64,000 nt of DNA, taken from Natronobacterium haloterrestre (GTDB taxonomy: Archaea; Halobacteriota; Halobacteria; Halobacteriales; Natrialbaceae). A model generated the notes under the pieces. The model worked only from the letters and a program-made list of their open reading frames with translations. It did no database searches and was not told the origin of the DNA. Location of the stretch: the NCBI RefSeq assembly GCF_900112205.1, contig NZ_FOKW01000001.1:372001-436000 (forward strand). Reading direction: 5' to 3'. A program made the translations under genes and the position numbers. This document shows, in pieces, positions 1 to 64,000 of the stretch (position 1 is its first letter; each line of letters starts with the position of its first letter).

Positions 1-309
1 TACGACTGGCGTCGCCGGATGCAGAACCGCCGCGAGGAGTGGGCCGACCCCGAGCGGTGGGTCGAGGTCTTCGAGGAGCGCGTGCCCGAGAACCACGATG
101 CGGCTCCCCTCCACCGGCTCGCGGAGACGTACGCCGAGGAGTACGACGGCACCTACCTCGAGGAAGCGGTCGCCACGCAGCGTGCCGAACGCGGGCAGCG
201 TCGACTCGCCGCGGCGCTCGAGGACGAGATCGTTCTCGACGCGGTCGACGACGACGCGATCCTCGACCGAGCGGCTGCGCTCGCCGAGGACGGATCGTCG
301 GGCGGCTAA
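1..309 (+). CDS. C-terminal end of an unidentified protein (truncated by window start)
   Basis: An open frame runs in from the first base (Tyr-Asp-Trp-Arg-Arg-Arg...) to a TAA at 307-309, so the ATG at position 19 is probably internal. The visible ~102 residues are acidic and helical, rich in Glu, Ala and Arg, with no cysteines, membrane segments or recognised motif. The end (AALAEDGSSGG) looks like a natural haloarchaeal C-terminus. It converges on carA across 115 bp. I do not recognise the family; the upstream part would be needed to name it. Confidence 0.6.
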   Translation, partial: YDWRRRMQNRREEWADPERWVEVFEERVPENHDAAPLHRLAETYAEEYDGTYLEEAVATQRAERGQRRLAAALEDEIVLDAVDDDAILDRAAALAEDGSSGG

Positions 310-424
310 CCGCCCGACCGCGGAAACGAGAGGAAGGGCGTCTCGTACGGTTCACTGTACGTCGGATTCGGCACAACCGCCGCCCGGATCGCGGTCGCGC
401 CGATAAATCGTTACAGCATCCGTC

Positions 425-1501
425 TCAATCGTCGGCGGGAACGGCCCGCTGTGCTCGCTCGTCGGCCATCGCGAGCACGTCGTCGAAGAAGTCGAGGGTG
501 TCCTCCGGGCCGGGGTTGGCCTCGGGGTGGTACTGGCGGGTGATGATGTCGTGGTCGATCCCGTCCAGTCCCTCCGGCGTGTCGTCGTTGACGTTGATCT
601 GGGTGACCTCGAGGTGGTCGCCCGGCTCGTCGACGGTGTAACCGTGGTTCTGCGTGGTCATCACGACCTGGCCGGACTCGAGGTCGAGGACGGGCTGGTT
701 GACGCCGCGGTGGCCGAAGTCCATCTTCTCGGTGGTCCCGCCCAGGGCCTCGGCGACGATCTGCTGGCCGAGACAGATCCCGGCGACGGGCGTCTCGGCG
801 ACGAACTCCTGGACGAGATCGATCGCCGCCCCGTAGTTGGCCGGGTCGCCCGGTCCGTTCGAGATGAACAGGACGTCCGGATCGACGGCCTCGACGTCCG
901 CGGGGGTCGCGTCGTAGGGGAGGACGTGTACCTCGGCGTCGCGGGCCAGAAGTGAGTCGACGATCGACCCCTTCGCGCCGCAGTCGACGAGGGCGACGGT
1001 TTCGCCGTCGTTGCCCTCGCCGCGGACGACCGGCTCGTCGACGCTGACCTGCGAGCCGATGTCGGTGTGTTCGCTCATCCCCTTGCACTGCTCGAGTTGC
1101 TCGAGGGCGTCTTTCTCGGTGACGTCGTCGCCGACGGCGATGCCGCATTTCATCGCACCCTCGTCGCGGATGTCCGTGACGACGTCGCGGGTGTCGAGGT
1201 GGTCGACCGCCGGAACGCCCTCCTCGGCGAGCCAGTCGGCGACGTCCTCGGTAAGTTCCTTCGCGAGCACCGCACGCGGATGGACGCGGTCGTCCTCGAA
1301 CCGCTCTTCTCGGACGCCGTAGTTGCCGATCAGCGGGTACGAGAAGGTAAGCACCTGCTCCTCGTAGGAGGGGTCGGTCAGGCTCTCCTCGTATCCCGTA
1401 TACGCCGTCGTGAAGACCAGTTCGCCGCGAGCGGTTCCCGGAGCGCGACCACGTCCCTCGATTACGTGGCCACCCTCCAGCGCAACGTAGGCTTCCGTCA
1501 T
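425..1501 (-). CDS. carA: Carbamoyl-phosphate synthase, small (glutaminase) subunit
   Basis: Hydrolyses glutamine and passes ammonia to the large subunit CarB for carbamoyl phosphate, feeding arginine and pyrimidine synthesis in the cytoplasm. The 358 residues match the usual length. The N-terminal CarA domain (about 1-150) is followed by a class I glutamine amidotransferase domain with the nucleophile Cys243 in 'GICLGQQIVAEALGG' and the late 'RQYHPEANPGPEDT' segment carrying the His-Glu pair. The ATG at 1499-1501 lies 25 bp from an AT box at 1526-1533, which fits a leaderless transcript. It is divergent from an Lrp/AsnC regulator. carB is not in the window. Confidence 0.97.
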   Translation of the reverse strand: MTEAYVALEGGHVIEGRGRAPGTARGELVFTTAYTGYEESLTDPSYEEQVLTFSYPLIGNYGVREERFEDDRVHPRAVLAKELTEDVADWLAEEGVPAVDHLDTRDVVTDIRDEGAMKCGIAVGDDVTEKDALEQLEQCKGMSEHTDIGSQVSVDEPVVRGEGNDGETVALVDCGAKGSIVDSLLARDAEVHVLPYDATPADVEAVDPDVLFISNGPGDPANYGAAIDLVQEFVAETPVAGICLGQQIVAEALGGTTEKMDFGHRGVNQPVLDLESGQVVMTTQNHGYTVDEPGDHLEVTQINVNDDTPEGLDGIDHDIITRQYHPEANPGPEDTLDFFDDVLAMADERAQRAVPADD

Positions 1502-1525
1502 TACGAACTACGTATCGAACCTACC

Positions 1526-1533
1526 ATAATAAG
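1526..1533. promoter_or_regulatory. Shared AT-rich promoter box between carA and the Lrp gene
   Basis: The octamer ATAATAAG (CTTATTAT on the minus strand) is the only TATA-like sequence in the 102 bp between the divergent genes. It lies 25 bp before the carA ATG. On the plus strand it would set a start near 1555, inside the palindrome at 1553-1567. It could serve one or both directions; only the carA spacing is canonical. Confidence 0.5.
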
Positions 1534-1552
1534 TGTTGTCTTCGAAGCTCAG

Positions 1553-1567
1553 TTACGAAATTCGTAA
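1553..1567. promoter_or_regulatory. Perfect palindrome, candidate Lrp-family operator
   Basis: TTACGAAATTCGTAA is a perfect 7+1+7 inverted repeat 36 bp before the start of the Lrp/AsnC gene and over its likely transcription start. A single half-site TTACGAA occurs again at 1501-1507, on the carA start codon. Autoregulation and co-regulation of carA are inferred from position only. A related core (CGAAATTCG) appears near the second Lrp gene at 34900-34912. Confidence 0.5.
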
Positions 1568-1603
1568 TCGGTAAGTATCCCGTCCGCATACGTACGGATC
1601 TCC

Positions 1604-2017
1604 ATGGACGATCTGGACCGACAGATCCTCGACATTCTCCGGCGAGACGCCCGTACACCCTACACAGAGATCGCAGACGAGATCGGCACCAGCGAGGGGA
1701 CCGTCCGCAACCGCGTCGAACGGATGATGGACGACGGGGTCATCGAACGATTCACCATCTCGACTCGCACCGGCAACGTCCAGGCGATGCTCGAGATCAG
1801 CGTTGCCGTCGACGTCGACACGAACGCCGTCTCCGAACGCATGGCCGAGTGGGAGGAGGTCGACCTCGTCTGGATGGTCTCCGGCGAACAGGATATCGTC
1901 CTGGTCGTCGACGCCGCGGACACTCGCGGTGTCAACGACCTCATCACCAAGGCTCGCGACCAGGAGGAGGTCGTCAGCACGAAAACGCGGCTGATCCTCG
2001 AGGAGCAACTCGGGTAG
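1604..2017 (+). CDS. Lrp/AsnC-family transcriptional regulator
   Basis: A 137-residue DNA-binding regulator. The N-terminal helix-turn-helix spans about residues 3-60 ('DDLDRQILDILRRDAR', 'TSEGTVRNRVERM') and the RAM effector/oligomerisation domain about 65-135, with the typical 'SGEQDIVLVV' strand. Members bind amino acids and act as local or global regulators of amino-acid metabolism. Divergence from carA suggests control of glutamine or arginine/pyrimidine supply, which is inference. The palindrome at 1553-1567 is a plausible self-operator. It ends 12 bp before the convergent PHP gene. Confidence 0.92.
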   Translation: MDDLDRQILDILRRDARTPYTEIADEIGTSEGTVRNRVERMMDDGVIERFTISTRTGNVQAMLEISVAVDVDTNAVSERMAEWEEVDLVWMVSGEQDIVLVVDAADTRGVNDLITKARDQEEVVSTKTRLILEEQLG

Positions 2018-2029
2018 CAGGCAGCCGGG

Positions 2030-2758
2030 TCACCGCTCGGCCTCCTCGCCCGGCGGCGTCCCGACGCCCGGAGTCGGCCCCTCCATCGCCTCGAGCACCC
2101 CCTTCCGCCGGTGGATCGCCCGGTACCCGCGGCGCAGAAGGCGATCGAGCGCCGAGCGCGAGATGCGCGCGCTGACCTGCCCGTCGCGGATCGCGTCGAC
2201 GAGCGCGGACGGCGTGAGCCGATCGGCATCGACGTCGACGTCGACGAGCGTGTACGCCCGGCCCACCTCGAAGGGATAATGTGCGTCGCTCCCGCCGACG
2301 AGCGGCAGCCCCCGTTCGGCCGCCAGTTCCTCGACGAGCGGCCGTGACCGGGGGTGTTTCCCGTTGACCTCGATCGCGTCGAAGGGGACGTCTTCGAGTT
2401 CGCGAACGGTGCTGTTCCGGTACGGGTGGGCCACGATGGCCGCACAGTCCCGTTCGTGGGCCAGGTCGACCGCCTCACCCGGCGTGAGCACTCCGGGTTC
2501 GGTCTCCGCAGGCGGGTCGGGACCGACGACGAGGACGTGTCCGCGATCGGTCGTGATCTCGATCCCGGGGAGGACGGCGACGTCAACGTTCGGCTCGAGC
2601 GGCGTGTAATAGTCGTGGTTCGTCGTCGCGACCCCGGAGAGGCCGCGACGCTTGGTCGCCTCGGCGAGGAGTCGAGCACCGAACGGGTCGAATCGGTCCC
2701 CGAGCCGGCGACGGCCGTGAAAGAAGCGCGTGTGTGCGTGGAGATCGACTGCGTACAT
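2030..2758 (-). CDS. PHP-domain metal-dependent phosphoesterase
   Basis: A 242-residue stand-alone PHP protein. Metal-binding motifs in order are 'DLHAHTRF' at the N-terminus, 'TNHDYYT' (~55), 'PGIEITT' (~70), 'VAHPYRN' (~120) and 'GGSDAHYP' (~165), as in the PHP superfamily that hydrolyses phosphoesters of nucleotides or small molecules. The substrate cannot be read from sequence. The ATG at 2756-2758 is preferred because it begins MYAVDLHAHT; an in-frame GTG at 2803 would add 15 unconserved residues. It is divergent from the lipid kinase with 55 bp between starts. Confidence 0.88.
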   Translation of the reverse strand: MYAVDLHAHTRFFHGRRRLGDRFDPFGARLLAEATKRRGLSGVATTNHDYYTPLEPNVDVAVLPGIEITTDRGHVLVVGPDPPAETEPGVLTPGEAVDLAHERDCAAIVAHPYRNSTVRELEDVPFDAIEVNGKHPRSRPLVEELAAERGLPLVGGSDAHYPFEVGRAYTLVDVDVDADRLTPSALVDAIRDGQVSARISRSALDRLLRRGYRAIHRRKGVLEAMEGPTPGVGTPPGEEAER

Positions 2759-2813
2759 GTACGGAGCATACGCCGGGGCACCCCTTTTGTCCACGCCCGG
2801 CACGTACTACGGT

Positions 2814-3803
2814 ATGGAGTCGGAGGGCCGAACGGAGGACCGCGTCCTCGTGCTCAACCCGATCAGCGGGAGCGGCGATCACGTCGACGACGTCATCGAC
2901 CTCGCGGCCGATCACGGGCTCGAGATCAGGCGAACCGAGGAGGCCGGCGACGCGAAACGATTCGCTCGCGAGGCAGCCGGAGAGGCCTCTCTCGTCGCCG
3001 CGGCCGGCGGCGACGGCACCATCAACGAGGTCGTCAACGGGGTCGCGTCGGCCGGCGAACTCGAGACGACGACGGTCGCGGCCGTCCCGGCGGGCACGGG
3101 GAACAACTTCGCGTCGAACGTCGGCATCGAGGGGATCGAACACGCGTTCGGGGTTCTGGAGGACGGACGACGGCGGAAGATCGATCTGGGCCTCGCGAAC
3201 GAGCGGGCGTTCGTCAACTCCTGTGTCGGGGGCGTCACCGCCGAAGCCAGCAGCGAGACGTCCGCCGAGAGCAAGGCGGAACTCGGCGTCCTCGCCTACG
3301 TCAAGGAGACGCTCGACGCCGTCGGCTCGTTCGACTCGCTCCCGCTTCGGGTGAAGACGGCCGACGGACCCAGCGCCGAGCCGTCGCGAACGTGGGAGGG
3401 AGAAGCCCTGTTCGTTCTCGTGGGGAACTGCCGGCGGTTCACCGGCGCGCGAACCGCCCAGGCCGACGTCGAGGACGGCCGCTTCGAGGTGACGATCGTC
3501 GAGGACGCGTCGACGGTCGACCTGCTCGGTGACGCGGCGCTCGAGGGACTGTTCGATCGCGACGGTGATCGCATCGTTCGACGACGGACGTCGTCGCTGG
3601 CGATCGAGAGCCGCGAGGGGTCGGTCGAGTACAGCCTCGATGGGGAGATGTTAGAGACCGAGCGGTTGCGACTCGAGACGGAACCGGACACGCTCGAGAT
3701 CGCGGTCGGGGACGAGTACGAGCCGAATCCGGACTCGAATACGGACTCGAACCCGAACGAGGGTGAACGAACGGACGACGGGCTGTGGCCGCTCGAGGGC
3801 TGA
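2814..3803 (+). CDS. Diacylglycerol/lipid kinase family protein (DAGK catalytic domain)
   Basis: A 329-residue soluble kinase of the YegS/DgkB type. It has the N-terminal 'VLVLNPISGSGDH' strand-loop, the nucleotide motif 'AAGGDGTINEVVNG' (~60-75) and 'VPAGTGNNFASNVGI' (~90), then the C-terminal beta-rich domain with 'SLDGEMLE' near 280. Family members phosphorylate diacylglycerol, sphingoid or archaeal isoprenoid lipids with ATP; for a haloarchaeon an archaeol-type lipid is likely but inferred. A Pro/Asn/Ser/Asp-rich tail (~305-320) follows the domain. The ATG after 'ACTACGGT' is chosen because the family motif starts about 10 residues later. Confidence 0.88.
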   Translation: MESEGRTEDRVLVLNPISGSGDHVDDVIDLAADHGLEIRRTEEAGDAKRFAREAAGEASLVAAAGGDGTINEVVNGVASAGELETTTVAAVPAGTGNNFASNVGIEGIEHAFGVLEDGRRRKIDLGLANERAFVNSCVGGVTAEASSETSAESKAELGVLAYVKETLDAVGSFDSLPLRVKTADGPSAEPSRTWEGEALFVLVGNCRRFTGARTAQADVEDGRFEVTIVEDASTVDLLGDAALEGLFDRDGDRIVRRRTSSLAIESREGSVEYSLDGEMLETERLRLETEPDTLEIAVGDEYEPNPDSNTDSNPNEGERTDDGLWPLEG

Positions 3804-3875
3804 CCCCGTCCCCTCCAGGGGCGAGCTACGGAGTGAGGCGATACTGGTTTTAGGACCCTCCGCAATTGTGCTGGT

Positions 3876-4442
3876 ATGAGCACGCGGCAGGACGACCTGG
3901 ATCTGGAGCACGAGAACGCCGAGCAAGACGTAATCGCGGTCGACGCCGACGACAACGCGCTCGAGCCCGTCAACCGGCTCGAGGCTCACACCGGCGACGG
4001 GGTCCGCCACCGCGCGTTCACGTCGCTCGTATTCGACGGCGACGGGAACATCCTGCTCGCCCAGCGAGCGCCGGGGAAACGACTCTGGGGAACCTACTGG
4101 GACGGAACCGTCGCCTCCCACCCGGTCCAGGGACAGAGCCAGGAGGAGGCCACCCGGGAGCGTCTCGAGGAGGAACTCGGGATCACGCCCGACCAGTACG
4201 ACGACCTGCGCCTGACCGACCGATTCGAGTACAAACGCTACTTCGAGAACGCGGGGGTCGAACACGAGGTCTGTGCCGTCCTGAAGCTGACGCTGTCGGA
4301 TCGGAGCCTCGATCCCAACGAGGAGGAGGTCGCGGGTCTGATGTGGGTCCCCTACGACCGCCTGCACGAAAACCCCGAGTGGTACCGACAGCTCCGGCTC
4401 TGTCCCTGGTTCGAGATCGCGATGCGACGGGACGTGGAGTGA
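3876..4442 (+). CDS. Nudix protein of the type 1 isopentenyl-diphosphate isomerase family, catalytic Cys replaced
   Basis: A 188-residue Nudix-fold protein aligning with type 1 IPP isomerase. The metal ligands are present: His38 and His45 ('EAHTGDGVRHRAF'), His82 ('VASHP') and Glu129/Glu131 ('GVEHEVC'). The Nudix box spans about 86-104 ('GQSQEEATRERLEEELGI'). The residue equal to the catalytic Cys67 of E. coli IDI is Ala80 (WDGTVASHP against WTNSVCGHP). True IDI-1 needs that Cys to protonate the double bond, so activity may be altered, or the protein may be a Nudix hydrolase. It stands alone, 73 bp after the lipid kinase. Confidence 0.8.
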   Translation: MSTRQDDLDLEHENAEQDVIAVDADDNALEPVNRLEAHTGDGVRHRAFTSLVFDGDGNILLAQRAPGKRLWGTYWDGTVASHPVQGQSQEEATRERLEEELGITPDQYDDLRLTDRFEYKRYFENAGVEHEVCAVLKLTLSDRSLDPNEEEVAGLMWVPYDRLHENPEWYRQLRLCPWFEIAMRRDVE

Positions 4443-4617
4443 CGGGTCCGAAACTCCGGTGATCGCTCTCGAACTGGTATCCGACTTCGGCCCGTCGATC
4501 GCCGCCGGTCTCGAGTCGGTCTTCTCGATTCTACCGGGCTACCACCCGGCGCGTCGACGTCGGCAGCGACGTGCCCCGGAGCAAGGATTAACTGACGAGT
4601 AGTGGTATTCGACCGCG

Positions 4618-5010
4618 ATGTCCGCCGCAGGCGGTCGACGGGGGTTGCTCACCCTCGGGCTTGGCGGCGTCACGATCGTCGCCCTCGGACTGGTTCTCCC
4701 CTGGGTCGGCCAGCCCCAGGTTCGCGTGTACGTCCTCGGGATGGAATCCGGGCTCGAGCGTCGCTTGGTGCGGCTACTCTCCCTGTGTGTGGTGCTCGGT
4801 GGGGCCGTGGCGACGACGAGTATCGTGCGGTTCGATCGGCCGGATATTGGCGCGGCGACGTTTGCTGCGCTGGGTGGTCTCACGCTTCTCGTCGTCGCGG
4901 TGACGGGTCCCCTGACCGGGCGGTGGCCCCCCGACGTCGGAGTCTACGTCACGCTCGTCGGTGGGCTGGTCCTCCTGACGCTCCCGGCGGTTTCGCTCGT
5001 CACAGCGTGA
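4618..5010 (+). CDS. Small integral membrane protein, function unknown
   Basis: A 130-residue protein with four predicted membrane segments at about 10-28, 55-73, 78-97 and 105-128, separated by short loops such as 'GQPQVRVYVLGMESGLERR'. There are no conserved polar residues inside the membrane to suggest transport and no metal motif. The ATG at 4618 follows an AT-containing stretch (AAGGATTAACTG, ~35 bp upstream) that could hold the promoter. I do not recognise a named family; small four-helix proteins like this are common in haloarchaea. Confidence 0.7.
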   Translation: MSAAGGRRGLLTLGLGGVTIVALGLVLPWVGQPQVRVYVLGMESGLERRLVRLLSLCVVLGGAVATTSIVRFDRPDIGAATFAALGGLTLLVVAVTGPLTGRWPPDVGVYVTLVGGLVLLTLPAVSLVTA

Positions 5011-5191
5011 GCGAGCCGTCCTCGACTATCACGCCCCGCTTGCGCTCGAACCCGGTACGCCTTCGCTCGAGTCGCGATCGCTCCGGGACACACGTGACAG
5101 TCCTTCGATGAATGGTAACTAGTGACAAGCCTTATAATCCCCTCGTTCGTATCGATGAGCGAGGACCGATAGATACGGTCCGATTGACGAA

Positions 5192-5503
5192 ATGAGCTCC
5201 CCTCCACAGGAAACCGAGACGCACGAAGTGACGCTCTCCAGAGAAGAACGCTGGGTCGTCCACTCCCTCCTCGCCGACCGCATCGACGAGGCCGTGGCGG
5301 ACGACTCCGAGAGCCCGCCCGAGTGGGCACTCGAGGCGATCGAAGCCGTCGAGGCCGACGGCTCGGATGCCTTTACGGACCGTCAACTCCGGCGACTCCG
5401 GGACGATGTCGACGCCTATCTCGAGGACTCGGAGACGCCCCAGCGGGACGTCGAACACGGAGCAGCAGTACTCGAGCGCGTCGAGTCGGCGCTCGCTTCC
5501 TGA
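5192..5503 (+). CDS. Conserved haloarchaeal acidic protein, function unknown
   Basis: A 103-residue soluble, very acidic, helical protein. It starts 'MSSPPQETETHEVTLSREER' and contains 'VVHSLLADRIDEAV' and 'DRQLRRLRDDVDAYL', giving an amphipathic helical bundle without cysteine or membrane segments. The layout resembles short haloarchaeal DUF proteins of ~100 residues, but no function can be assigned. Upstream (5130-5160) lies an AT-rich patch 'GCCTTATAATCC' that may be the promoter, leaving a ~40 nt leader. It is followed by a TTCGGTTCG-type simple repeat at 5510-5535. Confidence 0.7.
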   Translation: MSSPPQETETHEVTLSREERWVVHSLLADRIDEAVADDSESPPEWALEAIEAVEADGSDAFTDRQLRRLRDDVDAYLEDSETPQRDVEHGAAVLERVESALAS

Positions 5504-5619
5504 CCGGCTCGTTCGGTTCGATTCGGTTCGGTTCACCCCTTCGTTTTCGCATCGCCGATCGGCTTCCGAACCGTCGACCGGTTTCACCGCCCGGCATCGA
5601 CTCGAGCCCAGTGGGGCAG

Positions 5620-5931
5620 TCAGGGCCGGGTCGTCGCCCAGACGGCCGTCACCGCCAGGACGAGCGCCGGAGCCAGCGGCAGAATCAGCAGGGCGAACCG
5701 GTAGCTCTCGCTGCCCGGCGGGACCAGAATGATCGCCGCGGGCGCGACGACGAACGCGAACACTATCACGCCGACCAGGGTCCAGCCGCGCCAGTCGAAC
5801 TCCCGGTCGGCCGCCGCGGGGTGAACGGTCTCGACGCCGTCGTCCGCGTCGTCGGCCTCGTCGCGGTGCTCGCCGTCCTCGTCGAACGCCGAAGGATCGT
5901 GGACGTAGCCGCCGTCGTCGCTCGAGCTCAC
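5620..5931 (-). CDS. Small two-helix membrane protein with acidic N-terminus
   Basis: About 103 residues from a GTG at 5929-5931 (VSSSDDGGYVHDPSAF...). An acidic cytoplasmic head (~1-45) is followed by two membrane helices (~49-70 'GWTLVGVIVFAFVVAPAAII' and ~78-98). The frame stays open to an ATG at 6030, but that would overlap the alcohol dehydrogenase end by 26 bp and add 33 unlike, Arg/Thr-rich residues, so the GTG is preferred. The function is unknown. It may be co-transcribed with the upstream dehydrogenase on the same strand. Confidence 0.65.
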   Translation of the reverse strand: MSSSDDGGYVHDPSAFDEDGEHRDEADDADDGVETVHPAAADREFDWRGWTLVGVIVFAFVVAPAAIILVPPGSESYRFALLILPLAPALVLAVTAVWATTRP

Positions 5932-6004
5932 GTCCGGATCTATCGAGCGCGACGGCAAAGCCCTCACGGTTCCGGTAGGTGGGCGCGTATCGATTCGCGT
6001 CGGG

Positions 6005-7045
6005 TTACAGTTCGCTGTCGGGTCGGACAACGACCTTCCCGAAGCCTTCGCGACCCTCGATGATCTCGTGGGCGCGTGCGACCTCGCTCATCGGGAGGAC
6101 CTCGCGGACGGCGGGCTGGAAGGTGCCGTCCCAGACCAGTTCCATCACGTCGTCGACCTGGCCGGGGGTGCCCATCGTCGAACCGATGATCTGTAGCTGG
6201 TTCCAGAAAATGCGGGGGAGATCGGTCTCGGGGTTCGGCCCCGCGGTGCCGCCACAGGTGACGAGCCGTCCGTTCTTGGCGAGGCTCTTGATCGAGTCGC
6301 GCCACGTCCCCGCGCCGATGTAGTCGACGACGACGTCGACGCCGCGGCCCCCCGTCTCCGACCGGATCCACTCCGCGAAGTTGTGTTCCTCGTAATTGAC
6401 GACGTGGTCCGCGCCGTGGTCGCGGGCGTACTGGAGTTTTTCGGTCGTACTGCCGGTCGCGTACACCTCCGCACCCGCGTAGTCGGCGATCTGGAGCGCC
6501 GCGTGGCCGACGCCGCCGCTGGCTCCGAGCACGAGGATCTTCTCGCCGGGCTCGAGTTCCGCGCGGTCGATGAGCATCCGCCAGGCCGTCTGGAAGACGA
6601 GCGAGGAGGCGCCGGCGGTGATCCAGTCGACGCCCTCGGGGACCGGGATCAGGTTGTCCTCGGGCACGGCGGCGTACTCGGAGTGGACGCCGGTGACGTG
6701 TTCGCCGAGCAGGTGGAAGTTGACACACAGCGTCGGATCGCCGTCGCGGCAGAACTCGCAGTCGCCGCAGTTGACGCCCGCCGAGACGGCGACGCGGTCG
6801 CCCTCCTCGAACCGGGTGACGTCGGGACCGGTCTCGACGACGACGCCCGCGGCGTCGCTGCCCGGCACGTGGGGCATCTCGAGGGAAAGGGTCGGCAGTC
6901 CGCGGCGGACCCACACGTCGAGGTGGTTGAGCGCGCCGGCTTTCACGTCGACGAGCACCTCGTCGCGTCCGACCTCCGGATCGGGGTACTCGCCGTATTC
7001 GATGACGTCCGTGCCGCCGTGCTCCGTGATCTTGACTGCCTGCAT
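6005..7045 (-). CDS. Zinc-dependent alcohol dehydrogenase / quinone oxidoreductase (MDR family)
   Basis: An NAD(P)H-dependent medium-chain dehydrogenase of ~346 residues. It has the GroES-like N-terminal domain with 'PHVPGSDAAGVV' (~60) and the structural zinc lobe with four cysteines in 'GVNCGDCEFCRDGDPTLC' (~93-110). The Rossmann domain carries 'VLGASGGVGHAALQIA' (~175). Substrate range in this family is wide (alcohols, aldehydes, quinones, enoyl compounds), so none is claimed. The ATG at 7045 (MQAVKITEHGG) is the usual family start; another ATG lies two codons upstream. Confidence 0.9.
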   Translation of the reverse strand: MQAVKITEHGGTDVIEYGEYPDPEVGRDEVLVDVKAGALNHLDVWVRRGLPTLSLEMPHVPGSDAAGVVVETGPDVTRFEEGDRVAVSAGVNCGDCEFCRDGDPTLCVNFHLLGEHVTGVHSEYAAVPEDNLIPVPEGVDWITAGASSLVFQTAWRMLIDRAELEPGEKILVLGASGGVGHAALQIADYAGAEVYATGSTTEKLQYARDHGADHVVNYEEHNFAEWIRSETGGRGVDVVVDYIGAGTWRDSIKSLAKNGRLVTCGGTAGPNPETDLPRIFWNQLQIIGSTMGTPGQVDDVMELVWDGTFQPAVREVLPMSEVARAHEIIEGREGFGKVVVRPDSEL

Positions 7046-7270
7046 GTACACGGGTAGACGGAAACGTCCGGTTTAACGGTTGGGCAATATTCTCGGCAAC
7101 CCTTCGAGTTTAGTCGGTTCGAACGGCTGGCCCCGGTCGGTTCGAAGGCCAGCCCTCGATAGTGGTGGACGTGTGCATATAACAAGATAACGTCGATCGG
7201 TGCTCGGTCGAGTCGGAGACCGGCGGCGCCGAGGTCCACGATTTTACACGCGGGCGCTCGAAGACAGGGT

Positions 7271-7990
7271 ATGGACGAAGCCGACCGGAACGCGGCGTCG
7301 GACCGCGAGCCGAGCGCCGCCCCGGACGACAGCGACGATGAGTCCGCCGTCGTCACCGAAACCGACGCGACCGCGCCCGACGACCGAATCCCGGACCCCC
7401 CGCTCGGAACGGCCGTCGTCACGGTCGCCTCGAATCGGTCGCTGGCGACCGACGAGGCCGGCGAGGCGGTCGTCACGGCACTCGAGGACGCCGGACACGA
7501 ACTCGTCACGCGCGAGCACGTTTCGCCGGAGCACGATCGGGTGCAGTCGATCGTGCTGCGGGTCATCGAACGCGACGACGTCGACGTGGTGGTCACGGCG
7601 GGCGCGACGAGCGTCGAACCGGACGACGTCGTCATCGAAGCGGTCGAGCCGCTGCTGGACAAGGAGTTGACGGCGTTCCGGGACCTGTTCACGTCGCTGG
7701 CCTACGAGGAGGTCGGCACTCGAGTCGTCGCGTCGCGAACGCTCGCGGGGGTTTCGGAGGGAAAACCGGTGTTCTGTCTCCCGGGCAACGCGGACGCGGC
7801 CCGGCTCGGCACCGAGTCGATCATCCTGCCGGAAGCGCGGAACCTCGTCGCGCTCGCGGCGCCGGCCGACGAGGACGGAGACGAGAGCGAGGGCGAAGAT
7901 GAGGACGGGGACGAGGACGAGGACGAGGGCGAACGGGCGGCCGAAGACGAAACCGACGGAACGGCCGAAACCGACGACTCGAGTCGCTAA
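7271..7990 (+). CDS. moaB: Molybdenum cofactor biosynthesis protein MoaB/Mog with long acidic tail
   Basis: A 239-residue member of the MoaB/MogA family, which adenylates molybdopterin before molybdate insertion. The core (~45-190) shows 'TAVVTVASNRSLATDEAG', the catalytic loop 'VVTAGATSVEPDDVV' and 'GVSEGKPVFCLPGNADAA'. The family GGTG-like motif is changed to AGATS. Both ends are extended with acidic residues, and the last ~45 consist mostly of Asp/Glu/Gly runs with a single lysine-free tail. The next gene (5-formyl-THF cyclo-ligase) starts 51 bp downstream. Whether it is catalytic MoaB or a related protein is uncertain. Confidence 0.8.
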   Translation: MDEADRNAASDREPSAAPDDSDDESAVVTETDATAPDDRIPDPPLGTAVVTVASNRSLATDEAGEAVVTALEDAGHELVTREHVSPEHDRVQSIVLRVIERDDVDVVVTAGATSVEPDDVVIEAVEPLLDKELTAFRDLFTSLAYEEVGTRVVASRTLAGVSEGKPVFCLPGNADAARLGTESIILPEARNLVALAAPADEDGDESEGEDEDGDEDEDEGERAAEDETDGTAETDDSSR

Positions 7991-8041
7991 CCGCGGTCCC
8001 GAAACACGGGGATAATCCCGCGGGAACGTGTACTGCCTCGC

Positions 8042-8758
8042 ATGGACAAGGAGACGCTCCGCGAGCGCGTCTGGGACGACCTCGAGGATAGCGGCATCGC
8101 CCGGTTCCCGTTCCCGCCACACGGTCGGATTCCGAACTTCGCCGGGGCCGAAGAAGCGGCACAGCGGTTGGCCGACCAGCCCGACTGGGAAGCAGCGTCG
8201 ACGATCAAGGCAAACCCCGACGCCCCCCAGCTTCCGGTCCGACGGGCGGCTCTGCGGGACGGCAAAACCGTCTACATGGCGGTGCCGCGGCTGGCCGACG
8301 AGCAGTGTTTCCTGGAACTCGATCCCGACGAACTCGAGGACTACGACGCGGCGACGACCGTCTCGGGGTCGTCGGAACACGGCACACAGGTCGGGCCGGA
8401 AGCCGTCGAACCGATAGACCTGATCGTCTCCGGGAGCGTCGCCGTTACCGAGGCCGGCGGCCGGATCGGCAAGGGCGAGGGGTACAGCGACCTCGAGTAC
8501 GCGATCCTGCGGGAACTGGACCTGGTCGACGACGACACGACGGTCGCGACGACGGTTCACGAACGGCAGCTATTCGAGGACGCCGACGTCGACGTCGAGT
8601 TCGACGAACACGACGTACCGATGGATCTGGTGGTCACGCCGGAGCGTATCTGCCGTCCGGACGCCGGATCGACCCCCGTCGGGATCGACTGGAGTGTTCT
8701 CGGGGACGAACGGCTCGAGGAGATCCCCGTTCTGGAGCGGCTAGCGGAGGCCGAGTGA
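8042..8758 (+). CDS. 5-formyltetrahydrofolate cyclo-ligase family protein
   Basis: A 238-residue protein of the MTHFS family, which converts 5-formyl-THF to methenyl-THF with ATP. Visible are the N-terminal helical segment 'MDKETLRERVWDDLEDSGIA', the folate/ATP region 'TIKANPDAPQLPVRRAALRDGK' and the signature 'GRIGKGEGYSDLEYAILREL' (~150-168), which resembles the GxGxGYYD motif. The 'FPFPPHGRIPNF' beginning is typical of the archaeal/MTHFSD-like branch. The 51 bp gap after moaB suggests co-transcription. Substrate is inferred, since haloarchaea vary in their pterin cofactors. Confidence 0.85.
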   Translation: MDKETLRERVWDDLEDSGIARFPFPPHGRIPNFAGAEEAAQRLADQPDWEAASTIKANPDAPQLPVRRAALRDGKTVYMAVPRLADEQCFLELDPDELEDYDAATTVSGSSEHGTQVGPEAVEPIDLIVSGSVAVTEAGGRIGKGEGYSDLEYAILRELDLVDDDTTVATTVHERQLFEDADVDVEFDEHDVPMDLVVTPERICRPDAGSTPVGIDWSVLGDERLEEIPVLERLAEAE

Positions 8759-9265
8759 GACTCGTTCCAACGACGGCGGAACTCGGCTCTCGAGTGGACG
8801 TCGCTGGGAGAAGTGGGTCCGTTCCGAGGCGCAAATTGCGCCTCGGATGCCAGACCGCAAAGTGACGCAGGCCGGTGCAGTAGCCCGCGCCGAGACGGTG
8901 TGGCAATGGTGGGGGGAAGGGTGCTGTGGTGGGATTGCTGGAAGCCACGGGAACAGGCGTGGGTGCCTCGGTGGAGTTACCCGTCGACCTCCACTCGCTC
9001 CTAACGCCGGGGACTACTTTAACGGAGGCGACGGTATAAGACCCTTACACCGATTCTATCGGATTTAACTCGGATTTAATTCGGGATTTTCCGGCTCGAG
9101 AGGGGCGCTATCCGGAAAATGGATAACCTAAATAGTTTTAACTGTAAAACCGCGTTCGCCGGATTTCGGGTTCGATTCTCCGGGGTCATACGGTTTACCG
9201 TGCGTCAGTTCCGGCCCACCCGCCCGGATCGCAGGTGCGCCGGTACATCGGGACAGGGATCCGTC
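8759..9265. other. Non-coding stretch with several inverted repeats
   Basis: About 500 bp between two convergent genes. It contains a perfect 11+1+11 palindrome (8824-8846), direct repeats of CGGATTTA around 9058-9080, a 9 bp stem ATTTTCCGG/CCGGAAAAT (9086-9094 and 9112-9120) and a short CCGGA/TCCGG stem near 9158-9182. Two promoter-like AT patches (GGTATAAG near 9033 and AGTTTTAACTG near 9134) face into this space although no gene needs them. Short open frames here are rich in Trp, Cys and Arg and look non-coding. A non-coding RNA or a decayed mobile fragment is possible. Confidence 0.5.
8824..8846. repeat. Perfect 23 bp palindrome (11+1+11)
   Basis: CCGAGGCGCAA, one A, then TTGCGCCTCGG. 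It lies 66 bp downstream of the cyclo-ligase stop. It may be a transcript end hairpin or a protein-binding site; there is no following T-run on either strand. Confidence 0.75.
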
Positions 9266-9604
9266 TCAGGCGAGTAGTTCTTCGGCGAGTACGGCGGGGT
9301 CGATCAACGCTGGATCGACCGCCAGATCGAGTTGGGCGGTGACGAACTCCGGAACCGTCCGGTCGGCGTAGACGACCGTCCGGAGGTCGTCGTTGAGATC
9401 GCAGACGATCGGGATCGTCGTCGCCTGATCGACGTCGGTCAGGACGTAGAGGTCGGCGTCGACGATGCCCGCCTCCTCGAGTTGGGGTCGGGAGACGACC
9501 CCCTCGAGTCGTCGGACTTCGACGCCTTCGTCCTCGAGGGCGGGGCCGATCTCGGCCTCGTCGGGGCCGGCGACGACCGCGCGCGTTCCGTTTGCGTCCG
9601 TCAT
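9266..9604 (-). CDS. DUF7126-like Rossmann-type small protein of the pyrG-guaA operon
   Basis: A 112-residue acidic alpha/beta protein ('[21 protein letters not shown]', '[21 protein letters not shown]', '[12 protein letters not shown]') resembling half a TrkA-N/NAD-binding fold without an obvious glycine-rich GxGxxG loop. It is the third gene of pyrG-guaA-this gene. Its ATG overlaps the GMP synthase stop (ATGA), showing translational coupling. The haloarchaeal family is usually found in this position, so a role in nucleotide metabolism or its sensing is inferred. No catalytic residues are evident. Confidence 0.75.
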
Positions 9605-10518
9605 TCGTACTCGATGGTCGCCGGCGGCTTGTGGGTCACGTCGTAGACGACCCGTGCCACGTTCTCGTTCTGTCCGGTGATGCGCGACTGGATGCGCTGG
9701 AGCGTATCCCAGTCGATCTCCTGGGCGCGGGCGGTCATCCCGTCCCGGGACTCCACCGAGCGCACCGAGACGACCCAGCCGTGGACGCGATTGTCACCCT
9801 TGACGCCCGTCGCCTTGCCGATCACGGCAGCGAGGGCCTGCCACGGTTCGTACTCCTCGAGTTCCTCCTCGACCACGTGACAGGCGTGGCGGGCGACCTC
9901 GAGTTTCTCTTCGGTGACCTCGCCGATCACCCGGACCGCGAGGCCGGGACCGGGGAACGGCATCCGCTCGGCGACGATTTCGTCCAGGCCGAGGTGGCGT
10001 GCGACCTCGCGGACCTCGTCCTTGTAGAGGTCGCGAACGGGTTCGACGATTCCCTCGAAGTCGACGACCTCGGGGAGGCCGCCGACGTTGTGGTGGGACT
10101 TGATTCCGCCCTCGCTCTCGATGCGATCGGGGTAGATCGTCCCCTGGACGAGGTAGTCGGCGTCCGCGTCCGTCGCTTCGCGCTCGAACTCGCGGATGAA
10201 CTGCTCGCCGATGACCTCCCGTTTCTCCTCGGGGTCGGTGACGCCCGAGAGCGCCTCGAGGAACCGGTCTTTGGCGTCGACGATCCGCAGCGACTCCATG
10301 TAGTCGAACGTCTCGCGGATCTGGTCGGTCTCGCCTTTCCGCATCAGCCCGGTGTCGACGTAGACTGGCGTCAGTCGGTCGCCGATGGCCTCGTAGGCCA
10401 GGGCAGCGGCGACCGAGGAGTCGACGCCGCCCGAGAGGGCGATGACGGCGTTTGCGTCGCCGATTTCCGATTCGATCTCGTCGATTGCGTCGGGGACGAA
10501 CGTCTCTGTGTCTACCAT
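9601..10518 (-). CDS. guaAB: GMP synthase, ATP pyrophosphatase subunit (subunit B)
   Basis: Aminates XMP to GMP using ATP, with ammonia supplied by a separate glutaminase subunit as in other archaea. The 305 residues contain the PP-loop '[17 protein letters not shown]' (~25-41), the XMP-binding '[10 protein letters not shown]' and '[11 protein letters not shown]' (~150-170) and the C-terminal dimerisation domain ending '[16 protein letters not shown]'. There is no amidotransferase domain, as expected for split archaeal GuaA; the partner is not in this window. Its ATG overlaps the pyrG stop (TGATG), so translation is coupled. Confidence 0.95.
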
Positions 10519-12209
10519 CAGTGGGTTACCTCCGTTTCGGTGTCAGCATCCGTGTCGCTGTCGGTCTCGGCCGAGGCTGCTTCGTCCTCGGACTGCTCGA
10601 GTGCGGCCTCGACGAGGCCGAGGAACGGCGGACTCGGCTGTCCCGGCCGTGACGTGTACTCGGGGTGGAACTGCGTCCCGAGGAAGTACGGGTGGGTCTC
10701 GAGTTCGAGGATCTCCATGCGGTTGCCGGCGGTGCCGGAGAAGACCAGCGGTTCGTCCTCGAACCGATCGAAGTACTCGGGGTTGACCTCGTAGCGGTGG
10801 CGGTGGCGCTCGCTACAGGAAGTGTCGCCGTAGAGGTCGTACGCCAGCGTCTCCGGCTCGATGACGGTCGTGTGCTCGCCGAGCCGCATCGTACCGCCCA
10901 TGTCCTCGACCTCGTACTGTTCGGGCAGGATGTCGATGACCGGGTGGGGCGTATCCTCGTCCATCTCCGCCGAGTGGGCGCCCTCGAGGCCGAGCACGTT
11001 CCGAGCGTACTCGACGACGGCCATCTGGAAGCCGAGACAGAGTCCGAGGAACGGGACGTCGTTCTCGCGGGCGTACTGGACCGCGCGGATCTTCCCTTCG
11101 GAGCCGCGCATTCCGAAGCCGCCGGGGACGATGATCCCGTCGACCGCCTCGAGTTGATCGTCGTACTCGTCGGCCATCTCGTCGGCCGGGACCCAGTGGA
11201 CGTCGACGTCGACGCCGACCTCGAAGCCGGCGTGTTTCAGCGACTCGTGGATCGACATGTACGCGTCCTCGAGGTCGTACTTGCCGACCAGCGCGACGTC
11301 GACGGTACCGGACTTCTCGGAGGTGACGATCTCGCGCCACTCGTTCGATCGCTCGCCCGCCGGGAGCGCCTCGTCGTCGAGCCCGAAGTGCTCGAGGACG
11401 TACTGGTCGAGTCCTTCTTCCTCGACCATCAGCGGGACGTGGTAGACGTCCTCGACGTCGGGGTTCGAGAACACCGCTTCCGTGGGGATGTCACAGAACA
11501 GGGCGATCTTCTCTTTGGTCTCGGGATCGAGTCGGTCCTCACAGCGGCCGACGATTACGTCGGGCTGGAGGCCGATCGACCGGACCTCCTTGACCGAGTG
11601 CTGGGTTGGCTTGGTCTTTTGCTCGCCGTTCTTCGAGTAGGGGACGAGCGTGACGTGGGCGAAGAGGACGTTCTCCTCGGGTTCCTCGTGGGCGAACTGG
11701 CGCAGCGCCTCGAGGTAGGGCATCCCCTCGATGTCGCCGACCGTCCCGCCGACCTCGACGATACAGACGTCGGTCCCCTCGGCGGCCTCCCGGATCCGCC
11801 GTTTGATGTCGTCCGTGATGTGGGGGATGATCTGGACCGTCTTCCCGAGGTAGTCGCCGGCCCGTTCCTTCTCGATGACGTGCTGGTAGGTCTTCCCCGT
11901 CGTGATGTTGTGGTCGGAGGTCATGTCGACGTCGAGGAACCGCTCGTAGTTCCCCAGGTCGAGGTCGACCTCGCCGCCGTCCTCCAGGACGTACACCTCC
12001 CCGTGCTGGTAGGGATTCATCGTCCCGGCGTCGACGTTCAGGTACGGATCGATCTTCACTGCGGTGACGTCGAACCCGGCGTTTTTCAGGAGACGGCCGG
12101 TGCTCGCGGCCGTGATCCCTTTGCCGAGCCCCGACATGACGCCGCCGGTGACGAAGATGAACTTGTTCCCCAGCGAGGGGTCGTAATGAGTGTCCGATTC
12201 CGTCGGCAT
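10518..12209 (-). CDS. pyrG: CTP synthase
   Basis: Makes CTP from UTP, ATP and glutamine. The 563 residues show the synthetase domain with '[20 protein letters not shown]' (~15-35) and the UTP/CTP-binding '[14 protein letters not shown]' (~150). The class I amidotransferase domain carries '[16 protein letters not shown]' (~390, nucleophile Cys) and late '[12 protein letters not shown]'. The ~35-residue Asp/Glu/Ser/Thr tail after the domain ('[19 protein letters not shown]') is a haloarchaeal extension. It is the first gene of the three-gene nucleotide operon. No intein is present. Confidence 0.97.
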
Positions 12210-12319
12210 ACCGAGTGTGCGAGTGAGCAGTTGAAAACGATTTCGGGACCGTCGCGTCTCCGGTAGCGGCTGTCATTCCGGTTCGTGACACGTCCACACA
12301 CCGAGTCGATCACTGCTGC

Positions 12320-12745
12320 TTACGGTTCGTCGTCCATCGTCATCTTCCCCTGCGGGTCGTCCTCCTTCGAGACTTTCCCTTCGGCCTCCGGTTCTGACGG
12401 GTTCCGATCCTGGGCCTCGACGAGTTCGACGTTCGCGAGGAACTCGATACCGCCGCCCAGCCGGAGCTGGAGGGTTCGGCCGGGCAGGTCCGGATCGTCC
12501 TCCTCGGTCGGCTCCTGGGGCACCGAGAGCGCGGTGACGCCGTCGATCGTCACCTCGCGTCGCTGGATGGGGTCGCCGTCGTGGTCGACCGTTTCCCACG
12601 TCTCGAGGTCGAAGTCGTCGATGTTCTTGCCGAAGTACTCCTCGGGTTCCTTGTCGACCGAATCTTCGGTCTGGGATTCGCCCGTCGTCCGGTTGTCGTC
12701 GAACTGGACTTCCTCGTGTTTGTACTGCTGGAGATGGACGAGCAT
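12320..12745 (-). CDS. Conserved haloarchaeal acidic protein, function unknown
   Basis: A 141-residue soluble acidic protein without cysteine or membrane segments. The central region ('QRREVTIDGVTALSVPQEP', 'RTLQLRLGGGIEFLANVELVEAQD') reads as a small beta-rich domain flanked by disordered acidic ends. I do not recognise the family. It lies upstream of pyrG on the same strand with 110 bp between, so it probably has its own transcript. The ATG at 12743-12745 lies ~25 bp from a patch 'AAATACTTACC' (minus strand), a weak TATA candidate. Confidence 0.68.
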   Translation of the reverse strand: MLVHLQQYKHEEVQFDDNRTTGESQTEDSVDKEPEEYFGKNIDDFDLETWETVDHDGDPIQRREVTIDGVTALSVPQEPTEEDDPDLPGRTLQLRLGGGIEFLANVELVEAQDRNPSEPEAEGKVSKEDDPQGKMTMDDEP

Positions 12746-12867
12746 ACACGACCCACCAGCGATCCGATGGTAAGTATTTCAACGGCAGGCGCAAGCACCC
12801 AGTCCGGAGAAGCGTCGCGCGTTGGGTGTCACACGCTTTTTTGCGCCAGGGAACCGTACCCTTCGGT

Positions 12868-13788
12868 ATGTCCCTCGAGCACGGCCGCCCCCTCGCGGAC
12901 CCCGAGCCGCCGGACATCGGGTTCCAGGCCGGGTTCGGCTTCTACCTCGGCCTCGTCGCGGGCGGGTTCGCCGCCGTCGTCGGCGCGTTCGCGGACGTCG
13001 CGGCGGTCACGCTCCTCGGTGTGCTCCCGACGACGGTGACCGCCGTCACGATCGTCGGTCACGTCCTCGGGAAGCGGGCCGTCGGCCTTCCCGAGCGGAT
13101 CGGGCGGTCCCGGCGGACCCGGGCCGTCCCCTACCTGCCGGCGATCGCCTTCGGGGTCGTCGCGTTCGTACCCGGCGTGACGGCCCTCACGGTGCGGACC
13201 CGTCACCTCGTCGTGACGGCGATCTTCGCCCTCGTCGTGGGGGTCGCCGGCTTCGGCCTGGAACGCCTCTGTCGGAACCGGTACGTCGAGGCAGTGACCG
13301 CGGACGACCCGGTCGTCTCCTGGAACTACGAACCGGCGGGCTTTCTCCAGGGCGGGGCCTGGGCCCTGCTCGTCGCCCTCGCGTTCGTTGCGGGCGTTAC
13401 GTCCCTCGTCGCCGGAAACGCGTTCGGGCTGTTCTGGATCGCGTACGCCGTCCTCGTGATCGCCTGGGATCGGTTCGACTTCGGAGGTAACGGAGCGAAA
13501 CGCGGCGGGAAACGGTTCTCGCTGGACACCGGCGACACGGATCGGACCGTGGGCGAACTCCGTGCCCACCGGCGCGGGATCCGACTCGATCGAGGGCGGG
13601 CGAGCAAACTCGTCCCCTGGGAGCGGATCAGCGGGGTCGAACTCACCGACGACGAACTGGTTCTCGAGCGCAGTCGCCGGTTCGACCTTCGCTGCGATCG
13701 GGACGCGATCGACGATCCCGAAGCCGTTCTCGAGGGCATCGAGCGCGCCCGCCGAAGGGAGACCGAGACGGTCGACGGATCGAAGTAG
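12868..13788 (+). CDS. Polytopic membrane protein with C-terminal PH-like domain
   Basis: 306 residues from the ATG at 12868 (MSLEHGRPLADPEPPD); an upstream in-frame start at 12826 is less likely. Six hydrophobic segments appear at about 17-38, 42-62, 85-103, 110-127, 160-180 and 185-200. The soluble C-terminal part (~215-300) reads as a small bacterial-PH-like beta domain ('RRGIRLDRGRASKLVPWERI', 'SGVELTDDELVLERSRRFDL'). The function is unknown. The last line suggests membrane anchoring plus a lipid- or protein-binding module, which is inference. Confidence 0.68.
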   Translation: MSLEHGRPLADPEPPDIGFQAGFGFYLGLVAGGFAAVVGAFADVAAVTLLGVLPTTVTAVTIVGHVLGKRAVGLPERIGRSRRTRAVPYLPAIAFGVVAFVPGVTALTVRTRHLVVTAIFALVVGVAGFGLERLCRNRYVEAVTADDPVVSWNYEPAGFLQGGAWALLVALAFVAGVTSLVAGNAFGLFWIAYAVLVIAWDRFDFGGNGAKRGGKRFSLDTGDTDRTVGELRAHRRGIRLDRGRASKLVPWERISGVELTDDELVLERSRRFDLRCDRDAIDDPEAVLEGIERARRRETETVDGSK

Positions 13789-13940
13789 TTGTCGCCGACG
13801 GGACAGCCATGCCGGATCTCTCCGTCACCGTCCCCGATCGCGAACTCCGGTCGTTCCGCGCTGGGTGTGTCAGTACTTCCACTTTCACCGCGGCCATGGT
13901 CGGGATTATTGGTCGCTCCGACCCCAACGTGGGATAGATC

Positions 13941-14429
13941 GTGCAAGAAGTGCAACTCCGCCGGGCGACCGTCGCCGATTCGGAGCGACTCGCGGAAGTG
14001 TATCGAAGCGCCTACCGGGAGAACCGTCGACTCGGGTTTCCCGCGAAAGCCGGATCAGTTACGTCAGATACGGTCTCGAACTGGATTCGAAACGACCGAC
14101 TCTACGTCGCCAGCGTCCGGACCGAAATCGTCGGCGGCGTCCGACTCGAGGAGACGGACCCGGATCGAGTGAAACTGAGCCGTCTCGGCGTTCACGCGGA
14201 CTGGAAGGGGAGAGGCGTCGGAAGCAGGCTACTGGATCACGTGGAGACGCTGGCTCGAGATCAGGGGTTCGCCACTGTCTGGCTTACTACACCCGGAGAG
14301 CATCCGTATCTCCCCGAATTGTATCGACGGCGTGGGTACGAAAAGACCGGAGAGTATCCGCTGGACTACCGCGATTACGACGAAATCGTCATGGAAAAGC
14401 ACGTCGGGAGCGAGGAGCGTCGAACGTAG
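13941..14429 (+). CDS. GNAT-family N-acetyltransferase
   Basis: A 162-residue acyltransferase using acetyl-CoA. Motif A is 'LSRLGVHADWKGRGVGSRLL' (~78-97) with the pyrophosphate-binding RGVGS, followed by 'LPELYRRRGYEKTG' typical of the motif B end. The start is a GTG at 13941 (M-QEVQLRRATVADSERL). Base composition is lower in GC than its neighbours, as in the small membrane gene that follows, so this 13.8-14.7 kb stretch may be a recent insertion between conserved genes. The substrate is unknown. Confidence 0.87.
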   Translation: MQEVQLRRATVADSERLAEVYRSAYRENRRLGFPAKAGSVTSDTVSNWIRNDRLYVASVRTEIVGGVRLEETDPDRVKLSRLGVHADWKGRGVGSRLLDHVETLARDQGFATVWLTTPGEHPYLPELYRRRGYEKTGEYPLDYRDYDEIVMEKHVGSEERRT

Positions 14430-14524
14430 CTACCGGGTAGCCGACTGCGCTCTCGCTCGCTATCGCTATGTGCCCCGGAAGCGAACGTAGAGTACGAACA
14501 AAGTGTGCACATCGACTCACTTGC

Positions 14525-14704
14525 TCAGACGGATTCTCGGTTATCGAAATAGTTGTTTACGACCATCGGTGCGACGACGCCAACGAAAATCAGCACTCCC
14601 ATCAGAATTTCCGAAGATAAACCGGCCAGCCAAAATCCTCCGTAAGTGAGAACCATCGCGACCACGACACATGCACCTACAACTTTGTTTTCGCGGGAAA
14701 CCAT
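14525..14704 (-). CDS. 59-residue membrane protein, two helices
   Basis: A short gene from ATG 14702-14704 to TGA 14525-14527. It begins MVSRENKVVGACVVV, has helix one at about 8-28 and helix two at about 33-51 ('EILMGVLIFVGVVAPMVV') and ends NNYFDNRESV. The reading frame, a basic N-terminus, two clean membrane helices and a polar tail argue that it is real. GC is lower than in surrounding genes, like the GNAT gene on the other side. It lies 47 bp downstream of the aIF5B stop on the same strand. The function is unknown. Confidence 0.6.
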   Translation of the reverse strand: MVSRENKVVGACVVVAMVLTYGGFWLAGLSSEILMGVLIFVGVVAPMVVNNYFDNRESV

Positions 14705-14751
14705 ACCTTCCGTTCTCGTCCCGTATCACAGAAGAATGTCCAAATTTGATT

Positions 14752-16587
14752 TTATTTCCCCCAGAACGGATCACGGTTCCGCTGTTTCTCGAGGTACATG
14801 TTCAGCGCCTCGAGTTCGTCGCCGGGGATTTCGTCCGTCAGCTCCTGTTCCAGGATCTTGGCGTGCTTCTCGGGAATTTCGGTCCAGAGTCGGTCGCCTT
14901 CCTCGATGTCACGGCCGACCGTGGGGCCGTCGATCGCGACCGAAACGCGGTCGCCGTTGCGGGCCTCGTCGACGTCCTCTCCCTGTTCCTGAATCCCTTT
15001 GATCTGGCCGACCCGTTCGGGTTCGCCGCCGTCGAACGTCACGACGTTCGCGTTGTTGCGCAGGGTCCCGGCGTCGACCTCGACGCCGACGACCGCGGGA
15101 TCGTTCTGGCGGAACGTGTGATCCGGCAGGATCCGGAACCGGGCGGGTCGCGTGATGTTCTCGAGGATGGTGTCTTGCTGGGCCTGCTCGATCTCCTCGA
15201 CGTACTCGTCGTACTCCTCGACGAGCTGGTAGATGACCTCGTCGGTGAAGATATCCACGTCGTCCGTCTCGGCCCGCCGCTCGGCGTCGGGAAGGACGTC
15301 GACGTTGAACCCGAGGATCACCTGCTGTTTCGGATCGTCGGCGGTCGAGGCGACGGAGACGTCCCGCGGGGCGACGTCGCCGACCTCCGCGCGGACGATC
15401 GGCACCTCGGCGTCCTCCAGGGCGTCGGCCATCGCCTCGAGGCTGCCCAGGGTGTCGGCCTTGACGACGACGCCCTCCTCGGCGGTGTCGACGGCGATGT
15501 CCGCGAGTTCGGCCTCGACCTCGCGGACGACGTCCTCGAGGTCCCGGTCGCAGACGACTCGGACTGGCGCGCCGGCCATCGCGTCGCCGAGATCGGGCGC
15601 GGCGACCTTGATCCCGGCCGCGGCGCTGACCTCGTCGACTTTCTCGAACCGGCTCTCGGTGCGGATCTCCGCGAGCGGCCGGGGTTGTAGCAGGGCGCGG
15701 ACGTCGGTGACGATGGGATCGTTCTGTCCGCCGACGACGATCTGATCGTCGGCCTTGATCGTGCCGTCGTAGAGGACGATGTCGATCGTCTTGCCGAACC
15801 CTTTCTCCTCTTTGACCTCGAGGACGGTGCCGACGCCGGGGCCGGTGACGTCGATCTCCATCTCCTCTTTCATGTACCGCTGGGAGAGGCCCATCATGAC
15901 GGCGAGCAGGTCCGGTACGCCCTCGCCGGTCATCGCGGAGACGGGGACGACGCCGACGTTGCGCTGGAAGTTCTGGACGCGCCAGTAGAGGTCGGCGGAG
16001 AAGCCTTCGTCAGAGAGGTTCCCGATGATCTCGTAGAGCTGTTCGTCGAGTCGACCCTGGACGCGGTCGGTCTGGGACTCGTAGGTCGCGTTGATCGGCG
16101 AGTCCTCGGTCTCGTCCCACCCCGGCACCGTGTCGATCTTGTTGGCCGCGACGATGAACGGCGTCTCCGACCGCCGGAGGATATCGAGCGCCTCGAGCGT
16201 CTGGGGCTGGAAGCCGTCGTTGACGTCGACGACGAGGATAGCGATGTCTGCGAGCGCGCCCCCGCGGGACCGAAGCGTCGTGAAGGAGTGGTGGCCCGGC
16301 GTGTCGATAAAGAGGAGGCCGGGCAGGTCGAAGTCGTCCGGGTCGACCAGGTCGCCCGCGATCGAGGAGACGATGTCTAACGGCACCGCGGTCGCCCCGA
16401 TGTGCTGGGTGATCGCCCCGGCCTCGCCCTCGATGACTGCGGAACCGCGGATCTTGTCTAGCAGGCTGGTCTTCCCGTGATCGACGTGACCGAGGACGGC
16501 GACGATCGGCGTTCTGAGAGATGTAGGGTCTCGCGAGTCCGAGTCCGAATTCGTATCCGTCTCCGCATCTGTATCCGTGTCCGACAT
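14752..16587 (-). CDS. infB: Translation initiation factor aIF5B (IF-2 homologue)
   Basis: A ribosome-dependent GTPase that joins ribosomal subunits at initiation. The 611 residues equal the archaeal norm. The GTPase motifs are G1 'AVLGHVDHGKTSLLDKI' (~30), G3 'FIDTPGHHSF' (~92), G4 'VAANKIDTVPG' (~145) and G5 'VVPVSAMTGEGVPDLL' (~215). They are followed by domain II, domain III and domain IV with the C-terminal helix 'EIPGDELEALNMYLEKQ'. The Ser/Asp/Thr N-terminus (~20 residues) is short, and no intein interrupts the P-loop. The gene is preceded by a 365 bp non-coding gap. Confidence 0.97.
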   Translation of the reverse strand: MSDTDTDAETDTNSDSDSRDPTSLRTPIVAVLGHVDHGKTSLLDKIRGSAVIEGEAGAITQHIGATAVPLDIVSSIAGDLVDPDDFDLPGLLFIDTPGHHSFTTLRSRGGALADIAILVVDVNDGFQPQTLEALDILRRSETPFIVAANKIDTVPGWDETEDSPINATYESQTDRVQGRLDEQLYEIIGNLSDEGFSADLYWRVQNFQRNVGVVPVSAMTGEGVPDLLAVMMGLSQRYMKEEMEIDVTGPGVGTVLEVKEEKGFGKTIDIVLYDGTIKADDQIVVGGQNDPIVTDVRALLQPRPLAEIRTESRFEKVDEVSAAAGIKVAAPDLGDAMAGAPVRVVCDRDLEDVVREVEAELADIAVDTAEEGVVVKADTLGSLEAMADALEDAEVPIVRAEVGDVAPRDVSVASTADDPKQQVILGFNVDVLPDAERRAETDDVDIFTDEVIYQLVEEYDEYVEEIEQAQQDTILENITRPARFRILPDHTFRQNDPAVVGVEVDAGTLRNNANVVTFDGGEPERVGQIKGIQEQGEDVDEARNGDRVSVAIDGPTVGRDIEEGDRLWTEIPEKHAKILEQELTDEIPGDELEALNMYLEKQRNRDPFWGK

Positions 16588-16952
16588 GATGAACCACCCG
16601 AGAAGGTCTTGCCTAGAGCGTCCGCAGGGCGGTAGTTAAACCCATCGTCACGCCGCGCCGTTGTGCCGGGACTCGAGCAGCGAGAATCACGTGGCGTCGG
16701 GCGCTGATCGGGGCGAACGTCGCGACGCGGGATAGCCGTAGGTTCGCCCCGTTCCGAGGGCCGTGGCTCGAGGGATCGTAACGGTTCGCAAGCGTGGGTT
16801 TCCGGATCGGCCACGTCCGACGGCGGACTGGACCGCGCCTTCACGGCCGTGTACGGCCCGAAAACGGACGATGAGTGTCTCGATCGCCGGACGGAACCGG
16901 GACGACCGCGGACCCCATGGATTTTAATACCGATTAGTAAATACGGGTATGC
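16588..16952. other. Intergenic region without genes
   Basis: The gap lies between the divergent aIF5B and PRC-barrel genes. The only clear signal is the AT patch GGATTTTAATACCG at 16919-16932, about 25 bp before the PRC-barrel ATG, which fits a TATA box for a leaderless transcript. I see no ORF with haloarchaeal codon use, RNA gene or repeat in the rest. Confidence 0.55.
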
Positions 16953-17198
16953 ATGAGCGATATACTCGCCGAAAATCTCTCGGGGAAGGCCGTCATGGGA
17001 TCCGACGGCACCGAACTGGGATTGCTCTACAACATCACGATGGACCTCAAGTCCGGGAAACTTCACGACCTGGTTATCGATCCTGACGAAGAACTTCCGA
17101 CCCGCTCCGTCGATTTCGACGTCGACGAAGACGGCCGGTTTCTCGTCCCCGTCAACCGCGTTCAGGCGGTAAAAGACTACATCGTCGTCAAGCGCTAA
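16953..17198 (+). CDS. PRC-barrel domain protein
   Basis: An 81-residue single PRC-barrel domain ('LSGKAVMGSDGTELGLLYNI', 'GKLHDLVIDPDEE', 'FLVPVNRVQAVKDYIVVKR'). This small beta-barrel is found in RimM and in photosynthetic reaction centre H subunits; archaeal single-domain versions are linked to RNA or ribosome processes. It sits 10 bp before nob1 and opposite aIF5B, so a role in ribosome maturation is a reasonable inference. A TATA-like patch lies ~25 bp upstream. Confidence 0.88.
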   Translation: MSDILAENLSGKAVMGSDGTELGLLYNITMDLKSGKLHDLVIDPDEELPTRSVDFDVDEDGRFLVPVNRVQAVKDYIVVKR

Positions 17199-17208
17199 CG
17201 GAAACGGT

Positions 17209-17667
17209 ATGTACGTTCTCGACTCCTCGGCTTTTATTCACGACTTCCACACGTCAGAACAGACTGCGACCATCCCGCTCGTCCGCGAAGAACTCGAGGA
17301 CGAGAGCGCCTATCGCTACGACGCGATGGAGGGCTCGGGGATGCACATCCACATCCCCAACGAGGACACGACGGAGAAGGTCCGGCGTGCAGCCCGCGAG
17401 TCGGGCGACCTCGAGGTGCTCTCGGACACGGACGTTCGGCTCGTCGCGGCCAGTTTCGAACTCGACGGGGTCCTCGTCACCGACGACTACGCGATGCAAA
17501 ACGTCGCGGAGAAACTCAACGTCGACGTCGAGGTCATCGCCCGCGAGGGGATCGACGAACAGCGCCACTGGCACTACCAGTGTCAGGGCTGTGGCCGCGA
17601 GTTCGACGAGGAGAAGGACCGGTGTCCGATCTGTGGGTCCGAACTCGCGCGAAAGAACCCTTCGTAA
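17209..17667 (+). CDS. nob1: rRNA maturation endonuclease Nob1 (PIN domain plus zinc ribbon)
   Basis: Cuts the 3' end of 16S rRNA precursor during 30S maturation. The N-terminal PIN domain (~1-115) starts 'MYVLDSSAFIHDF', with acidic metal ligands at the Asp of LDSS and at the later 'VLSDTDVRLVAAS' and 'VLVTDDYAMQNVAEKL'. The C-terminal zinc ribbon has two Cys pairs ('YQCQGCGREF' and 'RCPICGSEL'). 152 residues is normal for archaeal Nob1. It is 10 bp downstream of the PRC-barrel gene, hence likely the same transcript. Confidence 0.95.
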   Translation: MYVLDSSAFIHDFHTSEQTATIPLVREELEDESAYRYDAMEGSGMHIHIPNEDTTEKVRRAARESGDLEVLSDTDVRLVAASFELDGVLVTDDYAMQNVAEKLNVDVEVIAREGIDEQRHWHYQCQGCGREFDEEKDRCPICGSELARKNPS

Positions 17668-17779
17668 CCCCCTCTACCCCACTCGGGCCCGATAATTTCG
17701 CGTTCGGCATCCGGAGCGGACTACAGTCGCTCCCGTCCGCTCGACTCCCTTCGCCAAGCACCCACCGAGAGCGCCCCGT

Positions 17780-18940
17780 TTACGCGATGAGGAAAACCGC
17801 CGCGTTGTAACAGCCGTGGACCAGCGCCGGCACGAGCAGGTTCTCGGTTCGCTCGTAGAGCGCGCCCAGGATCAGTGAGAGGACGAACAACAGCGCCAGA
17901 CTCACGAGGATTCGGTTCGCCCCTGCGGTCGAGTACGCAGAGATGTGGACCGACGTGAACACGACGCTCGCGACGACGATCGCACCGTAGCGCGAGAACG
18001 TGTCGTACAGCGATTTCTGGATGATGTTGCGGTAGAGCAGTTCCTCGAACGGGCCGACGATGAACACCATCGCGGGGATGATGACCACCAACAGGTTCGG
18101 GTTCTCCGCGACCTGCTGGACGGTCGTGTGCTCGGCTCCCTCCGCACCGGCCGCGCTCAACAGCGACCCGAGGGCCGTGTTCGTCCCCACGAGCAGGATC
18201 ACTCCGCCGACGAGCCAGCCGACCGTCCGGAGCGTTGGCATCTCGAGGTCGATAAACGAGCGGTCGCGGCCGCGAAGCCGGAGGTAGCCGATCGTGACCC
18301 CGCCCAGCGCGACCACGGTCGAGGCGTACTCGACGAGCGTCTCCTGTAGCGGTGTGGGTTCGCCGACGACGAGGGCAAGCGGCAGCGACAGGAAGAGGAA
18401 GGCAAACGCAATGCCGAAGAGACTGACGAACGCGAGGACGAACATCTCGGCCATGTGGCTCGCCCGCCGGGTCAGCCCACGACTGGAGAGTCCGACGTAG
18501 TCCGCGACGCCGACGCCGACCGAACCTGCGGCGACGAAAAACGCCGTAAACAGCAGCGATATCGACCATCCGAGGCCGGGCAGGACGGCCGAGCCGAGCA
18601 CCCCCTGGGTGATCACGTATCCGGAGAGAACGACGACGAGAAGGCTCGCGCCGGCCGCGATCGGACCGGCCCGTCGTCGCTCGAGGAGGGCGTGACGTCG
18701 CGCGAGGAACGCGCCGGTGGCGACTACCGCCAGGGCCCCCGCGATCTGGAGAGTCGGTTCGTCGACGCCGCGGCGAACGGGGACCAGGAGCGCGGCAGCG
18801 GTGACCGCCGAGAGGACGGTTCCGACGGCGGGAACGAGCGCGGAGGAGGGCGGGTCGCCACGCTCGGTTCGGCGAGCGTCGGAGCCGGTGCCGGGGCCGT
18901 GGTCGGGGTCGCGGTCGGCGGCCCGTTCGGTATCGCTCAT
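17780..18940 (-). CDS. CPBP-family intramembrane metalloprotease (CAAX/Abi type)
   Basis: 386 residues with about nine membrane segments. The CPBP signature is present: motif 1 'EELLYRNIIQKSLYD' (EExxxR), motif 2 'VVFTSVHISAY' (FxxxH) and motif 3 'ALVHGCYNAAVFL' (HxxxN). These are the residues that coordinate the catalytic water in Rce1-type proteases. The ATG at 18938-18940 (MSDTERAADRD) starts an acidic cytoplasmic tail of ~35 residues. The frame remains open upstream but runs antisense to pgi. Substrates are unknown; some members process peptides or act in self-immunity. Confidence 0.88.
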   Translation of the reverse strand: MSDTERAADRDPDHGPGTGSDARRTERGDPPSSALVPAVGTVLSAVTAAALLVPVRRGVDEPTLQIAGALAVVATGAFLARRHALLERRRAGPIAAGASLLVVVLSGYVITQGVLGSAVLPGLGWSISLLFTAFFVAAGSVGVGVADYVGLSSRGLTRRASHMAEMFVLAFVSLFGIAFAFLFLSLPLALVVGEPTPLQETLVEYASTVVALGGVTIGYLRLRGRDRSFIDLEMPTLRTVGWLVGGVILLVGTNTALGSLLSAAGAEGAEHTTVQQVAENPNLLVVIIPAMVFIVGPFEELLYRNIIQKSLYDTFSRYGAIVVASVVFTSVHISAYSTAGANRILVSLALLFVLSLILGALYERTENLLVPALVHGCYNAAVFLIA

Positions 18941-19013
18941 ACCACGATTTTCGTCTACGTGCCTATAGGAGCACCGCAATTCGATGCAGGCAGGGAGTCG
19001 GAGCCGGTTCCGA

Positions 19014-20348
19014 CTACCGTTCGACCCGCAGTTCGGTCTTCTCGGCGACCGCCTCGGCTTCCTCGAACTCGCCGCCGCCCAGCAGTCCCCGCGTTGCCTT
19101 CTTCGCCCACTCGACGGCCGGCTGTTCGAACGTGTTGACGCGGTAGAGTTCGCCGGCGAGCACGCAGGCGGCCTCCATCCCGTACAGCAGGCCGCCGAGT
19201 TCGTACTCGTCGACGGCCTCGAGTTCGACGCGAACGTTCGGCCGGCCGGCGGCCGCGAGGCTGGCTTCGGTCGCCTCGAACTCGGCCGCGAGTAGTTCGC
19301 CGAGCGTCGAGTCGCCGAGGTAGGCGAGGTCGTCGACGTCCGTCTCCGGGATCGAGCGGTCCGGGCCGTCGTCGACGGTGAGGAAGGTGACGAGTTTGTC
19401 CCGCGGTCCGGCCCGGTACAGTTGCAGTTGTGAATGCTGGTCGGTCGCGCCAAGCGCCCGGACGGGCGTCTGTCCGAGTTCGTCCTTCCCGAGGCTCTCG
19501 GCCCACAGCTGGGCGAACCACTCGGCGAAGGTCTCGAGGGACTCGGCGTAGGGCATCACGGCGTTGGTCCCTGCACCCCGCCCGTCGAGGGCGTAGGTCG
19601 TCGCGCCGTAGGCGTAGGCCGGACACTCGAACAGCGATCCCGACAGGGACTCCCGTTCGGCCGCGGCACCCTCGAGCAGCGCCTCGAGGTCGTGGCCACA
19701 GACCGCGGCGGCGACCATCCCGACGGCGGACAGCGCGGAGAAGCGTCCGGGAACGCCGTCGGGCACCTTCAGCGAGGGGAGGTCGTGGCGATCGGCGAGA
19801 TCACGCAGCGGCCCGGAATCGCCGGTCGTCACGATCGTTCGCTCGGTCCAGTCGACGCCGGCCGACTCGAAGGCGTCGCGGACGACCAGGAAGTTCGCCA
19901 GCGTCTCCGCCGTGGTTCCGGAGCGCGAGACGACGTTGATCGCCGTCTCCTCGAGCGGGAGCGAGGCGAGTTTCCGCGAGACCCATGCAGGATCGACGTT
20001 GTCGAGGAAGACGGTCTCGGTACCGTCGGACTCCGTCCGACTTCCCGTCGAGCGTGGCTCGACGCCCTCGAGCGCGTTCGCGATCGTCGCCGCGCCGAGC
20101 GAACTCCCGCCGATGCCGACGGTGAGCAGTGCCTCGGCGTCCGCGACCGGATCGACGGCCGCCCTGATCTCGTCCGGATCGGTTCGCTCCGGGAGGTTGA
20201 GAGCTTCGTAGCCGTGCTCCCGGTTCGCCATCCCGCGCTCGATACGCTCGTGGGCGTCCGCGACCCGCTCGTCCAGTCGCTCGAGGCTCGCCCGCGAGAC
20301 GCCCGGCGAGGCGACCGATGCGAGCGCGTTGCCGATGTCGACGTCCAT
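19014..20348 (-). CDS. pgi: Glucose-6-phosphate isomerase
   Basis: Interconverts glucose-6-phosphate and fructose-6-phosphate for gluconeogenesis and the semi-phosphorylative pathways of haloarchaea. The 444 residues contain the first SIS domain with 'LLTVGIGGSSLGAATIANAL' (~73-92) and 'NVVSRSGTTAETLANFLV' (~140). The second SIS domain has 'LGATDQHSQLQLYRAGPRDK' (~305-325) and the final 'GLLYGMEAACVLAGELYRVN...QPAVEWAKK'. It is a cupin-free, PGI-superfamily type. The ATG at 20346-20348 (MDVDIGNALASV) is chosen because the ORF upstream lacks PGI similarity. Confidence 0.95.
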   Translation of the reverse strand: MDVDIGNALASVASPGVSRASLERLDERVADAHERIERGMANREHGYEALNLPERTDPDEIRAAVDPVADAEALLTVGIGGSSLGAATIANALEGVEPRSTGSRTESDGTETVFLDNVDPAWVSRKLASLPLEETAINVVSRSGTTAETLANFLVVRDAFESAGVDWTERTIVTTGDSGPLRDLADRHDLPSLKVPDGVPGRFSALSAVGMVAAAVCGHDLEALLEGAAAERESLSGSLFECPAYAYGATTYALDGRGAGTNAVMPYAESLETFAEWFAQLWAESLGKDELGQTPVRALGATDQHSQLQLYRAGPRDKLVTFLTVDDGPDRSIPETDVDDLAYLGDSTLGELLAAEFEATEASLAAAGRPNVRVELEAVDEYELGGLLYGMEAACVLAGELYRVNTFEQPAVEWAKKATRGLLGGGEFEEAEAVAEKTELRVER

Positions 20349-20424
20349 ACCGGAGTGAGCAACCGCCTGGGGCAAAGGCGTTCCGTCACGCGTTCGCCGG
20401 ACTGTCCCTGGTCGAACCGTCGCT

Positions 20425-20733
20425 TCAGTCCGACGAACCGTCGCCGACCTCGACGGTGACGGGGCCGTCGTCGGTCCCTTCCGCCGTTTCCTCGGTCTCG
20501 GCGGCACGCTGCTCGAGTGCCAGTCCGGCGAGTCCCGCAGCGAGCATCCCGACGCCGACCGCCCGGGTGTTTCGGACGTACCACTCGCGGGGCTCGAGTT
20601 CCGAGACGTTCTCGAGGCCAGGCGTCCAGGCACGCAGCGACAGCGCGAGCGCGCGCCGGGGCGTCGCGGCCGCGAGCAGTCCGTACAGTGCGCTTCCGGC
20701 GTAACAGAGTTTCATGAGTTTCGAAACGACCAT
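20425..20733 (-). CDS. Small haloarchaeal membrane-associated protein, function unknown
   Basis: A 102-residue protein with two moderately hydrophobic helices (~8-30 'LCYAGSALYGLLAAATPRRAL' and ~55-75 'NTRAVGVGMLAAGLAGLALE') and an acidic, disordered tail. Between them is 'PGLENVSELEPREWYVRN'. The family appears limited to haloarchaea, with no assigned function. It is 76 bp upstream of pgi on the same strand. The ATG at 20731-20733 follows no obvious Shine-Dalgarno, consistent with leaderless expression. Confidence 0.65.
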   Translation of the reverse strand: MVVSKLMKLCYAGSALYGLLAAATPRRALALSLRAWTPGLENVSELEPREWYVRNTRAVGVGMLAAGLAGLALEQRAAETEETAEGTDDGPVTVEVGDGSSD

Positions 20734-20872
20734 ACGAGCTGATAGTCACGCGAGCGTAAGAAGATCCCGTCTCGTCCCCGCGGGCCGGGAATCCCACCCG
20801 CCGTCGCCGCCGTCACCGTCGATATCGTCTGAACCCGAAACCCGGAAAACGACCCCGGCCCTACGACCGCCC

Positions 20873-21364
20873 ATGACCGAAAAGACGGGAACGTTCGTCG
20901 TCACGCACGCCGAAGCGGAGTCGGCCGTCGTCCGCGACGTCGAGACCGCACAGGTACACACGCTCGCCTCGAACCCCGGCCTCGAGGTCCACGACGTCCT
21001 CGAGGCGACCGTCGCCCCCGAACCGCCGCTGGAGGTCGCCTGGCAGGTGATCGACGTCGAAGAGCGCCGATCGATCGACCTCGTCGACAGCGACCTCGAG
21101 CCGACTCAGCACGCGAAGGAACTGGCCGCCGCCGCCGAGGTCGGCGACCTCGTCACCGAGGAGCGGGCCGGGACCGGCGAGATCCACGTCTTTTGTCTCC
21201 CGGCCGAGGAGACGGAGGACGCCGCCCGGGACGTCCTCGAGGACGAGGAGACGCTCTCGCGGGCGGCGCGGCTCGAAGCGGTTCGCGTAGAGGTGCGCCG
21301 ATCGGTCCCCGAGAGCCCGGACGGGGGCAACGGCGTGTTGAGCGTCCGCTATCTGCCCGACTGA
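20873..21364 (+). CDS. Haloarchaeal conserved protein (DUF5812-like)
   Basis: 163 residues from the ATG at 20873 (MTEKTGTFVVTHAEAESAVVRD). It is a soluble, acidic alpha/beta protein with 'VHDVLEATVAPEPPLEVAWQV' split by short turns and 'GEIHVFCLPAEETEDAARDVL'. It looks like the DUF5812 family, named only from memory of length and opening residues. There are no catalytic motifs. It converges with the next gene (2 bp between stops). Confidence 0.65.
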   Translation: MTEKTGTFVVTHAEAESAVVRDVETAQVHTLASNPGLEVHDVLEATVAPEPPLEVAWQVIDVEERRSIDLVDSDLEPTQHAKELAAAAEVGDLVTEERAGTGEIHVFCLPAEETEDAARDVLEDEETLSRAARLEAVRVEVRRSVPESPDGGNGVLSVRYLPD

Positions 21365-21366
21365 CG

Positions 21367-21735
21367 TCAGGCGTTTTCTGGGCTCGCCTCGCTCTGGACC
21401 TCCCAGCCGCCCTCGAGGTCGCAGGCCTCCCGGACCTCGTACTCGATTTCGGTTTCTTCGTCGATTCGTGGCCCGCCGGCGACGTGCTCGACCCGCAGCG
21501 GGACGTCGAGCGTGTTGCCACAGCAGCCGACACCGACGAACTCCTCCCACCGGTCGCCCTCGCGAGCCTCGTCGCGGGTCTTCCGCAGGAACGCGCGGAA
21601 CGAGGGTTTCTCGACCTGGAACCGGCCCCAGTCGGAGAGGTCCGCCGGGTACGACACCGTCACCCGGTCGGCTGCCGTCTCGCGTTCGTCGCCGCGCTCG
21701 TCGGCCGCCGCGTCGATTTCGGCGTCGTCGTTCAT
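21367..21735 (-). CDS. Conserved haloarchaeal protein with Cys-Cys motif, function unknown
   Basis: 122 residues from the ATG at 21733-21735. After an acidic 20-residue head the domain reads 'VTVSYPADLSDWGRFQVEKP', 'FRAFLRKTRDEAREGDRWEEF', 'VGVGCCGNTLDVPLRVEHV' and ends 'EVREACDLEGGWEVQSE'. Three cysteines (two adjacent) could bind a metal or form a redox pair, but spacing fits no family known to me. The protein converges with the preceding gene and is divergent from secF (116 bp gap). Confidence 0.62.
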   Translation of the reverse strand: MNDDAEIDAAADERGDERETAADRVTVSYPADLSDWGRFQVEKPSFRAFLRKTRDEAREGDRWEEFVGVGCCGNTLDVPLRVEHVAGGPRIDEETEIEYEVREACDLEGGWEVQSEASPENA

Positions 21736-21851
21736 ACCCGAGGAACGGCCTCGAGCGGCTTCAGTCTGCCGTACGGCACGGTACTGTTCGGCAATCGACA
21801 CCCTGGAGAAATTGAGAAGGCTTACTTCGGGGGCCCTCCAGGGTCGCGTAC

Positions 21852-22745
21852 ATGGGGACTCTCGAGGTACCGGAGGTAGAAAGAGATTACACCCGGTACA
21901 GTAATCGCCAGCTCGCGGCGGTTCCGCTTGCGGTTCTCGCGGTTGCATTGCTCGTTCTCAGCGGTTCCTTCCTCGCCTACGGCGCGCCGGTTCCGCTGGG
22001 AATGGACTTCGCGGGCGGGGCGCAACTGACGGTCGAAACGACCTCGTCCGAGGCACAGATCCAGGACGCGTTCTCGGTCGAGCCACACTCGATCCAGTCG
22101 GTCGTGGGCGAAAACCAGTACACCGTCCAGTTCGCCGGCGTCGAGGACGACGACGTGATTCAGGACCTCTCGAACCAGGCCGAGTCGAACCTCGAGCCCG
22201 CGGGCGACGGTTCGGTCGTCCAGTCCGAGTCGACGGCATCGGCGAGCTTCGCCGCACAGACCCAGCAGACGGCGCTGCTCGGGATTGCCGTCGCGTTCGT
22301 CGGGATGAGCGTCATCGCGTTCCTCCTCTTTCGGACGTTCGTCCCGGCCGTCGCGATCGTCCTTTCGGCGTTTTCCGATCTGATCATTCCGCTGGCGTTC
22401 ATGTCGATCGCCGGCATCCCGCTCTCGCTGGGCACCGTCGCCGCGTTGCTCATGCTGATCGGGTACTCGGTCGACTCGGACATCCTGTTGAACAACCACA
22501 TCCTGCGACGACAGGGTGACTTCTACGAGAGCACCCACCGCGCGATGCGGACGGGTATCACGATGACCGTTACGTCGATGATGGCGATGCTCGTGATGGG
22601 GATCGCCGCGTCGCTGTTCGGCGTCGATCTACTGGCGTCGATCGGCATCGTCCTCTTCGTCGGCCTCGCAGCCGACCTGATGAACACGTATATGCTGAAC
22701 GTAAGCCTGCTTCGCTGGTACAAGTTCCACGGGGTGAGATCGTAA
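21852..22745 (+). CDS. secF: Protein-export membrane protein SecF
   Basis: A 297-residue accessory subunit of the Sec translocase that uses the proton or sodium gradient to aid late export. Helix one (~20-40) is followed by an extracellular P1 domain containing 'GMDFAGGAQLTVETTSSEAQ'. The five RND helices follow, with 'SVDSDILLNNHILR' and 'RTGITMTVTSMMAMLVMG'. Its TAA overlaps the secD ATG (TAATG at 22743-22747), so the two are translationally coupled. Order F-then-D is usual in archaea. Confidence 0.95.
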   Translation: MGTLEVPEVERDYTRYSNRQLAAVPLAVLAVALLVLSGSFLAYGAPVPLGMDFAGGAQLTVETTSSEAQIQDAFSVEPHSIQSVVGENQYTVQFAGVEDDDVIQDLSNQAESNLEPAGDGSVVQSESTASASFAAQTQQTALLGIAVAFVGMSVIAFLLFRTFVPAVAIVLSAFSDLIIPLAFMSIAGIPLSLGTVAALLMLIGYSVDSDILLNNHILRRQGDFYESTHRAMRTGITMTVTSMMAMLVMGIAASLFGVDLLASIGIVLFVGLAADLMNTYMLNVSLLRWYKFHGVRS

Positions 22746-24379
22746 TGGGACCGATCGCCTTCGTCAAGGAGCACTGGCGCGTCCTGCTGTTGGTCGTGTT
22801 CGTGGCCTTCTCGCTGGTCGCACTGTTCATCCCCGGCGGAATCATGGCCGAGGACGACAGGATCGTCGAGGAGGACGGGAACGGCTCCGTCGAACGGACG
22901 GACAACCCCACCAACCTCGAGTACGGACTCGGCCTCGAGGGCGGGGCCCGCGTCAGTGCGCCGCCGGTCGGGATGATGGTCGACGACCTCGAGACCGAAC
23001 CCGATGCGACGGTGATCGCGCAGGAACTCGACCTCGACTCGATCGACGTCGTCGTCCGGGTCCACGACGACGGACGGACCACGGCCGAGGTGTTCTCCGA
23101 GGACGTTACCCACGCGGAGTTCGCCGAGGCGCTGCAGGCCGCCGGCGCGGACGTCTCCGAGGACGACGTCGAGGACGGCGTCACGGCCCAGACACGCGAG
23201 GAGATCATCCAGACGATCGAACTCCGGATCAACGAGGCTGGCCTCTCCGGCGGGACGGCCTACGAGGAGTCCCGACTCGGCGGCGACCACTACATCGTTA
23301 CCGAGGTACCGGGGATGACGACCGGGGAACTCCGCGAACTGCTGTCGGATCGCGGTGACGTCCGGATCGTCGCCTACCATCCGGGCGAGAACGGCACCCA
23401 GCGAAACGACACGGTCCTCACCTACGAGGACTTCAGTTCGATCGGGTCGGCCTCCTACGAGAACCCGCCGAACAGGCCGGGCCAACACTACGTCCCGGTC
23501 ACGGTCGACGACGTCAGCGGGGATGGCGGTCCCAGTCCCGCGGAGTCGTTCCAGTCGGACATGAACGAATACGGGTTCACCGGCGAAGGTGTCGGACAGT
23601 GTTCCCCCGAGCGGTTCGACCGCGATACCGGCGTCTTCGATCCGAACCACGAGGACCCCGAGTGGTGTCTCCTTACCGAAGTCGACGGCGAAGTCGTCGA
23701 CGCCCACCCGATGGGGACGGACCTCGCCCAGAGCATGGCCGCCGAGGAGTGGTCGACCAACCCCACGTTCCGGATGATCGTCCCGACTCAGCAGGACGCA
23801 CATACGCTCGCCGTCAACCTGCAGTCCGGGGCCTTGACCGCGCCGCTCGACTTCGACGACGCCGAGCAGTACTCGATCAACCCCGCGCTCGCGGACCAGT
23901 TCAAGCAGTACTCGCTGCTGATCGGCGTGCTCTCGGTGTTGACCGTAAGCGGCGTCGTCTTCGTCCGGTACCGCGACCGGCGGGTCGCGCTGCCGATGAT
24001 CGTCACGGCCTTGACGGAGGTGGTCGTCCTGCTCGGCTTCGCGGCGCTGATACGCATGCCGCTCGACCTCTCCCACGTCGCCGGCTTCATCGCCGTCGTC
24101 GGAACGGGGGTAGACGACCTCGTCATCATCGCCGACGAGGTGATGAACCAGGGTGACGTCAGCTCCCAGCGGGTCTTCGAATCGCGGTTCCGCAAGGCCT
24201 TCTGGGTCATCGGCGCCGCGGCCGCGACGACCATCATCGCGATGTCGCCGCTGGCCGTGTTGAGCCTCGGCGACCTCCGCGGGTTCGCCATCATCACGAT
24301 CCTCGGCGTACTCGTGGGCGTGCTCATCACCCGGCCGGCGTACGGCGAGATCCTCCAGCGCCTGCTGACCGATCGCTAA
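22745..24379 (+). CDS. secD: Protein-export membrane protein SecD
   Basis: A 544-residue partner of SecF. The first helix (~8-30) is followed by the large extracellular P1 domain (~45-380) starting 'LEYGLGLEGGARVSAPPVG' and containing the base motif 'LRINEAGLSGGTAYEESRLG'. The C-terminal RND region (~390-540) contains 'VGTGVDDLVIIADEVMN' and 'ITILGVLVGVLITRPAYGEI'. Translationally coupled to secF. The P1 region carries a haloarchaeal acidic insertion (~230-310) with four cysteines overall. Confidence 0.95.
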   Translation: MGPIAFVKEHWRVLLLVVFVAFSLVALFIPGGIMAEDDRIVEEDGNGSVERTDNPTNLEYGLGLEGGARVSAPPVGMMVDDLETEPDATVIAQELDLDSIDVVVRVHDDGRTTAEVFSEDVTHAEFAEALQAAGADVSEDDVEDGVTAQTREEIIQTIELRINEAGLSGGTAYEESRLGGDHYIVTEVPGMTTGELRELLSDRGDVRIVAYHPGENGTQRNDTVLTYEDFSSIGSASYENPPNRPGQHYVPVTVDDVSGDGGPSPAESFQSDMNEYGFTGEGVGQCSPERFDRDTGVFDPNHEDPEWCLLTEVDGEVVDAHPMGTDLAQSMAAEEWSTNPTFRMIVPTQQDAHTLAVNLQSGALTAPLDFDDAEQYSINPALADQFKQYSLLIGVLSVLTVSGVVFVRYRDRRVALPMIVTALTEVVVLLGFAALIRMPLDLSHVAGFIAVVGTGVDDLVIIADEVMNQGDVSSQRVFESRFRKAFWVIGAAAATTIIAMSPLAVLSLGDLRGFAIITILGVLVGVLITRPAYGEILQRLLTDR

Positions 24380-24478
24380 CGCCGCGTCGCTCTTTTCATA
24401 TGGACTGCCGTCCCGACCTACCGGCACAACCGCCGTCCGGGTCGCGATTGTGTCGGAAATGAGTTGCAGTAACCCGTA

Positions 24479-25498
24479 TCAGGTCCGGACGACATCCGTC
24501 ACGCCGACGCTCTCGAGAACCAGCCAGGCGACGAACAGTCCGTACGTCGCCAGTAACAGCCAGGCCTCCCGCTCGGAGAGCTCCATCCCGGTTCTGGCGA
24601 TCGCGAAGAAGACGATGGTCGCGAAGATCAGAAACGCCATCATCGGCACGACGTGCGGGAAGGTAATCGCCAGGCTGCCGGCGACGAGCACGCCCAGCGG
24701 TACGGCCACGAGCAGGTCGAAGACGTTGCTCCCCAACACGTTGGCGAGACTGACCGACGGCCGCCCCGAGCGTGCGGCGGCGACGCTGACGAACGCGTCC
24801 GGGATGCTCGAGCCGGCCGCGACGACGGTCATTCCCCACAGGAACGCGGGCGTTCTGAACGCCTCGCCGAGGCCGATCGCGGCCCGGACGAGCCCCTCGA
24901 CGCCGACGACGATCAACACGAGGCCGAGGCCGAACCACAGCCACGTCCGGAGCTCCACCGTCGCGTCCTCCTCCGCCTCGTGGTCGGCGGTGTCGAGGTA
25001 CTGGCTGAACACGTAGAGACCGTAGATCCCGAGCGGAAAGACCGCGAGGGGCCGGGTGAACGATCCCTGCAGCGTCGCCCCGTCGCTCGGGTTGTAGATG
25101 ACCGCCATCGAGAAGGTAAGCAGCAGCGTCGCGACCGCGACCATGTAGAACAGCGCCTCCTTGTAGACCAGGTCGCGCCCGGTTTCCATCCCGCCGTCGG
25201 TCTCGGTCGCCAGGGCCGAGCCGGCCGGGATGACGAGCAGGTTGAACACCGCGGAGCCGACGATCGCGCCGATCCCGAGTTCGAACTCCCCGTGGAGCAG
25301 GGTCGCGACGAGGACGCTTGCCAGTTCCGGCATGCTCGAGCCGGCGGCGGCGATGATCGCCCCCTGGACGACCGCGGGCACGCCGTAGCCGACGGCCAAC
25401 TGGTTCGCCGAACTCTCGAGCCACGTGCTCCCTTTCCAGACGACGGCCGTGGCGGCCGCGGCGAGCGCGAGCAGTCCGAGAATCGTAACGACGGACAC
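24479..25498 (-). CDS. Cation/calcium exchanger (CaCA family, Na+/Ca2+ antiporter)
   Basis: 339 residues with about ten membrane helices and the two inverted alpha repeats of the family: 'IIAAAGSSMPELASVLVATL' (~48-67) and 'VVAAGSSIPDAFVSVAAARS' (~230-249). Each is followed by a GSAVFNLL / GSNVFDLL turn. Members exchange Ca2+ or other divalent cations for Na+ or H+. The start is a GTG (25496-25498) 25 bp from TATA box GATATAAATC, so the transcript is leaderless and the GTG is well supported. It converges with secD. Confidence 0.92.
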   Translation of the reverse strand: MSVVTILGLLALAAAATAVVWKGSTWLESSANQLAVGYGVPAVVQGAIIAAAGSSMPELASVLVATLLHGEFELGIGAIVGSAVFNLLVIPAGSALATETDGGMETGRDLVYKEALFYMVAVATLLLTFSMAVIYNPSDGATLQGSFTRPLAVFPLGIYGLYVFSQYLDTADHEAEEDATVELRTWLWFGLGLVLIVVGVEGLVRAAIGLGEAFRTPAFLWGMTVVAAGSSIPDAFVSVAAARSGRPSVSLANVLGSNVFDLLVAVPLGVLVAGSLAITFPHVVPMMAFLIFATIVFFAIARTGMELSEREAWLLLATYGLFVAWLVLESVGVTDVVRT

Positions 25499-25520
25499 GC
25501 CCGACTTTGTGTCGAGCGCG

Positions 25521-25530
25521 GATATAAATC
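25521..25530 (-). promoter_or_regulatory. TATA box of the CaCA exchanger
   Basis: GATATAAATC on the plus strand reads GATTTATATC on the coding strand, centred 25-28 bp upstream of the GTG start at 25498. Spacing is canonical for leaderless haloarchaeal transcription. Confidence 0.6.
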
Positions 25531-25578
25531 GGTCGACAGAAATCGCCGGCCCGGACGCCCTCCCAGCGGAATCGAGGA

Positions 25579-26250
25579 TCAGAACTGTCCGAGATCGGTC
25601 TGTCGCGCCTCGGCCAGCAACTCCTCGCAGGTGGACCAGGAACTGCGGGCGAACGGCGGCAACTCGCCGTGTTCCGCGACGTATTCCGACAGGAACTCGC
25701 GGGTGGTCGAATCCCCGGGGTACCCGCTGCCGACGTCGCCGTACTCGTCGGCGATGGTCGCAACGTGGGCGTCGCGTTCGACCTTGGCGACGATGCTCGC
25801 CGCGCCGACCAGCGGCGAGTCGTCGTCGGCCCCGTGGCGGGCGTCGACCTCGAGCGCTCCCTCGCCCTCGAACGGACCACAGGCGTCGGCGACCCGGCGA
25901 GCGAACCGGTCCGCGTCGGTGTCGCAGGCGTCACAGAGGCCGGCGACCGGGCCGTCCGTCGAGACGTCGGCGAGCGCGTCCTCGATGGCCGCGGCGTGGG
26001 CCCGGACCGTCAACGAGTTCATGTCGGTCTCCGGATCGTCGATCCGCTCGGGGGGCACTTCGGCGACGCCGACCGAGATCCGATCGTCCTCGCGGATCGT
26101 TTCGGCGAGTGCGTCCCGTCTGGACGGAGAGAGCCGCTTCGAGTCCGCGATCCCGTCGGGCAGGACGGCCGGCTCCTCGAGGTGGACGGCCGCGGCGAAC
26201 ATCGATCCCAGTGCCGGTCCCTTGCCGGCCTCGTCGACGCCGAAGGGCAT
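25579..26250 (-). CDS. rnhB: Ribonuclease HII
   Basis: Removes ribonucleotides from DNA:RNA hybrids. 223 residues. Catalytic acidic residues are visible in 'MPFGVDEAGKGPALG' (Asp6, Glu7), 'GLCDACDTDADRFARRV' (middle) and 'HGADDDSPLVGAASIVAKVE' (later). The C-terminal part 'YPGDSTTREFLSEYVAEHGELP' is normal for archaeal RNase HII. The ATG at 26248-26250 gives the normal MxxGVDEAGKG start; the frame remains open far upstream only as the antisense of the peptidase gene. It is divergent from the S9 peptidase. Confidence 0.93.
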   Translation of the reverse strand: MPFGVDEAGKGPALGSMFAAAVHLEEPAVLPDGIADSKRLSPSRRDALAETIREDDRISVGVAEVPPERIDDPETDMNSLTVRAHAAAIEDALADVSTDGPVAGLCDACDTDADRFARRVADACGPFEGEGALEVDARHGADDDSPLVGAASIVAKVERDAHVATIADEYGDVGSGYPGDSTTREFLSEYVAEHGELPPFARSSWSTCEELLAEARQTDLGQF

Positions 26251-26355
26251 ACGCGAAGGGGTCGCGGACTCGGGAAATAACGGTTGTGACTCCCGGCCGT
26301 CGGTTCGCCCCCGGCCACCCCAACGCATTTGGAACCTCGCTGAAAGGAATGCGCT

Positions 26356-28437
26356 ATGACTGTATCCGACGCGATTCCGCTCGAGGCGTTCTACGATCTC
26401 ACGCAGATCACCGACCTCGCGATCTCGCCGGAGGGCGACCGGGTTGCGTTCGTCGCGACGGAGTACGAATAGGAAGCCGACGAGGCGGTCACTTCCCTGT
26501 TCGTCGTGCCTGCGGACGGCTCCCGCGATCCCCACCGGCTGACATCCGTCGAGGGTGTCTCGAGTCCGACCTGGAGCCCGTCGGGGGACCAACTCGCCTT
26601 CCTCGCCGACAGGGGGACCGACGTGGAGCGGCGCGTGGGCCGACGGGAGCGGGAGGAGGAGGACGACGGAGACGGTTCGGCAGGAGGCGACGAAAACGGC
26701 GACGACGAGCCGAACCAGCAGGTCTGGGCGTTCGACCTCGTCCGCGGCGGCGACGCCCGGCAGGTGACCGACCGCGAGGAGGGCGTCTCGGCGTTCGACT
26801 GGGGCCCCGAGGGGGACCGGCTGGTGATCGCAGCCCGGGACCCCACCGAGGACGAGCGGGCCTACCTCGAGGAGGTCCGCGACGGCGGCCCGATCGAGAC
26901 GACGCGGCTCCAGCACAAGGTGGACGGAACCGGCTGGACGGACGACGTGACGACCTACCTGTTCGTCGTCGACTACGACTCGGGCGAGACGGAACGGCTC
27001 GACGACGCCTACGGCGGCGGCGCGTTCGAGGACGTCGCGGGCATGGAACCGCGCTGGGGGCCGACCGACCGGATCGCGTTCACTTCCTGTCGGCTCGAGC
27101 GGCCCGACGATACGCTGGTCCGGGACCTCTATACGATCGCGCCGGACGGCTCCGACCTGCGGCGGCTGACCGACGGCGACCGACAGTGCTCGCGACCGTC
27201 GTGGCGCGAGGACGGGACGCTCGGCTTCGTCGTCCGCGACCCGGAGAACTGGTGTCGACCGGCGGAGGTCCACTACTACGACGGCGAGGAATCGCGGTCG
27301 CTGACGGCGGCCCTCGACCGGACGGTCGCCTACTGGGGGACCGTCGAGTGGGTCGGCGACGCCGCCTACACCCTCGTCGGCGACGAGGGCCGGACCAGGC
27401 TCGTCCGCGCGGAACTGGACGGAACGGTCGAGCGCGTCTTCGACGCGCAGGGTGAGGACCGTGCGATCCAGGGCTTCGACGTCGCCGCCGACGGCGAGAC
27501 GGCGTCGCTCCTGTTTTCTCACCCGAGCGACGGGATCGACGTCCACGCGGTCGCCGTCGACGACCTGGACCTGACCGCCGACGAACCGCCGGCGTCGTTG
27601 CGACGGCTCTCCGCGGTCAACGCCGACCTGATCGACTCGCACTCGATGCCCGCGGTGCGCCGCGTCGAGTGGGAGTCCGACGGCTGGGCGCTCGACGGCG
27701 TCTTCTACGCCGACCCCGACCTCGACCTCGCCGAGGGCCCCCACCCGCTCGTGGTGGCGATCCACGGCGGCCCGATCTCGTACGACGAACCGGAGTTCAG
27801 CTTCGACCACGCGGCGCTGACGAGCCGCGGCTACGTCGTCTTCCGCCCGAACTACCGCGGGGGGATCTCCCGCGGCCGGGAGTTCGCCGAAGTGCTGAAG
27901 GGGCGGTGGGGAACCGCCGAAGTCGACGACATCGTCGCCGGCGTCGAGTCGCTCGTCGATCGGGGCTGGATCGACCCCGACCGCGTCTTCGGCCACGGCT
28001 TCTCCTACGGCGGAATCGCGCAGGGGTATCTCGTCACGCAGACGGACCTGTTCGCCGCCGCCGCACCCGAACACGGGATCTACGACCTCCGGGCGGAGTT
28101 CGGCACGAGTGACTCGCACAACTGGATGGAAGCGGACTTCGGCCTCCCCTGGGAGGACCCCGAGACGTTCGACGACGGGTCGGCGATCCTCGAGGCCGAC
28201 GGGATCGACACGCCGCTGCTGGTGATGGCCGGGGGCGAGGACTGGCGCTGTCCGCCCGCCCAGTCCGAGCAGTTCTACGTCGCCGCGCGGAAACAGGGCG
28301 TCGACGCGAAGCTCGTCGTCTACCCGGACGAACACCACGACATCGGCGACCCGGATCGGGCGATCCACCGGCTCGAGCAGCTCCTCGGGTGGTACAAGAG
28401 GCACGATCCGGGTCGGGAGGAGGCGGCGGACGCGTAA
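26356..28437 (+). pseudogene. S9-family prolyl oligopeptidase / acylaminoacyl-peptidase, interrupted by in-frame TAG
   Basis: The natural ATG at 26356 opens a family-like N-terminus (MTVSDAIPLEAFYDLTQITD), but codon 39 is TAG (26470-26472) and the same frame then continues unbroken to 28437. Beyond it come beta-propeller repeats (about 45-420), with 'PTWSPSGDQLAFLAD' as the first blade. The alpha/beta hydrolase domain has nucleophile 'GHGFSYGGIAQGYL', Asp in 'VMAGGEDWRCPPAQ' and His in 'YPDEHHDIGDP'. A GTG at 26506 could start a 643-residue product lacking blade one. Nonsense mutation, sequencing error or readthrough cannot be separated here. Confidence 0.8.
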
Positions 28438-28443
28438 GCGGGG

Positions 28444-29835
28444 TCAGTTCCGGTCGCTGCCCTCGTCGTCGTCGCCGTCGTCGCCGTCGCCGTCGCGGGG
28501 CTCGTCCAGGAAGTACTCCTCGCGTTCGAACGGCTCGTCCTCGCCCTCGACGCCGGTGACGTCCAGCGCGGTCACCTCGGCGTCGACCCCGAGCGTGCCG
28601 GCCAGGCTCGGCTCGGTGCGGCCGTCGTCGCCGCTGACGAACTCCTTGACGTAGAGCCCGCCCTCGCCGTGGAGCCGCACCTCGGCCTCGGTCGGCGACC
28701 GAAGTTCGCCCTCGAGGTCGTAAACCGTCCGCTCGCGGGTCAGCGCCGCGCGCCGGTGGTCGACCCGCTGGGGCGTCTCCTGTGCGAGGGTCGTCCCGTC
28801 GAGTTCCGCGATGGCCTCGTCGAACCGCTCCTCGTCGACCGGCTCGGAGAACTCGACGTCGGCGCGGTAGTGCTTGCTCGCGTCGTGTTCCTTGACGCGT
28901 TCGACCATCTCGTAGGTCGCCAGGCGGAGCCCCTCGACCTCGACGCTGCCGTCGGCGGCCTCGTTGATCTTCGCCTCGAGTTCGGCCGGGTCGGGGTCGC
29001 GTTTCCGGGGGCGTTTCACCTCGAGGACGAACGGCCGCCCCTCCTCGAGCATGCGCGCGTCGACGTCCTCTCGGCCCGCGCCGTGGAAGGTGCCCTCGTC
29101 GCCGTCCATGGCCTCGACGACGTGCGGGCGGACCGTCTGTTCGACGCTCGTGTCGTACATGTAGCCCGACCCCCCGCAGTAGTCACAGGGTTCCTCGCCG
29201 TCGTTGCCCAGCTGGATCCCGCTGCCGCCACACTCCCGGCAGGGCCACTCCGTCTGGGGGATGTCGCGCTCGAGTTTGCGGTAGCGGCCGTAGACGAACG
29301 CGGGGTTGATCTGGACGTCCACCGCGTGGCCCGTCACCGCCCCCTCTTCGAGGGCCTCGCGGGGGTCGAACCCCTCGAGGTCGACCACCGCGAGCACGTC
29401 GGGGCGGTCGAAGTCGACCTCGGCGCCGGTCTTCGCGCCGACGCGGCGGCCGACCTCGCGGTTCATCTCCCGCTTGAGCGACTCGCCGACGTCCGGCTCG
29501 AGGCCGGCGTCCTCCCGGAGCAGCCGGTCGTTCTCCTCGACCAGCGGCGGGACCTGCGTGCCCACCTGGTAGGTGGCGAAGTCGACGCCCTCGAGTGCCT
29601 CGACGACCGCGTCGGCGATCGCGTCGAAGGTGCCACAGTACCCCTCACAGACCCAGCAGTCCGCGGGCGGGGTCGGGTCGAAGTCCTCGTCGTCGGCCAT
29701 CGCGACCGTCGTCCGCAGCGCGCGACCGCGTTCGGCGTTCGTCAGTCCGAAACTCCTGTCGGCGAACGGGCGGCCGAGACAGGAGTCACAGACGCCTCCC
29801 GTCGCGAGCAGCGCGCGGGCGTCTTCCGTGAGCAT
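28444..29835 (-). CDS. pus10: tRNA pseudouridine(54/55) synthase Pus10
   Basis: Makes pseudouridine at tRNA positions 54 and 55 in archaea. 463 residues from the ATG at 29833-29835 (MLTEDARALLATGGVCDSC). N-terminal zinc region with CDSC and 'CWVCEGYCGTF' cysteines, then a THUMP-like segment, a haloarchaeal zinc insert ('PCRECGGSGIQL', 'EPCDYCGGSGYMY') and the catalytic domain with 'HGAGREDVDARMLEEGRPFV', where the catalytic Asp lies. TrmY, which methylates Psi54, is encoded 3.2 kb away. The frame is open upstream but the residues there are unlike the family. Confidence 0.92.
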   Translation of the reverse strand: MLTEDARALLATGGVCDSCLGRPFADRSFGLTNAERGRALRTTVAMADDEDFDPTPPADCWVCEGYCGTFDAIADAVVEALEGVDFATYQVGTQVPPLVEENDRLLREDAGLEPDVGESLKREMNREVGRRVGAKTGAEVDFDRPDVLAVVDLEGFDPREALEEGAVTGHAVDVQINPAFVYGRYRKLERDIPQTEWPCRECGGSGIQLGNDGEEPCDYCGGSGYMYDTSVEQTVRPHVVEAMDGDEGTFHGAGREDVDARMLEEGRPFVLEVKRPRKRDPDPAELEAKINEAADGSVEVEGLRLATYEMVERVKEHDASKHYRADVEFSEPVDEERFDEAIAELDGTTLAQETPQRVDHRRAALTRERTVYDLEGELRSPTEAEVRLHGEGGLYVKEFVSGDDGRTEPSLAGTLGVDAEVTALDVTGVEGEDEPFEREEYFLDEPRDGDGDDGDDDEGSDRN

Positions 29836-30059
29836 ATACCGGGAATCGGGGTGCCGTGGGTAACACGCTTTCCCTTCCGCTCGTCGCGTCCTCCCTTCTC
29901 GCCGCCCGCTCAGCACCGTCGCCACCGCCGGTATCCCGTCGACGCGGTCGGCTCCGCTCGAGACCCCCTCGTTCCTCCGCTCCAAAATCGGGAGAGAGAT
30001 CGTCGAACGGCGTTTACTGTTTCCGGAAGTTGAAATACGTGGAGTCCTAGCCGTCGGCC

Positions 30060-31160
30060 ATGAACGATTCGCGAGTCGATCGGCGGCGGTTCCTCGCGGC
30101 GACCGGTGCCGGCCTCCTCGGCGCGGTCGCCGGGTGTGCGGAACCGCGAGGGGACGACCCGATCGAAGGCGGTTCCGTCCACGAGATCGACCGGGAGAAC
30201 GTCGCCGACGGCTCCGCTTACACCGACGTCTACGAGGCGATCATCGATTCGGTCACGATGGTCCGAGTGCTCGGGGTCTCAGACCCCATCACCGGCGACG
30301 TCGGTCGGGGCCAGGGCTCCGGCTTCCTCTTCGACGAGAACCACGTCGTCACGAACGACCACGTCGTCGCCGGCGGGGAGGACGCGGATCTCCAGTACAT
30401 CAACGGCGACTGGACGAGCACCCGCCTCGTCGGCACCGATCCCCACAGCGACCTGGCCGTCCTCGAGGTCGATCACGTCCCGGAGTCGGCGTCGCCCCTC
30501 TCCCTGGCCGAGGAACGCCCCGTCGTCGGCCAGCAGGTGCTCGCGGTCGGCAACCCATACGGCCTCGAAGGGACCCTCACCGAGGGGATCGTCAGCGGCG
30601 TCAACCGAACCGTGAACCCGCCGGGCCGACAGTTCTCCCTGCCGAACGTCGTCCAGACGGACGCCGCCGTCAACCCCGGTAACAGCGGGGGGCCGCTGGT
30701 CGATCTCGACGGCGACGTCGTCGGCGTCGTCAACGCCACTGGCGGCGACAACATCGGCTTCGCGATTTCGGCGGCGCTGACCGCCCGGGTCGTCCCGTCG
30801 CTCATCGAAAACGGCGAGTACCGCCACTCCTTTATGGGGATCGGCCTCACGTCGGTCGACCGGATCATCGCCCAGGAGAACGACCTCGAGGCGGCGACCG
30901 GCGTGATGGTGACCGAGGTGTTCTCCGGCGAGGCGGCCGAGGGGGTCCTGGAAGGGGCCGACAGCACGGTTCGCCGCAGCGGCGAGCCGATCCCCGTCGG
31001 CGGCGACGTGATCCTCGAGATGGACGGCGAACCGATTCCCGACCGACACGCCCTCTCGACGTTCCTGGCGCTCGAGACCAGCCCGGGCGAGACGATCGAC
31101 CTCCGGCTGTGGCGCAACGGAACCGAGACGACCGAGGAACTGACGCTCGGAGCGCGGTAG
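30060..31160 (+). CDS. HtrA/DegP-like serine protease, twin-arginine lipoprotein
   Basis: 366 residues. A twin-arginine signal with lipobox ('DRRRFLAATGAGLLGAVAGC') predicts Tat export and a lipid anchor on the outer face. The trypsin-like domain (~60-255) has His in 'ENHVVTNDHVVAGGE', Asp in 'GTDPHSDLAVLEVDHV' and Ser in 'VNPGNSGGPLVDLDGDVVGV'. A PDZ domain follows (~275-365, 'GEPIPVGGDVILEMDGEPIP'). Members clear misfolded exported proteins. Starts 225 bp from the divergent pus10. Confidence 0.93.
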   Translation: MNDSRVDRRRFLAATGAGLLGAVAGCAEPRGDDPIEGGSVHEIDRENVADGSAYTDVYEAIIDSVTMVRVLGVSDPITGDVGRGQGSGFLFDENHVVTNDHVVAGGEDADLQYINGDWTSTRLVGTDPHSDLAVLEVDHVPESASPLSLAEERPVVGQQVLAVGNPYGLEGTLTEGIVSGVNRTVNPPGRQFSLPNVVQTDAAVNPGNSGGPLVDLDGDVVGVVNATGGDNIGFAISAALTARVVPSLIENGEYRHSFMGIGLTSVDRIIAQENDLEAATGVMVTEVFSGEAAEGVLEGADSTVRRSGEPIPVGGDVILEMDGEPIPDRHALSTFLALETSPGETIDLRLWRNGTETTEELTLGAR

Positions 31161-31493
31161 GCGGGAAACGGCGGTTCGTCGGTCGAGTACACGTGCCTCG
31201 ACTGACGACGAATTCGAACCCGCGACTGTCTCGATTTCCAATCGCTCACTAACCACTCGCGGGTGGGTCGAAAAGAGTGATTACGGGGGTCGGTCGCCGG
31301 TCTCTCGAGGTCGCCCGCTCGAGTTATCGGAAACGTACACGTCGGGTCCCGAAGAGTTCTTTTTCGAGAGGGTGAACGGTCGGGGCTGGCTTCGATTCGC
31401 CCGCAGTCGTTCCGTTTCGGCAGGGTAGCCCGTCGATAACAATAGGTGACTGTCGGGTAGATTCGGCCGGCGCGACCGACCGCCTGTCAACCA
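31161..31493. other. Intergenic region with a degenerate tRNA-like sequence
   Basis: No coding frame with haloarchaeal character. On the minus strand about 31195-31262 reads like a broken tRNA: 'GAGCGATTGGAAATCGAG' resembles the tRNA-Ser(GGA) anticodon arm, and 'GGGTTCGAATTC' a T-loop. The T and acceptor stems do not pair, so it is not called as a tRNA. A TATA-like TTCTTTTTC lies near 31360; otherwise nothing supported. Confidence 0.35.
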
Positions 31494-31799
31494 ATGTCAC
31501 ACGAAAACGACACGAACGCCGATTCCGGCTACGATGCCAGCCCGACCGCCGACGCGAGCGGTGACGACGCACCGCCACGCGGCTCTGGACGGGCGTCGGC
31601 CCCCGACACGTCCCCCGCAGGGGCCGAGCGCGACGCGGCGCTCGAGGCCGGGTTCGAACTGGACCACGTCACCGTCGAGAACGACAACGCCCCCGACGAG
31701 TGCGCCGTCTTCCCCAGGGCGGCGTCGGAAGAGGAATTGATGACCAACTGGATCGCCGCCCACGAGGGCGCGTTCGTCGACCTCGAATCCATGCGATAA
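31494..31799 (+). CDS. Small acidic haloarchaeal protein, function unknown
   Basis: 101 residues with a disordered Ser/Asp/Gly-rich first half and a compact C-terminal part 'AALEAGFELDHVTVENDNAP', 'DECAVFPRAASEEELMTNWI' and 'AAHEGAFVDLESMR'. The second half resembles a short haloarchaeal DUF (DUF7511-like, by memory) of unknown function. A 6 bp gap separates it from the next small membrane gene, so the two are probably co-transcribed. Confidence 0.72.
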   Translation: MSHENDTNADSGYDASPTADASGDDAPPRGSGRASAPDTSPAGAERDAALEAGFELDHVTVENDNAPDECAVFPRAASEEELMTNWIAAHEGAFVDLESMR

Positions 31800-31805
31800 C
31801 GACAG

Positions 31806-32000
31806 ATGCACCTCGGGAGTACCGTCACCACCCTGGGCTTCTGGATCGGCACGCTCCTGCCGATCGCGTACCTGCCGGTCTTTCTGACCGGCATCGATTC
31901 CGTCGCTCGACTCTCCCTGTTCCTCGGTCTCCTCACCATCAACGTCGTCGCACTCGTCGTCGGCCACGACTACCCCGCGTCCCGGTCGCGGTCAGTGTAG
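31806..32000 (+). CDS. 64-residue membrane protein, two helices
   Basis: A small protein with two membrane segments, about 8-27 ('TLGFWIGTLLPIAYLPVFL') and 35-54 ('RLSLFLGLLTINVVALVVGH'). It has a short basic C-terminal end. It starts 6 bp after the preceding small acidic gene, implying a bicistronic pair. The function is unknown; the pairing of a soluble acidic protein with a small membrane protein suggests, without proof, that they interact. Confidence 0.68.
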   Translation: MHLGSTVTTLGFWIGTLLPIAYLPVFLTGIDSVARLSLFLGLLTINVVALVVGHDYPASRSRSV

Positions 32001-32037
32001 GCGACGCCATCTCCTCTTCCGTTTTCTTCGCTCGGTT

Positions 32038-32283
32038 TCAGTCGTCGCCGGACGGGGACCACACCTGTACCCGCGGCGTCTCACACCCGTCACAGACGAC
32101 GGCCGCGTTCCCCTTGTACTCGCCGCGCTCGAGGGTGCCGTCCCCCTCGCAGTGCGGGCAGGACCGACCCTCGAGGGTCGCCATGAGTTTCCGTTCGTCG
32201 CTATCGACGGCAGCCGTATCGTGACTGCGATCGACGGGTTCCGTATCCGTCTCGACGGACTGTGAAGACCCTGATTTCGCCAT
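32038..32283 (-). CDS. Small zinc-ribbon protein
   Basis: 81 residues from the ATG at 32281-32283 (MAKSGSSQSVETDTEP). The first half is acidic and disordered. The C-terminal part has a four-cysteine zinc ribbon: 'RSCPHCEGDGTLERGEYKG' followed by 'AVVCDGCETPRVQVWSP', spacing CxxC-x19-CxxC. Such ribbons bind nucleic acid or protein partners. It is convergent with the 64-residue membrane gene and divergent from the hydrolase-like gene at 32410. Confidence 0.78.
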   Translation of the reverse strand: MAKSGSSQSVETDTEPVDRSHDTAAVDSDERKLMATLEGRSCPHCEGDGTLERGEYKGNAAVVCDGCETPRVQVWSPSGDD

Positions 32284-32409
32284 ATACCCATTGCAGACGC
32301 CTCGAGGGGGAAACGTTCCCCCTGGGTATGCAACCCGTCGCCGTCCGTCGGTGTCCGCCTTCCCGCGAGTCGAAGCACCTATTCGCTCGAACGGTAAACA
32401 CTCGAGGGA

Positions 32410-32982
32410 ATGTGGCCCTGGGGACACCTCGCGGTCGCCTACCTGCTCTATTCGGGATACGCACGTCGCCGCTCGGATAGCCCGCCGCTTGCGGTTCCCG
32501 CCCTCGCGGTCGCCGTCGGCTCACAGTTCCCCGACCTGATCGACAAACCACTCGCCTGGAGTATCGGCGTGCTTCCCGGCGGTCGGACGCTGACTCACTC
32601 GCTGCTGGTCGCCGCGGTCCTGTTGCCGCTCGTCGTCCGACTCACCGCACGCCGACAGCGCCGTGGGGCCGGCGTCGCGTTCGCCGTCGGCTACCTCTCG
32701 CATCTCGCCGCCGACGTTCCGCCCGCGGTCCTGACCGGCGAGTTCGCCGGCGCGCGATTCCTCCTCTGGCCGCTGCTCGAGGCCCCGCCGGAGGACCCGG
32801 TCGGCGGCCTCCTCGACGCCGTGTTACACTACTACGAGATGGGGACCTACGAAACGGTCCAGTTCGTCCTGTTGGCCGCGGCTATCTTCGTCTGGTACCG
32901 TGACGGGACGCCCGGCCTCGAGTACCCGCGTCGGCTGCTCGCGGGTGCGAGCGAGCGGTGGCGGGCCGAGCGATCCCGGTGA
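32410..32982 (+). CDS. YdjM-like membrane-bound metal-dependent hydrolase
   Basis: 190 residues with four to five membrane helices. Histidine/acidic motifs typical of the YdjM/DUF457 family are present: 'WGHLAVAYLL' near the N-terminus, 'GSQFPDLIDKPLAW' (~38-51), 'GGRTLTHSLLVAAV' (~58-71) and 'VGYLSHLAADVPP' (~97-109). The family is assumed to be metal-binding and hydrolytic; the substrate is unknown. The acidic and His residues are all present, so it appears functional. Confidence 0.8.
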   Translation: MWPWGHLAVAYLLYSGYARRRSDSPPLAVPALAVAVGSQFPDLIDKPLAWSIGVLPGGRTLTHSLLVAAVLLPLVVRLTARRQRRGAGVAFAVGYLSHLAADVPPAVLTGEFAGARFLLWPLLEAPPEDPVGGLLDAVLHYYEMGTYETVQFVLLAAAIFVWYRDGTPGLEYPRRLLAGASERWRAERSR

Positions 32983-33067
32983 CCGACGGTCGAAGGCCCT
33001 GCTCCGGGCCGACCGCCCGGCCGGCCGGAACCGTGGCGGCTATCCCTCGCCTCCGCGTTCCCCCCGT

Positions 33068-33676
33068 ATGCGACAGTTCCTACTCATCGGCCACGAGGTG
33101 CCGACGGAGCCAGACTTCTCGCTCGACGACCTCGCCAGCGGCGCAGGACGGCTCGACGCGCTGTGTCGCTCGATCACCGCCGCCTTCGTCACCTCTCACG
33201 GGATCCGCGAGGACGTCCGCGTCCACCTGATCGCCCAGGACGAACTCACGATCACCTTCGACGGGAGCGACCTCCGGCGACTCAACCCCGACGAACGAAG
33301 CACCGCCGCGCTCGTCCGCAAGGCCCTCGAGCACCGCGACGAGGCCATCGGCGCGCTCCCCGCGGAGCCGAGCCCCGGGATCGAGGTCTACCGCCGCGGG
33401 TTCGCGGAGACGCTCGAGGAGGTCGCCGACGGTGCGGTCGTCCAGTTACACGAGGACGGGACGCCGATCGTCGACGCGGACGACGAAGCGTCGCTGCTCG
33501 AGACCGACCCGGTTTTCGTCCTCTCGGATCACCGGGATTTCACCGCCGAGGAACGGTCGCTGCTCGAGGAGACGGTGGATCTGCGGCTCCGGCTGGGTCC
33601 CGAAGTTCTGCACGCCGATCAGGCCGTTACCGTGGTCCACCATTACCTGGACACGGCGGGTTACGAGCGGTTCTGA
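33068..33676 (+). CDS. trmY: tRNA (pseudouridine(54)-N1)-methyltransferase TrmY
   Basis: A SPOUT-class methyltransferase converting Psi54 to m1Psi54 in archaeal tRNA with S-adenosylmethionine. 202 residues from the ATG at 33068. Motifs: 'MRQFLLIGHEVPTEPDFSLD' at the start, 'AAFVTSHGIREDVRVHLI', 'DRVFG'-type loop replaced by 'TDPVFVLSDHRDFTAEERSL', and the knot end 'GPEVLHADQAVTVVHHYLD'. Pus10, the enzyme making the Psi54 substrate, lies at 28444-29835. The next gene is a tRNA-Pro, 101 bp downstream. Confidence 0.92.
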   Translation: MRQFLLIGHEVPTEPDFSLDDLASGAGRLDALCRSITAAFVTSHGIREDVRVHLIAQDELTITFDGSDLRRLNPDERSTAALVRKALEHRDEAIGALPAEPSPGIEVYRRGFAETLEEVADGAVVQLHEDGTPIVDADDEASLLETDPVFVLSDHRDFTAEERSLLEETVDLRLRLGPEVLHADQAVTVVHHYLDTAGYERF

Positions 33677-33776
33677 TCGCGGCGAGCGAGGTGACGGTGT
33701 GTGGCAAACTACAATCCGGCGCGGCGACGATAGCTTTCGGAAGCGTTAAACTACCGGGGCCGCACCATTCGAATGC

Positions 33777-33849
33777 GGGCCGGTGGGGTAGCTTGGTATC
33801 CTTCGGCCTTCGGGTGGCCGTAACCGCAGTTCGAATCTGCGCCGGCCCA
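33777..33849 (+). tRNA. tRNA-Pro (anticodon CGG)
   Basis: A 73-nt cloverleaf. Acceptor GGGCCGG (33777-33783) pairs with CCGGCCC (33842-33848), discriminator A at 33849. D-arm includes GGGGTAGCTTGGTATCCT. The anticodon stem CGGCC/GGCCG closes the loop TTCGGGT, giving anticodon CGG. The T-arm CGCAG-TTCGAAT-CTGCG is perfect. No intron and no encoded CCA. It reads CCG codons, frequent in this GC-rich genome. Behind its 3' end lies a decayed TnpB element. Confidence 0.95.
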
Positions 33850-33969
33850 CTATAGCTCGCACCCTTTCTGGAGTCGAGGATAATCACCCTATAGCTTGGG
33901 GTTCAGGGGGTGCGATGCCGGTTTCTGGCGAGAGAGTCCAACTGCACTGCATACGGGCGTCCAAGCCCT

Positions 33970-34396
33970 ATGGCGATTAGAGGTAGAGCTACCAGGGTGA
34001 ACGTGATGCCTCCACTCACTTCCGTTCCGCAAACTTCGGGAGTTCATCACGTACAAAGCCGCGTTCCAAGGCATCCCGAGCGAGAAGATTACCCCTGACT
34101 ACACGAGTCAGGCGTGTTCACTTACCACGTGCGAGCATACGACTCGTGCAAACCGGAACAAGAAGCGATTCAAGTGCGTAGAGTGTGGCCGCCAAGACCA
34201 CGCTGACCGGAACGCGGCCATCAACATCGCCAAGAAAGAATTGGAGAAACTGGATAGGAATGTGCCTGCTCTCAAGACACTTCCCACTGTGCGGAAGTTG
34301 CGACGGCAAGCATCGGGCTGTGTGGACCAGCCGACCGTGACCCACGACACCGCCAGAGGTCATCATGCCGATGGTGTCGCGGGTGTGTCAGACTAA
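33970..34396 (+). pseudogene. C-terminal remnant of an IS200/IS605-type TnpB
   Basis: Only the last ~140 codons survive. Frame one (about 33972-34000, 'AIRGRATRVN') continues after a +1 shift near 34001 as 'CLHSLPFRKLREFITYKAA', 'GIPSEKITPDYTSQ', the zinc ribbon 'ACSLTTCEHTTRANRNKKRF' with 'KCVECGRQDHADRNAAINIA' (last RuvC acidic residue) and a C-terminus ending at TAA 34394-34396. The RuvC I and II motifs and the N-terminal half are missing, and a TGA at 34004 lies in frame. No TnpA is present. It is inactive as a nuclease. Confidence 0.8.
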
Positions 34397-34440
34397 TCCA
34401 CGGGAAGCTACGGGCCACCGTGCCCGTGGCGGTTCACCGG
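33970..34440 (+). mobile_element. Decayed IS200/IS605-family element
   Basis: The tnpB remnant is followed by 'TAATCCACGGGAAGC' and a hairpin ACGGGC/GCCCGT (about 34408-34427), which is the usual 3' end structure of haloarchaeal IS605-type elements and of the omega-RNA scaffold. The 5' part of the element is lost. It directly follows tRNA-Pro after 120 bp, a common integration neighbourhood. Confidence 0.6.
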
Positions 34441-34545
34441 CTGGATACGGAAGAGTGGATGCGAGTGGGGAATCACTGCGGCAGTATTCTGTGTATCCGC
34501 ATCTCCCTGAGGGGAAGTTCCGAGGGAATTACTCCTCGAGTTTGC

Positions 34546-34824
34546 TCACCGTTCGGCCACGGACTCGGAATCGTCCATCGATGCGTCTCGATCCTGAGCC
34601 GAGATGCTCACTGTGGGCCCCTCCCGGATCTGGACGACGTAATCCAGGTACGTGAACTCGACCGTCACCTGACTGGTGTCCGAGTCCCCATCCCCCTGAA
34701 CGAGAGCGTCGAGCGCGTCCGGATCGACGACGCTGAACAGTGGTGGGGATAACTCGCTCGGCGAAACCCCCTCCTTCCGGGCGACCGCCTCGATCACCCG
34801 ATACGACGGCACGTGGGATTCCAT
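34546..34824 (-). CDS. Stand-alone HalOD1 domain protein (copy 1)
   Basis: 92 residues from the ATG at 34822-34824 (MESHVPSYRVIEAVARKEGV); an upstream TTG at 34830 is less likely. The HalOD1 core is 'SPSELSPPLFSVVDPDALDA' followed by 'QVTVEFTYLDYVVQIREG'. HalOD1 is known as an output domain at the C-terminus of haloarchaeal signal proteins; its function is unsettled. TATA box at 34850-34856 is 26 bp upstream, so it is leaderless. Two further copies occur at 38828 and 40392. Confidence 0.85.
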   Translation of the reverse strand: MESHVPSYRVIEAVARKEGVSPSELSPPLFSVVDPDALDALVQGDGDSDTSQVTVEFTYLDYVVQIREGPTVSISAQDRDASMDDSESVAER

Positions 34825-34849
34825 CGTCAATCGCTATGCCGTGGTGGTG

Positions 34850-34856
34850 TATATAT
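34850..34856 (-). promoter_or_regulatory. TATA box of HalOD1 copy 1
   Basis: TATATAT, centred ~29 bp before the ATG at 34824. Strong AT contrast with the flanks. The palindrome at 34900-34912 lies about 45 bp further upstream. Confidence 0.65.
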
Positions 34857-34874
34857 GTTGCCTCGAGAGTACTC

Positions 34875-34912
34875 ATTTCGCAAATATAGCGCAAAAATGT
34901 GCGAAATTCGCA
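34875..34912. promoter_or_regulatory. Palindrome cluster upstream of the second Lrp gene
   Basis: TGCGAAATTCGCA (34900-34912) is a perfect 6+1+6 palindrome. ATTTCGCA at 34875-34882 and TGCGAAAT at 34900-34907 form a second, overlapping 8 bp inverted repeat. A TATA-like AAATATA (34882-34888) lies 12-17 bp before the palindrome, so the palindrome would cover a rightward start. The core CGAAATTCG is shared with 1553-1567. Confidence 0.5.
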
Positions 34913-35027
34913 GCCCATTTTCCGAAAGAGCGGCCTCGGTCCGTCGCCCACGCCGTGTGAGACACCGACGGCGTGGATTCCCGCAATACGGACGAAGATT
35001 CATACAGGCGGCGGGTCTGGGTAACCC

Positions 35028-35504
35028 ATGAATGAAGTCGCCCTAGACGACGTCGATCGTGGCATCCTGTTCTTGTTACAGAACGACGCCCGAAACATCA
35101 CGATCGCCGAGATCGCAGAAGAGGTCGACGTCGCCGCCAGCACCGTCCGCAACCGCATCGAGGACATGGAAGAGACGGGTGTCATCGAAGGCTACTTCCC
35201 GAAAATCGATTACGAGAAGGCGAACTATCCGCTGCACGTACTGTTCGTCTGTAGCGCCCCCGCCGACGAGCGCGAGGAGTTGGCTGCCAGTATATTGGAT
35301 CAGCACGGGGTCGTTGACGTCCGCGAGATGCTCACCAGCAAGCGCAACATATACGTCGAGGTCGTTGCCACGGACACTCGAGATTTGACCGAAATTACCA
35401 ACGAACTCGCTTCGATGGGCTTCAGTATCGAATCCTCTGAAATCATCACGAACCACTACACCCGCCCCTGGGCGGAGTTCGAGTTCGAGTCAGCCGACAG
35501 GTAG
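35028..35504 (+). CDS. Lrp/AsnC-family transcriptional regulator (second copy)
   Basis: 158 residues. HTH at ~5-65 ('DDVDRGILFLLQNDARNITI', 'AASTVRNRIEDMEETGVIEG'), then the RAM domain (~75-145) with 'REMLTSKRNIYVEVVATDTR'. It differs from the copy at 1604 in the effector region. It sits next to HalOD1 copy 1 and a DUF7344-like regulator. The two similar palindromes on both sides (34900 and 35570) suggest that it binds there; this is inference from shared sequence. Confidence 0.9.
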   Translation: MNEVALDDVDRGILFLLQNDARNITIAEIAEEVDVAASTVRNRIEDMEETGVIEGYFPKIDYEKANYPLHVLFVCSAPADEREELAASILDQHGVVDVREMLTSKRNIYVEVVATDTRDLTEITNELASMGFSIESSEIITNHYTRPWAEFEFESADR

Positions 35505-35548
35505 TCCTGCTGGCCGACTGTCGAACCACTCGAAACTTGTGTGGAATC

Positions 35549-35582
35549 AGCAATTTATTGGCCTGAAAGTGCGGAAATCGCA
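35549..35582 (+). promoter_or_regulatory. Putative promoter and operator of the DUF7344-like gene 1
   Basis: The TATA-like TTTATT (35552-35557) is followed by the near-palindrome TGCGGAAATCGCA at 35570-35582, in the same spacing as 34882-34912. The extended context GTGCGGAAATCGCATCCCATT resembles GTGCGAAATTCGCAGCCCATT at the other site. A leader of about 100 nt would follow, containing the perfect 12 bp palindrome TCTACCGGTAGA (35625-35636). Confidence 0.45.
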
Positions 35583-35684
35583 TCCCATTAGTTGCGTTTT
35601 GCACAACCTATTTGCGGATCGGTGTCTACCGGTAGAACGAACCAGATGGGTCGGTGAGGCTAGCTCATCTGTCCTTGGCAACAC

Positions 35685-36038
35685 ATGACCGGCCACTCGA
35701 CGCGCGACTTGACCGATCAACGGGAGCGTGCCACGCTCGACGAACTCTTCGAAGTGCTCAGCAAGCCCCCTCGGCGCCGGATCCTGACGGCGCTCGCCGA
35801 GACGAACCCGAGACGGGAAACCGAGTTCGTTCCACGGGACTTCACGCGCGACGGGCGACGCGAGGACGTCTTGGTGGGGCTGTACCACACTCACCTCCCG
35901 AAACTCGACGATGCTGGCTTTATCGAGTGGGACCCCAATTCGAGGACGATTACGCGGGGGCCGCGCTTCGCCGAAATCGCGCCGATCGTCGAGTTGCTGA
36001 CCGCCCACCGGGACGACCTTCCGACAGGATGGCCGTAG
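35685..36038 (+). CDS. Winged-helix DUF7344-like regulator (copy 1)
   Basis: 117 residues with a winged helix: 'LDELFEVLSKPPRRRILTAL', then a wing/loop 'DVLVGLYHTHLPKLDDAGFI' and 'EWDPNSRTITRGPRFAEIAP'. The family is haloarchaeal, DNA-binding by fold, with no mapped targets. Compared with the copies at 39203 and 39961 it lacks an acidic N-terminus. The preceding leader carries palindromes. The name DUF7344 is from motif memory. Confidence 0.8.
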   Translation: MTGHSTRDLTDQRERATLDELFEVLSKPPRRRILTALAETNPRRETEFVPRDFTRDGRREDVLVGLYHTHLPKLDDAGFIEWDPNSRTITRGPRFAEIAPIVELLTAHRDDLPTGWP

Positions 36039-36583
36039 ATGGAAGTCCGTTTCGGTATCGATCCAGCTTCGGGACTGACAGTTCGGCTCTACTAACGAGA
36101 GGTCGGTGAGTGTCTCAGGGCAGATTCCCCGTACCGAGCCGTCACACCTCCGCAGTTCTGTCCATCACACTGTTGGGCTGAATGGATCGGTCCAGTGGGT
36201 CGACCGACTCGGATTGGAGCGGTCGTGTGTACGACACGTGATCCGAACGCGTAGCGATTACGCACACCGGCGAGAGGAAGCCATCGAGCACGCAGCGGAC
36301 TTCTCCGATTCCAATGGGACGAACGCCCGTGAGTACCTACGAAGCCGTTCCCCAGAAGTGATTCCCGTCAGGTCCTCGAGTCGCCTCCTCCCCCCAGGGC
36401 GATTCCCGGCCTGCTCTCGACTCGAGCCACGAACCTCGAGATCGGTCCGTCCCCTCGACCGCGAGTCGTAGTCCCGTCTTCGAACGGAAACCCCGCCGAC
36501 TCGCGGCCTCGATCGGATCGTTTCGTCGCCGGCGACCTCCATGGGAGCCAACTGTTTAACCAGTTGATTCGTTACACGCACGC
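36039..36583. other. Intergenic region, mostly without signals
   Basis: About 545 bp. One open frame (36106-36471) encodes Arg/Ser-rich residues with poor haloarchaeal composition (few acidic residues), so it is not called. Its middle part ('SDYAHRREEAIEHAADFSDS') could be a remnant of an older gene. The promoter of the following lipoprotein gene is at the right end: CAACTG-TTTAAC-CAGTTG (36549-36566), where TTTAAC is the TATA candidate 24-29 bp before the ATG. Confidence 0.45.
36549..36566 (+). promoter_or_regulatory. TATA box inside an inverted repeat, lipoprotein gene promoter
   Basis: CAACTG and CAGTTG are a perfect inverted repeat around TTTAAC. Distance from the TATA core to the ATG at 36584 is about 26 bp, typical for leaderless transcripts. 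A repressor binding at this site would block TBP; this is an inference. Confidence 0.5.
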
Positions 36584-37522
36584 ATGGAACGGCGGGCGCT
36601 TCTGGCGGGGATCTCGAGCGGGGTGGCCGCCTCCGTCGCCGGGTGCCTCGTAAACGACGGGGGCTGTCTCGGCGAAACCTGGACGGGCGTGGGATACGAC
36701 ATCCATCTCGAGGAAATCGCGTACGACGAACCGGCCGGCGAATGGACCGGGACGTGTTCCCTGACGGTCGACATCAACTTCGTACGGGGTTCCCGAGACG
36801 GTATCACGAACGCCGGCGTCGCGCTGTATTCGGAAGCCGGCGACCGACTCGAACTCGTGTCACTCGGCGATATGACGTGGGGGAACTTCCCCGAGGAAAA
36901 CCGGTCGGAGATGGACTGTGGCGGGTACGGGAAGGGGTACTGGACGCGAAGCGTGGAGTTCACGGTCGCGGAACTGCCGTACTACTTCGGGCTCTGGTAC
37001 AGCGACGTCCGTGCGGGCGTCCCGGAGAGGACGGCGTCGCTGCGGTACACGCAAGAACCGTCCTCGAGCCCCGACGCCGTCTCGCCCGACGACTGGGAGC
37101 GAGTCGACGCCGGCTTCCGCGAGAACTTCCCGCCGCTGCCCGAGCAACCGCCGACGCTCGGGGAGGGGATCGCTACCGCGGAGCTGTCCGACTACGATCG
37201 CCGATGCCGTGACCACGAGACCGGGTTTCGGCTCGAGGAGACGTCCTGTTGCGACCTCGCTCTCGTCGGGAGGTACCGGGCGAACGATCCGGCCGCCGTC
37301 CCCGGATTCCGGGCGGCGACCCTCGAGGACGGGGAGACGATGGCCCTCGAGATCGGGATCGGCGACTACCGACGACCGCCGGAGCCGACCTGCGAACCGA
37401 CCGACGTCGAGTATACGGTCGACGTCTCCGTCGAGGAAGAACTGCCCGACGCCGTCGAGGTCGTTCACCTCGACTCGGACGGGGCGGAACTGGACCGGGA
37501 AACGGTCTCCACCGACGCGTAG
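36584..37522 (+). CDS. Putative exported lipoprotein, function unknown
   Basis: 312 residues. The N-terminus MERRALLAGISSGVAASVAGC has a twin-arginine-like start and a lipobox cysteine (~21), predicting a Tat-exported lipoprotein. The mature part has two related beta-rich halves, each with cysteines ('GTCSLTVDINFVRGSRDG' and 'FRLEETSCCDLALVGRYR'), and no enzyme motif. There is no repeat or transmembrane segment after the signal. It is flanked by DNA without genes; no partner is evident. Confidence 0.72.
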   Translation: MERRALLAGISSGVAASVAGCLVNDGGCLGETWTGVGYDIHLEEIAYDEPAGEWTGTCSLTVDINFVRGSRDGITNAGVALYSEAGDRLELVSLGDMTWGNFPEENRSEMDCGGYGKGYWTRSVEFTVAELPYYFGLWYSDVRAGVPERTASLRYTQEPSSSPDAVSPDDWERVDAGFRENFPPLPEQPPTLGEGIATAELSDYDRRCRDHETGFRLEETSCCDLALVGRYRANDPAAVPGFRAATLEDGETMALEIGIGDYRRPPEPTCEPTDVEYTVDVSVEEELPDAVEVVHLDSDGAELDRETVSTDA

Positions 37523-37886
37523 CCGGGGGTCGTCGGCGACGACCTTCGTCGGTGGTTTCGGCAGGGGTTCGGAGGAACGCGAGGGCAGAACGCGGCGTCC
37601 CTTCGTACCGACCTGCGTCTCTCGGTTCGTAGTGGTTCTCGGAACCGGAGGACGAAGCTACGCAGCCGAAAGCCGACCGTGCTCGAGAATTGCGTTCGCG
37701 GCCACCAGTCTCCGCTCGAGAGCGGCCACCCTGTTGGAGACGGGAGTCACGACAACCCGGCAGAGCCCGACGCCGATCCGGGGTCGACTGGCGTCCAGCG
37801 TCGTAAGCGAGACCACTGACGGACTCCTGTCGGAACTCTCCGTCGTCCCCGGTAGAACCACGTGGCGTGAGACCATACCGAACCCC
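37523..37886. other. Intergenic region without supported features
   Basis: About 364 bp. Frames here have high Arg/Gly content from antisense reading and do not look coding. There is no RNA gene or strong repeat. A weak TATA-like sequence cannot be fixed for the ferredoxin; the stretch 'GTGAGACCATACCG' near its start suggests a short leader. Confidence 0.4.
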
Positions 37887-38240
37887 ATGGCCGAGGGAAT
37901 TCCGGTGCGGGTCATCACCGGAAGCGAGGGCGAGGAAACCACCATCCGGGTCGAACCCGGTGCCAATCTCCGGGAGTCGTTACTCGAGCACGATTTGCCG
38001 GTTTACGGTACGGTGTCGCAGTACGCGAACTGCGGTGGGCGGGGGGTGTGTTCGACCTGTACCGTCGAGGTCGATCCCGCGCCGGAGCCGACCCACTGGC
38101 ACGACGCCGCGGCGGTTCGGTTCGGCTATCCCCGGCTCTCGTGTTGCATCACGGTCGAGGAGCCGATGACGGTCAGGCTCCTGGACAAGCACGTCTGGGG
38201 CCAGGTCCTTCCACGCCGGGTGGCCCCGGACGAATCCTGA
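37887..38240 (+). CDS. 2Fe-2S ferredoxin (plant type)
   Basis: 117 residues from the ATG at 37887 (MAEGIPVRVITGSEGEET). Iron-sulphur ligands are Cys49, Cys55 and Cys58 in 'QYANCGGRGVCSTCTVEV' with a fourth at Cys86 or Cys87 ('RLSCCITVEEP'). This is the C-x5-C-x2-C spacing of plant-type and putidaredoxin-like ferredoxins. The late '...LDKHVWGQVLP' tail is unusual. It serves electron transfer to an unknown partner; no oxidoreductase lies beside it. Confidence 0.87.
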   Translation: MAEGIPVRVITGSEGEETTIRVEPGANLRESLLEHDLPVYGTVSQYANCGGRGVCSTCTVEVDPAPEPTHWHDAAAVRFGYPRLSCCITVEEPMTVRLLDKHVWGQVLPRRVAPDES

Positions 38241-38590
38241 GTGGTTTTCACATATCGCACAGGCGATGCGCCGCTGGGGCTCCGAAATACGTGCTTTGCT
38301 CTCAGTACCGAACTCGTCCTCGGATGCCGACGAACGGGGGGAATCACTAACGAGCCGTTGCTCCGAAGCCCTTCCGAACGCGGCTGCCGGATTGACAGCC
38401 CCAAGCGCGCCGAACGGAGCGCGAGCCGAGCAGTATGGGGGAGGCGTTGTTCGGTGGCCGTCGCGACGAGCGCATCGATCATCGATTTCGCCGACACGAG
38501 GACAGAACCGCCAATGTCCGTATCACCGGGCTCCGGAATTAGTGACGCCAACGATACATTGACGGTTCCAACCTTCGAAGGACCGAACCG
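38241..38590. other. Intergenic region without supported features
   Basis: 350 bp between the ferredoxin and the 52-residue membrane protein. Possible frames are basic and low-complexity. There are no strong hairpins; the sequence 'AACGATACATTGACGG' about 30 bp before 38591 could serve as its promoter. Confidence 0.4.
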
Positions 38591-38749
38591 ATGCTAGACA
38601 TCGCGCTACACACCGGCGGCGAGCATCCCGACCTCTGGTGGGTACTCGTCCCGAGCCTCGTCTCGTTCCTCGCAGGAATCGGCATCGGAACGTTCTCCGA
38701 ACGGGTCCGCGGCTGGCTCCGTCCGGGCCACGAACCGTCGAACGACTGA
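38591..38749 (+). CDS. 52-residue membrane protein, one helix
   Basis: ATG 38591 to TGA 38747-38749. It begins MLDIALHTGGEHPDLWW and has one membrane segment (~16-34, 'WVLVPSLVSFLAGIGIGTF'). The rest is a basic, then acidic, tail ('SERVRGWLRPGHEPSND'). The opening residues resemble other haloarchaeal small membrane proteins known to me only by pattern. The function is unknown; it stands 78 bp before the convergent HalOD1 copy 2. Confidence 0.6.
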   Translation: MLDIALHTGGEHPDLWWVLVPSLVSFLAGIGIGTFSERVRGWLRPGHEPSND

Positions 38750-38827
38750 GCGGCACGGTCCGTCGCTCACCCGTTTCGGGTCGGACGATCCATTCGGACC
38801 ACCCGTCCCGCGACGACCGGCCTCGAG

Positions 38828-39064
38828 TCACCGTTCGGTTACTTCGACTTCGGGGTCCGTCCCCGTTACGCGAACTCGGTAGGTGTCGTACGTGAACTCG
38901 AGCGCAAGATGGTCGCTAGAGCGGCCGTTCTCCTGGAACAGACAGTTGAGGGCGCTTGGATCGACGACTTCGTGGAGCGGCGGGTCCAGTTCGACGGGAT
39001 CGACGCCCTCTCGTATTGCGATCGCTCGAACGACGGTGACGCTCGGTGACTCCCCGTTCCGCAT
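38828..39064 (-). CDS. Stand-alone HalOD1 domain protein (copy 2)
   Basis: 78 residues from the ATG at 39062-39064 (MRNGESPSVTVVRAIAIREG). The core matches copies 1 and 3: 'VDPVELDPPLHEVVDPSALN' and 'HLALEFTYDTYRVRVTGTDP'. It is nearly only the domain, lacking an added sensor part. TATA box ATTTATATG (coding strand, near 39087-39093) lies 25 bp upstream. It is divergent from DUF7344-like copy 2, with the inverted repeat TCCGACG/CGTCGGA (39073-39079 and 39117-39123) spanning this promoter. Confidence 0.85.
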   Translation of the reverse strand: MRNGESPSVTVVRAIAIREGVDPVELDPPLHEVVDPSALNCLFQENGRSSDHLALEFTYDTYRVRVTGTDPEVEVTER

Positions 39065-39072
39065 ACCACTCC

Positions 39073-39123
39073 TCCGACGAAGGCGCATATAAATAGCAGT
39101 GGTGGGAGTCTCACGCCGTCGGA
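39073..39123. promoter_or_regulatory. Promoter of HalOD1 copy 2 between inverted repeat arms
   Basis: CATATAAATAG (39086-39096) is the TATA box, reading CTATTTATATG on the coding strand. It lies between TCCGACG at 39073-39079 and CGTCGGA at 39117-39123. A factor bound to both arms would enclose the box. Confidence 0.55.
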
Positions 39124-39202
39124 GCGTAAAATGAGCCTCGGTGTGGTTCGTAACCTGTTGTCGTCCAAATCATTATCCCCTATACGGTGGTACGATCGGA
39201 CG

Positions 39203-39814
39203 ATGTCGGAGGACAATGGGGGACCGACGGATAGAGATGAAGACGAGGACGAGGAGGACGGGGCCGGGACGGAATCGGAAGCGAATGCGACCGCGAACGC
39301 GAACTCCGATGCGGACGCCGAACCTCCGTTCGGCCCTTCGTCCGGGTCCGACGGGTCCGACGGGTCCGACGAGTCCGACGGGTCCGACGAGTCCGACGAG
39401 TCCGACGGGTCCGACGACGCTACCGACGCCGATCAGGAGGAGGATCTGTCGCTTACCCCCGGAGTCGTGTTCGGCCTGCTTGCCGATCGACGCGATCGAT
39501 TTCTGTTGTACCTGCTGTACGAACGCGGTGGCACCGTCGCCCTCTCGGAACTCACCGCACAACTCGCCGCCTGGGAGAACGAGACGACCGCCGACCTCCT
39601 TACCGCCGAGATGAAACGCCATACGAGAACGTCGCTTACGCACGCCAGTCTGCCGAAACTGGCGGATTACGATCTCATTACGTTCGAGCGGGACTCGGGC
39701 GCGATCACCCTCACCGAACGCGGCGAACGACTCGAGCCGTACCTCGAGTTCGCCAAAGAACAGGAGGACGAAGACGTCGAGGCGTTTCTGGAGCGGACCA
39801 CCCGTGGCGGGTGA
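39203..39814 (+). CDS. Winged-helix DUF7344-like regulator with long acidic repeat head (copy 2)
   Basis: 203 residues from the ATG at 39203. The first ~85 residues are acidic and disordered, including a Gly/Glu-Ser-Asp tandem repeat coded by 9 bp units (GGGTCCGAC/GAGTCCGAC) at about 39343-39416. The winged-helix domain follows: 'LTPGVVFGLLADRRDRFLLYL', 'LLTAEMKRHTRTSLTHASLP' and 'KLADYDLITFERDSGAITLT'. The acidic head may vary in length between strains because of the repeat. Targets unknown. Confidence 0.82.
   Translation: MSEDNGGPTDRDEDEDEEDGAGTESEANATANANSDADAEPPFGPSSGSDGSDGSDESDGSDESDESDGSDDATDADQEEDLSLTPGVVFGLLADRRDRFLLYLLYERGGTVALSELTAQLAAWENETTADLLTAEMKRHTRTSLTHASLPKLADYDLITFERDSGAITLTERGERLEPYLEFAKEQEDEDVEAFLERTTRGG
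39343..39416 (+). repeat. 9 bp tandem repeat coding Gly/Glu-Ser-Asp units
   Basis: About eight units of GGGTCCGAC or GAGTCCGAC in the frame of the DUF7344-like protein. Because units are in frame, slippage would add or remove three residues without shifting the frame. Confidence 0.75.
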
Positions 39815-39910
39815 CCGCCACTCGATTGCCGGTCCTCGTCCGGGCGTTTCGCGTTCGCCCCGCCCTCGGTCCTCCGTCCGTCTCCCCGTCCGGACCGCCG
39901 TCTCGAGTCA

Positions 39911-39935
39911 GTTGACACGTCAACCCTAGATATAA
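39911..39935 (+). promoter_or_regulatory. Inverted repeat next to TATA box, promoter of DUF7344-like copy 3
   Basis: GTTGACACGTCAAC (39911-39924) is a 6+2+6 inverted repeat immediately upstream of TATAAC at 39931. The ATG is at 39961, 30 bp further. The position over the BRE suggests a regulator site. Confidence 0.55.
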
Positions 39936-39960
39936 CTGTTCATGCTTGTGTGTTAATACC

Positions 39961-40344
39961 ATGACCCCCGCGCTCGACGGCCACGACGACCGCGACGACT
40001 CCCAGGATCGAGGCTCGAACGGCGCGGATCGGTCGGCGCTTCCGGTAGACGCGGTGTTCGACGTGCTTGCGTCTTCGAGGCGGCGTGCGGTGATCGGGCA
40101 CTTCCTCGAGCGATCGAGCGCGGACGAGGTACCGATCGACGACCTCGTCGATGCCGTCGCTCGCGCGGACGAGTCGAACCACGAGGCCGTCGAAATCGAT
40201 CTTCGACACCACCATCTGCCAGCGCTGGCCGATTACGGGATCGTCGAGTTCGAGTGGTCGAACGACCGGGTTCGCTACCGCGAGTCACCGGCCGTCGAAC
40301 GGTGTCTCGAGGTGGCCGCGGATTCGCGGTCGGAGTCGACGTAA
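39961..40344 (+). CDS. Winged-helix DUF7344-like regulator (copy 3)
   Basis: 127 residues from the ATG at 39961. The fold is 'LPVDAVFDVLASSRRRAVIG' (helices), 'IDDLVDAVARADESNHEAVE' and 'IDLRHHHLPALADYGIVEFE'. It is shorter than copy 2 and its acidic head (~30 residues) is smaller. TATAAC 30 bp upstream and a 6+2+6 inverted repeat before it indicate a regulated promoter. It converges on HalOD1 copy 3 with 47 bp between stops. Confidence 0.82.
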   Translation: MTPALDGHDDRDDSQDRGSNGADRSALPVDAVFDVLASSRRRAVIGHFLERSSADEVPIDDLVDAVARADESNHEAVEIDLRHHHLPALADYGIVEFEWSNDRVRYRESPAVERCLEVAADSRSEST

Positions 40345-40391
40345 CCGGGGCGCGCGATGGAAGCGATGGCCGTCGCTCGCCTCTGTGAGCG

Positions 40392-40697
40392 TTAGTTGTG
40401 GTTGCTATCGGGAGACCTCGAAGAGCCACGGCGGTCGTCGCCGTCCAGAATCTCGACGGCGCCGGGCTCTTCGACGCGGATTCGATGGTTCCGGTAAGTG
40501 AACTCGACCACGGGGGTGGACCCGACGGTATGTCCGTTCGCGGCGTCGCAGTCGCAGGATTCGGTACGAAAGAAAGCGTCGAGTGCGTCGGTATCGATCG
40601 CAGCGTGCAGCGGCGGCGACAGCTCTACCGGGTCGACGCCTTCGTGGGAGGCAACCGTCCGAACGACGGCCATGCTCGGCGATAGGCCCTGTTCCAT
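40392..40697 (-). CDS. Stand-alone HalOD1 domain protein (copy 3)
   Basis: 101 residues from the ATG at 40695-40697 (MEQGLSPSMAVVRTVASHEG). The domain is 'VDPVELSPPLHAAIDTDALD' and 'PVVEFTYRNHRIRVEEPG', with a small insertion containing 'CDCDAANGHTVGST' where the other copies have a short loop. An in-frame ATG 14 codons upstream (MIPLTFLPVRW) is an alternative. The inverted repeat CTGACG-TG-CGTCAG (40743-40756) is 46-59 bp upstream of the chosen start. Confidence 0.83.
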   Translation of the reverse strand: MEQGLSPSMAVVRTVASHEGVDPVELSPPLHAAIDTDALDAFFRTESCDCDAANGHTVGSTPVVEFTYRNHRIRVEEPGAVEILDGDDRRGSSRSPDSNHN

Positions 40698-40742
40698 ATT
40701 CCGGTTCCACCGCACTGGTAGAAAAGTGAGGGGGATCATTTT

Positions 40743-40767
40743 CTGACGTGCGTCAGACACACGTCAG
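40743..40767. promoter_or_regulatory. Inverted repeat upstream of HalOD1 copy 3
   Basis: CTGACGTGCGTCAG at 40743-40756 is a 6+2+6 inverted repeat followed by a third half-site ACGTCAG at 40761-40767. The shared TGAC/GTCA halves resemble the element at 39911-39924, suggesting a common regulator. This is a visual comparison only. Confidence 0.45.
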
Positions 40768-40863
40768 CCAGACGTCCGACGGTGTCGGCGAGGGACCTCG
40801 TTCCTGCGCGCCGATACGAATCGGAATGTTAACCCGTCGGCTCTCCTATCTTGGGGTACGAAG

Positions 40864-41295
40864 ATGACATGGCTTCGCGCGCTCGCCGCCGGCGGGCTCT
40901 CGGTCGTCTTTCCCGGGGCGGGCCACGCCCTCATCCGGGACTGGACCCGGGCGCTCGTGTTCGCCGGCCTGTATCTCTCGGCGGTCGTGATCTTTCTTCC
41001 GACGGAGCAGATCGCCGCGGCGGGATCGATGACCGAGAGCATGGAACTGGTGACCCAGGAGACCGATACGATCGGACAGTTCGCCCTCTCGTTTATCGTC
41101 CTGTTTGCGGCGATCGACGCCACGTTCCGGTCGCTCGGGTTCCCGCCGGACTCGCCCAGCGCGACCGACGGCCCGACCTGTCCCGAGTGCGGGAAGGAAC
41201 TCGACGAGGACCTCGAGTTCTGTCACTGGTGTACGACTCGGCTCGAGGCCCCGGAAGACGACGAAGACGAAGCGGTAGGGACCCGGTCGGACTGA
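40864..41295 (+). CDS. Membrane protein with C-terminal zinc ribbon
   Basis: 143 residues. Two to three membrane segments (~8-28 'ALAAGGLSVVFPGAGHALI', ~30-47 'RALVFAGLYLSAVVIFLP', ~73-90) are followed by a zinc ribbon with 'CPECGKELDEDLEFCHWC' (~105-122). This combination of TM2-like helices plus ribbon is frequent in haloarchaea (DUF7575-like, by memory). Function unknown. An acidic tail closes the protein. Convergent with aroB'. Confidence 0.72.
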   Translation: MTWLRALAAGGLSVVFPGAGHALIRDWTRALVFAGLYLSAVVIFLPTEQIAAAGSMTESMELVTQETDTIGQFALSFIVLFAAIDATFRSLGFPPDSPSATDGPTCPECGKELDEDLEFCHWCTTRLEAPEDDEDEAVGTRSD

Positions 41296-41324
41296 CCGGG
41301 TAGTTGCACCGTCGACAGGCCCTT

Positions 41325-42527
41325 TTATTTCTCGATAATGCTTTCCTCGACGGCCTCGCCGAAGTGACGGGCCGTATCCTCGTAGTACAACAGGAGTTCG
41401 TCGCCGGCCTCGAGGTCGGTGACCGCGGTCCGGCCTTCGCGGGTCGGGACCTTGATCGTCTCGGCGTTCTGGAGTAGCGTCTCGACCCGGTCGCCGTCCC
41501 CGGTCTCGAGTGCGATCCGGAACATCGGGCGTTGCTCGATTTTGACGCGGCCGACGATCGCTTCACGGGTGTGGCCGTCCGTGTCGACGACCTGTACCTC
41601 GTCGCCGCTTTGCAGTTCCGAGAGGTATTTCGTGCCGCCGTCGGGGGTGCGAACGTAGGCGTGGACCGCGCCGGCGTTGACCCGGAACGGTCGGGAGGCG
41701 ACGTACGGCGAGTCGGCGGTCTCGGCGTGGACGAACACCAGCCCGCGGGCCATCGAGCCGACGAGCATCCCCTCGTCGTGCTCGAGGAGGTTGCCCGTGT
41801 CGACACAGACGCGGTCGGCGCTGCCGACCCGCTCGACGTCGAGCACCTCGGCGTACTCCAGTTCGAGGGTCTCGCGCTCGGCCTCGTCGCGGACCTCGAC
41901 GGTCCTGCGGATCTCGTCGGGGTCGTCCGAGTCCAGCAGCACGGAGTCGGCACCGATCTCGAGGGTCTCGAAGGCGGTCTTTGCCTCCTCCGCGCTCGTG
42001 ACCCCCGCGACGAGGTCGGTCTCCTCGCCGATCCGGGCGATCAGGTTCTCGAGGGGGATGATCGTCCAGTCCTCGCCGACGACGATGGTGTGATCCGCCT
42101 CGTCGGCGGCGGTCTCGGCGAACCGCTCGTACTCCTTGCCGAGAATACGGACGTACGCGCCCCGCTCCTGGTCGCCGTCGCGTCGCAGCGTCGAGAGGTC
42201 GGCCGACCCGGAGAAGTCCTCGGGGAGGTCGATGGTGGCGTCACCCTCGCCGTCCTTCCCGACGACGACGGCGTCGGGATCGGCGTCCGCGTGGGATCCC
42301 GCGTCCTCCGTCTCGCTTTCGTCCTCGGCGTCGTCGACGAGCGTCAGGTCGCCGTCCGTCCGGAACGCGGCCACGTTGATGTCGCCGAGTTCGCGCACCC
42401 GCTCGACGTCGCGTTCGTCGACCAGTACCCAGTCCGCGCCCGCCTCGAGCGCGGCAGTGATCCGCGCCCGGCGGTCGTCCCAGTCGCCGACGTCGTCGTC
42501 GGCTTTGATCCAGACAGATCGCGTCAT
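41325..42527 (-). CDS. 3-dehydroquinate synthase II (archaeal AroB')
   Basis: Second step of the archaeal shikimate pathway, converting 2-amino-3,7-dideoxy-D-threo-hept-6-ulosonate to 3-dehydroquinate with NAD. 400 residues from the ATG at 42525-42527 (MTRSVWIKADDDVGDWDDRR). The catalytic body includes 'GKEYERFAETAADEADHTIV', 'LDSDDPDEIRRTVEVRDEAE', 'RVCVDTGNLLEHDEGMLVGS' and 'ASRPFRVNAGAVHAYVRTPD'. A Glu/Asp/Ala insert (~67-90) is a haloarchaeal addition. The ORF is open upstream to 42659 but with unlike residues. Confidence 0.93.
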   Translation of the reverse strand: MTRSVWIKADDDVGDWDDRRARITAALEAGADWVLVDERDVERVRELGDINVAAFRTDGDLTLVDDAEDESETEDAGSHADADPDAVVVGKDGEGDATIDLPEDFSGSADLSTLRRDGDQERGAYVRILGKEYERFAETAADEADHTIVVGEDWTIIPLENLIARIGEETDLVAGVTSAEEAKTAFETLEIGADSVLLDSDDPDEIRRTVEVRDEAERETLELEYAEVLDVERVGSADRVCVDTGNLLEHDEGMLVGSMARGLVFVHAETADSPYVASRPFRVNAGAVHAYVRTPDGGTKYLSELQSGDEVQVVDTDGHTREAIVGRVKIEQRPMFRIALETGDGDRVETLLQNAETIKVPTREGRTAVTDLEAGDELLLYYEDTARHFGEAVEESIIEK

Positions 42528-42729
42528 GACTCGAGGGTCGAAGGGAATCGGCTTGAACGTGGCGGATCGGGCAGGACTGCTCGGCGGAGCCGTTGAGTTC
42601 TGCGACTCGAGGCTCCGGCCCCGTCCCGTGGTTGCTCGTGACCACGATAGTATCAGCAATAAAGATAGTAACGATAGTACGGATACTTTCGTAGAAGTAC
42701 ATAATATCCGACGAAGCCTCCCTTCGAGT

Positions 42730-43359
42730 ATGGCTCGCTGCGACTCCGAGAGCGACTCCGGGAACGATTCCGAGACGAGTCAGAGCAACGCCGCACCGAC
42801 GATCGATGATGCCACACGTCGTCTCGGGGTCGAGTCCGCGACGGCGGTCGCCCGTGCCGTCCTCGAGGCCGCGGGGGACCGGCCGTTCCGCCGATTCGGT
42901 CGTCCCGCGACGGTTGCGGCTGCCGTCCGGATCGCGAGCCGTCGCACCGAGGGACCGACGGTCGGCCTGGAGCGAATCGTGCCGGCCCTGGCCGTCGATC
43001 CCGGACGGGTCGAGCGTGCCGAAGCGCGGCTGACAGCCGCCCTCTCCGAGCCGGCCGATCCGGACGAGATCCGCACGCTCCGTCGCCGGCTCGTCGTCGC
43101 TCACGAACTGCTCGCCGCGTGCGAGGCCGGGCGTCGCCGCCCGGAGCTTCCCGGTTCCCGCCTCGCGGACGCCGCACCCGACCTGCTCGCACGGGTCGAC
43201 GGGCCCGCAGGCCACTGCGCGGACCTCGAGGGCCTCGAGGGATCGCCGGCCGCCGAACCGCGGCTTCGGGCCCACGTCGAGCGCCTCGAGGCCGACCTCG
43301 AACTCGCACGGCTGGGGACGACGCTGTACGCACGACTCGAGGACGACTGTCGCCGCTAA
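42730..43359 (+). CDS. Helical acidic protein, function unknown
   Basis: 209 residues from the ATG at 42730. After a Ser/Asp-rich head (~1-25) the rest is alpha-helical: 'DATRRLGVESATAVARAVLE', 'PATVAAAVRIASRRTEGP' and 'DEIRTLRRRLVVAHELLAA'. The opening helices could be cyclin-like as in TFB proteins but no zinc ribbon or second repeat is visible, so this is not a TFB. There are no cysteines forming a metal site. Function is unknown. Its start is divergent from aroB'. Confidence 0.62.
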   Translation: MARCDSESDSGNDSETSQSNAAPTIDDATRRLGVESATAVARAVLEAAGDRPFRRFGRPATVAAAVRIASRRTEGPTVGLERIVPALAVDPGRVERAEARLTAALSEPADPDEIRTLRRRLVVAHELLAACEAGRRRPELPGSRLADAAPDLLARVDGPAGHCADLEGLEGSPAAEPRLRAHVERLEADLELARLGTTLYARLEDDCRR

Positions 43360-43410
43360 CTCCCGTTGCCGTCGGGCCTGAACCCGGAGTCGGAACCGCT
43401 TCGGCCCTCC

Positions 43411-44331
43411 TCACTCCTCGAGGGGATTCGTCCCCATCCCCCCGCTGTCTTCGAGTTTGTGCTTGAACGCCCGGTAGGCGTTTTCCCCACGCTCGGTCAG
43501 TTCGACGACGCGGCGGCGGCCGACCGACTCCACCGTGACGTACCCGTCGGCGACCAGCGGCTCGAGGACGTGAGTATCGAGCACGCGGAACGCGCCCTTG
43601 TCCTCGCCGTCCCGGTCGTCGGGCGACTGCCGGTCGGCCATGAACGAGAGTTCGCGGTCTCTGGCGTACTCGATGAGGTCTTTCTTCTTCGGCGGCGCGG
43701 TCCGTGCATCGCTGTAGCCGTCCCAGGCCGACGGCTCGCGGAGGAATTCCATGATCGCCACCTGGTCGGGCGTCGGCGACTCGATGGGGTACGACGGGAT
43801 GGGTTCGGTGGCCTCGATGCCGAACGAGGCCGGTTCACTCGTCCCGTCGTGGGCGTACGTCGAGGGTTCGACGTAGTAGGCCCGGGCATCGGTCGAGACG
43901 TCCATACACGCGATCGTCGCGCCGATCGCCGCGATCGTTCCCGCGCTCGAGACGTTGACGTAGACGCTGTCTTCGGCGTGGTTCGACGCGATGGTCGTCA
44001 CCGCCCCGAGGACGGCGTAGACGTCCGCCAGGTCACACTGACGGGTCCGGACCTCGGGGACGATTCCCTCGAGTTCGGCCCGGAGTTCGTCGTGGTAGTC
44101 GGCCGAGGGGCTCGAGAGCTGGGAGTCGGCGGTGGGGGCGTCGGGTTCGTCGCTTTCGTCCGCGCGATCACTTTTGTGCTCACTTTCGGCCTCGTCCTCG
44201 CCCTCGCCCTCGTCCTCACCTCCGCCCTCGAGGAGATAGACGAGGTCCGCCCGCTGCTCGCGAATCGGCTCGAGGATGCGATCGTACTCGTAGCCGACGG
44301 GAACCACGTGGACTCGCTTCAGGACGTCCAT
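43411..44331 (-). CDS. HTH-type transcriptional regulator (DUF6293/HFX_2341-like)
   Basis: 306 residues from the ATG at 44329-44331 (MDVLKRVHVVPVGYEYDRIL). The N-terminal alpha/beta part (~1-160) has 'GYEYDRILEPIREQRADLVY', 'YVNVSSAGTIAAIGATIACM' and an acidic insert (~37-75). The C-terminal winged-helix (~215-300) includes 'KGAFRVLDTHVLEPLVADGY' and 'VESVGRRRVVELTERGENAY'. It resembles a CARF-like fold fused to a winged helix, and I recall this as the HFX_2341 family. Ligand and targets are unknown. Confidence 0.78.
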   Translation of the reverse strand: MDVLKRVHVVPVGYEYDRILEPIREQRADLVYLLEGGGEDEGEGEDEAESEHKSDRADESDEPDAPTADSQLSSPSADYHDELRAELEGIVPEVRTRQCDLADVYAVLGAVTTIASNHAEDSVYVNVSSAGTIAAIGATIACMDVSTDARAYYVEPSTYAHDGTSEPASFGIEATEPIPSYPIESPTPDQVAIMEFLREPSAWDGYSDARTAPPKKKDLIEYARDRELSFMADRQSPDDRDGEDKGAFRVLDTHVLEPLVADGYVTVESVGRRRVVELTERGENAYRAFKHKLEDSGGMGTNPLEE

Positions 44332-44454
44332 ACGCCGACAACCGACTCCGGTGCAATAACTCCCGAGGTGTCGTACCGATGTCATCCGCGAATTCCTCAC
44401 GGCCGCACACAACGGCGAAACGTTGAGGGAGCCGACGACCGTACGAGTACGGGA

Positions 44455-45138
44455 ATGGCCGTCTACGACGCAATCTGTTTCGACCTCGATGATACCCTCT
44501 GTGAATCCACGCAGGACGACGCGGTGTTGCTCGAGTCGGCGTTCGATCGGACGGGGGTCCCGAAGTTCTGTACGCCCGCGGACCTGCGGGCCGCGATCCC
44601 GTCGCTGCCGACGGCCGACACCGATCGGGAGTTCTTCGAGCACCTGTTCGCCGAGGTCGTGAGCCGGAGCGACGTCCACTTCGGCGCTCGCAGTACGGTC
44701 GCGTCCCGACTCACGGACGCGTATCTCGAGCTTCGGGATCCCACCGCCGTCCGCTTCCGGCCAGGGGCCGAAGCCGCGCTCGAGCACGCCCGGAACCGGG
44801 CCAGCGTCGCACTCATCACCAACGGCGGCCGGACGACACAGACGCGAAAACTTCGAACGCTCGGAATCGAAGACGCCTTCGACGTTCGGGTGTTCACCGA
44901 GCCGAGCGCGGGGATCCATCCGAAGCCGAACGCCGAACCGTTCGAGCGCGCCCTCGCCGGAGTGGGAGCGACGCCGGAGGGAGCGATCCACGTGGGCGAT
45001 TCGCCCCACGCGGACGTCGCGGGCGCGAACGCGATGGGGATCGACTCTGCGTTGCTCGACGTCGGCCGCGACCGGCCGTCCGACCATCGGCCGACGTACG
45101 AACTCCCGTCGCTCGAGGCGTTAGAGCGGATCGTCTGA
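44455..45138 (+). CDS. HAD-superfamily hydrolase
   Basis: 227 residues. All four HAD motifs are visible: I 'AICFDLDDTLCES' with Asp10 and Asp12, II 'VALITNGGRTTQTRKL', III Lys in 'GIHPKPNAEPF' and IV 'AIHVGDSPHADVAGANAMGI'. The cap domain lies between ~20 and 90, type C1. Such proteins dephosphorylate small metabolites (phosphoglycolate, sugar phosphates); the substrate is not readable. It is divergent from the DUF6293-like gene (123 bp gap). Confidence 0.9.
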   Translation: MAVYDAICFDLDDTLCESTQDDAVLLESAFDRTGVPKFCTPADLRAAIPSLPTADTDREFFEHLFAEVVSRSDVHFGARSTVASRLTDAYLELRDPTAVRFRPGAEAALEHARNRASVALITNGGRTTQTRKLRTLGIEDAFDVRVFTEPSAGIHPKPNAEPFERALAGVGATPEGAIHVGDSPHADVAGANAMGIDSALLDVGRDRPSDHRPTYELPSLEALERIV

Positions 45139-45181
45139 TCGAGTCTCGTCGTTCGGCCGGCCGAGCGAACGGCGGCGTCGC

Positions 45182-45538
45182 TCAGAGGATCCCGCGCTGT
45201 CGCGGCGCGAACCCGCTCGAGCGCCACGCGGCCGCGTCGGGGAGTTCGCCGACGCAGTTGCGACAGTACGCGTAGCCGCGTTCGTTTTCCGTCCCGCAGT
45301 CGGGACAGTGGACGACGCCAGCCTCGCGGTCGACGCCGCCTCCGGGGTCATCCGTGTCCGCCCGGGACCGGGTCCGGAGGTCGACACTGGAGCGGGCATC
45401 GTCTGCCTCCGTGTCCCCACCTGGATCGCCCCCGGCGGGCCACGGCCCTGACCGGGCGTACCGATAAAAGGCGTACACGAGCGCGATCTGGAGAGCAAGT
45501 GCCGGAGCGTACCAGTAGAGGGGCTCTACCGGGACCAT
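45182..45538 (-). CDS. Membrane-anchored zinc-ribbon protein
   Basis: 118 residues from the ATG at 45536-45538 (MVPVEPLYWYAPALALQIAL). One membrane helix (~8-26) anchors an acidic linker (~30-75) and a C-terminal zinc ribbon 'HCPDCGTENERGYAYCRNC' (~78-96). The end contains 'WRSSGFAPRQRGIL'. This single-helix plus ribbon type is frequent in haloarchaea and has no known function. It converges with the HAD gene (43 bp). Confidence 0.7.
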   Translation of the reverse strand: MVPVEPLYWYAPALALQIALVYAFYRYARSGPWPAGGDPGGDTEADDARSSVDLRTRSRADTDDPGGGVDREAGVVHCPDCGTENERGYAYCRNCVGELPDAAAWRSSGFAPRQRGIL

Positions 45539-45683
45539 GCCTACTAGACGTTCGGTTCGGTCGAGAGTTAACCGTTTCCCCCGTTTCGACGGGACGGCGA
45601 GGGTGAAAAATCGGCTTGCCGGACAGGAGTCGTCGGTGGCTTCGCGGGCCGACACAGCGGCCTGCAGAACGGAGGACTCGACC

Positions 45684-46235
45684 CTACTTTCCAGACTCGC
45701 CACCGCTCCCTTCCGGCAGCAGATCCGTGTGGACGACGGCGCGGTACTGCGCGTCGGTTGCGTCGTCGACGCGCTTGAGCAGGGCCGCCGCGTCCGGGAA
45801 CCCCTCGGGGAGATCGAACGGATCGTCGTCGTCCTCGTCGCGTTGCTTGCAGAGCTTGACGAACGCGCGCAGGTCGTCGTCGATAGCCGAAGTCGCGTAT
45901 ACGACGCCGACGTCGCCCTCGATCTGGTCGTTCCAGCGCTCGAGGACGGGTTCGACGGCCCGGCGGATCTCGCGCTTGCGCTCGACCAGTTCGGTCGCGT
46001 CGAGTTCGCCGTCTAACACCTCGTCGAACACGTCCTGGAGTTCGTCGGTCCGATCCTCGAGGTAGGGGGCGTCGGCCTCGGCCTCGACGAGCCTGTCGAA
46101 CGCCTCGAGTTCGGCACGGCGGACGGCGACGGGGTAGACGAACCCGTGGGTGTCCTTCGGCAGCGTGTAGGATTTGGCCTCGACGCCCTGTTCGCCGGTC
46201 CCCGTCCGTCCCAGCATCAGGTCGAGTATTCCCAT
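45684..46235 (-). CDS. Conserved haloarchaeal protein, function unknown
   Basis: 183 residues. The first part 'MGILDLMLGRTGTGEQGVEA' carries 'KSYTLPKDTHGFVYPVAVRR' followed by helical acidic sequence 'DRTDELQDVFDEVLDGELDA' and 'RKREIRRAVEPVLERWNDQI'. No cysteine cluster, no membrane helix. The family appears restricted to haloarchaea and no function can be given. It lies 105 bp downstream of the SprT-like gene on the same strand, so may share its transcript. Confidence 0.65.
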   Translation of the reverse strand: MGILDLMLGRTGTGEQGVEAKSYTLPKDTHGFVYPVAVRRAELEAFDRLVEAEADAPYLEDRTDELQDVFDEVLDGELDATELVERKREIRRAVEPVLERWNDQIEGDVGVVYATSAIDDDLRAFVKLCKQRDEDDDDPFDLPEGFPDAAALLKRVDDATDAQYRAVVHTDLLPEGSGGESGK

Positions 46236-46340
46236 ACGCGAAACAGGTAGAGTGACGCGAATAAGTGTTCCGCGCCGCGGACGGCCGCTCGGGCGACGTG
46301 GCCGTATCGAGCGGGTACGCCCACACCCGCGACGGCTCGG

Positions 46341-46943
46341 TCACCAGTCGTTCCCGAGCATGGCCCTCGCGCCGCCGTACCCGCCAGCAGTCGTCCACGT
46401 ATGGCCGCTCTCGACGTGTTCGACCTCGTAACTCCCGCCGCAGGCGCCACAGCGGTACCGGTCCGGCGCTTTCACCGGTTGCGAGGCCCGGTGGCGCTCG
46501 GCCCGCCAGTCGCAGTCCCCCTCGAGACACCGGAGGACGTACCGCGGGTCGGCGAACGCTCGACAGTGTCGCGGCGCGTCGACCCTCTCGGCTCGCTCGC
46601 GAAACCGCGGTCCGTGGCCGGAGTCGCCGAACTGCTGGAACTCCCAGGCGTGGACGAGTTCGTGGCGGACGACCTCGGCGAACTCCGGCCAGTCGTACCG
46701 CTCGTAGGCCCGCCGGGAGAGGACGATCGTCGCCACCTCGCGGTCGGGGTCCCAGCGGCACGCGCCGGCCCGCCGCCGCGCCCGGGCCGAGGTCGTCCAC
46801 TCGAGAGCGGAGCGATCGACCGGCAGGTCGTACGCCTCGCCCTGGACGACCGTCCGGGCGTGGATGCGGGCGCGGGCGACGATCTCGTCCTCGAGAGTGA
46901 GGTCATCGTCGTCGTAGCTGTGGCCGCGGGTCCGGTCGCTCAC
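46341..46943 (-). CDS. SprT-like zinc metallopeptidase
   Basis: 200 residues from the GTG at 46941-46943 (MSDRTRGHSYDDDDLTLEDE); the frame is open to 47048 but the added residues are unlike the family and overlap the promoter of the divergent permease gene. The active site is 'VVRHELVHAWEFQQFGDSGHG' split as HExxH (~95) plus a downstream His. A C-terminal zinc ribbon follows ('LRCLEGDCDW' and 'YRCGACGGSYEVEH'). The eukaryotic SprT homologue Spartan repairs DNA-protein crosslinks; the archaeal role is unknown. Confidence 0.83.
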   Translation of the reverse strand: MSDRTRGHSYDDDDLTLEDEIVARARIHARTVVQGEAYDLPVDRSALEWTTSARARRRAGACRWDPDREVATIVLSRRAYERYDWPEFAEVVRHELVHAWEFQQFGDSGHGPRFRERAERVDAPRHCRAFADPRYVLRCLEGDCDWRAERHRASQPVKAPDRYRCGACGGSYEVEHVESGHTWTTAGGYGGARAMLGNDW

Positions 46944-47047
46944 GCCCACTGGGTCGAAGCGGGCGTCCGAATCCTTTGCGGTTCCCGACGCGGAGCGGTG
47001 GCTTCGAGCACCGTAGCTCTTTACCGGCGCGGGACGATCCCCCGGCA

Positions 47048-47992
47048 ATGACTGACGAACTCGAGCTGCCCGAACCGGAACCCCTCGAGTCCGCCACGGA
47101 CGGGCCGCTGTCCCCGTCCGCGCTGGTCCTGCCGGCCGTCGCCGAACCGCCGATAGACGAGCGGCGGCCGTGGCTCGAGCGCCGGGCTGACCGACTCGAG
47201 CGGGCGATATCGGTTCCGGGCTCCGCGACGCCGGTGTACCTCACGACCCACGGGGTCGCGATCACGACGACCGGGATCGGCAAGAGCGACGCGGCGACGA
47301 CGGTCGCCGCCCTCTTCGCGACGCCGCTGCTCGATCTCTCCTCGGCGTACGTCGTCTCGGCCGGGATCGCCGGCGGCACGCCGGACCGCATCGCGCTCGG
47401 TTCCGTCGTCCTCGCCGACGCGGTCGTCGACTGGGACCGGAAACATCGGTGGGATCGGAGCGAGGAAACGAAAGGCGAGACGCCACCCATCGAACGCCTG
47501 GCGTACCGGCCCCGTGACTACGTCCATCGCCTCGAGCCGACCCTCGTCGAGACGGCACTGGACGCGGCCCGCGAAGTCGACCTGGGCGACGATCCGGACG
47601 CGCTCGCCTACCAGCGGCGGTACCCCGATGCACCGGACGGCGGGCCGACCGTCGACCGCGGTACGACCCTCTGTGGCGACGAGTTCTGGCACGGTCCTCG
47701 CTACGCCCGCGAGGCCGCGTGGCTCTGCGAGCGCTACGGCGTCGACCCCTACGTGACGACCCAGATGGAAGACGCCGCGACGGCGACTGGCCTCGAGCGG
47801 TTCGACGCCGGCGAGCGGTACCTGTCGGTTCGTGCGGTGTCGAACTACGACCGGCCGGCCCCCGGCGAGTCGGTCGCACAGAGCTTCGACGGGACGGAGG
47901 CGACGCTCGCGCTCGCGGTCGAAAACGCCGAACGCGTCGGCTCTGCGGTGGTGTCGGAACTGCTCGAGGTGGATCCGCTCGGGATCCGATAA
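47048..47992 (+). CDS. Purine nucleoside permease-like protein (NUP family)
   Basis: 314 residues. The N-terminal segment is acidic; the alpha/beta fold, similar to nucleoside phosphorylases, has 'LTTHGVAITTTGIGKSDAAT', 'SAYVVSAGIAGGTPDRIALG' and 'VDPYVTTQMEDAATATGLER', with 'RAVSNYDRPAPGES' near the end. Despite the name there are no membrane helices, so a phosphorylase-like or binding activity seems more likely than permeation. The ATG is at 47048. It is divergent from the SprT-like gene. Confidence 0.8.
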   Translation: MTDELELPEPEPLESATDGPLSPSALVLPAVAEPPIDERRPWLERRADRLERAISVPGSATPVYLTTHGVAITTTGIGKSDAATTVAALFATPLLDLSSAYVVSAGIAGGTPDRIALGSVVLADAVVDWDRKHRWDRSEETKGETPPIERLAYRPRDYVHRLEPTLVETALDAAREVDLGDDPDALAYQRRYPDAPDGGPTVDRGTTLCGDEFWHGPRYAREAAWLCERYGVDPYVTTQMEDAATATGLERFDAGERYLSVRAVSNYDRPAPGESVAQSFDGTEATLALAVENAERVGSAVVSELLEVDPLGIR

Positions 47993-48011
47993 AACGGGTC
48001 GCGGCTCGAGT

Positions 48012-48422
48012 TCAGGGCCAGTCGTCCCGGACCGGTTCGTCCTCCTCCTCGCTCTCGTCGATACGGGTCGCCATGATCCAGTCGGCGGCCTCGGCGGCCT
48101 CCTCGACGTCTAGATACTCCCAGCCGACCTCGTCGGCGAGGCGCTCGTCATCGTCGTCGACCCCGATGTAGACGTAGCGTTCGGTCTCGAACTGGTCTTT
48201 GACACCCTCGAGGCTCTCGGCTTTGCCGCGGGGGCCGGAGAAGAAGTCCTGGCGGATGCGGTTCTTCCGCGTGAAGTTCGTCACGACGTAGGTCGGTTTC
48301 TCGGAGACGACGCCGATGTACTCGGTCCATCCTCTGGCGTCCTCGAAGACGTTCTCGGGCGAGGCGAGTTCCTTCAGCGCCTCGAGTTCGAACGCCAGAG
48401 TCATGTCCGTGTCGCCGTTCAT
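48012..48422 (-). CDS. DUF7124-like haloarchaeal protein
   Basis: 136 residues from the ATG at 48420-48422 (MNGDTDMTLAFELEALKELA); the second Met at residue 7 is a possible start. The core is 'ENVFEDARGWTEYIGVVSEK', 'FTRKNRIRQDFFSGPRGKAE', 'ERYVYIGVDDDDERLADEVG' and 'EEAAEAADWIMATRIDESEE'. A compact alpha/beta protein with no cysteines. Family name by recollection; no known activity. Convergent with the nucleoside gene (19 bp). Confidence 0.7.
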   Translation of the reverse strand: MNGDTDMTLAFELEALKELASPENVFEDARGWTEYIGVVSEKPTYVVTNFTRKNRIRQDFFSGPRGKAESLEGVKDQFETERYVYIGVDDDDERLADEVGWEYLDVEEAAEAADWIMATRIDESEEEDEPVRDDWP

Positions 48423-48502
48423 ACTGGACCGAAGGCTCGCACCGGGGAAAACGGCTTCGATACGTCCGGCCCCGCAGGAATTCCCGGGGCTGGCCGTCGG
48501 CT

Positions 48503-48739
48503 TCAGACCCCGTCGACCACGAAGTAGTCGGTGAAGACGATTACCTCCCCTACCTCGAGTTCGGCGTCGCTGACCGGAATCGAGCCGCCGTCCTCGCACA
48601 ACTCGTAGAACTGCTCGAGAGCGGCGGACTCGAGCTGGTCGACGTGCCGGACGGTCGCGGTCGGATCGACGGAGTCGACGCGCCGGACCGTCAGCTGCTG
48701 GTCGAGGAGGTCGCTGGTCGACAGTTCGCTTGAAGCCAT
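48503..48739 (-). CDS. Small acidic protein, function unknown
   Basis: 78 residues from the ATG at 48737-48739 (MASSELSTSDLLDQQLTVRR). It contains 'VDSVDPTATVRHVDQLESAA' and 'EDGGSIPVSDAELEVGEVIV' and ends 'FTDYFVVDGV'. There is no cysteine or membrane segment. Longer in-frame starts at 48754 exist. An AT-rich TATA-like stretch 'GCTAAATACAG' (minus strand, 48755-48768) precedes it, so it may be leaderless. Not recognised as a known family. Confidence 0.6.
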   Translation of the reverse strand: MASSELSTSDLLDQQLTVRRVDSVDPTATVRHVDQLESAALEQFYELCEDGGSIPVSDAELEVGEVIVFTDYFVVDGV

Positions 48740-48867
48740 GTACATTGTTACCAAATGGCTGTATTTAGCTTAAAGCTTTCGTCGCCCGGGGCGGCCGGAG
48801 CGGGGCCGTCCGACGGCGAGACGAGACGTCAAGTTGATAGCGCGAGAGTCCGTCGGATAAGCTGAAC

Positions 48868-49893
48868 ATGCCGTCCGCTCTCGCCGCGACCGCGCTCGAG
48901 TCGAGTTCGGTCGTCGGTCCCGACGTGGTCGCGCTCGCACCCGCGACGCTTGCTGGCGTGGGCGCAGGTCTGACGGACGCGCTCGCCTGGATCTCGATCG
49001 GCGCGTTCATGATCGCGCTGCTGTGCCAGTGGCGGGGAGCGACCGACCCCGCGCGTCGGATCGGCGCCGTCGCCTGGCTGCTGTTCGGGATCTTCTGGCT
49101 GACGATGGTCCCGTACTACTACTACGAGATGCAAAGTCCGCTCCAGACGGTGCTGTCGCTCGCTGCGCTCCCGCTGTGTGCGTACACGGGCTACCTCCTC
49201 GTGGGCGGGCGGGAATCGTTGCTGATACTGACGAAGGCAGTCGCGTTCATGGGGCTGATCTACCTGCCCGCCGAGACGATCCCCGTCTTTCGCACGTGGC
49301 TGATCGAGACGACCGCGGCCCAGACCCACTACGGGATGGAACTGCTCGGCTACAGTCCGGGGCTCTCCGAGGGCGCGTACGGCTACGAGAGTCGCTTCGA
49401 CTTCGATCCGGACGAAACGGTCACCGGGCGAACGACCTACATCATCCTCGCCTGTACCGGCATCGGGAGCATGGCGATCTTCGGCGGGCTGATCGCCGCG
49501 GTTTCCGCGCCGCTCAAGCGGAAGGCCACCGCCTTCGCGGCGGCGATCGGGATCATCTGGTTCCTCAACCTCGCGCGCAACGTCTTCATCGGGCTGGCGT
49601 CGCCGTGGGGCTGGTTCCAGCAGGACTGGCTCGTCTCGTTCATGACCACCTACATGGGTGCGGAGGCGAGTCGGGTCTCGTTCCTCGTCGCCCACAACTA
49701 CATCGCCCAGTCGCTGTCCGTGATCGCGCTGGTCGGGATCACCTACCTCGTCGTCAGGATCGTTCCCGAAGTACTCGCCCCGCTCGAGGAGGTCCTCTAT
49801 ATCCTCTCGGGCAGCGAGTACGACCTCTTCGAGGCCCTCGGGAAGGAGGAGTACCGGCCCGAGGGGGTCGATACCGGACCGACCGCCGACTGA
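48868..49893 (+). CDS. artA: Archaeosortase A
   Basis: A transpeptidase that cuts PGF-CTERM proteins and joins the S-layer glycoprotein to lipid at the cell surface. 341 residues with about eight membrane helices. Catalytic Cys196 lies in 'IILACTGIGSMAIFGG' and Arg237 in 'LNLARNVFIG', 41 residues later as in Haloferax ArtA. The third polar residue is probably His276 or Arg269 in 'ASRVSFLVAHNYIAQ'. The family length fits. It ends just before the hexanucleotide repeat that leads into the next gene. Confidence 0.93.
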   Translation: MPSALAATALESSSVVGPDVVALAPATLAGVGAGLTDALAWISIGAFMIALLCQWRGATDPARRIGAVAWLLFGIFWLTMVPYYYYEMQSPLQTVLSLAALPLCAYTGYLLVGGRESLLILTKAVAFMGLIYLPAETIPVFRTWLIETTAAQTHYGMELLGYSPGLSEGAYGYESRFDFDPDETVTGRTTYIILACTGIGSMAIFGGLIAAVSAPLKRKATAFAAAIGIIWFLNLARNVFIGLASPWGWFQQDWLVSFMTTYMGAEASRVSFLVAHNYIAQSLSVIALVGITYLVVRIVPEVLAPLEEVLYILSGSEYDLFEALGKEEYRPEGVDTGPTAD

Positions 49894-49905
49894 CCGGCGA
49901 CCGGT

Positions 49906-49950
49906 CCCGTACCCGTACCCGTACCCGTACCCGTACCCGTACCCGTACCC
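49906..49950 (+). repeat. Hexanucleotide tandem repeat (CCCGTA)7.5 abutting a start codon
   Basis: Seven and a half perfect copies of CCCGTA end at the ATG at 49951. The repeat starts 12 bp after the artA stop and occupies the whole position where a ribosome site or TATA box would be. It does not fit a coding frame, so its number can change the spacing without altering the protein. Confidence 0.9.
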
Positions 49951-50670
49951 ATGCCCGACGACGCACCCGACGTCGACGTTCCGTTCGTCCCGCTCGAGCG
50001 GGCCGCCTACGTCCCCGACGCGGACGCGCTGGTTCTGGCCGACCTCCACCTCGGGCGTGCCGCCGCCTCGAACGTCGACGCTCCCATCGACGACGGGACC
50101 GACGTCCGGGACCGGCTCGCGGCTCTCCTCGAGCGTACCGAACCCGAAACGGTCGTCGTCGCCGGCGACCTGTTGCACTCCTTCGATCGGCTTCCACACG
50201 GTGTCGACCGGGACGTCGCGGCCCTCGAGTCGGCGGTCGACGACGCCGATGCCGATCTGGTCGTGACCCCGGGGAACCACGACACGATGCTCGCGGAGGC
50301 GTTCGACGGCGAGACGGCCGCGACCTACCGGCTCGCGGACGGCGAGACGGCCGTCTGTCACGGTCACGAACCGCCCGACGGGGACGCCGGCCGCTACGTC
50401 GTCGGCCACGACCACCCGGCGCTGTCGGTCGACGGCCGGAAACTTCCCTGTTTTCTCTACGGGCCGGGCGTCTACGAGGGAGCCGACGTGCTCATGCTCC
50501 CGGCGTTTACCCGCCTCGCCGGGGGCGCGACGGTCAACGGCATGCACGCCCGGGACTTCCAGTCGCCGCTGGTGACCGACGCCGACGCCTTCCACCCGGC
50601 GGTGCGGGACGACGAGCGCGAGGAGACGCTGTGGTTCCCGCCGCTAGGGGAGTGTCGGCATCTGTTGTGA
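49951..50670 (+). CDS. Calcineurin-like metallophosphoesterase (COG1407-like)
   Basis: 239 residues. Metal-binding motifs: 'LVLADLHLGRAAAS' (DxH, ~27-40), 'VVVAGDLLHSFDRL' (GD, ~66-79), 'VVTPGNHDTMLAEA' (GNHD, ~102-115), 'TAVCHGHEPPDGDAG' and 'YVVGHDHPALSVDG' (final GHxH). The family hydrolyses phosphoesters, with nucleotide substrates in some members. A CCCGTA tandem repeat ends at its ATG and the artA stop lies 57 bp upstream, so it probably depends on artA transcription or an internal promoter in artA. Confidence 0.9.
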   Translation: MPDDAPDVDVPFVPLERAAYVPDADALVLADLHLGRAAASNVDAPIDDGTDVRDRLAALLERTEPETVVVAGDLLHSFDRLPHGVDRDVAALESAVDDADADLVVTPGNHDTMLAEAFDGETAATYRLADGETAVCHGHEPPDGDAGRYVVGHDHPALSVDGRKLPCFLYGPGVYEGADVLMLPAFTRLAGGATVNGMHARDFQSPLVTDADAFHPAVRDDEREETLWFPPLGECRHLL

Positions 50671-50689
50671 GTCCCGAGGGATCGGGAAG

Positions 50690-51103
50690 TCAGGACGCGA
50701 CGAGCACGACCGCGATCACCGCCAGCACCAGCCCGACGACGTTCGTCGGCGCGAGCGATGTGTCGAAGTAGAGGACGCCGACGATCGCCGGGACGACGAA
50801 GTAGAGGGCTGCGATCGCCGAGACGATCGCCATGTTTCCGCGGGTGAGGCCGGCGTAGAAGGTGATCGTTCCGGTCGCGAGGAAAACCCCCGACAGCAGC
50901 GCGAAGGCGACGTCGGTACGTGCGCCGACGATCGGCCGCCGCGCGACCAGCACGTACCCGCCCGCGACGGCGATGCTCGCCACGTACGAGAGAAACACGG
51001 CGTTGGCCGGGGTGAGCGATCTGGTCGCGACGCCTGCAGCTACCGCCCAGCCGCCGAACAGGACCAGCGCGGCCAGCGCGAGGACGATCGAGAGGTCGAT
51101 CAT
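50690..51103 (-). CDS. DMT-family (EamA-like) half-size transporter
   Basis: 137 residues with about five membrane segments at 3-22, 31-50, 65-84, 90-108 and 115-134. Motifs match one EamA unit ('LFGGWAVAAGVATRSLTPAN' and 'GLTRGNMAIVSAIAALYFVV'). Full EamA proteins have two such units in ten helices, so this form would work as a dimer, as EmrE does. Substrate is unknown. Convergent with the phosphoesterase (19 bp between stops). Confidence 0.8.
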   Translation of the reverse strand: MIDLSIVLALAALVLFGGWAVAAGVATRSLTPANAVFLSYVASIAVAGGYVLVARRPIVGARTDVAFALLSGVFLATGTITFYAGLTRGNMAIVSAIAALYFVVPAIVGVLYFDTSLAPTNVVGLVLAVIAVVLVAS

Positions 51104-51362
51104 GCCACACCGCTGCCCGTTCGGCCGGAAAAAACCCGCGTTTCGCCGCCCCGACCTCCGCCGCCGGTCTCGATCACTGGCGTTCGAATCCGACGGCCGA
51201 TCGGCGACCTCGAGGGGCGAACGAACGGGGAGAAAGAGGCCAAACGACCGGGACAGTTGCGGCGACCACGACGTCGGCGACCCGAAACCGAACCCGGTGA
51301 TCGGTGCGCGCTCGGAGAGAGCGCGGCGGCAAACGGTGGCGTCTCGCCGCGTCCCGGGACCG

Positions 51363-52652
51363 TTATGCCGACAGGTCCTCGAGAACGGCCCCGGCAGCCC
51401 GTCGACCGCTCTCCATCGCTCCCTGGATCGACGACCACCGGGTGTAGTCGCCGGCGAGGTAGACGGCTCCGTCTGGATCGCGGGGCTCCGGCAGGCCCTC
51501 GCGGAATCCCGGCGGCTGGTCGAACTGTGCGAACGGCACCCGTGCCGTGTGCACGACCTCGAGGTCGTCGAACGCGCGTTCTGGGTACCACGACCGAAGC
51601 GCCTCGAGGGTACGGTCGGCGAGTTCGTCGTCGTGCTCCTCGCGCTCGCCGAGGTAGGTCGCGCTGATGAGCGTCCGGTCGTCGGGGGCGTACTCCGGCG
51701 CGACCTCGCTGTGGGGGACGACGTGGTTCGGACCGTCGTCGTCGGCCGCGTTCAACAGGAGTCGCTTCCCCGTCTCGAGTTCGGTCCGGTCTGGGAGCGA
51801 GTAGTACTGGGTGACGCAGGCCCGGCCCGCTGTCGGAATCGCCTCGACGCCGGTCAGGTCGCGCGCGCTCGGCGGATCGGCCGCGACGACGACCGCGTCG
51901 ACCCGGTAGTCGCTGTCGTCGGTCGCGACCGTCGTGCCGGAAGCGTCGGCGGCCACGGACTCCACCTCGACGCCGGTGTGAATCGTCGCTCCCTGGCCCA
52001 CTGCGCGGTCGGCCAACTGGGACGGGATCGCCTCCATCCCGGCGGCCGGGACGACCGTCTCGCCCGACGCGAGCGTCCGGAAGGTGTACTCGAAGACCCG
52101 ACTCGAGGTCGACAGCGACCGGTCGAGGGTGATCCCGCCGTAGAAGGGCCCGATGAAGTTCTCGAGGAACCGCTCGGAGAAGCCGCGGCTCCGAAGGTAC
52201 TCCGCGATCGACTCGTCGTCGCCCTCCTCGCGCTCGAAGAGGTCGTCGGGGTCGGTCCCCCGCAGCGACAGGGTGAGTCCGGCGACCCGAAGCTTGTCGC
52301 CCAGCGAGACGTCCCGGTTGAACAGCGTCGCCGGTAACGCGCCCGGGCTCCGAAGCGGGTCGGCCAGCGTCGACCGGTGGTTCGGCCGGGCGATCGTGGC
52401 CCCCGGCGCGAACCGGCGCAGGTCCAGCGCCTCGAGGTCGAGTTCCCGCTTCGCGGCGGGGTAGCCGGTGAAAAGCACCTGGAAGCCGCGATCGAACCGG
52501 TAGCCGTCGCGTTCGACCGTGCGGACGCGACCGCCGACCGTCTCCTCGCGCTCGAGTATCGTTACGTCGGTTCCGCCGCCGGCGAGGTGCCGCGCCGCGA
52601 CGAGTCCGGCCAGTCCGCCACCTACGACGACGACGCTCGGAGTCGACTCCAT
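51363..52652 (-). CDS. FAD-dependent oxidoreductase (protoporphyrinogen oxidase / phytoene desaturase-like)
   Basis: 429 residues. The dinucleotide-binding motif is 'VVVVGGGLAGLVAARHLAGG' (~7-26), followed by 'RVRTVERDGYRFDRGFQVL' typical of the amine-oxidase fold, and the C-terminal FAD loop 'GAVYLAGDYTRWSSIQGAME' (~390). Length matches NAD(P)/FAD amine oxidase-like proteins that desaturate carotenoids or oxidise porphyrins. Neighbours do not settle the substrate. The ATG is at 52650-52652. About 260 bp separate it from the DMT gene. Confidence 0.88.
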   Translation of the reverse strand: MESTPSVVVVGGGLAGLVAARHLAGGGTDVTILEREETVGGRVRTVERDGYRFDRGFQVLFTGYPAAKRELDLEALDLRRFAPGATIARPNHRSTLADPLRSPGALPATLFNRDVSLGDKLRVAGLTLSLRGTDPDDLFEREEGDDESIAEYLRSRGFSERFLENFIGPFYGGITLDRSLSTSSRVFEYTFRTLASGETVVPAAGMEAIPSQLADRAVGQGATIHTGVEVESVAADASGTTVATDDSDYRVDAVVVAADPPSARDLTGVEAIPTAGRACVTQYYSLPDRTELETGKRLLLNAADDDGPNHVVPHSEVAPEYAPDDRTLISATYLGEREEHDDELADRTLEALRSWYPERAFDDLEVVHTARVPFAQFDQPPGFREGLPEPRDPDGAVYLAGDYTRWSSIQGAMESGRRAAGAVLEDLSA

Positions 52653-52733
52653 GCCCGGGGATTGGAACCGGAGCTACAAAATCGTGGACCAAACGATGCA
52701 ACCGAACGTCGACCGGTGCGCCCGTCCCGGGGC

Positions 52734-53153
52734 TTACGCCGACTCGACGTCGATCGACAACCCCGTCTCCTCGACGACGTTGTCGGTGACCGGACACCGC
52801 CGTTCGACGGCTGCGAGCCACTCCTCGAGCCGATCCTCGTCCGCGTCCGATTCGATCGCGACAGAGACCGTAAGCCCCTGGAGGCCGGGACGGGCGTCGG
52901 TCCCCTCGCCGCGGTAACTGGCGTAGTCGATGTCGCCTTCGATCGTCGCGGTCAGGTCGTCGATCTCGATGCCCATGTCGCGGGCGACCATCGTCCCCGT
53001 CGAGTTCAGACAGCCGAGGATCGCCCCCAGGAAGTACTCGACGGGATTGACGTCCTTGCCGACGGCGAACTCGGCGTCGCCGGTGTCGATCCGCGTGCGC
53101 TTCGGGCTGTGTCGCTCGCCGGTCAGTTCGTAGGTGGTGAGGTCGTCGGCCAT
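52734..53153 (-). CDS. OsmC-family protein
   Basis: 139 residues with both reactive cysteines of the OsmC/Ohr family: Cys48 in 'YFLGAILGCLNSTGTMVARD' and Cys120 in 'VERRCPVTDNVVEETG'. Family members reduce organic or inorganic peroxides, while others act as sulphur carriers. The Lys/Arg-rich 'HSPKRTRIDTGDAEFAVGKD' before the first motif is normal. The next gene upstream on the same strand (MBL hydrolase) is 100 bp away. Confidence 0.9.
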   Translation of the reverse strand: MADDLTTYELTGERHSPKRTRIDTGDAEFAVGKDVNPVEYFLGAILGCLNSTGTMVARDMGIEIDDLTATIEGDIDYASYRGEGTDARPGLQGLTVSVAIESDADEDRLEEWLAAVERRCPVTDNVVEETGLSIDVESA

Positions 53154-53252
53154 CGTGTTCGACGGGTGGTACCCTCCGCGCTTAAGTCTTGTCCGGTTTC
53201 CACTATTCCGGGAAACACAAGAGGTCGGTTCGACCGCTCGAAGGGACGGTTG

Positions 53253-54248
53253 TCAGTCCGCGGCTTCCGCTTCCGCCGGCGGCAGGACGCTGTCGAGATC
53301 GACGTCCCTGGCTCCGGCCCGCAGGCGGTACTCGCCGTCCTCGAGCGCGACGACGTCCTCGTGGCGGAGGTGATCGAGGTGGGCGTAGGCCTCGCCGGGG
53401 CCGTGGACGATGTGGATCCCCTCGAGGTCACCGAAGAGGTGGGCGCTGACGGTCCAGGCGTCGGCCGGTCCGTGCTCCTCGAGCACGTCGAGGACCTTCT
53501 CGGTGCGCTCGCGGTGGTGAGCGAGGATCGTCAGCGCGCGGTCGGTCGGCTCGTCGATCGGATCGCGGTGGCCGGGCCAGACGCGGTCGTAGTCCCGGCC
53601 AGCGATCGTCCGCAGCGTCTCGAGGTACTTCGCGAGCGGGCGGTCGACGCGGACGTCCGCGCCGCCGACGTTCGGGGTGTAGACGGGGAGGACGGCGTCG
53701 CCGACGAACGCCTCCGATCCGTCGTCGATCTCGAAACAGCACAGTCCGGCCGCGTGACCCGGCGCGTGGACCGTCTCGAGGCGGCGGCCGCCGACCTCGA
53801 GGACGTCGCCGTCCTCGATCGGCGTCGCGTCGACGGGGTCGCCCTCGATTCCGTCCGCCGCCTCGAGGAAGGCCAGCAGTTCCTCCCTGGGGCCCTCGGG
53901 GACGCCCCAGTCCTCGAGGTACTCCCGTCGGCGTCGGTCGAGGGCCTCGAGGGCCTCGGAATCTCCCTCGACGAGCGGGGCGTCGGCCTCGTGGACGTAC
54001 ACCGTGGCGTCGCTTTCGGCCTGGATCTCGCCGGCCAGTCCGGCGTGATCGGGGTGGAAATGGGTGAGAACGACGTCGTCGACGTCGGCGAACTCGTAGC
54101 CGCGTTCGGCCAGTCCGTCACGGAGGTCGGCGCGGACGTCCGGCGTGGCGATTCCGGTGTCGACGAGCGCGAGCGTGTCCTCGCCCGCGAGCACGTAGGC
54201 GTTGTTGTGCCCCTCGAACTCGTCGTTGCCCAGCGAGATGCGGTCCAT
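53253..54248 (-). CDS. MBL-fold metallo-hydrolase
   Basis: 331 residues. The metal motif 'VVLTHFHPDHAGLAGEIQAE' (HxHxDH) is at ~60-80, with the later ligand His in 'ETVHAPGHAAGLCCFEIDDG', Asp in 'FVGDAVLPVYTPNV' and the final 'DRVWPGHRDPID'. The C-terminal part (~240-331) is helical with 'AHLDHLRHEDVVALEDGEYR', the winged-helix-like extension seen in LACTB2-type hydrolases. Substrate unknown. A TATA-like TTAATAT at 54270-54276 lies 25 bp before the ATG. Confidence 0.9.
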   Translation of the reverse strand: MDRISLGNDEFEGHNNAYVLAGEDTLALVDTGIATPDVRADLRDGLAERGYEFADVDDVVLTHFHPDHAGLAGEIQAESDATVYVHEADAPLVEGDSEALEALDRRRREYLEDWGVPEGPREELLAFLEAADGIEGDPVDATPIEDGDVLEVGGRRLETVHAPGHAAGLCCFEIDDGSEAFVGDAVLPVYTPNVGGADVRVDRPLAKYLETLRTIAGRDYDRVWPGHRDPIDEPTDRALTILAHHRERTEKVLDVLEEHGPADAWTVSAHLFGDLEGIHIVHGPGEAYAHLDHLRHEDVVALEDGEYRLRAGARDVDLDSVLPPAEAEAAD

Positions 54249-54310
54249 GTCCCAGCCAATCGGCCTGACGATATTAACTCGAGGGGTATCGGAACGATAC
54301 GTCGTTACCC

Positions 54311-54333
54311 GTTCCGGTCGGAAACCGGAACGA
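54311..54333 (-). terminator. Perfect hairpin downstream of the displaced gatB 3' end
   Basis: CGTTCCGGT and ACCGGAACG are perfect 9 bp arms around a 5 nt loop. It lies 38 bp past the stop codon of the gatB-end copy at 54381-54435. No T-run follows. It could be the original gatB terminator, left behind when the insertion occurred. Confidence 0.55.
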
Positions 54334-54370
54334 CGCGCGGACCGATCGGTCTCGAGGCCACGGGCACGCC

Positions 54371-54440
54371 GTTAGTCGCTCAGTTCGGCCCGCAGCAACT
54401 GGTTGACATCGCGGGGATCGGCGCTGCCGCCGGTCGGTTT
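54371..54440 (-). pseudogene. Displaced copy of the gatB 3' end
   Basis: 54381-54435 matches the gatB 3' end at 55255-55309 at 52 of 55 positions. On the minus strand it reads TGGSADPRDVNQLLRAELSD then TAA (stop at 54373-54375), against TGGSADPGDVNQLLRAELEG in gatB. Homology stops upstream of Thr-Gly-Gly. The ends differ and each has its own stop, suggesting that one is an older original and the other came with an insertion; the order cannot be fixed from one genome. Confidence 0.8.
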
Positions 54441-54493
54441 TCCCACCTTTTTCTCGTCGGGTTGCTCGCGATGCTCGCACCTACTTCTCGAAA

Positions 54494-55207
54494 AATCCGG
54501 AGGCGCTGTTGAAATCCTTGTCTAGTGATAGGTTTCAGTAGCTATGCTGAATAGAGGGCGCGAATGTCGCACGAGTCAAAATTTAATCAACAATAGCAAC
54601 GGTCAATCAAAACAGGAATATTTGCTCCTTATTTTCTCCAGAAAGTATTTACTGATTGTAGAGATACATACCCTATGCAACGGCGTACCTTCGTTTGGGG
54701 CACGATTCCTCTCTGTTCGGGGCTTGCTGGATGTTCTAAGGTGTTCTCTGATTCCCCGATGCTCTCTGTGACCGTCTTTAACCAGACCGAGAACCCCTAC
54801 ACAATCGAAATGGCTTTCTCACGAACGGATGGAGACCTCTCCAGAAGCGAAGCCCGAGTGTTCTCAGGACGGATCAATGTTGAGCCAGACGAACCAACGG
54901 TTCGTAAAGATATTGCTGAACGACAGCAGTATCTTATAGAATACAGCCTCTATGAGGACAATACCAGTCTAAAAGAACAAGACAGTTTCTACTACTATCC
55001 GGGTGACGAGTATGAGAGTGGTGGTCTGGCGTTTGATATCCGTTCAGGGGGAATTCTGACACGAAGGTGGGCTCCTTGAACGATTACTGAGCGGATGAAT
55101 TATATCAAGGTGCTTGTAATAAACAACATCGGTTTACTGCACCCATCCTCTGTATTCAGCAGGCACCCCTTATCATCTACTGAAGGTTTCAAAAGAGCCA
55201 ATCTGGA
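54494..55207. mobile_element. Transposon-like element carrying a lipoprotein gene, without transposase
   Basis: Left end GGCGCTGTTGAAATCC (from 54502) and right end, read inward, GGCTCTTTTGAAACCTTC (from 55199) are imperfect inverted repeats (13 of the first 17 match, plus a shared GATGATA-like stretch). Outside them are AATCCGGA (54494-54501) and AATCTGGA (55200-55207), an 8 bp duplication with one difference. The interior (~698 bp) is AT-rich and codes for one lipoprotein; no transposase is present. 8 bp duplications are made by IS1595- and ISH6-type transposases, so mobilisation in trans is possible (inference). Confidence 0.6.
54675..55079 (+). CDS. Small Tat-type lipoprotein, cargo of the insertion element
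   Basis: 134 residues. The signal MQRRTFVWGTIPLCSGLAGC has twin arginines and a lipobox Cys (~20). The mature part is beta-rich: 'MLSVTVFNQTENPYTIEMAF', 'RSEARVFSGRINVEPDEPTV', 'YLIEYSLYEDNTSLKEQDSF' and ends 'RSGGILTRRWAP'. Codon use is far more AT-rich than in the rest of the window, a sign of transfer. The fold may be an Ig-like or calcium-free beta sandwich. Function unknown. Confidence 0.75.
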   Translation: MQRRTFVWGTIPLCSGLAGCSKVFSDSPMLSVTVFNQTENPYTIEMAFSRTDGDLSRSEARVFSGRINVEPDEPTVRKDIAERQQYLIEYSLYEDNTSLKEQDSFYYYPGDEYESGGLAFDIRSGGILTRRWAP

Positions 55208-55245
55208 CCAAAAAGCCGAACGCTCGCTTTGCTCCCGTTCGGGAG
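55208..55245 (-). terminator. Intrinsic-like terminator after gatB
   Basis: On the coding strand, after the gatB stop, CTCCCG-AA-CGGGAG (55232-55245) and the larger CCGAACG/CGTTCGG stem (55216-55222 and 55236-55242) are followed by GCTTTTTGG. A hairpin plus T-run is a normal haloarchaeal transcript end. The transposon-like element begins just beyond this site. Confidence 0.6.
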
Positions 55246-56739
55246 TTACCCTTCCAGTTCCGCCCGCAGCAACTGGTTGACGTCGCCGGGATCGGCGCTG
55301 CCGCCGGTCTTTTGCATCACCTGGCCTACCAGGAAGTTGATCGCGCCGTCGTCGCCCGACTCGTAGTCCTCGACCGCGCCGGGGTTCTCGTCGATCGCTT
55401 CGACGACCGCCTGCTGGACCTCGTCCTCGTCGGTCTTGCCCAGTCCTTCCTCCTCGACGATCTCGTCCGGCGACGCGCCGTCGTCGAGCATCGACCGGAG
55501 AACCGTCTCCCGGGCGTTCTTCGCCGTGATCTCGTCTTCCGCGACGAGTTCGACGAGGCGGGTGACCTCCTCGAGTCGGCCCTCCATCTCCGTAATTTCC
55601 ATGTCGCGGTAGTTGAGTTCGCCCAGCAGGTTGTCCGCGACCCAGGTCGCGGCGAGGTCGGGGTCGAACTCGCCCGCGACGTCCTCGTAGAAGTCCGCGA
55701 CCTGCTTCGTGGAGGTGAGTTTGGAGGCGGCCTCCTCGCTCAGGCCGTACTCCTCCTGGAACCGCCGGCGGCGGGCGCGGGGCAGTTCCGGGATCGCGAT
55801 CTCCGCTTTCCACCCCGAGACCTGCAGCGGCGGGAGGTCGGCCTCCTCGAAGTAGCGGTAGTCCTTCTCCTCTTCCTTCGAGCGCATCGAGACCGTGATG
55901 CCGCGGGACTCGTCCCAGTGTCGGGTCTCCTGCTCGACCGCGCGGCCGCGCTGGATGGCGTTTTTCTGCCGGGTCTCCTCGTAGGCCAGGGCCTTCTGAG
56001 CGCCCTTGTGACTCGAGATGTTCTTGACCTCGGTTCGGTTGGCGGCCTCGAGGGCGTCGCCGTCGATCTCCTCGGCGTCGCCGTCGATCTCCTCCTCGGG
56101 GATGATCGAGAGGTTGGCGTCGATACGCAGGCTGCCGTCGCGCTCGGCGTCGAAGACGCCCAGGTATTCGAGCACCTCCTCGAGTTCGGCGAGGAAGGCC
56201 CGCACCTCGTCGGGGCTGCGGAAGTCCGGCGCGGTGACGATCTCCATCAGCGGCGTGCCGGCGCGGTTGTAGTCGACCAGGGTGTACTCGGCGGTGTCGA
56301 TGCCGCCACCGCCGCCGACGTGCTGGAGGCTGCCCGGGTCTTCCTCGAGGTGAGCGCGCTCGATCGCCACGGTGCGGCGGTCGCCTTCGACCGAGATCTC
56401 GAGTTCGCCGTCGGCACAGATCGGCTCGTCGTACTGGGTGATCTGGAAGTTCTTCGGGAGGTCCGGGTAGTAGTAGTTCTTCCGGTGGAACCGGGTCTCC
56501 TCGGGAATGTCGGCGTCGATCGCCTTGCCGATCTTCACCGCGGCCTCGACCGCGCCCTCGTTGAGTACCGGGAGCGCGCCGGGCAGGCCGAGACAGACGG
56601 GACAGACGTTCTCGTTCGGCTCGTCGGTCGGCTCGGTCGAGCAGCCACAGAAGATCTTCGTGTCGGTCTCCAGCTGGACGTGGACCTCGAGGCCGATGAC
56701 GGTCACGAGGTCGCCCTGCTGGACGGTTTGGGCAGTCAT
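55246..56739 (-). CDS. gatB: Aspartyl/glutamyl-tRNA amidotransferase subunit B
   Basis: Acts with GatA and GatC to convert Asp-tRNA(Asn) and/or Glu-tRNA(Gln) to the amides. 497 residues from the ATG at 56737-56739 (MTAQTVQQGDLVTVIGLEVH). The kinase-like domain has 'VIGLEVHVQLETDTKIFCGC' (Cys pair) and 'CPVCLGLPGALPVLNEGAVE', with 'RKNYYYPDLPKNFQITQYDE' (~90). The helical tail (~300-497) contains the tRNA-binding YqeY-like domain. A near-copy of the last 18 codons lies at 54381-54435, beyond the inserted element. Confidence 0.95.
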   Translation of the reverse strand: MTAQTVQQGDLVTVIGLEVHVQLETDTKIFCGCSTEPTDEPNENVCPVCLGLPGALPVLNEGAVEAAVKIGKAIDADIPEETRFHRKNYYYPDLPKNFQITQYDEPICADGELEISVEGDRRTVAIERAHLEEDPGSLQHVGGGGGIDTAEYTLVDYNRAGTPLMEIVTAPDFRSPDEVRAFLAELEEVLEYLGVFDAERDGSLRIDANLSIIPEEEIDGDAEEIDGDALEAANRTEVKNISSHKGAQKALAYEETRQKNAIQRGRAVEQETRHWDESRGITVSMRSKEEEKDYRYFEEADLPPLQVSGWKAEIAIPELPRARRRRFQEEYGLSEEAASKLTSTKQVADFYEDVAGEFDPDLAATWVADNLLGELNYRDMEITEMEGRLEEVTRLVELVAEDEITAKNARETVLRSMLDDGASPDEIVEEEGLGKTDEDEVQQAVVEAIDENPGAVEDYESGDDGAINFLVGQVMQKTGGSADPGDVNQLLRAELEG

Positions 56740-56920
56740 TGCAGGCCGATTCGGTCCGGCGGGGGTAAAGCGTAACGGGACGGAGCCGTCGGCCCCGGTC
56801 GCCGTTCCCGCTCGTCCGTTCGCTCTCGAGTCCACACGGAGTCGCCCCACGGAACGGGAGTCGAACGAACGGGATCCTCCAGGAGATTGCGACGGTCACG
56901 GGAACGTCCCACCGAATGAG

Positions 56921-56943
56921 AACTATAAACTAGTTTTTATTTA
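56921..56943 (+). promoter_or_regulatory. AT-rich promoter of the histidine kinase gene
   Basis: CTATAAAC (56923-56930) and TTTTTATTTA (56934-56943) are TATA-like. The second is 21-30 bp before the ATG at 56964, fitting a leaderless transcript. On the minus strand the same block could supply gatB's upstream region, but gatB starts ~190 bp away. Confidence 0.5.
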
Positions 56944-56963
56944 ATAAGTCACGAGAGTGTGAT

Positions 56964-58529
56964 ATGGGGGAGATTCGGTTACTTGCGGTCGGGGTGGCCG
57001 TGCCACCACCGACGAAGGAGGCGCTGTCGGCCCGGCGGATCCGGCAGATCGACGTCGAAGACGGGGTCGTCGAGGGAAACCTCGACACGGCGGGGAACGA
57101 CGAGGTCGACTGCGTGCTGGTCGATCCGACTGACGACGACGCGCCGGGGCCGGCGCGACTCGCGGACGCGTTCGACGATCCGGCGATCGTCGCCGTGAGC
57201 GACGGCTCGCCCTCGGCGACGGACCTCGAGTCGCCGGTGACGGCGGTCGTTCGTGAGACCGATCTCCGGAACCGCGGCGCGGTCGTCGCCAACCGGATCC
57301 ACATTGCGACCGCTGCCACGGACCGGACGGGTGGGGGGAGCGACGAGCGGAGCGAGGACTGCGGGCCACTGAAACGTGCAGCGGCCGCCCTGAGCGCCGT
57401 CCAGACGATCGAAACCGATCCGGACTGCGACGTCACCGCGACGATCGAGCGGATCCTCGAGACCGCCGCCGATCACCTCGAGTACCCGATCGGCTACGTG
57501 ACGCGGATCGAGGACGGCGTTCAGGAGATCGTCGCCGCGGTCGGAAATCACAGGCACATTCAGGCGGGAGCGACCGATCCGCTCGGCAGGACCTACTGTC
57601 GGCGCACGATCGAGGCCGACGAACCGATCGTCCTCGAGAACGCGCCCGAACAGGGGTGGGACGGGGATCCCGCGGTCGAGCGATTCGGCCTCCGGTGTTA
57701 CGTCGGCGCCCGCGTCGCCGTCGACGACGAGGTCTACGGGACACTCTGTTTCGCTGACGATCGTGCACGGGAGGACCTCGCCGTCGGGATCCAGGGCTCG
57801 GTCGTCGAGGCGCTGGCCAGCCGGGTCGGTTACGAACTCGAGCGCGAGCAGTACGAGGCCGAACTCGCCGAACAGCGGGACAACCTCGAGATCCTCAACG
57901 AGGTGGTCCGTCACGACATCCGGAACGACCTCCAGCTCGTCCAGGCGTACGCGAAGATGCTCGAAGACCACGTCGACGCCGAGGGCGCGGAACACCTCGA
58001 TATCGTCCGCGAGAGCGCCGAGAACGCGATCGACCTCACGACCACTGCCCGCGACCTCGCGGAGGTCATGCTCCGGACGGACGACGAGAACGAGCGGGTA
58101 CCGCTCGCTACGACGCTCGAGCAACAGCTCTCGGAGATCCGCTCGACGTATCCCGACGCCGCGGTCACGCTCGAACGGTCGCCGCCGTCGGTCGAGGTCA
58201 TCGGCAACGACATGCTGGGTGCGGTTTTCCGGAACCTCCTGAAAAATGCCGTCCAGCACAACGACAAGGAGGTGCCGACCGTGACCGTCGAGGCGGCGGT
58301 CCGTGACGGGGCTGCCGAGGTCCGGATCGCCGACAACGGGCCCGGGGTTCCGGATTCCCAGAAGGAGGAGATCTTCGGGAAAGGCGAGAAGGGACTGGAG
58401 AGCGAGGGCAGCGGCATCGGGCTCTACCTGGTTCAACAACTCGTCGAGGGGTGTGGGGGCGAGGTCTGGGTCGAGGACAACGATCCCGAAGGAGCCGTCT
58501 TCGTCGTTCGGTTGCCGGTCGCGGAGTGA
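56964..58529 (+). CDS. Soluble sensor histidine kinase with GAF domain and receiver-like N-terminus
   Basis: 521 residues without membrane helices. N-terminal ~1-120: receiver-like alpha/beta fold ('MGEIRLLAVGVAVPPPTKEA', 'EVDCVLVDPTDDDAPGPARL', 'AIVAVSDGSPSAT') lacking the classical signature, so a pseudo-receiver is suspected. GAF domain ~165-300 ('HLEYPIGYVTRIEDGVQEIV', 'YVGARVAVDDEVYGTLCFAD'). Kinase: H-box 'LNEVVRHDIRNDLQLVQAYA' (~310), N-box 'NLLKNAVQHNDKE', G1 'IADNGPGVPDSQKEEIFGKG' and G2 'GSGIGLYLVQQLVE'. No partner regulator beside it. Confidence 0.9.
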   Translation: MGEIRLLAVGVAVPPPTKEALSARRIRQIDVEDGVVEGNLDTAGNDEVDCVLVDPTDDDAPGPARLADAFDDPAIVAVSDGSPSATDLESPVTAVVRETDLRNRGAVVANRIHIATAATDRTGGGSDERSEDCGPLKRAAAALSAVQTIETDPDCDVTATIERILETAADHLEYPIGYVTRIEDGVQEIVAAVGNHRHIQAGATDPLGRTYCRRTIEADEPIVLENAPEQGWDGDPAVERFGLRCYVGARVAVDDEVYGTLCFADDRAREDLAVGIQGSVVEALASRVGYELEREQYEAELAEQRDNLEILNEVVRHDIRNDLQLVQAYAKMLEDHVDAEGAEHLDIVRESAENAIDLTTTARDLAEVMLRTDDENERVPLATTLEQQLSEIRSTYPDAAVTLERSPPSVEVIGNDMLGAVFRNLLKNAVQHNDKEVPTVTVEAAVRDGAAEVRIADNGPGVPDSQKEEIFGKGEKGLESEGSGIGLYLVQQLVEGCGGEVWVEDNDPEGAVFVVRLPVAE

Positions 58530-58578
58530 ACCGACACGGGAGCGGCCGCGGCCGGTGGGGGATCGCCGCGTTACCGCG

Positions 58579-59982
58579 TTAGTCTCGAGCGCCGACCGCG
58601 ACTGCGACCGCCAGCCGACAGCAGATCGCTCCGACGACCGCGACGACCGCCCGGCCGCCCAGGCCCAGCGACGCGCCGGCCAGCGACGCGAGCGTGTTCG
58701 TCAGCGAGAACAGGACGACGACGGGCAACACCCAACTGACGGTCAGCAGCCACGATTCGGCCAGCGGGTCGAACCGGCCGCTACCGGCGCGAAACTCCGC
58801 GAGCGCTTCCGGACCCAGCAGCCAGCCGACGATCACGACGAACGCGAACAGGCCGACGGTCAACAGCAGGTCCGCGAGGGTACCCGAGACGAACTGGAAA
58901 ATCGGCCCGGCAAGCGCCAGCCCGCTTCCGGTCGCCGCGAGCAGGACCGAGACCAGCAGCGTCGCCCGCCGTCGCGGGACGTCGAAGACGTCGACGAGCG
59001 TCGCGACCGGCGTCTCGAGCAGGTTGATCCCGCTGGTCACCGCGGCCAGCAGGACGGTCCCGAAGAAGACCGTCGCGACGACGGTGCCGCCCGGTAGCGA
59101 CGCGAACGCAGGGGGGAGCGCGACGAACAGCGCGCCTGGCCCGCCCTGTCCCGGGTCGATGCCCTGGGAGAACAACAGCGGAATGACGACCAGCCCGGCG
59201 AGAACGCCGATGAAGGTGTTCGAGACCGCGATCACGAGCGTATCCCGCGGAAGCGAGGCGTTCTCATCGAGATAGGAGGCGTAGGTCAGCATCGCCCCGG
59301 AGCCGACCGAGAGGGTAAACAGCGCCTGCCCCGCGGCCGGCCCGAGTACACTCGGGAAGTTGGCGGCGAGGTATTCGGCGTCGAACCTGAGATAGAACGC
59401 GTAGCCTGCGGCGGTGTTCGGCTGGGTCGCGGTCCACCCCGCGAGCGCGACCAGCAACACCACGACGGCAGGGAGCATCACTTTCGAGGCGCGTTCGATG
59501 CCGCCGCTCACGCCGAAGAAGACGATCGTGGCGACGATGCCGAGAAACAACAGGTGAAAGCCGACCGCCTGGAGGCCGTAACTGGCGGTCCCGAAGTACT
59601 GCTGGGGCTGGCCGAAGTACGCCCCGGTCGGCGAGACCAGCGCGTAGTGGAGGATCCAGCCACCGACGACCGAATAAAACGAGAGGATCACGAGCGTCGT
59701 GAGGACGTTGAACGTTCCAAGCGCCGACCCCCAGCGGGAGGAGACGAGCGCGCGAAGCGCTCCGATCGGCGTCTGTCGGCCGCGTCGACCGAGGACGAAC
59801 TCGGCGAGCAGTCCCGGGACGCCGACGCCGACGACGATGAGCAGGTAGACGACGAGAAACGCGCTGCCGCCGTTGCCGGCGGTCAGCCAGGGGAACCGCC
59901 AGATATTCCCGAGACCGGCCGCGCTGCCGATCGAGGCGAGAACGAAGCCGACGTTCGAGACCCACGATTCACGAGAGGACAT
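58579..59982 (-). CDS. Neurotransmitter:sodium symporter-family transporter (SNF/NSS)
   Basis: 467 residues with about twelve membrane helices. The first helix carries the sodium/substrate unwound segment 'ASIGSAAGLGNIWRFPWLTA' followed by 'GNGGSAFLVVYLLIVVGVGV'. TM6 shows 'QALFTLSVGSGAMLTYASYL' (SxGxG), the classic second unwound helix. Bacterial and archaeal homologues (LeuT-type) take up amino acids with Na+. The helices end in 'VVGAICCRLAVAVAVGARD'. It converges with the histidine kinase (49 bp between stops). Confidence 0.93.
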   Translation of the reverse strand: MSSRESWVSNVGFVLASIGSAAGLGNIWRFPWLTAGNGGSAFLVVYLLIVVGVGVPGLLAEFVLGRRGRQTPIGALRALVSSRWGSALGTFNVLTTLVILSFYSVVGGWILHYALVSPTGAYFGQPQQYFGTASYGLQAVGFHLLFLGIVATIVFFGVSGGIERASKVMLPAVVVLLVALAGWTATQPNTAAGYAFYLRFDAEYLAANFPSVLGPAAGQALFTLSVGSGAMLTYASYLDENASLPRDTLVIAVSNTFIGVLAGLVVIPLLFSQGIDPGQGGPGALFVALPPAFASLPGGTVVATVFFGTVLLAAVTSGINLLETPVATLVDVFDVPRRRATLLVSVLLAATGSGLALAGPIFQFVSGTLADLLLTVGLFAFVVIVGWLLGPEALAEFRAGSGRFDPLAESWLLTVSWVLPVVVLFSLTNTLASLAGASLGLGGRAVVAVVGAICCRLAVAVAVGARD

Positions 59983-60185
59983 TTATGTACAAGTTCGTAC
60001 GCAATCGGGGGAACAAGTCGGTGTTGATTCGCTCGCTCGTTCACCCTCGAGAACCGGTCACGTGCCTGACGCGCCCGGGTACGGTCTTTCGCCGGTCCGC
60101 TCCCGTCGGCCCGTGCGTTCGCGGCTCGTGACGGCGTGTCCAATCGTCCGAACGTTCATTAGCGTCCCATCTGAACGGATCGGGC

Positions 60186-61802
60186 ATGGAACGGTGGCAA
60201 CGGCGGGCAGTGAGGACGGTCGCCGGGGTCGTGGTCCTTGCCTTTCTCGCGTCGCTGGCGTATCACTACCTCATGGTGGTCGTCGAGGGGCGGTCGCCAC
60301 GGTATCTTCACTCGACCCAGGTCGTCGTCGAGACGCTTACCGGAACCGGATACGGCTCCGACTCCCCCTGGGAGTCGACCGTCGGCAATCTCTTCGTCAT
60401 CGCGATGGACCTGAGCACGTTCCTGATCCTGTTTATCGTCGTTCCCTACGTCTTCCAGCCCGTCCTCGAGGAAGCGCTGTCGCCGGCGGTGCCCCGCGAA
60501 GTGGAAGTCACCGATCACGTCGTCGTCTGTGGCTACACCTCCCGCGGGGAACGACTCGTCGAGGAGTTCGAGACCCGCAGCGTCGACTACGTCGTCGTCG
60601 TGGCGAACCGCGACCAAGTGCTGGAGCTCCAGGAGGCGGGCATCTCCGTAATCCAGGGAGATCCCACCTCGGCAGCGGCTCTCGAGCGAGCCCGGGTCGA
60701 GGAGGCCGCTTCCGTCGTCGTCGACACCGACGACGAACACGCCGCGAGCGCGGTGCTCGCAGTCAGGGAACACGACGAGTGGATCCAGATCGTCGTGCTC
60801 TGTACAGACCTCTCGCTCGAGCAGCCGATCCGCTACGCCGGGGCCGACGCCGTCATGACGCCGCGGCACCTGCTGGCCCAGCGGATCGCCGAGCGCGTCC
60901 AGACGGAGATCAACCCACGGGTGAGCGACGTGACCAGCCTGGGCGAGGACCTGGCACTCGTCGAGGTAACGATCGCGGAAGACAGCCCGTTTCACGGACA
61001 GACCATCGGGGAGACGGGGCTGATCGAGAACGGGAGCGTCACCGTCGTCGGCCTGTGGACGGACGGCGAGTTCGTCGCGTCGCCGGCACCGGATACGCCC
61101 ATCGACGAACAACTGACGATTCTCGTCGCCGGACCCGAATCGGAACTGAAAGACCTCGAGCGGCGGACGCGGACGGAGGACGGGCGTGACGGTTCGGTGG
61201 TCGTCGCCGGCTACGGGGAGGTCGGTGGGACGGTCAGCGAACGGCTGCGGGGGTCGGCCGTCGACTGTACGGTCGTCGATCTCGAGGACGACGAGGGCGT
61301 CGACGTCGTCGGAAACGCGACGGACGAGGAGGTCCTCCGGCGGGCGGGCATCGAAGCGGCGTCGTCGTTCGTTATCGCGATCGCGGACGACGCCGAAGCG
61401 ATCCTCTCGGTACTCGTCGCCCGCGAACTGGCACCGGAACTGGACATCGTCGTGCGGATGAACGACTCCGCAAACGAGGCCAAGGCTCGCAGGGCGGGGG
61501 CCGACTACGTGCTCAACCTGCCGGACATCAGCGGCCGCCTGCTCGCGCTCGACGTCCTCCGGGAGGAGATCATCTCCTACGACCGCCAGTTGAAGATCGT
61601 CCGCTACGAGAGCGACCTCCTCGTGGGACGCGAACTCCGGGACACGCCGTTGCCAGAGTTGAACTGCACCCTCATCGCGGTCGAACGGTCCGACGGGGTC
61701 GTCACCGACATTTCGCCGTCGTTTACGTTCGAGCGCGGGGACAGCCTGCTGCTGGCCGGCGACGACGAAGCCATCGACGAACTCGAGTCCAGACTCGCGT
61801 GA
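60186..61802 (+). CDS. Potassium channel with two RCK (TrkA-N/TrkA-C) modules
   Basis: 538 residues. The pore domain (~1-95) has two helices and the filter 'VETLTGTGYGSDSPWEST', in which the usual TVGYGD reads TGTGYGS. The first RCK module (~112-310) begins 'DHVVVCGYTSRGERLVEEF' (TrkA-N) with TrkA-C at ~240-310. The second (~335-538) starts 'GSVVVAGYGEVGGTVSERLR' (TrkA-N) and ends with 'FERGDSLLLAGDDEAIDELE'. Ligands are probably NAD(H) or other nucleotides. It may help maintain the high cytoplasmic K+ of haloarchaea. Confidence 0.9.
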   Translation: MERWQRRAVRTVAGVVVLAFLASLAYHYLMVVVEGRSPRYLHSTQVVVETLTGTGYGSDSPWESTVGNLFVIAMDLSTFLILFIVVPYVFQPVLEEALSPAVPREVEVTDHVVVCGYTSRGERLVEEFETRSVDYVVVVANRDQVLELQEAGISVIQGDPTSAAALERARVEEAASVVVDTDDEHAASAVLAVREHDEWIQIVVLCTDLSLEQPIRYAGADAVMTPRHLLAQRIAERVQTEINPRVSDVTSLGEDLALVEVTIAEDSPFHGQTIGETGLIENGSVTVVGLWTDGEFVASPAPDTPIDEQLTILVAGPESELKDLERRTRTEDGRDGSVVVAGYGEVGGTVSERLRGSAVDCTVVDLEDDEGVDVVGNATDEEVLRRAGIEAASSFVIAIADDAEAILSVLVARELAPELDIVVRMNDSANEAKARRAGADYVLNLPDISGRLLALDVLREEIISYDRQLKIVRYESDLLVGRELRDTPLPELNCTLIAVERSDGVVTDISPSFTFERGDSLLLAGDDEAIDELESRLA

Positions 61803-61973
61803 AGGGACCCCAGTCGAACGGTTCGGCCCCCACACGGTACGACCACGTTACGACCGAGAAGCACGGTGTTACGCGCCGAAGTGCACCGTTATGCATCGGA
61901 GCGCCCGCGAGAACCCGTCAACGGTCTCCCGGCTTTTTGACCTGCGGGATGGAACTCATAGTTGGTGTGTCAC

Positions 61974-63296
61974 ATGGCAACAAGAGAAACAAAATCGTAC
62001 TGGCAACGGTATCGGTCGATTCCGATCGTGAACCGTATCGGTGCGGCGTTCGTCCTCGGCTCCGTCGTCGGGTTGATCGTCGGCGAACCGGTCACCGTAC
62101 TCGAGCCGCTGGGCGACATCTTCGTCCGCCTGCTCTCCATGATCGTCATTCCGATCGTCATCTTCACCCTGTTGATGGGGATCAGGCGGATCTCGCCGTC
62201 GACGCTCGGGCGCGTCGGCGGACAGGTGATCGCCCTGTACGCGATCATGTCGGCGATCGCGGTCGGCATCGGGCTCGCGGCGGCGAACCTGGTGAATCCG
62301 GGGACCGGGCTGACCCTGACGGAGGACGTCGAGTTCGAACCGGCGGACACGCCGGACTTCCTCGAGGTCATCGTCGGCATCGTCCCGGAGAACCCGATCG
62401 GGGCGATGGCCGAGGGTGACGTCCTCGCGGCGATCTTCTTCGTGATCGTCTTCGGGCTGGCACTGCTGTTGCTCGAGGAGGAAACCGAGGACGAGACGGT
62501 CCGGTCGGGCGTCGAGTCGCTGTTCAACATCGTCGAGGCTGGCACCGAGGCGCTGTTCAAGATCGTCTGGGGGATCATGGAGTACGGCGTCATCGGCGTC
62601 TTCGCCCTGATGGCCGCCGTCTTCGGCCAGGCCGGTATCGACGCGCTCGTCCCGTTCGCGCTGTTGATCGGGACCCTGCTCGGCGCGATCCTGGTTCATA
62701 TCGGGGTCGTCTACCTCGGCGGGCTCATCATCGCGCTGACCCGACAGTCGCCGATCGCCTTCCTCGTCGGGTCGAAAGACGCGATCGTGACGGCCCTCTC
62801 GATCCGCTCCTCGAGCGGGACACTGCCCGTGACGATGGCAAACGCCGACGACAACCTGCGGATCAACGAGGGGGTCTACGGCTTCTCGCTGCCGCTGGGT
62901 GCGACGATCAACATGGACGGGACGGCGATGTACCAGGGAGTCGTGGCGGTCTTCGCCGCGAACCTCGTCGGCGTCCAGTTGACGCTCGTCGAGCAGGTGA
63001 CGGTCGTCCTCATCGCCGTGCTCGCGAGCATCGGGGCCGGCGGCGTCCCCGGGACGGGCCTGATCATGCTGACGCTCGTGCTGACCCAACTCGGGCTCCC
63101 GCTCGAGGTGGTCGGGTTCGTGGCCGGCGTCGACCCGATCCTCGATCGCCTGCGGACGATGACGAACGTGACCGGCGACCTCGCCGTGACGACGGTCGTC
63201 GCGCACTGGAACGACGCGATCGACTTCGACAGCGGATCGTGGGTGGACCCGACCCGCGGCCTCGAGATCGGCGAATCCGTGCCCGGCGGGGACTGA
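61974..63296 (+). CDS. Dicarboxylate/amino acid:cation symporter (DAACS family)
   Basis: 440 residues from the ATG at 61974 (MATRETKSYWQRYRSIPIVN); a TTG four codons upstream is unlikely. Family signals are 'VLGSVVGLIVGEPVTVLEPL', 'VIPIVIFTLLMGIRRISPST', HP1 serines 'SSSGTLPVTMANADDN' and TM7 'GATINMDGTAMYQGVV' (NMDGT), with HP2 'GAGGVPGTGLIMLTLVL'. These bind Na+ and dicarboxylates such as aspartate or glutamate. A second member follows at 63640. Upstream of the stop a GC-rich hairpin (63321-63352) may end transcription. Confidence 0.93.
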   Translation: MATRETKSYWQRYRSIPIVNRIGAAFVLGSVVGLIVGEPVTVLEPLGDIFVRLLSMIVIPIVIFTLLMGIRRISPSTLGRVGGQVIALYAIMSAIAVGIGLAAANLVNPGTGLTLTEDVEFEPADTPDFLEVIVGIVPENPIGAMAEGDVLAAIFFVIVFGLALLLLEEETEDETVRSGVESLFNIVEAGTEALFKIVWGIMEYGVIGVFALMAAVFGQAGIDALVPFALLIGTLLGAILVHIGVVYLGGLIIALTRQSPIAFLVGSKDAIVTALSIRSSSGTLPVTMANADDNLRINEGVYGFSLPLGATINMDGTAMYQGVVAVFAANLVGVQLTLVEQVTVVLIAVLASIGAGGVPGTGLIMLTLVLTQLGLPLEVVGFVAGVDPILDRLRTMTNVTGDLAVTTVVAHWNDAIDFDSGSWVDPTRGLEIGESVPGGD

Positions 63297-63639
63297 TACG
63301 GACGACTGGAAGCCATCGCCGGCCCGATCGCGAACTGGCCTGCGGTCGGGCCGGGAACTCGGTACAGCAGACCGTCTCACCGTTGCCGATCGCGGAACCG
63401 GTCGTCCTGTCGTCGACCCGTCGCTCGCGGGGGACCCCTGACCGGCCGTGACCACGAACGGAACCTGTGGTATTTCCCCGAATTCGACGGGTCATTTTCA
63501 CGTAAATGTAGTACTTCGCACATAACTCGATCGATGGAGATCTGATTCCTGTCACTGATTCTTCGAGAACTGATATCGTAATTCATGATAATACTGACTA
63601 ATAGTAACGCTTATCAAACGACCGTTAATTGCTCGAGGT
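63297..63639. other. Intergenic region with terminator-like hairpin and AT-rich promoter
   Basis: The hairpin GGCCCGATCGC / GCGGTCGGGCC (63321-63331 and 63342-63352, one mismatch) lies 24 bp after the first symporter's stop. The next ~150 bp are unassigned. From about 63480 the sequence turns AT-rich and includes GCTTATCAAAC (63609-63619), roughly 25 bp before the ATG at 63640, a probable TATA box. Confidence 0.5.
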
Positions 63640-64000
63640 ATGTCGTTAGGTATCATGGCGACCTACTGGTCGCGCTATCGCTCCGTGCCGATCGTCTATC
63701 GGATCGGCGTCGCCTTCGTGCTCGGCTCGATCTTCGGGTTGCTCGTCGGCGAACCCGCGACGGCGCTCGAGCCACTCGGCGACCTCTTCGTCGATCTGTT
63801 GAGTATGCTCATTATCCCGATCATCGTGTTCACGCTGTTGATGGGCGCGAGACGGCTCTCGCCGAGTAACCTCGGGAAGATCGGCGGGCAGGTGGTCGGC
63901 CTGTACGCGATCACCTCGGCGCTTGCCGTCTTCGTCGGCCTCGCCGTGTCGAACCTGATCAACCCCGGTGAAGGACTCGAGGGCTGGCAGGAGGCCGAGG
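63640..64000 (+). CDS. Second DAACS-family dicarboxylate/Na+ symporter, truncated by window end
   Basis: The first ~120 residues are visible. They match the preceding symporter closely: 'YRSVPIVYRIGVAFVLGS', 'GEPATALEPLGDLFVDLLSM' and 'VFTLLMGARRLSPSNLGKIG' against the same segments of the first copy. The ATG at 63640 (MSLGIMATYWSRYRS) or the next at 63655, which aligns with MAT of the first copy, are both possible. The protein continues past the window. Tandem paralogues suggest different affinities or substrates. Confidence 0.88.
   Translation, partial: MSLGIMATYWSRYRSVPIVYRIGVAFVLGSIFGLLVGEPATALEPLGDLFVDLLSMLIIPIIVFTLLMGARRLSPSNLGKIGGQVVGLYAITSALAVFVGLAVSNLINPGEGLEGWQEAE

Follow-up and report, generated by a model that had tools for sequence, protein, structure and literature searches.

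GENE CONTENT OF THE gatB LOCUS

The window, a stretch of 64,000 nucleotides from Natronobacterium haloterrestre (genome G000), contains an intact gatB gene whose 3' end (A) is repeated farther downstream (A'), in front of the intergenic DNA that leads to a metallo-hydrolase gene (Table 1). A repeat search aligned positions 54381-54448 with 55255-55322 at 87% identity, and both copies end in frame with a TAA stop codon (55246-55248 in A and 54372-54374 in A'). Thus, the near-copy of the gatB 3' end described in the earlier note is real, with three differences in its inner 55 bp, and the hairpin claimed near 54310-54333 is present as well. Since this pair was the sole local repeat detected in the 64 kb (scan for pairs with a length of 45 nt or more and an identity of 85% or more, lying at most 1.5 kb apart), the duplicate is explained neither by chance nor by base composition.

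Table 1. Features of the gatB locus (positions in the window)
Feature	Position	Strand	Evidence or remark
gatB (Glu/Asp-tRNA amidotransferase subunit B), intact	55246..56739	-	Pfam GatB_N 3e-103, GatB_Yqey 2.7e-40
A, 3' end of gatB itself, in its reading frame	55246..55309	-	direct repeat
h1, terminator hairpin CCGAACG..CGTTCGG, then CTTTTTGG, 3' of the gatB stop	55216..55242	-	sequence
Repeat E, left part (CGGCTTTTTGGTCCAGATT)	55200..55218	-	matches the left end of E at other loci
698-bp transposon/MITE-like element within E	54502..55199	.	ends GGCGCTGTTGAAA../..TTTCAAAAGAGCC, target duplication
134-aa ORF in the 698-bp element, lipoprotein-like start	54675..55079	+	no Pfam family
Repeat E, right part (TCCGGATTTTTCGAGAAG..CCCGACGAGAAAAAGGTGG)	54442..54501	-	covariance model R1, 44.3 bits, E-value 4.6e-9
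A', second gatB 3' end, in-frame TGGSADPRDVNQLLRAELSD and stop	54372..54435	-	begins 6 nt past the E match
Native downstream flank of gatB, with the 54310-54333 hairpin	54249..54371	.	alignment with relatives lacking E
Metallo-hydrolase gene, intergenic DNA in front being that beyond A'	53253-54248		

When the 698-bp element is subtracted, the spacer between the two gatB ends consists of the gatB terminator hairpin h1 and one copy of a repeat, here called E. The earlier reading of the spacer, a cargo element within AT-rich DNA, therefore holds for the element (54502-55199) and not for the remainder, which is h1 plus E rather than anonymous sequence. The folding energy of this E copy was nothing unusual. 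The 698-bp element has the imperfect inverted ends and target duplication of a MITE or IS-derived element; the duplication measures 8 bp (AATCCGGA/AATCTGGA; 54494-54501 and 55200-55207, AATC(C/T)GGA with one mismatch). Stretches resembling its ends are present elsewhere in the genome, and no transposase was recognized among the ORFs between related ends on contig C24. The element entered E at a later step: genomes G035 and G139 carry the double gatB end without it, in agreement with the proposed order of two events, an integration or duplication followed by a transposition.

DISTRIBUTION OF REPEAT E AND OF GENE-END COPIES

A first search with the 137-bp spacer between the double gatB ends of G035 (genus g5) gave matches in 29 of 61 genomes, many of them at unrelated genes. 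Most of the matches that we read had the same layout, i.e., a gene, its stop, a hairpin, E, and then a repeat of the final few dozen bases of the gene. Phage records searched with the G035 cassette yielded no match, and the plasmid matches of the cassette search were haloarchaeal replicons. In model searches, whose counts per genome are lower bounds, E was found in at least 117 of the 121 genomes of the family and in at least 171 of 195 genomes and 57 of 66 genera of the order. Among the 24 matching genomes of a phylum-wide sample, 21 fell within the order and the 3 outside it matched weakly (E-value, ~1e-5 to 1e-4); E is essentially absent outside the order.

We collected 128 E arrays from the top of the family list and from the first searches, a set that is redundant by gene. 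A gene-end copy of 20 to 130 bp lay behind E in 82 of the 128, with a bimodal split. A' started 0 to 7 nt after E in 80 of these 82 arrays, and a sense ORF ended at most 200 nt upstream in 81; in the arrays without a gene-end copy, chance alignments were scattered, unlike this fixed junction. The hosts were mostly recurrent housekeeping genes (ileS, purH, gatB, etfA, hisF/hisH, and nuoI), the largest groups being those of a radical-SAM protein, ileS, purH, a KH-domain ATPase, a metallo-hydrolase, gatB, an etfA-like gene, hisF/hisA, and hisH, where some names were tested with Pfam and the rest were assigned by sequence recognition. Besides, 12 of 30 arrays from other families (two of the 30 being one locus) had a gene-end copy, again including ileS and nuoI. 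We conclude with high confidence that the E family and its gene-end copies are real and general. Our full-text search of the open-licence literature found no description of the repeat or its gene-end copies, and as far as that literature goes, the arrangement looks undescribed. That it arose as an artefact of assembly or annotation is practically negligible as an explanation, given that the same arrangement occurs in independent genomes with differing flanks and insertions.

These results also bear on the proposal in the earlier note that DNA had integrated site-specifically into the 3' end of gatB. Integrases that attach in gene 3' ends leave the gene intact and a second gene end beyond the insert. 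Loci with E resemble such sites in both respects, and a gene end displaced beyond an insertion, with relatives having an uninterrupted site, is what a remnant of such an event at gatB would look like. Unlike integrase sites, however, the spacers with E measured ~70 to 150 bp at the other loci read, and a single insert family recurs with different gene ends at many genes. Furthermore, no integrase gene and no larger element was found between the gatB ends, where the insert of the window holds one 134-aa ORF without a family, or at any other site read. Because the same spacer family with a gene-end copy lies behind many unrelated genes, the gatB duplicate is not the attachment site of one integrase, and the integration proposal is not supported; as a reading of the locus, we regard it as very improbable.

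STRUCTURE OF REPEAT E

E has the form of an imperfect but conserved hairpin that carries T/A tracts of its own, and it is laid out as a terminator hairpin, CTTTTTGGTCCAGATTTTT, a covarying stem, and AAAAAGGTGG (consensus, CGGCTTTTTGGTCCAGATTTTTCGAGGAGnGGTGAGCGAGCnnCGCGAGCGAACCCGACGAGAAAAAGGTGG). In the covariance model R1, built from 26 copies, compensatory-change cells numbered 41 versus 12.9 in shuffled alignments and the covariation score was 0.256 versus 0.097, in a test with shuffled and slid controls that is somewhat favored by the structure having been drawn from the same sequences. The outer stem pairs CCA/TGG, GTA/TAC, GCA/TGC, CGA/TCG, and GGA/TCC were compensated above the controls. 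Rfam models gave no match to nine E loci up to an E-value of 1. A long form of E (L242 to L271), which has two extra conserved hairpins between the T-tracts (TTTTTGGTCTCTTCGC..GCGAAGGTCAGCGAGAGC..GCTCTCGCCAGACAGATTTTT), behaves like the short form.

Judged by consensus and position, E has the makeup of a terminator, i.e., a hairpin and a T-tract just behind a gene. TTTTTC is found on both strands in many copies, and this motif is a strong terminator in Haloferax volcanii (PMC7237163). Since T-tracts lie on both strands of E and TTTTTC terminates strongly in that species, E is likely to be a two-way transcription terminator. The known archaeal T-tract and hairpin terminators (PMC7237163) likewise have a hairpin with a T-tract just 3' of the stop and TTTTTC, whereas E is a conserved repeat with a covarying stem and a gene-end copy behind it.

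PRESENCE AND ABSENCE AMONG RELATIVES

An uninterrupted gatB was indeed found in relatives, with a single end followed directly by the DNA that lies behind the second end in the window. The flank in the window aligned with that of Halobiforma nitratireducens (L313) from +15/+36 nt past the stop (score, 130 versus 22 for shuffled sequence), and gatB of genome G001 lies 151 bp before the metallo-hydrolase gene, as read from a table of gatB loci of which the plus-strand rows were used. In three of the four gatB cases with E, the sequence following A' aligned with that following the gatB stop codon in relatives lacking E. Our survey of 78 named gatB loci detected the duplicate in none and a broken E in one. 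In that locus, from Natrinema gelatinilyticum (L340), E is halved by an apparent deletion that took the gene-end copy with it.

The five gatB loci with E (the window, G035, G043, G139, and N. gelatinilyticum) require five changes on the gatB tree. In alignment their cassettes agree in the right arm of the h1 hairpin and in the T-tract and core of E, and the four cassettes that keep the E/A' junction (G000, G035, G139, and G043) also have this junction in common. On account of these common parts, the five cassettes are probably related by descent or transfer rather than being five unrelated insertions. We further surveyed 30 ileS and 30 purH loci, the stop being misplaced at a few of them: a gene-end copy was scored where E was present, and alleles without E stayed at background. 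Both states occurred within one genus and were patchy among close relatives. The ileS gene of G000 has a degenerate single E without a gene-end copy.

PROPOSED ORIGIN AND SPREAD OF THE CASSETTES

Several features of the duplicates bear on their origin. Tandem arrays of two to five E units exist. The duplicate starts sharply and ends raggedly, fresh copies remaining homologous beyond the stop, as far as h1 and E. At ileS, G001 has the order A-E-A'-E2 and G000 has A-E, with the same flank. Taken together, these observations favor a duplication of A-h1-E whose last copy has decayed, rather than a clean target duplication. Our favored explanation, to which we give about an even chance, is a terminator-linked tandem duplication with the plan A-h1-E-A' that spreads by homologous recombination, where A is the last 20 to 130 bp of the gene, h1 is a terminator hairpin with a T-tract, and A' repeats A. 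Duplication of A-h1-E would result when copying that traverses the terminator hairpins jumps back to within the gene's 3' end; the last E would then decay. Homologous recombination could carry the cassette from strain to strain, the gene body serving as one homology arm and A' as the other. Owing to the arm provided by A', a recipient would keep its own downstream DNA, as we infer from the patchiness, the native flanks, and the shared cassettes. Recombination between A and A' would restore the plain gene, and E itself may serve, or hitch-hike, as a two-way transcription terminator.

Our confidence is moderate for the spread by recombination and low for the origin by duplication at terminator hairpins. 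Upstream of A in purH of G098, we found neither a long foreign tract nor a clear breakpoint, the one stretch of unusual appearance being the final 60 nt, so that the case for recombination rests on the patchiness and the native flanks. Against the favored explanation, congeners lacking E at a gene usually have no E at all there, leaving few lineages with a single-E precursor, as at ileS of G000. Besides, different genera have A' beginning at one and the same position of a gene, which counts against the model because slippage alone does not demand a fixed start. Microhomology at the E/A' junction was weak (5.29 versus 4.87 by chance, with 21 of 500 as high), and the ordinary folding energy of the E copy in the window counts against the model as well. 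Comparison of A and A' with congeners lacking E did not single out either copy as the native one. In the radical-SAM gene, A' starts at different positions (about -32, -51, and -60), implying repeated origins.

A clean target duplication is central to a rather unlikely alternative, in which E moves as a non-autonomous element and inserts just behind genes, A/A' being an unusually long target-site duplication of variable length (20 to 130 bp). The sharp right boundary of E, its dispersal over many genes in at least 57 of 66 genera, its patchy presence, and copies with near-identical A and A' fit this reading; but the duplication has a ragged opposite end, often reaching into h1 and even into E, different genera use the same positions in a gene, and a non-exhaustive search revealed no autonomous partner or transposase. 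Target duplications of 20 to 130 bp are rare for known transposases. A MITE or IS-derived element has inverted repeats at its termini and a target duplication of short, fixed length, whereas E has direct repeats of 20 to 130 bp with one ragged end.

Within a genome, A and A' were more alike (0.89 to 0.96) than were the A' copies of different genomes (0.78 to 0.86) in the six larger gene groups, gatB not counted among them. For gatB, the likeness of A' copies between genomes was close to that of A and A' in a single genome, which counts against the favored explanation. The likeness within genomes in the other groups fits gene conversion or recurrent renewal. Such concerted evolution of A and A' would also be expected under ancient vertical inheritance, with one or a few origins per gene by terminator duplication, gene conversion between A and A', many losses through A x A' recombination, and no transfer. 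Gene conversion is efficient in polyploid haloarchaea, including Haloferax (PMC8223754), and gene-specific junctions are shared across families (for gatB, in G000, G035, G139, and G043). However, very many losses would be needed, as the duplicate was seen in 0 of the 78 surveyed gatB loci and the five rows with E mean five changes, and alternative A' starts within one gene point to more than one origin. We therefore consider inheritance without transfer unlikely.

If the favored duplication and spread by recombination hold true, most haloarchaeal genomes contain a repeat family that duplicates the 3' ends of housekeeping genes in a systematic manner. This would bear on annotation, on the evolution of terminators, and on the detection of recombination between distant haloarchaea. 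It would also exemplify, in nature, DNA that becomes established at an essential gene because it brings along that gene's end, and E cassettes may represent a new, harmless mode of settlement for short DNA at the ends of such genes. Since gene-end copies date and polarize each event, strain collections can be used to test for insertion, transfer, and loss. More tentatively, we suggest as a possibility that the E cassette is a new minimal kind of mobile DNA: a noncoding hairpin between two host gene-end copies that would be transferred by homologous recombination to the corresponding gene of another strain, would leave this gene intact, could be lost without a trace, and could pick up other gene ends, an example being the ileS end of Natronococcus occultus that lies fused behind a copy of a radical-SAM gene end.

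RELATION TO KNOWN REPEATS AND OTHER E COPIES

We compared E with short repeats described in haloarchaea. The SMR of Haloquadratum walsbyi (PMC3119063) is similar in being noncoding and haloarchaeal, in its length of ~110 bp, and in its unknown mode of mobilization; it differs from E in having terminal inverted repeats and no target duplication and in targeting PATEs and IS605-type elements. With gene-end copies in 82 of the 128 arrays and a position behind genes, E is not an SMR. PATEs and the ends of IS605-type transposons (PMC3119063) are, like E, short noncoding palindromes, whereas PATEs have near-terminal palindromes without a target duplication and E has one central hairpin flanked by gene-end copies.

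Five near-identical E copies without gene-end copies occur in G000 (L391 to L395; on C7, C16, C31, and twice on C24). They sit inside a MITE-like element with the ends ..GCTGAATACAGAG../..CTCTGTATTCAGC.., for which reason they were probably moved by ordinary transposition. Several single loci had other arrangements. L398 (G033:C1:2371200-2372400, reverse strand 400-690) has a radical-SAM gene end, E, a second radical-SAM end, and then, immediately adjoining, a 130-nt ileS 3' end, a chimeric gene-end array; this ileS end is closest to the ileS of the same genome, which is unlinked to the radical-SAM gene. L390 (G000:C8:121400-122800) has two tandem E-like units behind a gene, with a repeated stretch of 142 bp. 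At L287 and L303, from other families, E abuts the apparent 3' end of a converging tRNA gene, and at L040 (G000:C16:72699-75716) an E-like half adjoins the end of a tnpB-like IS1341-type element.
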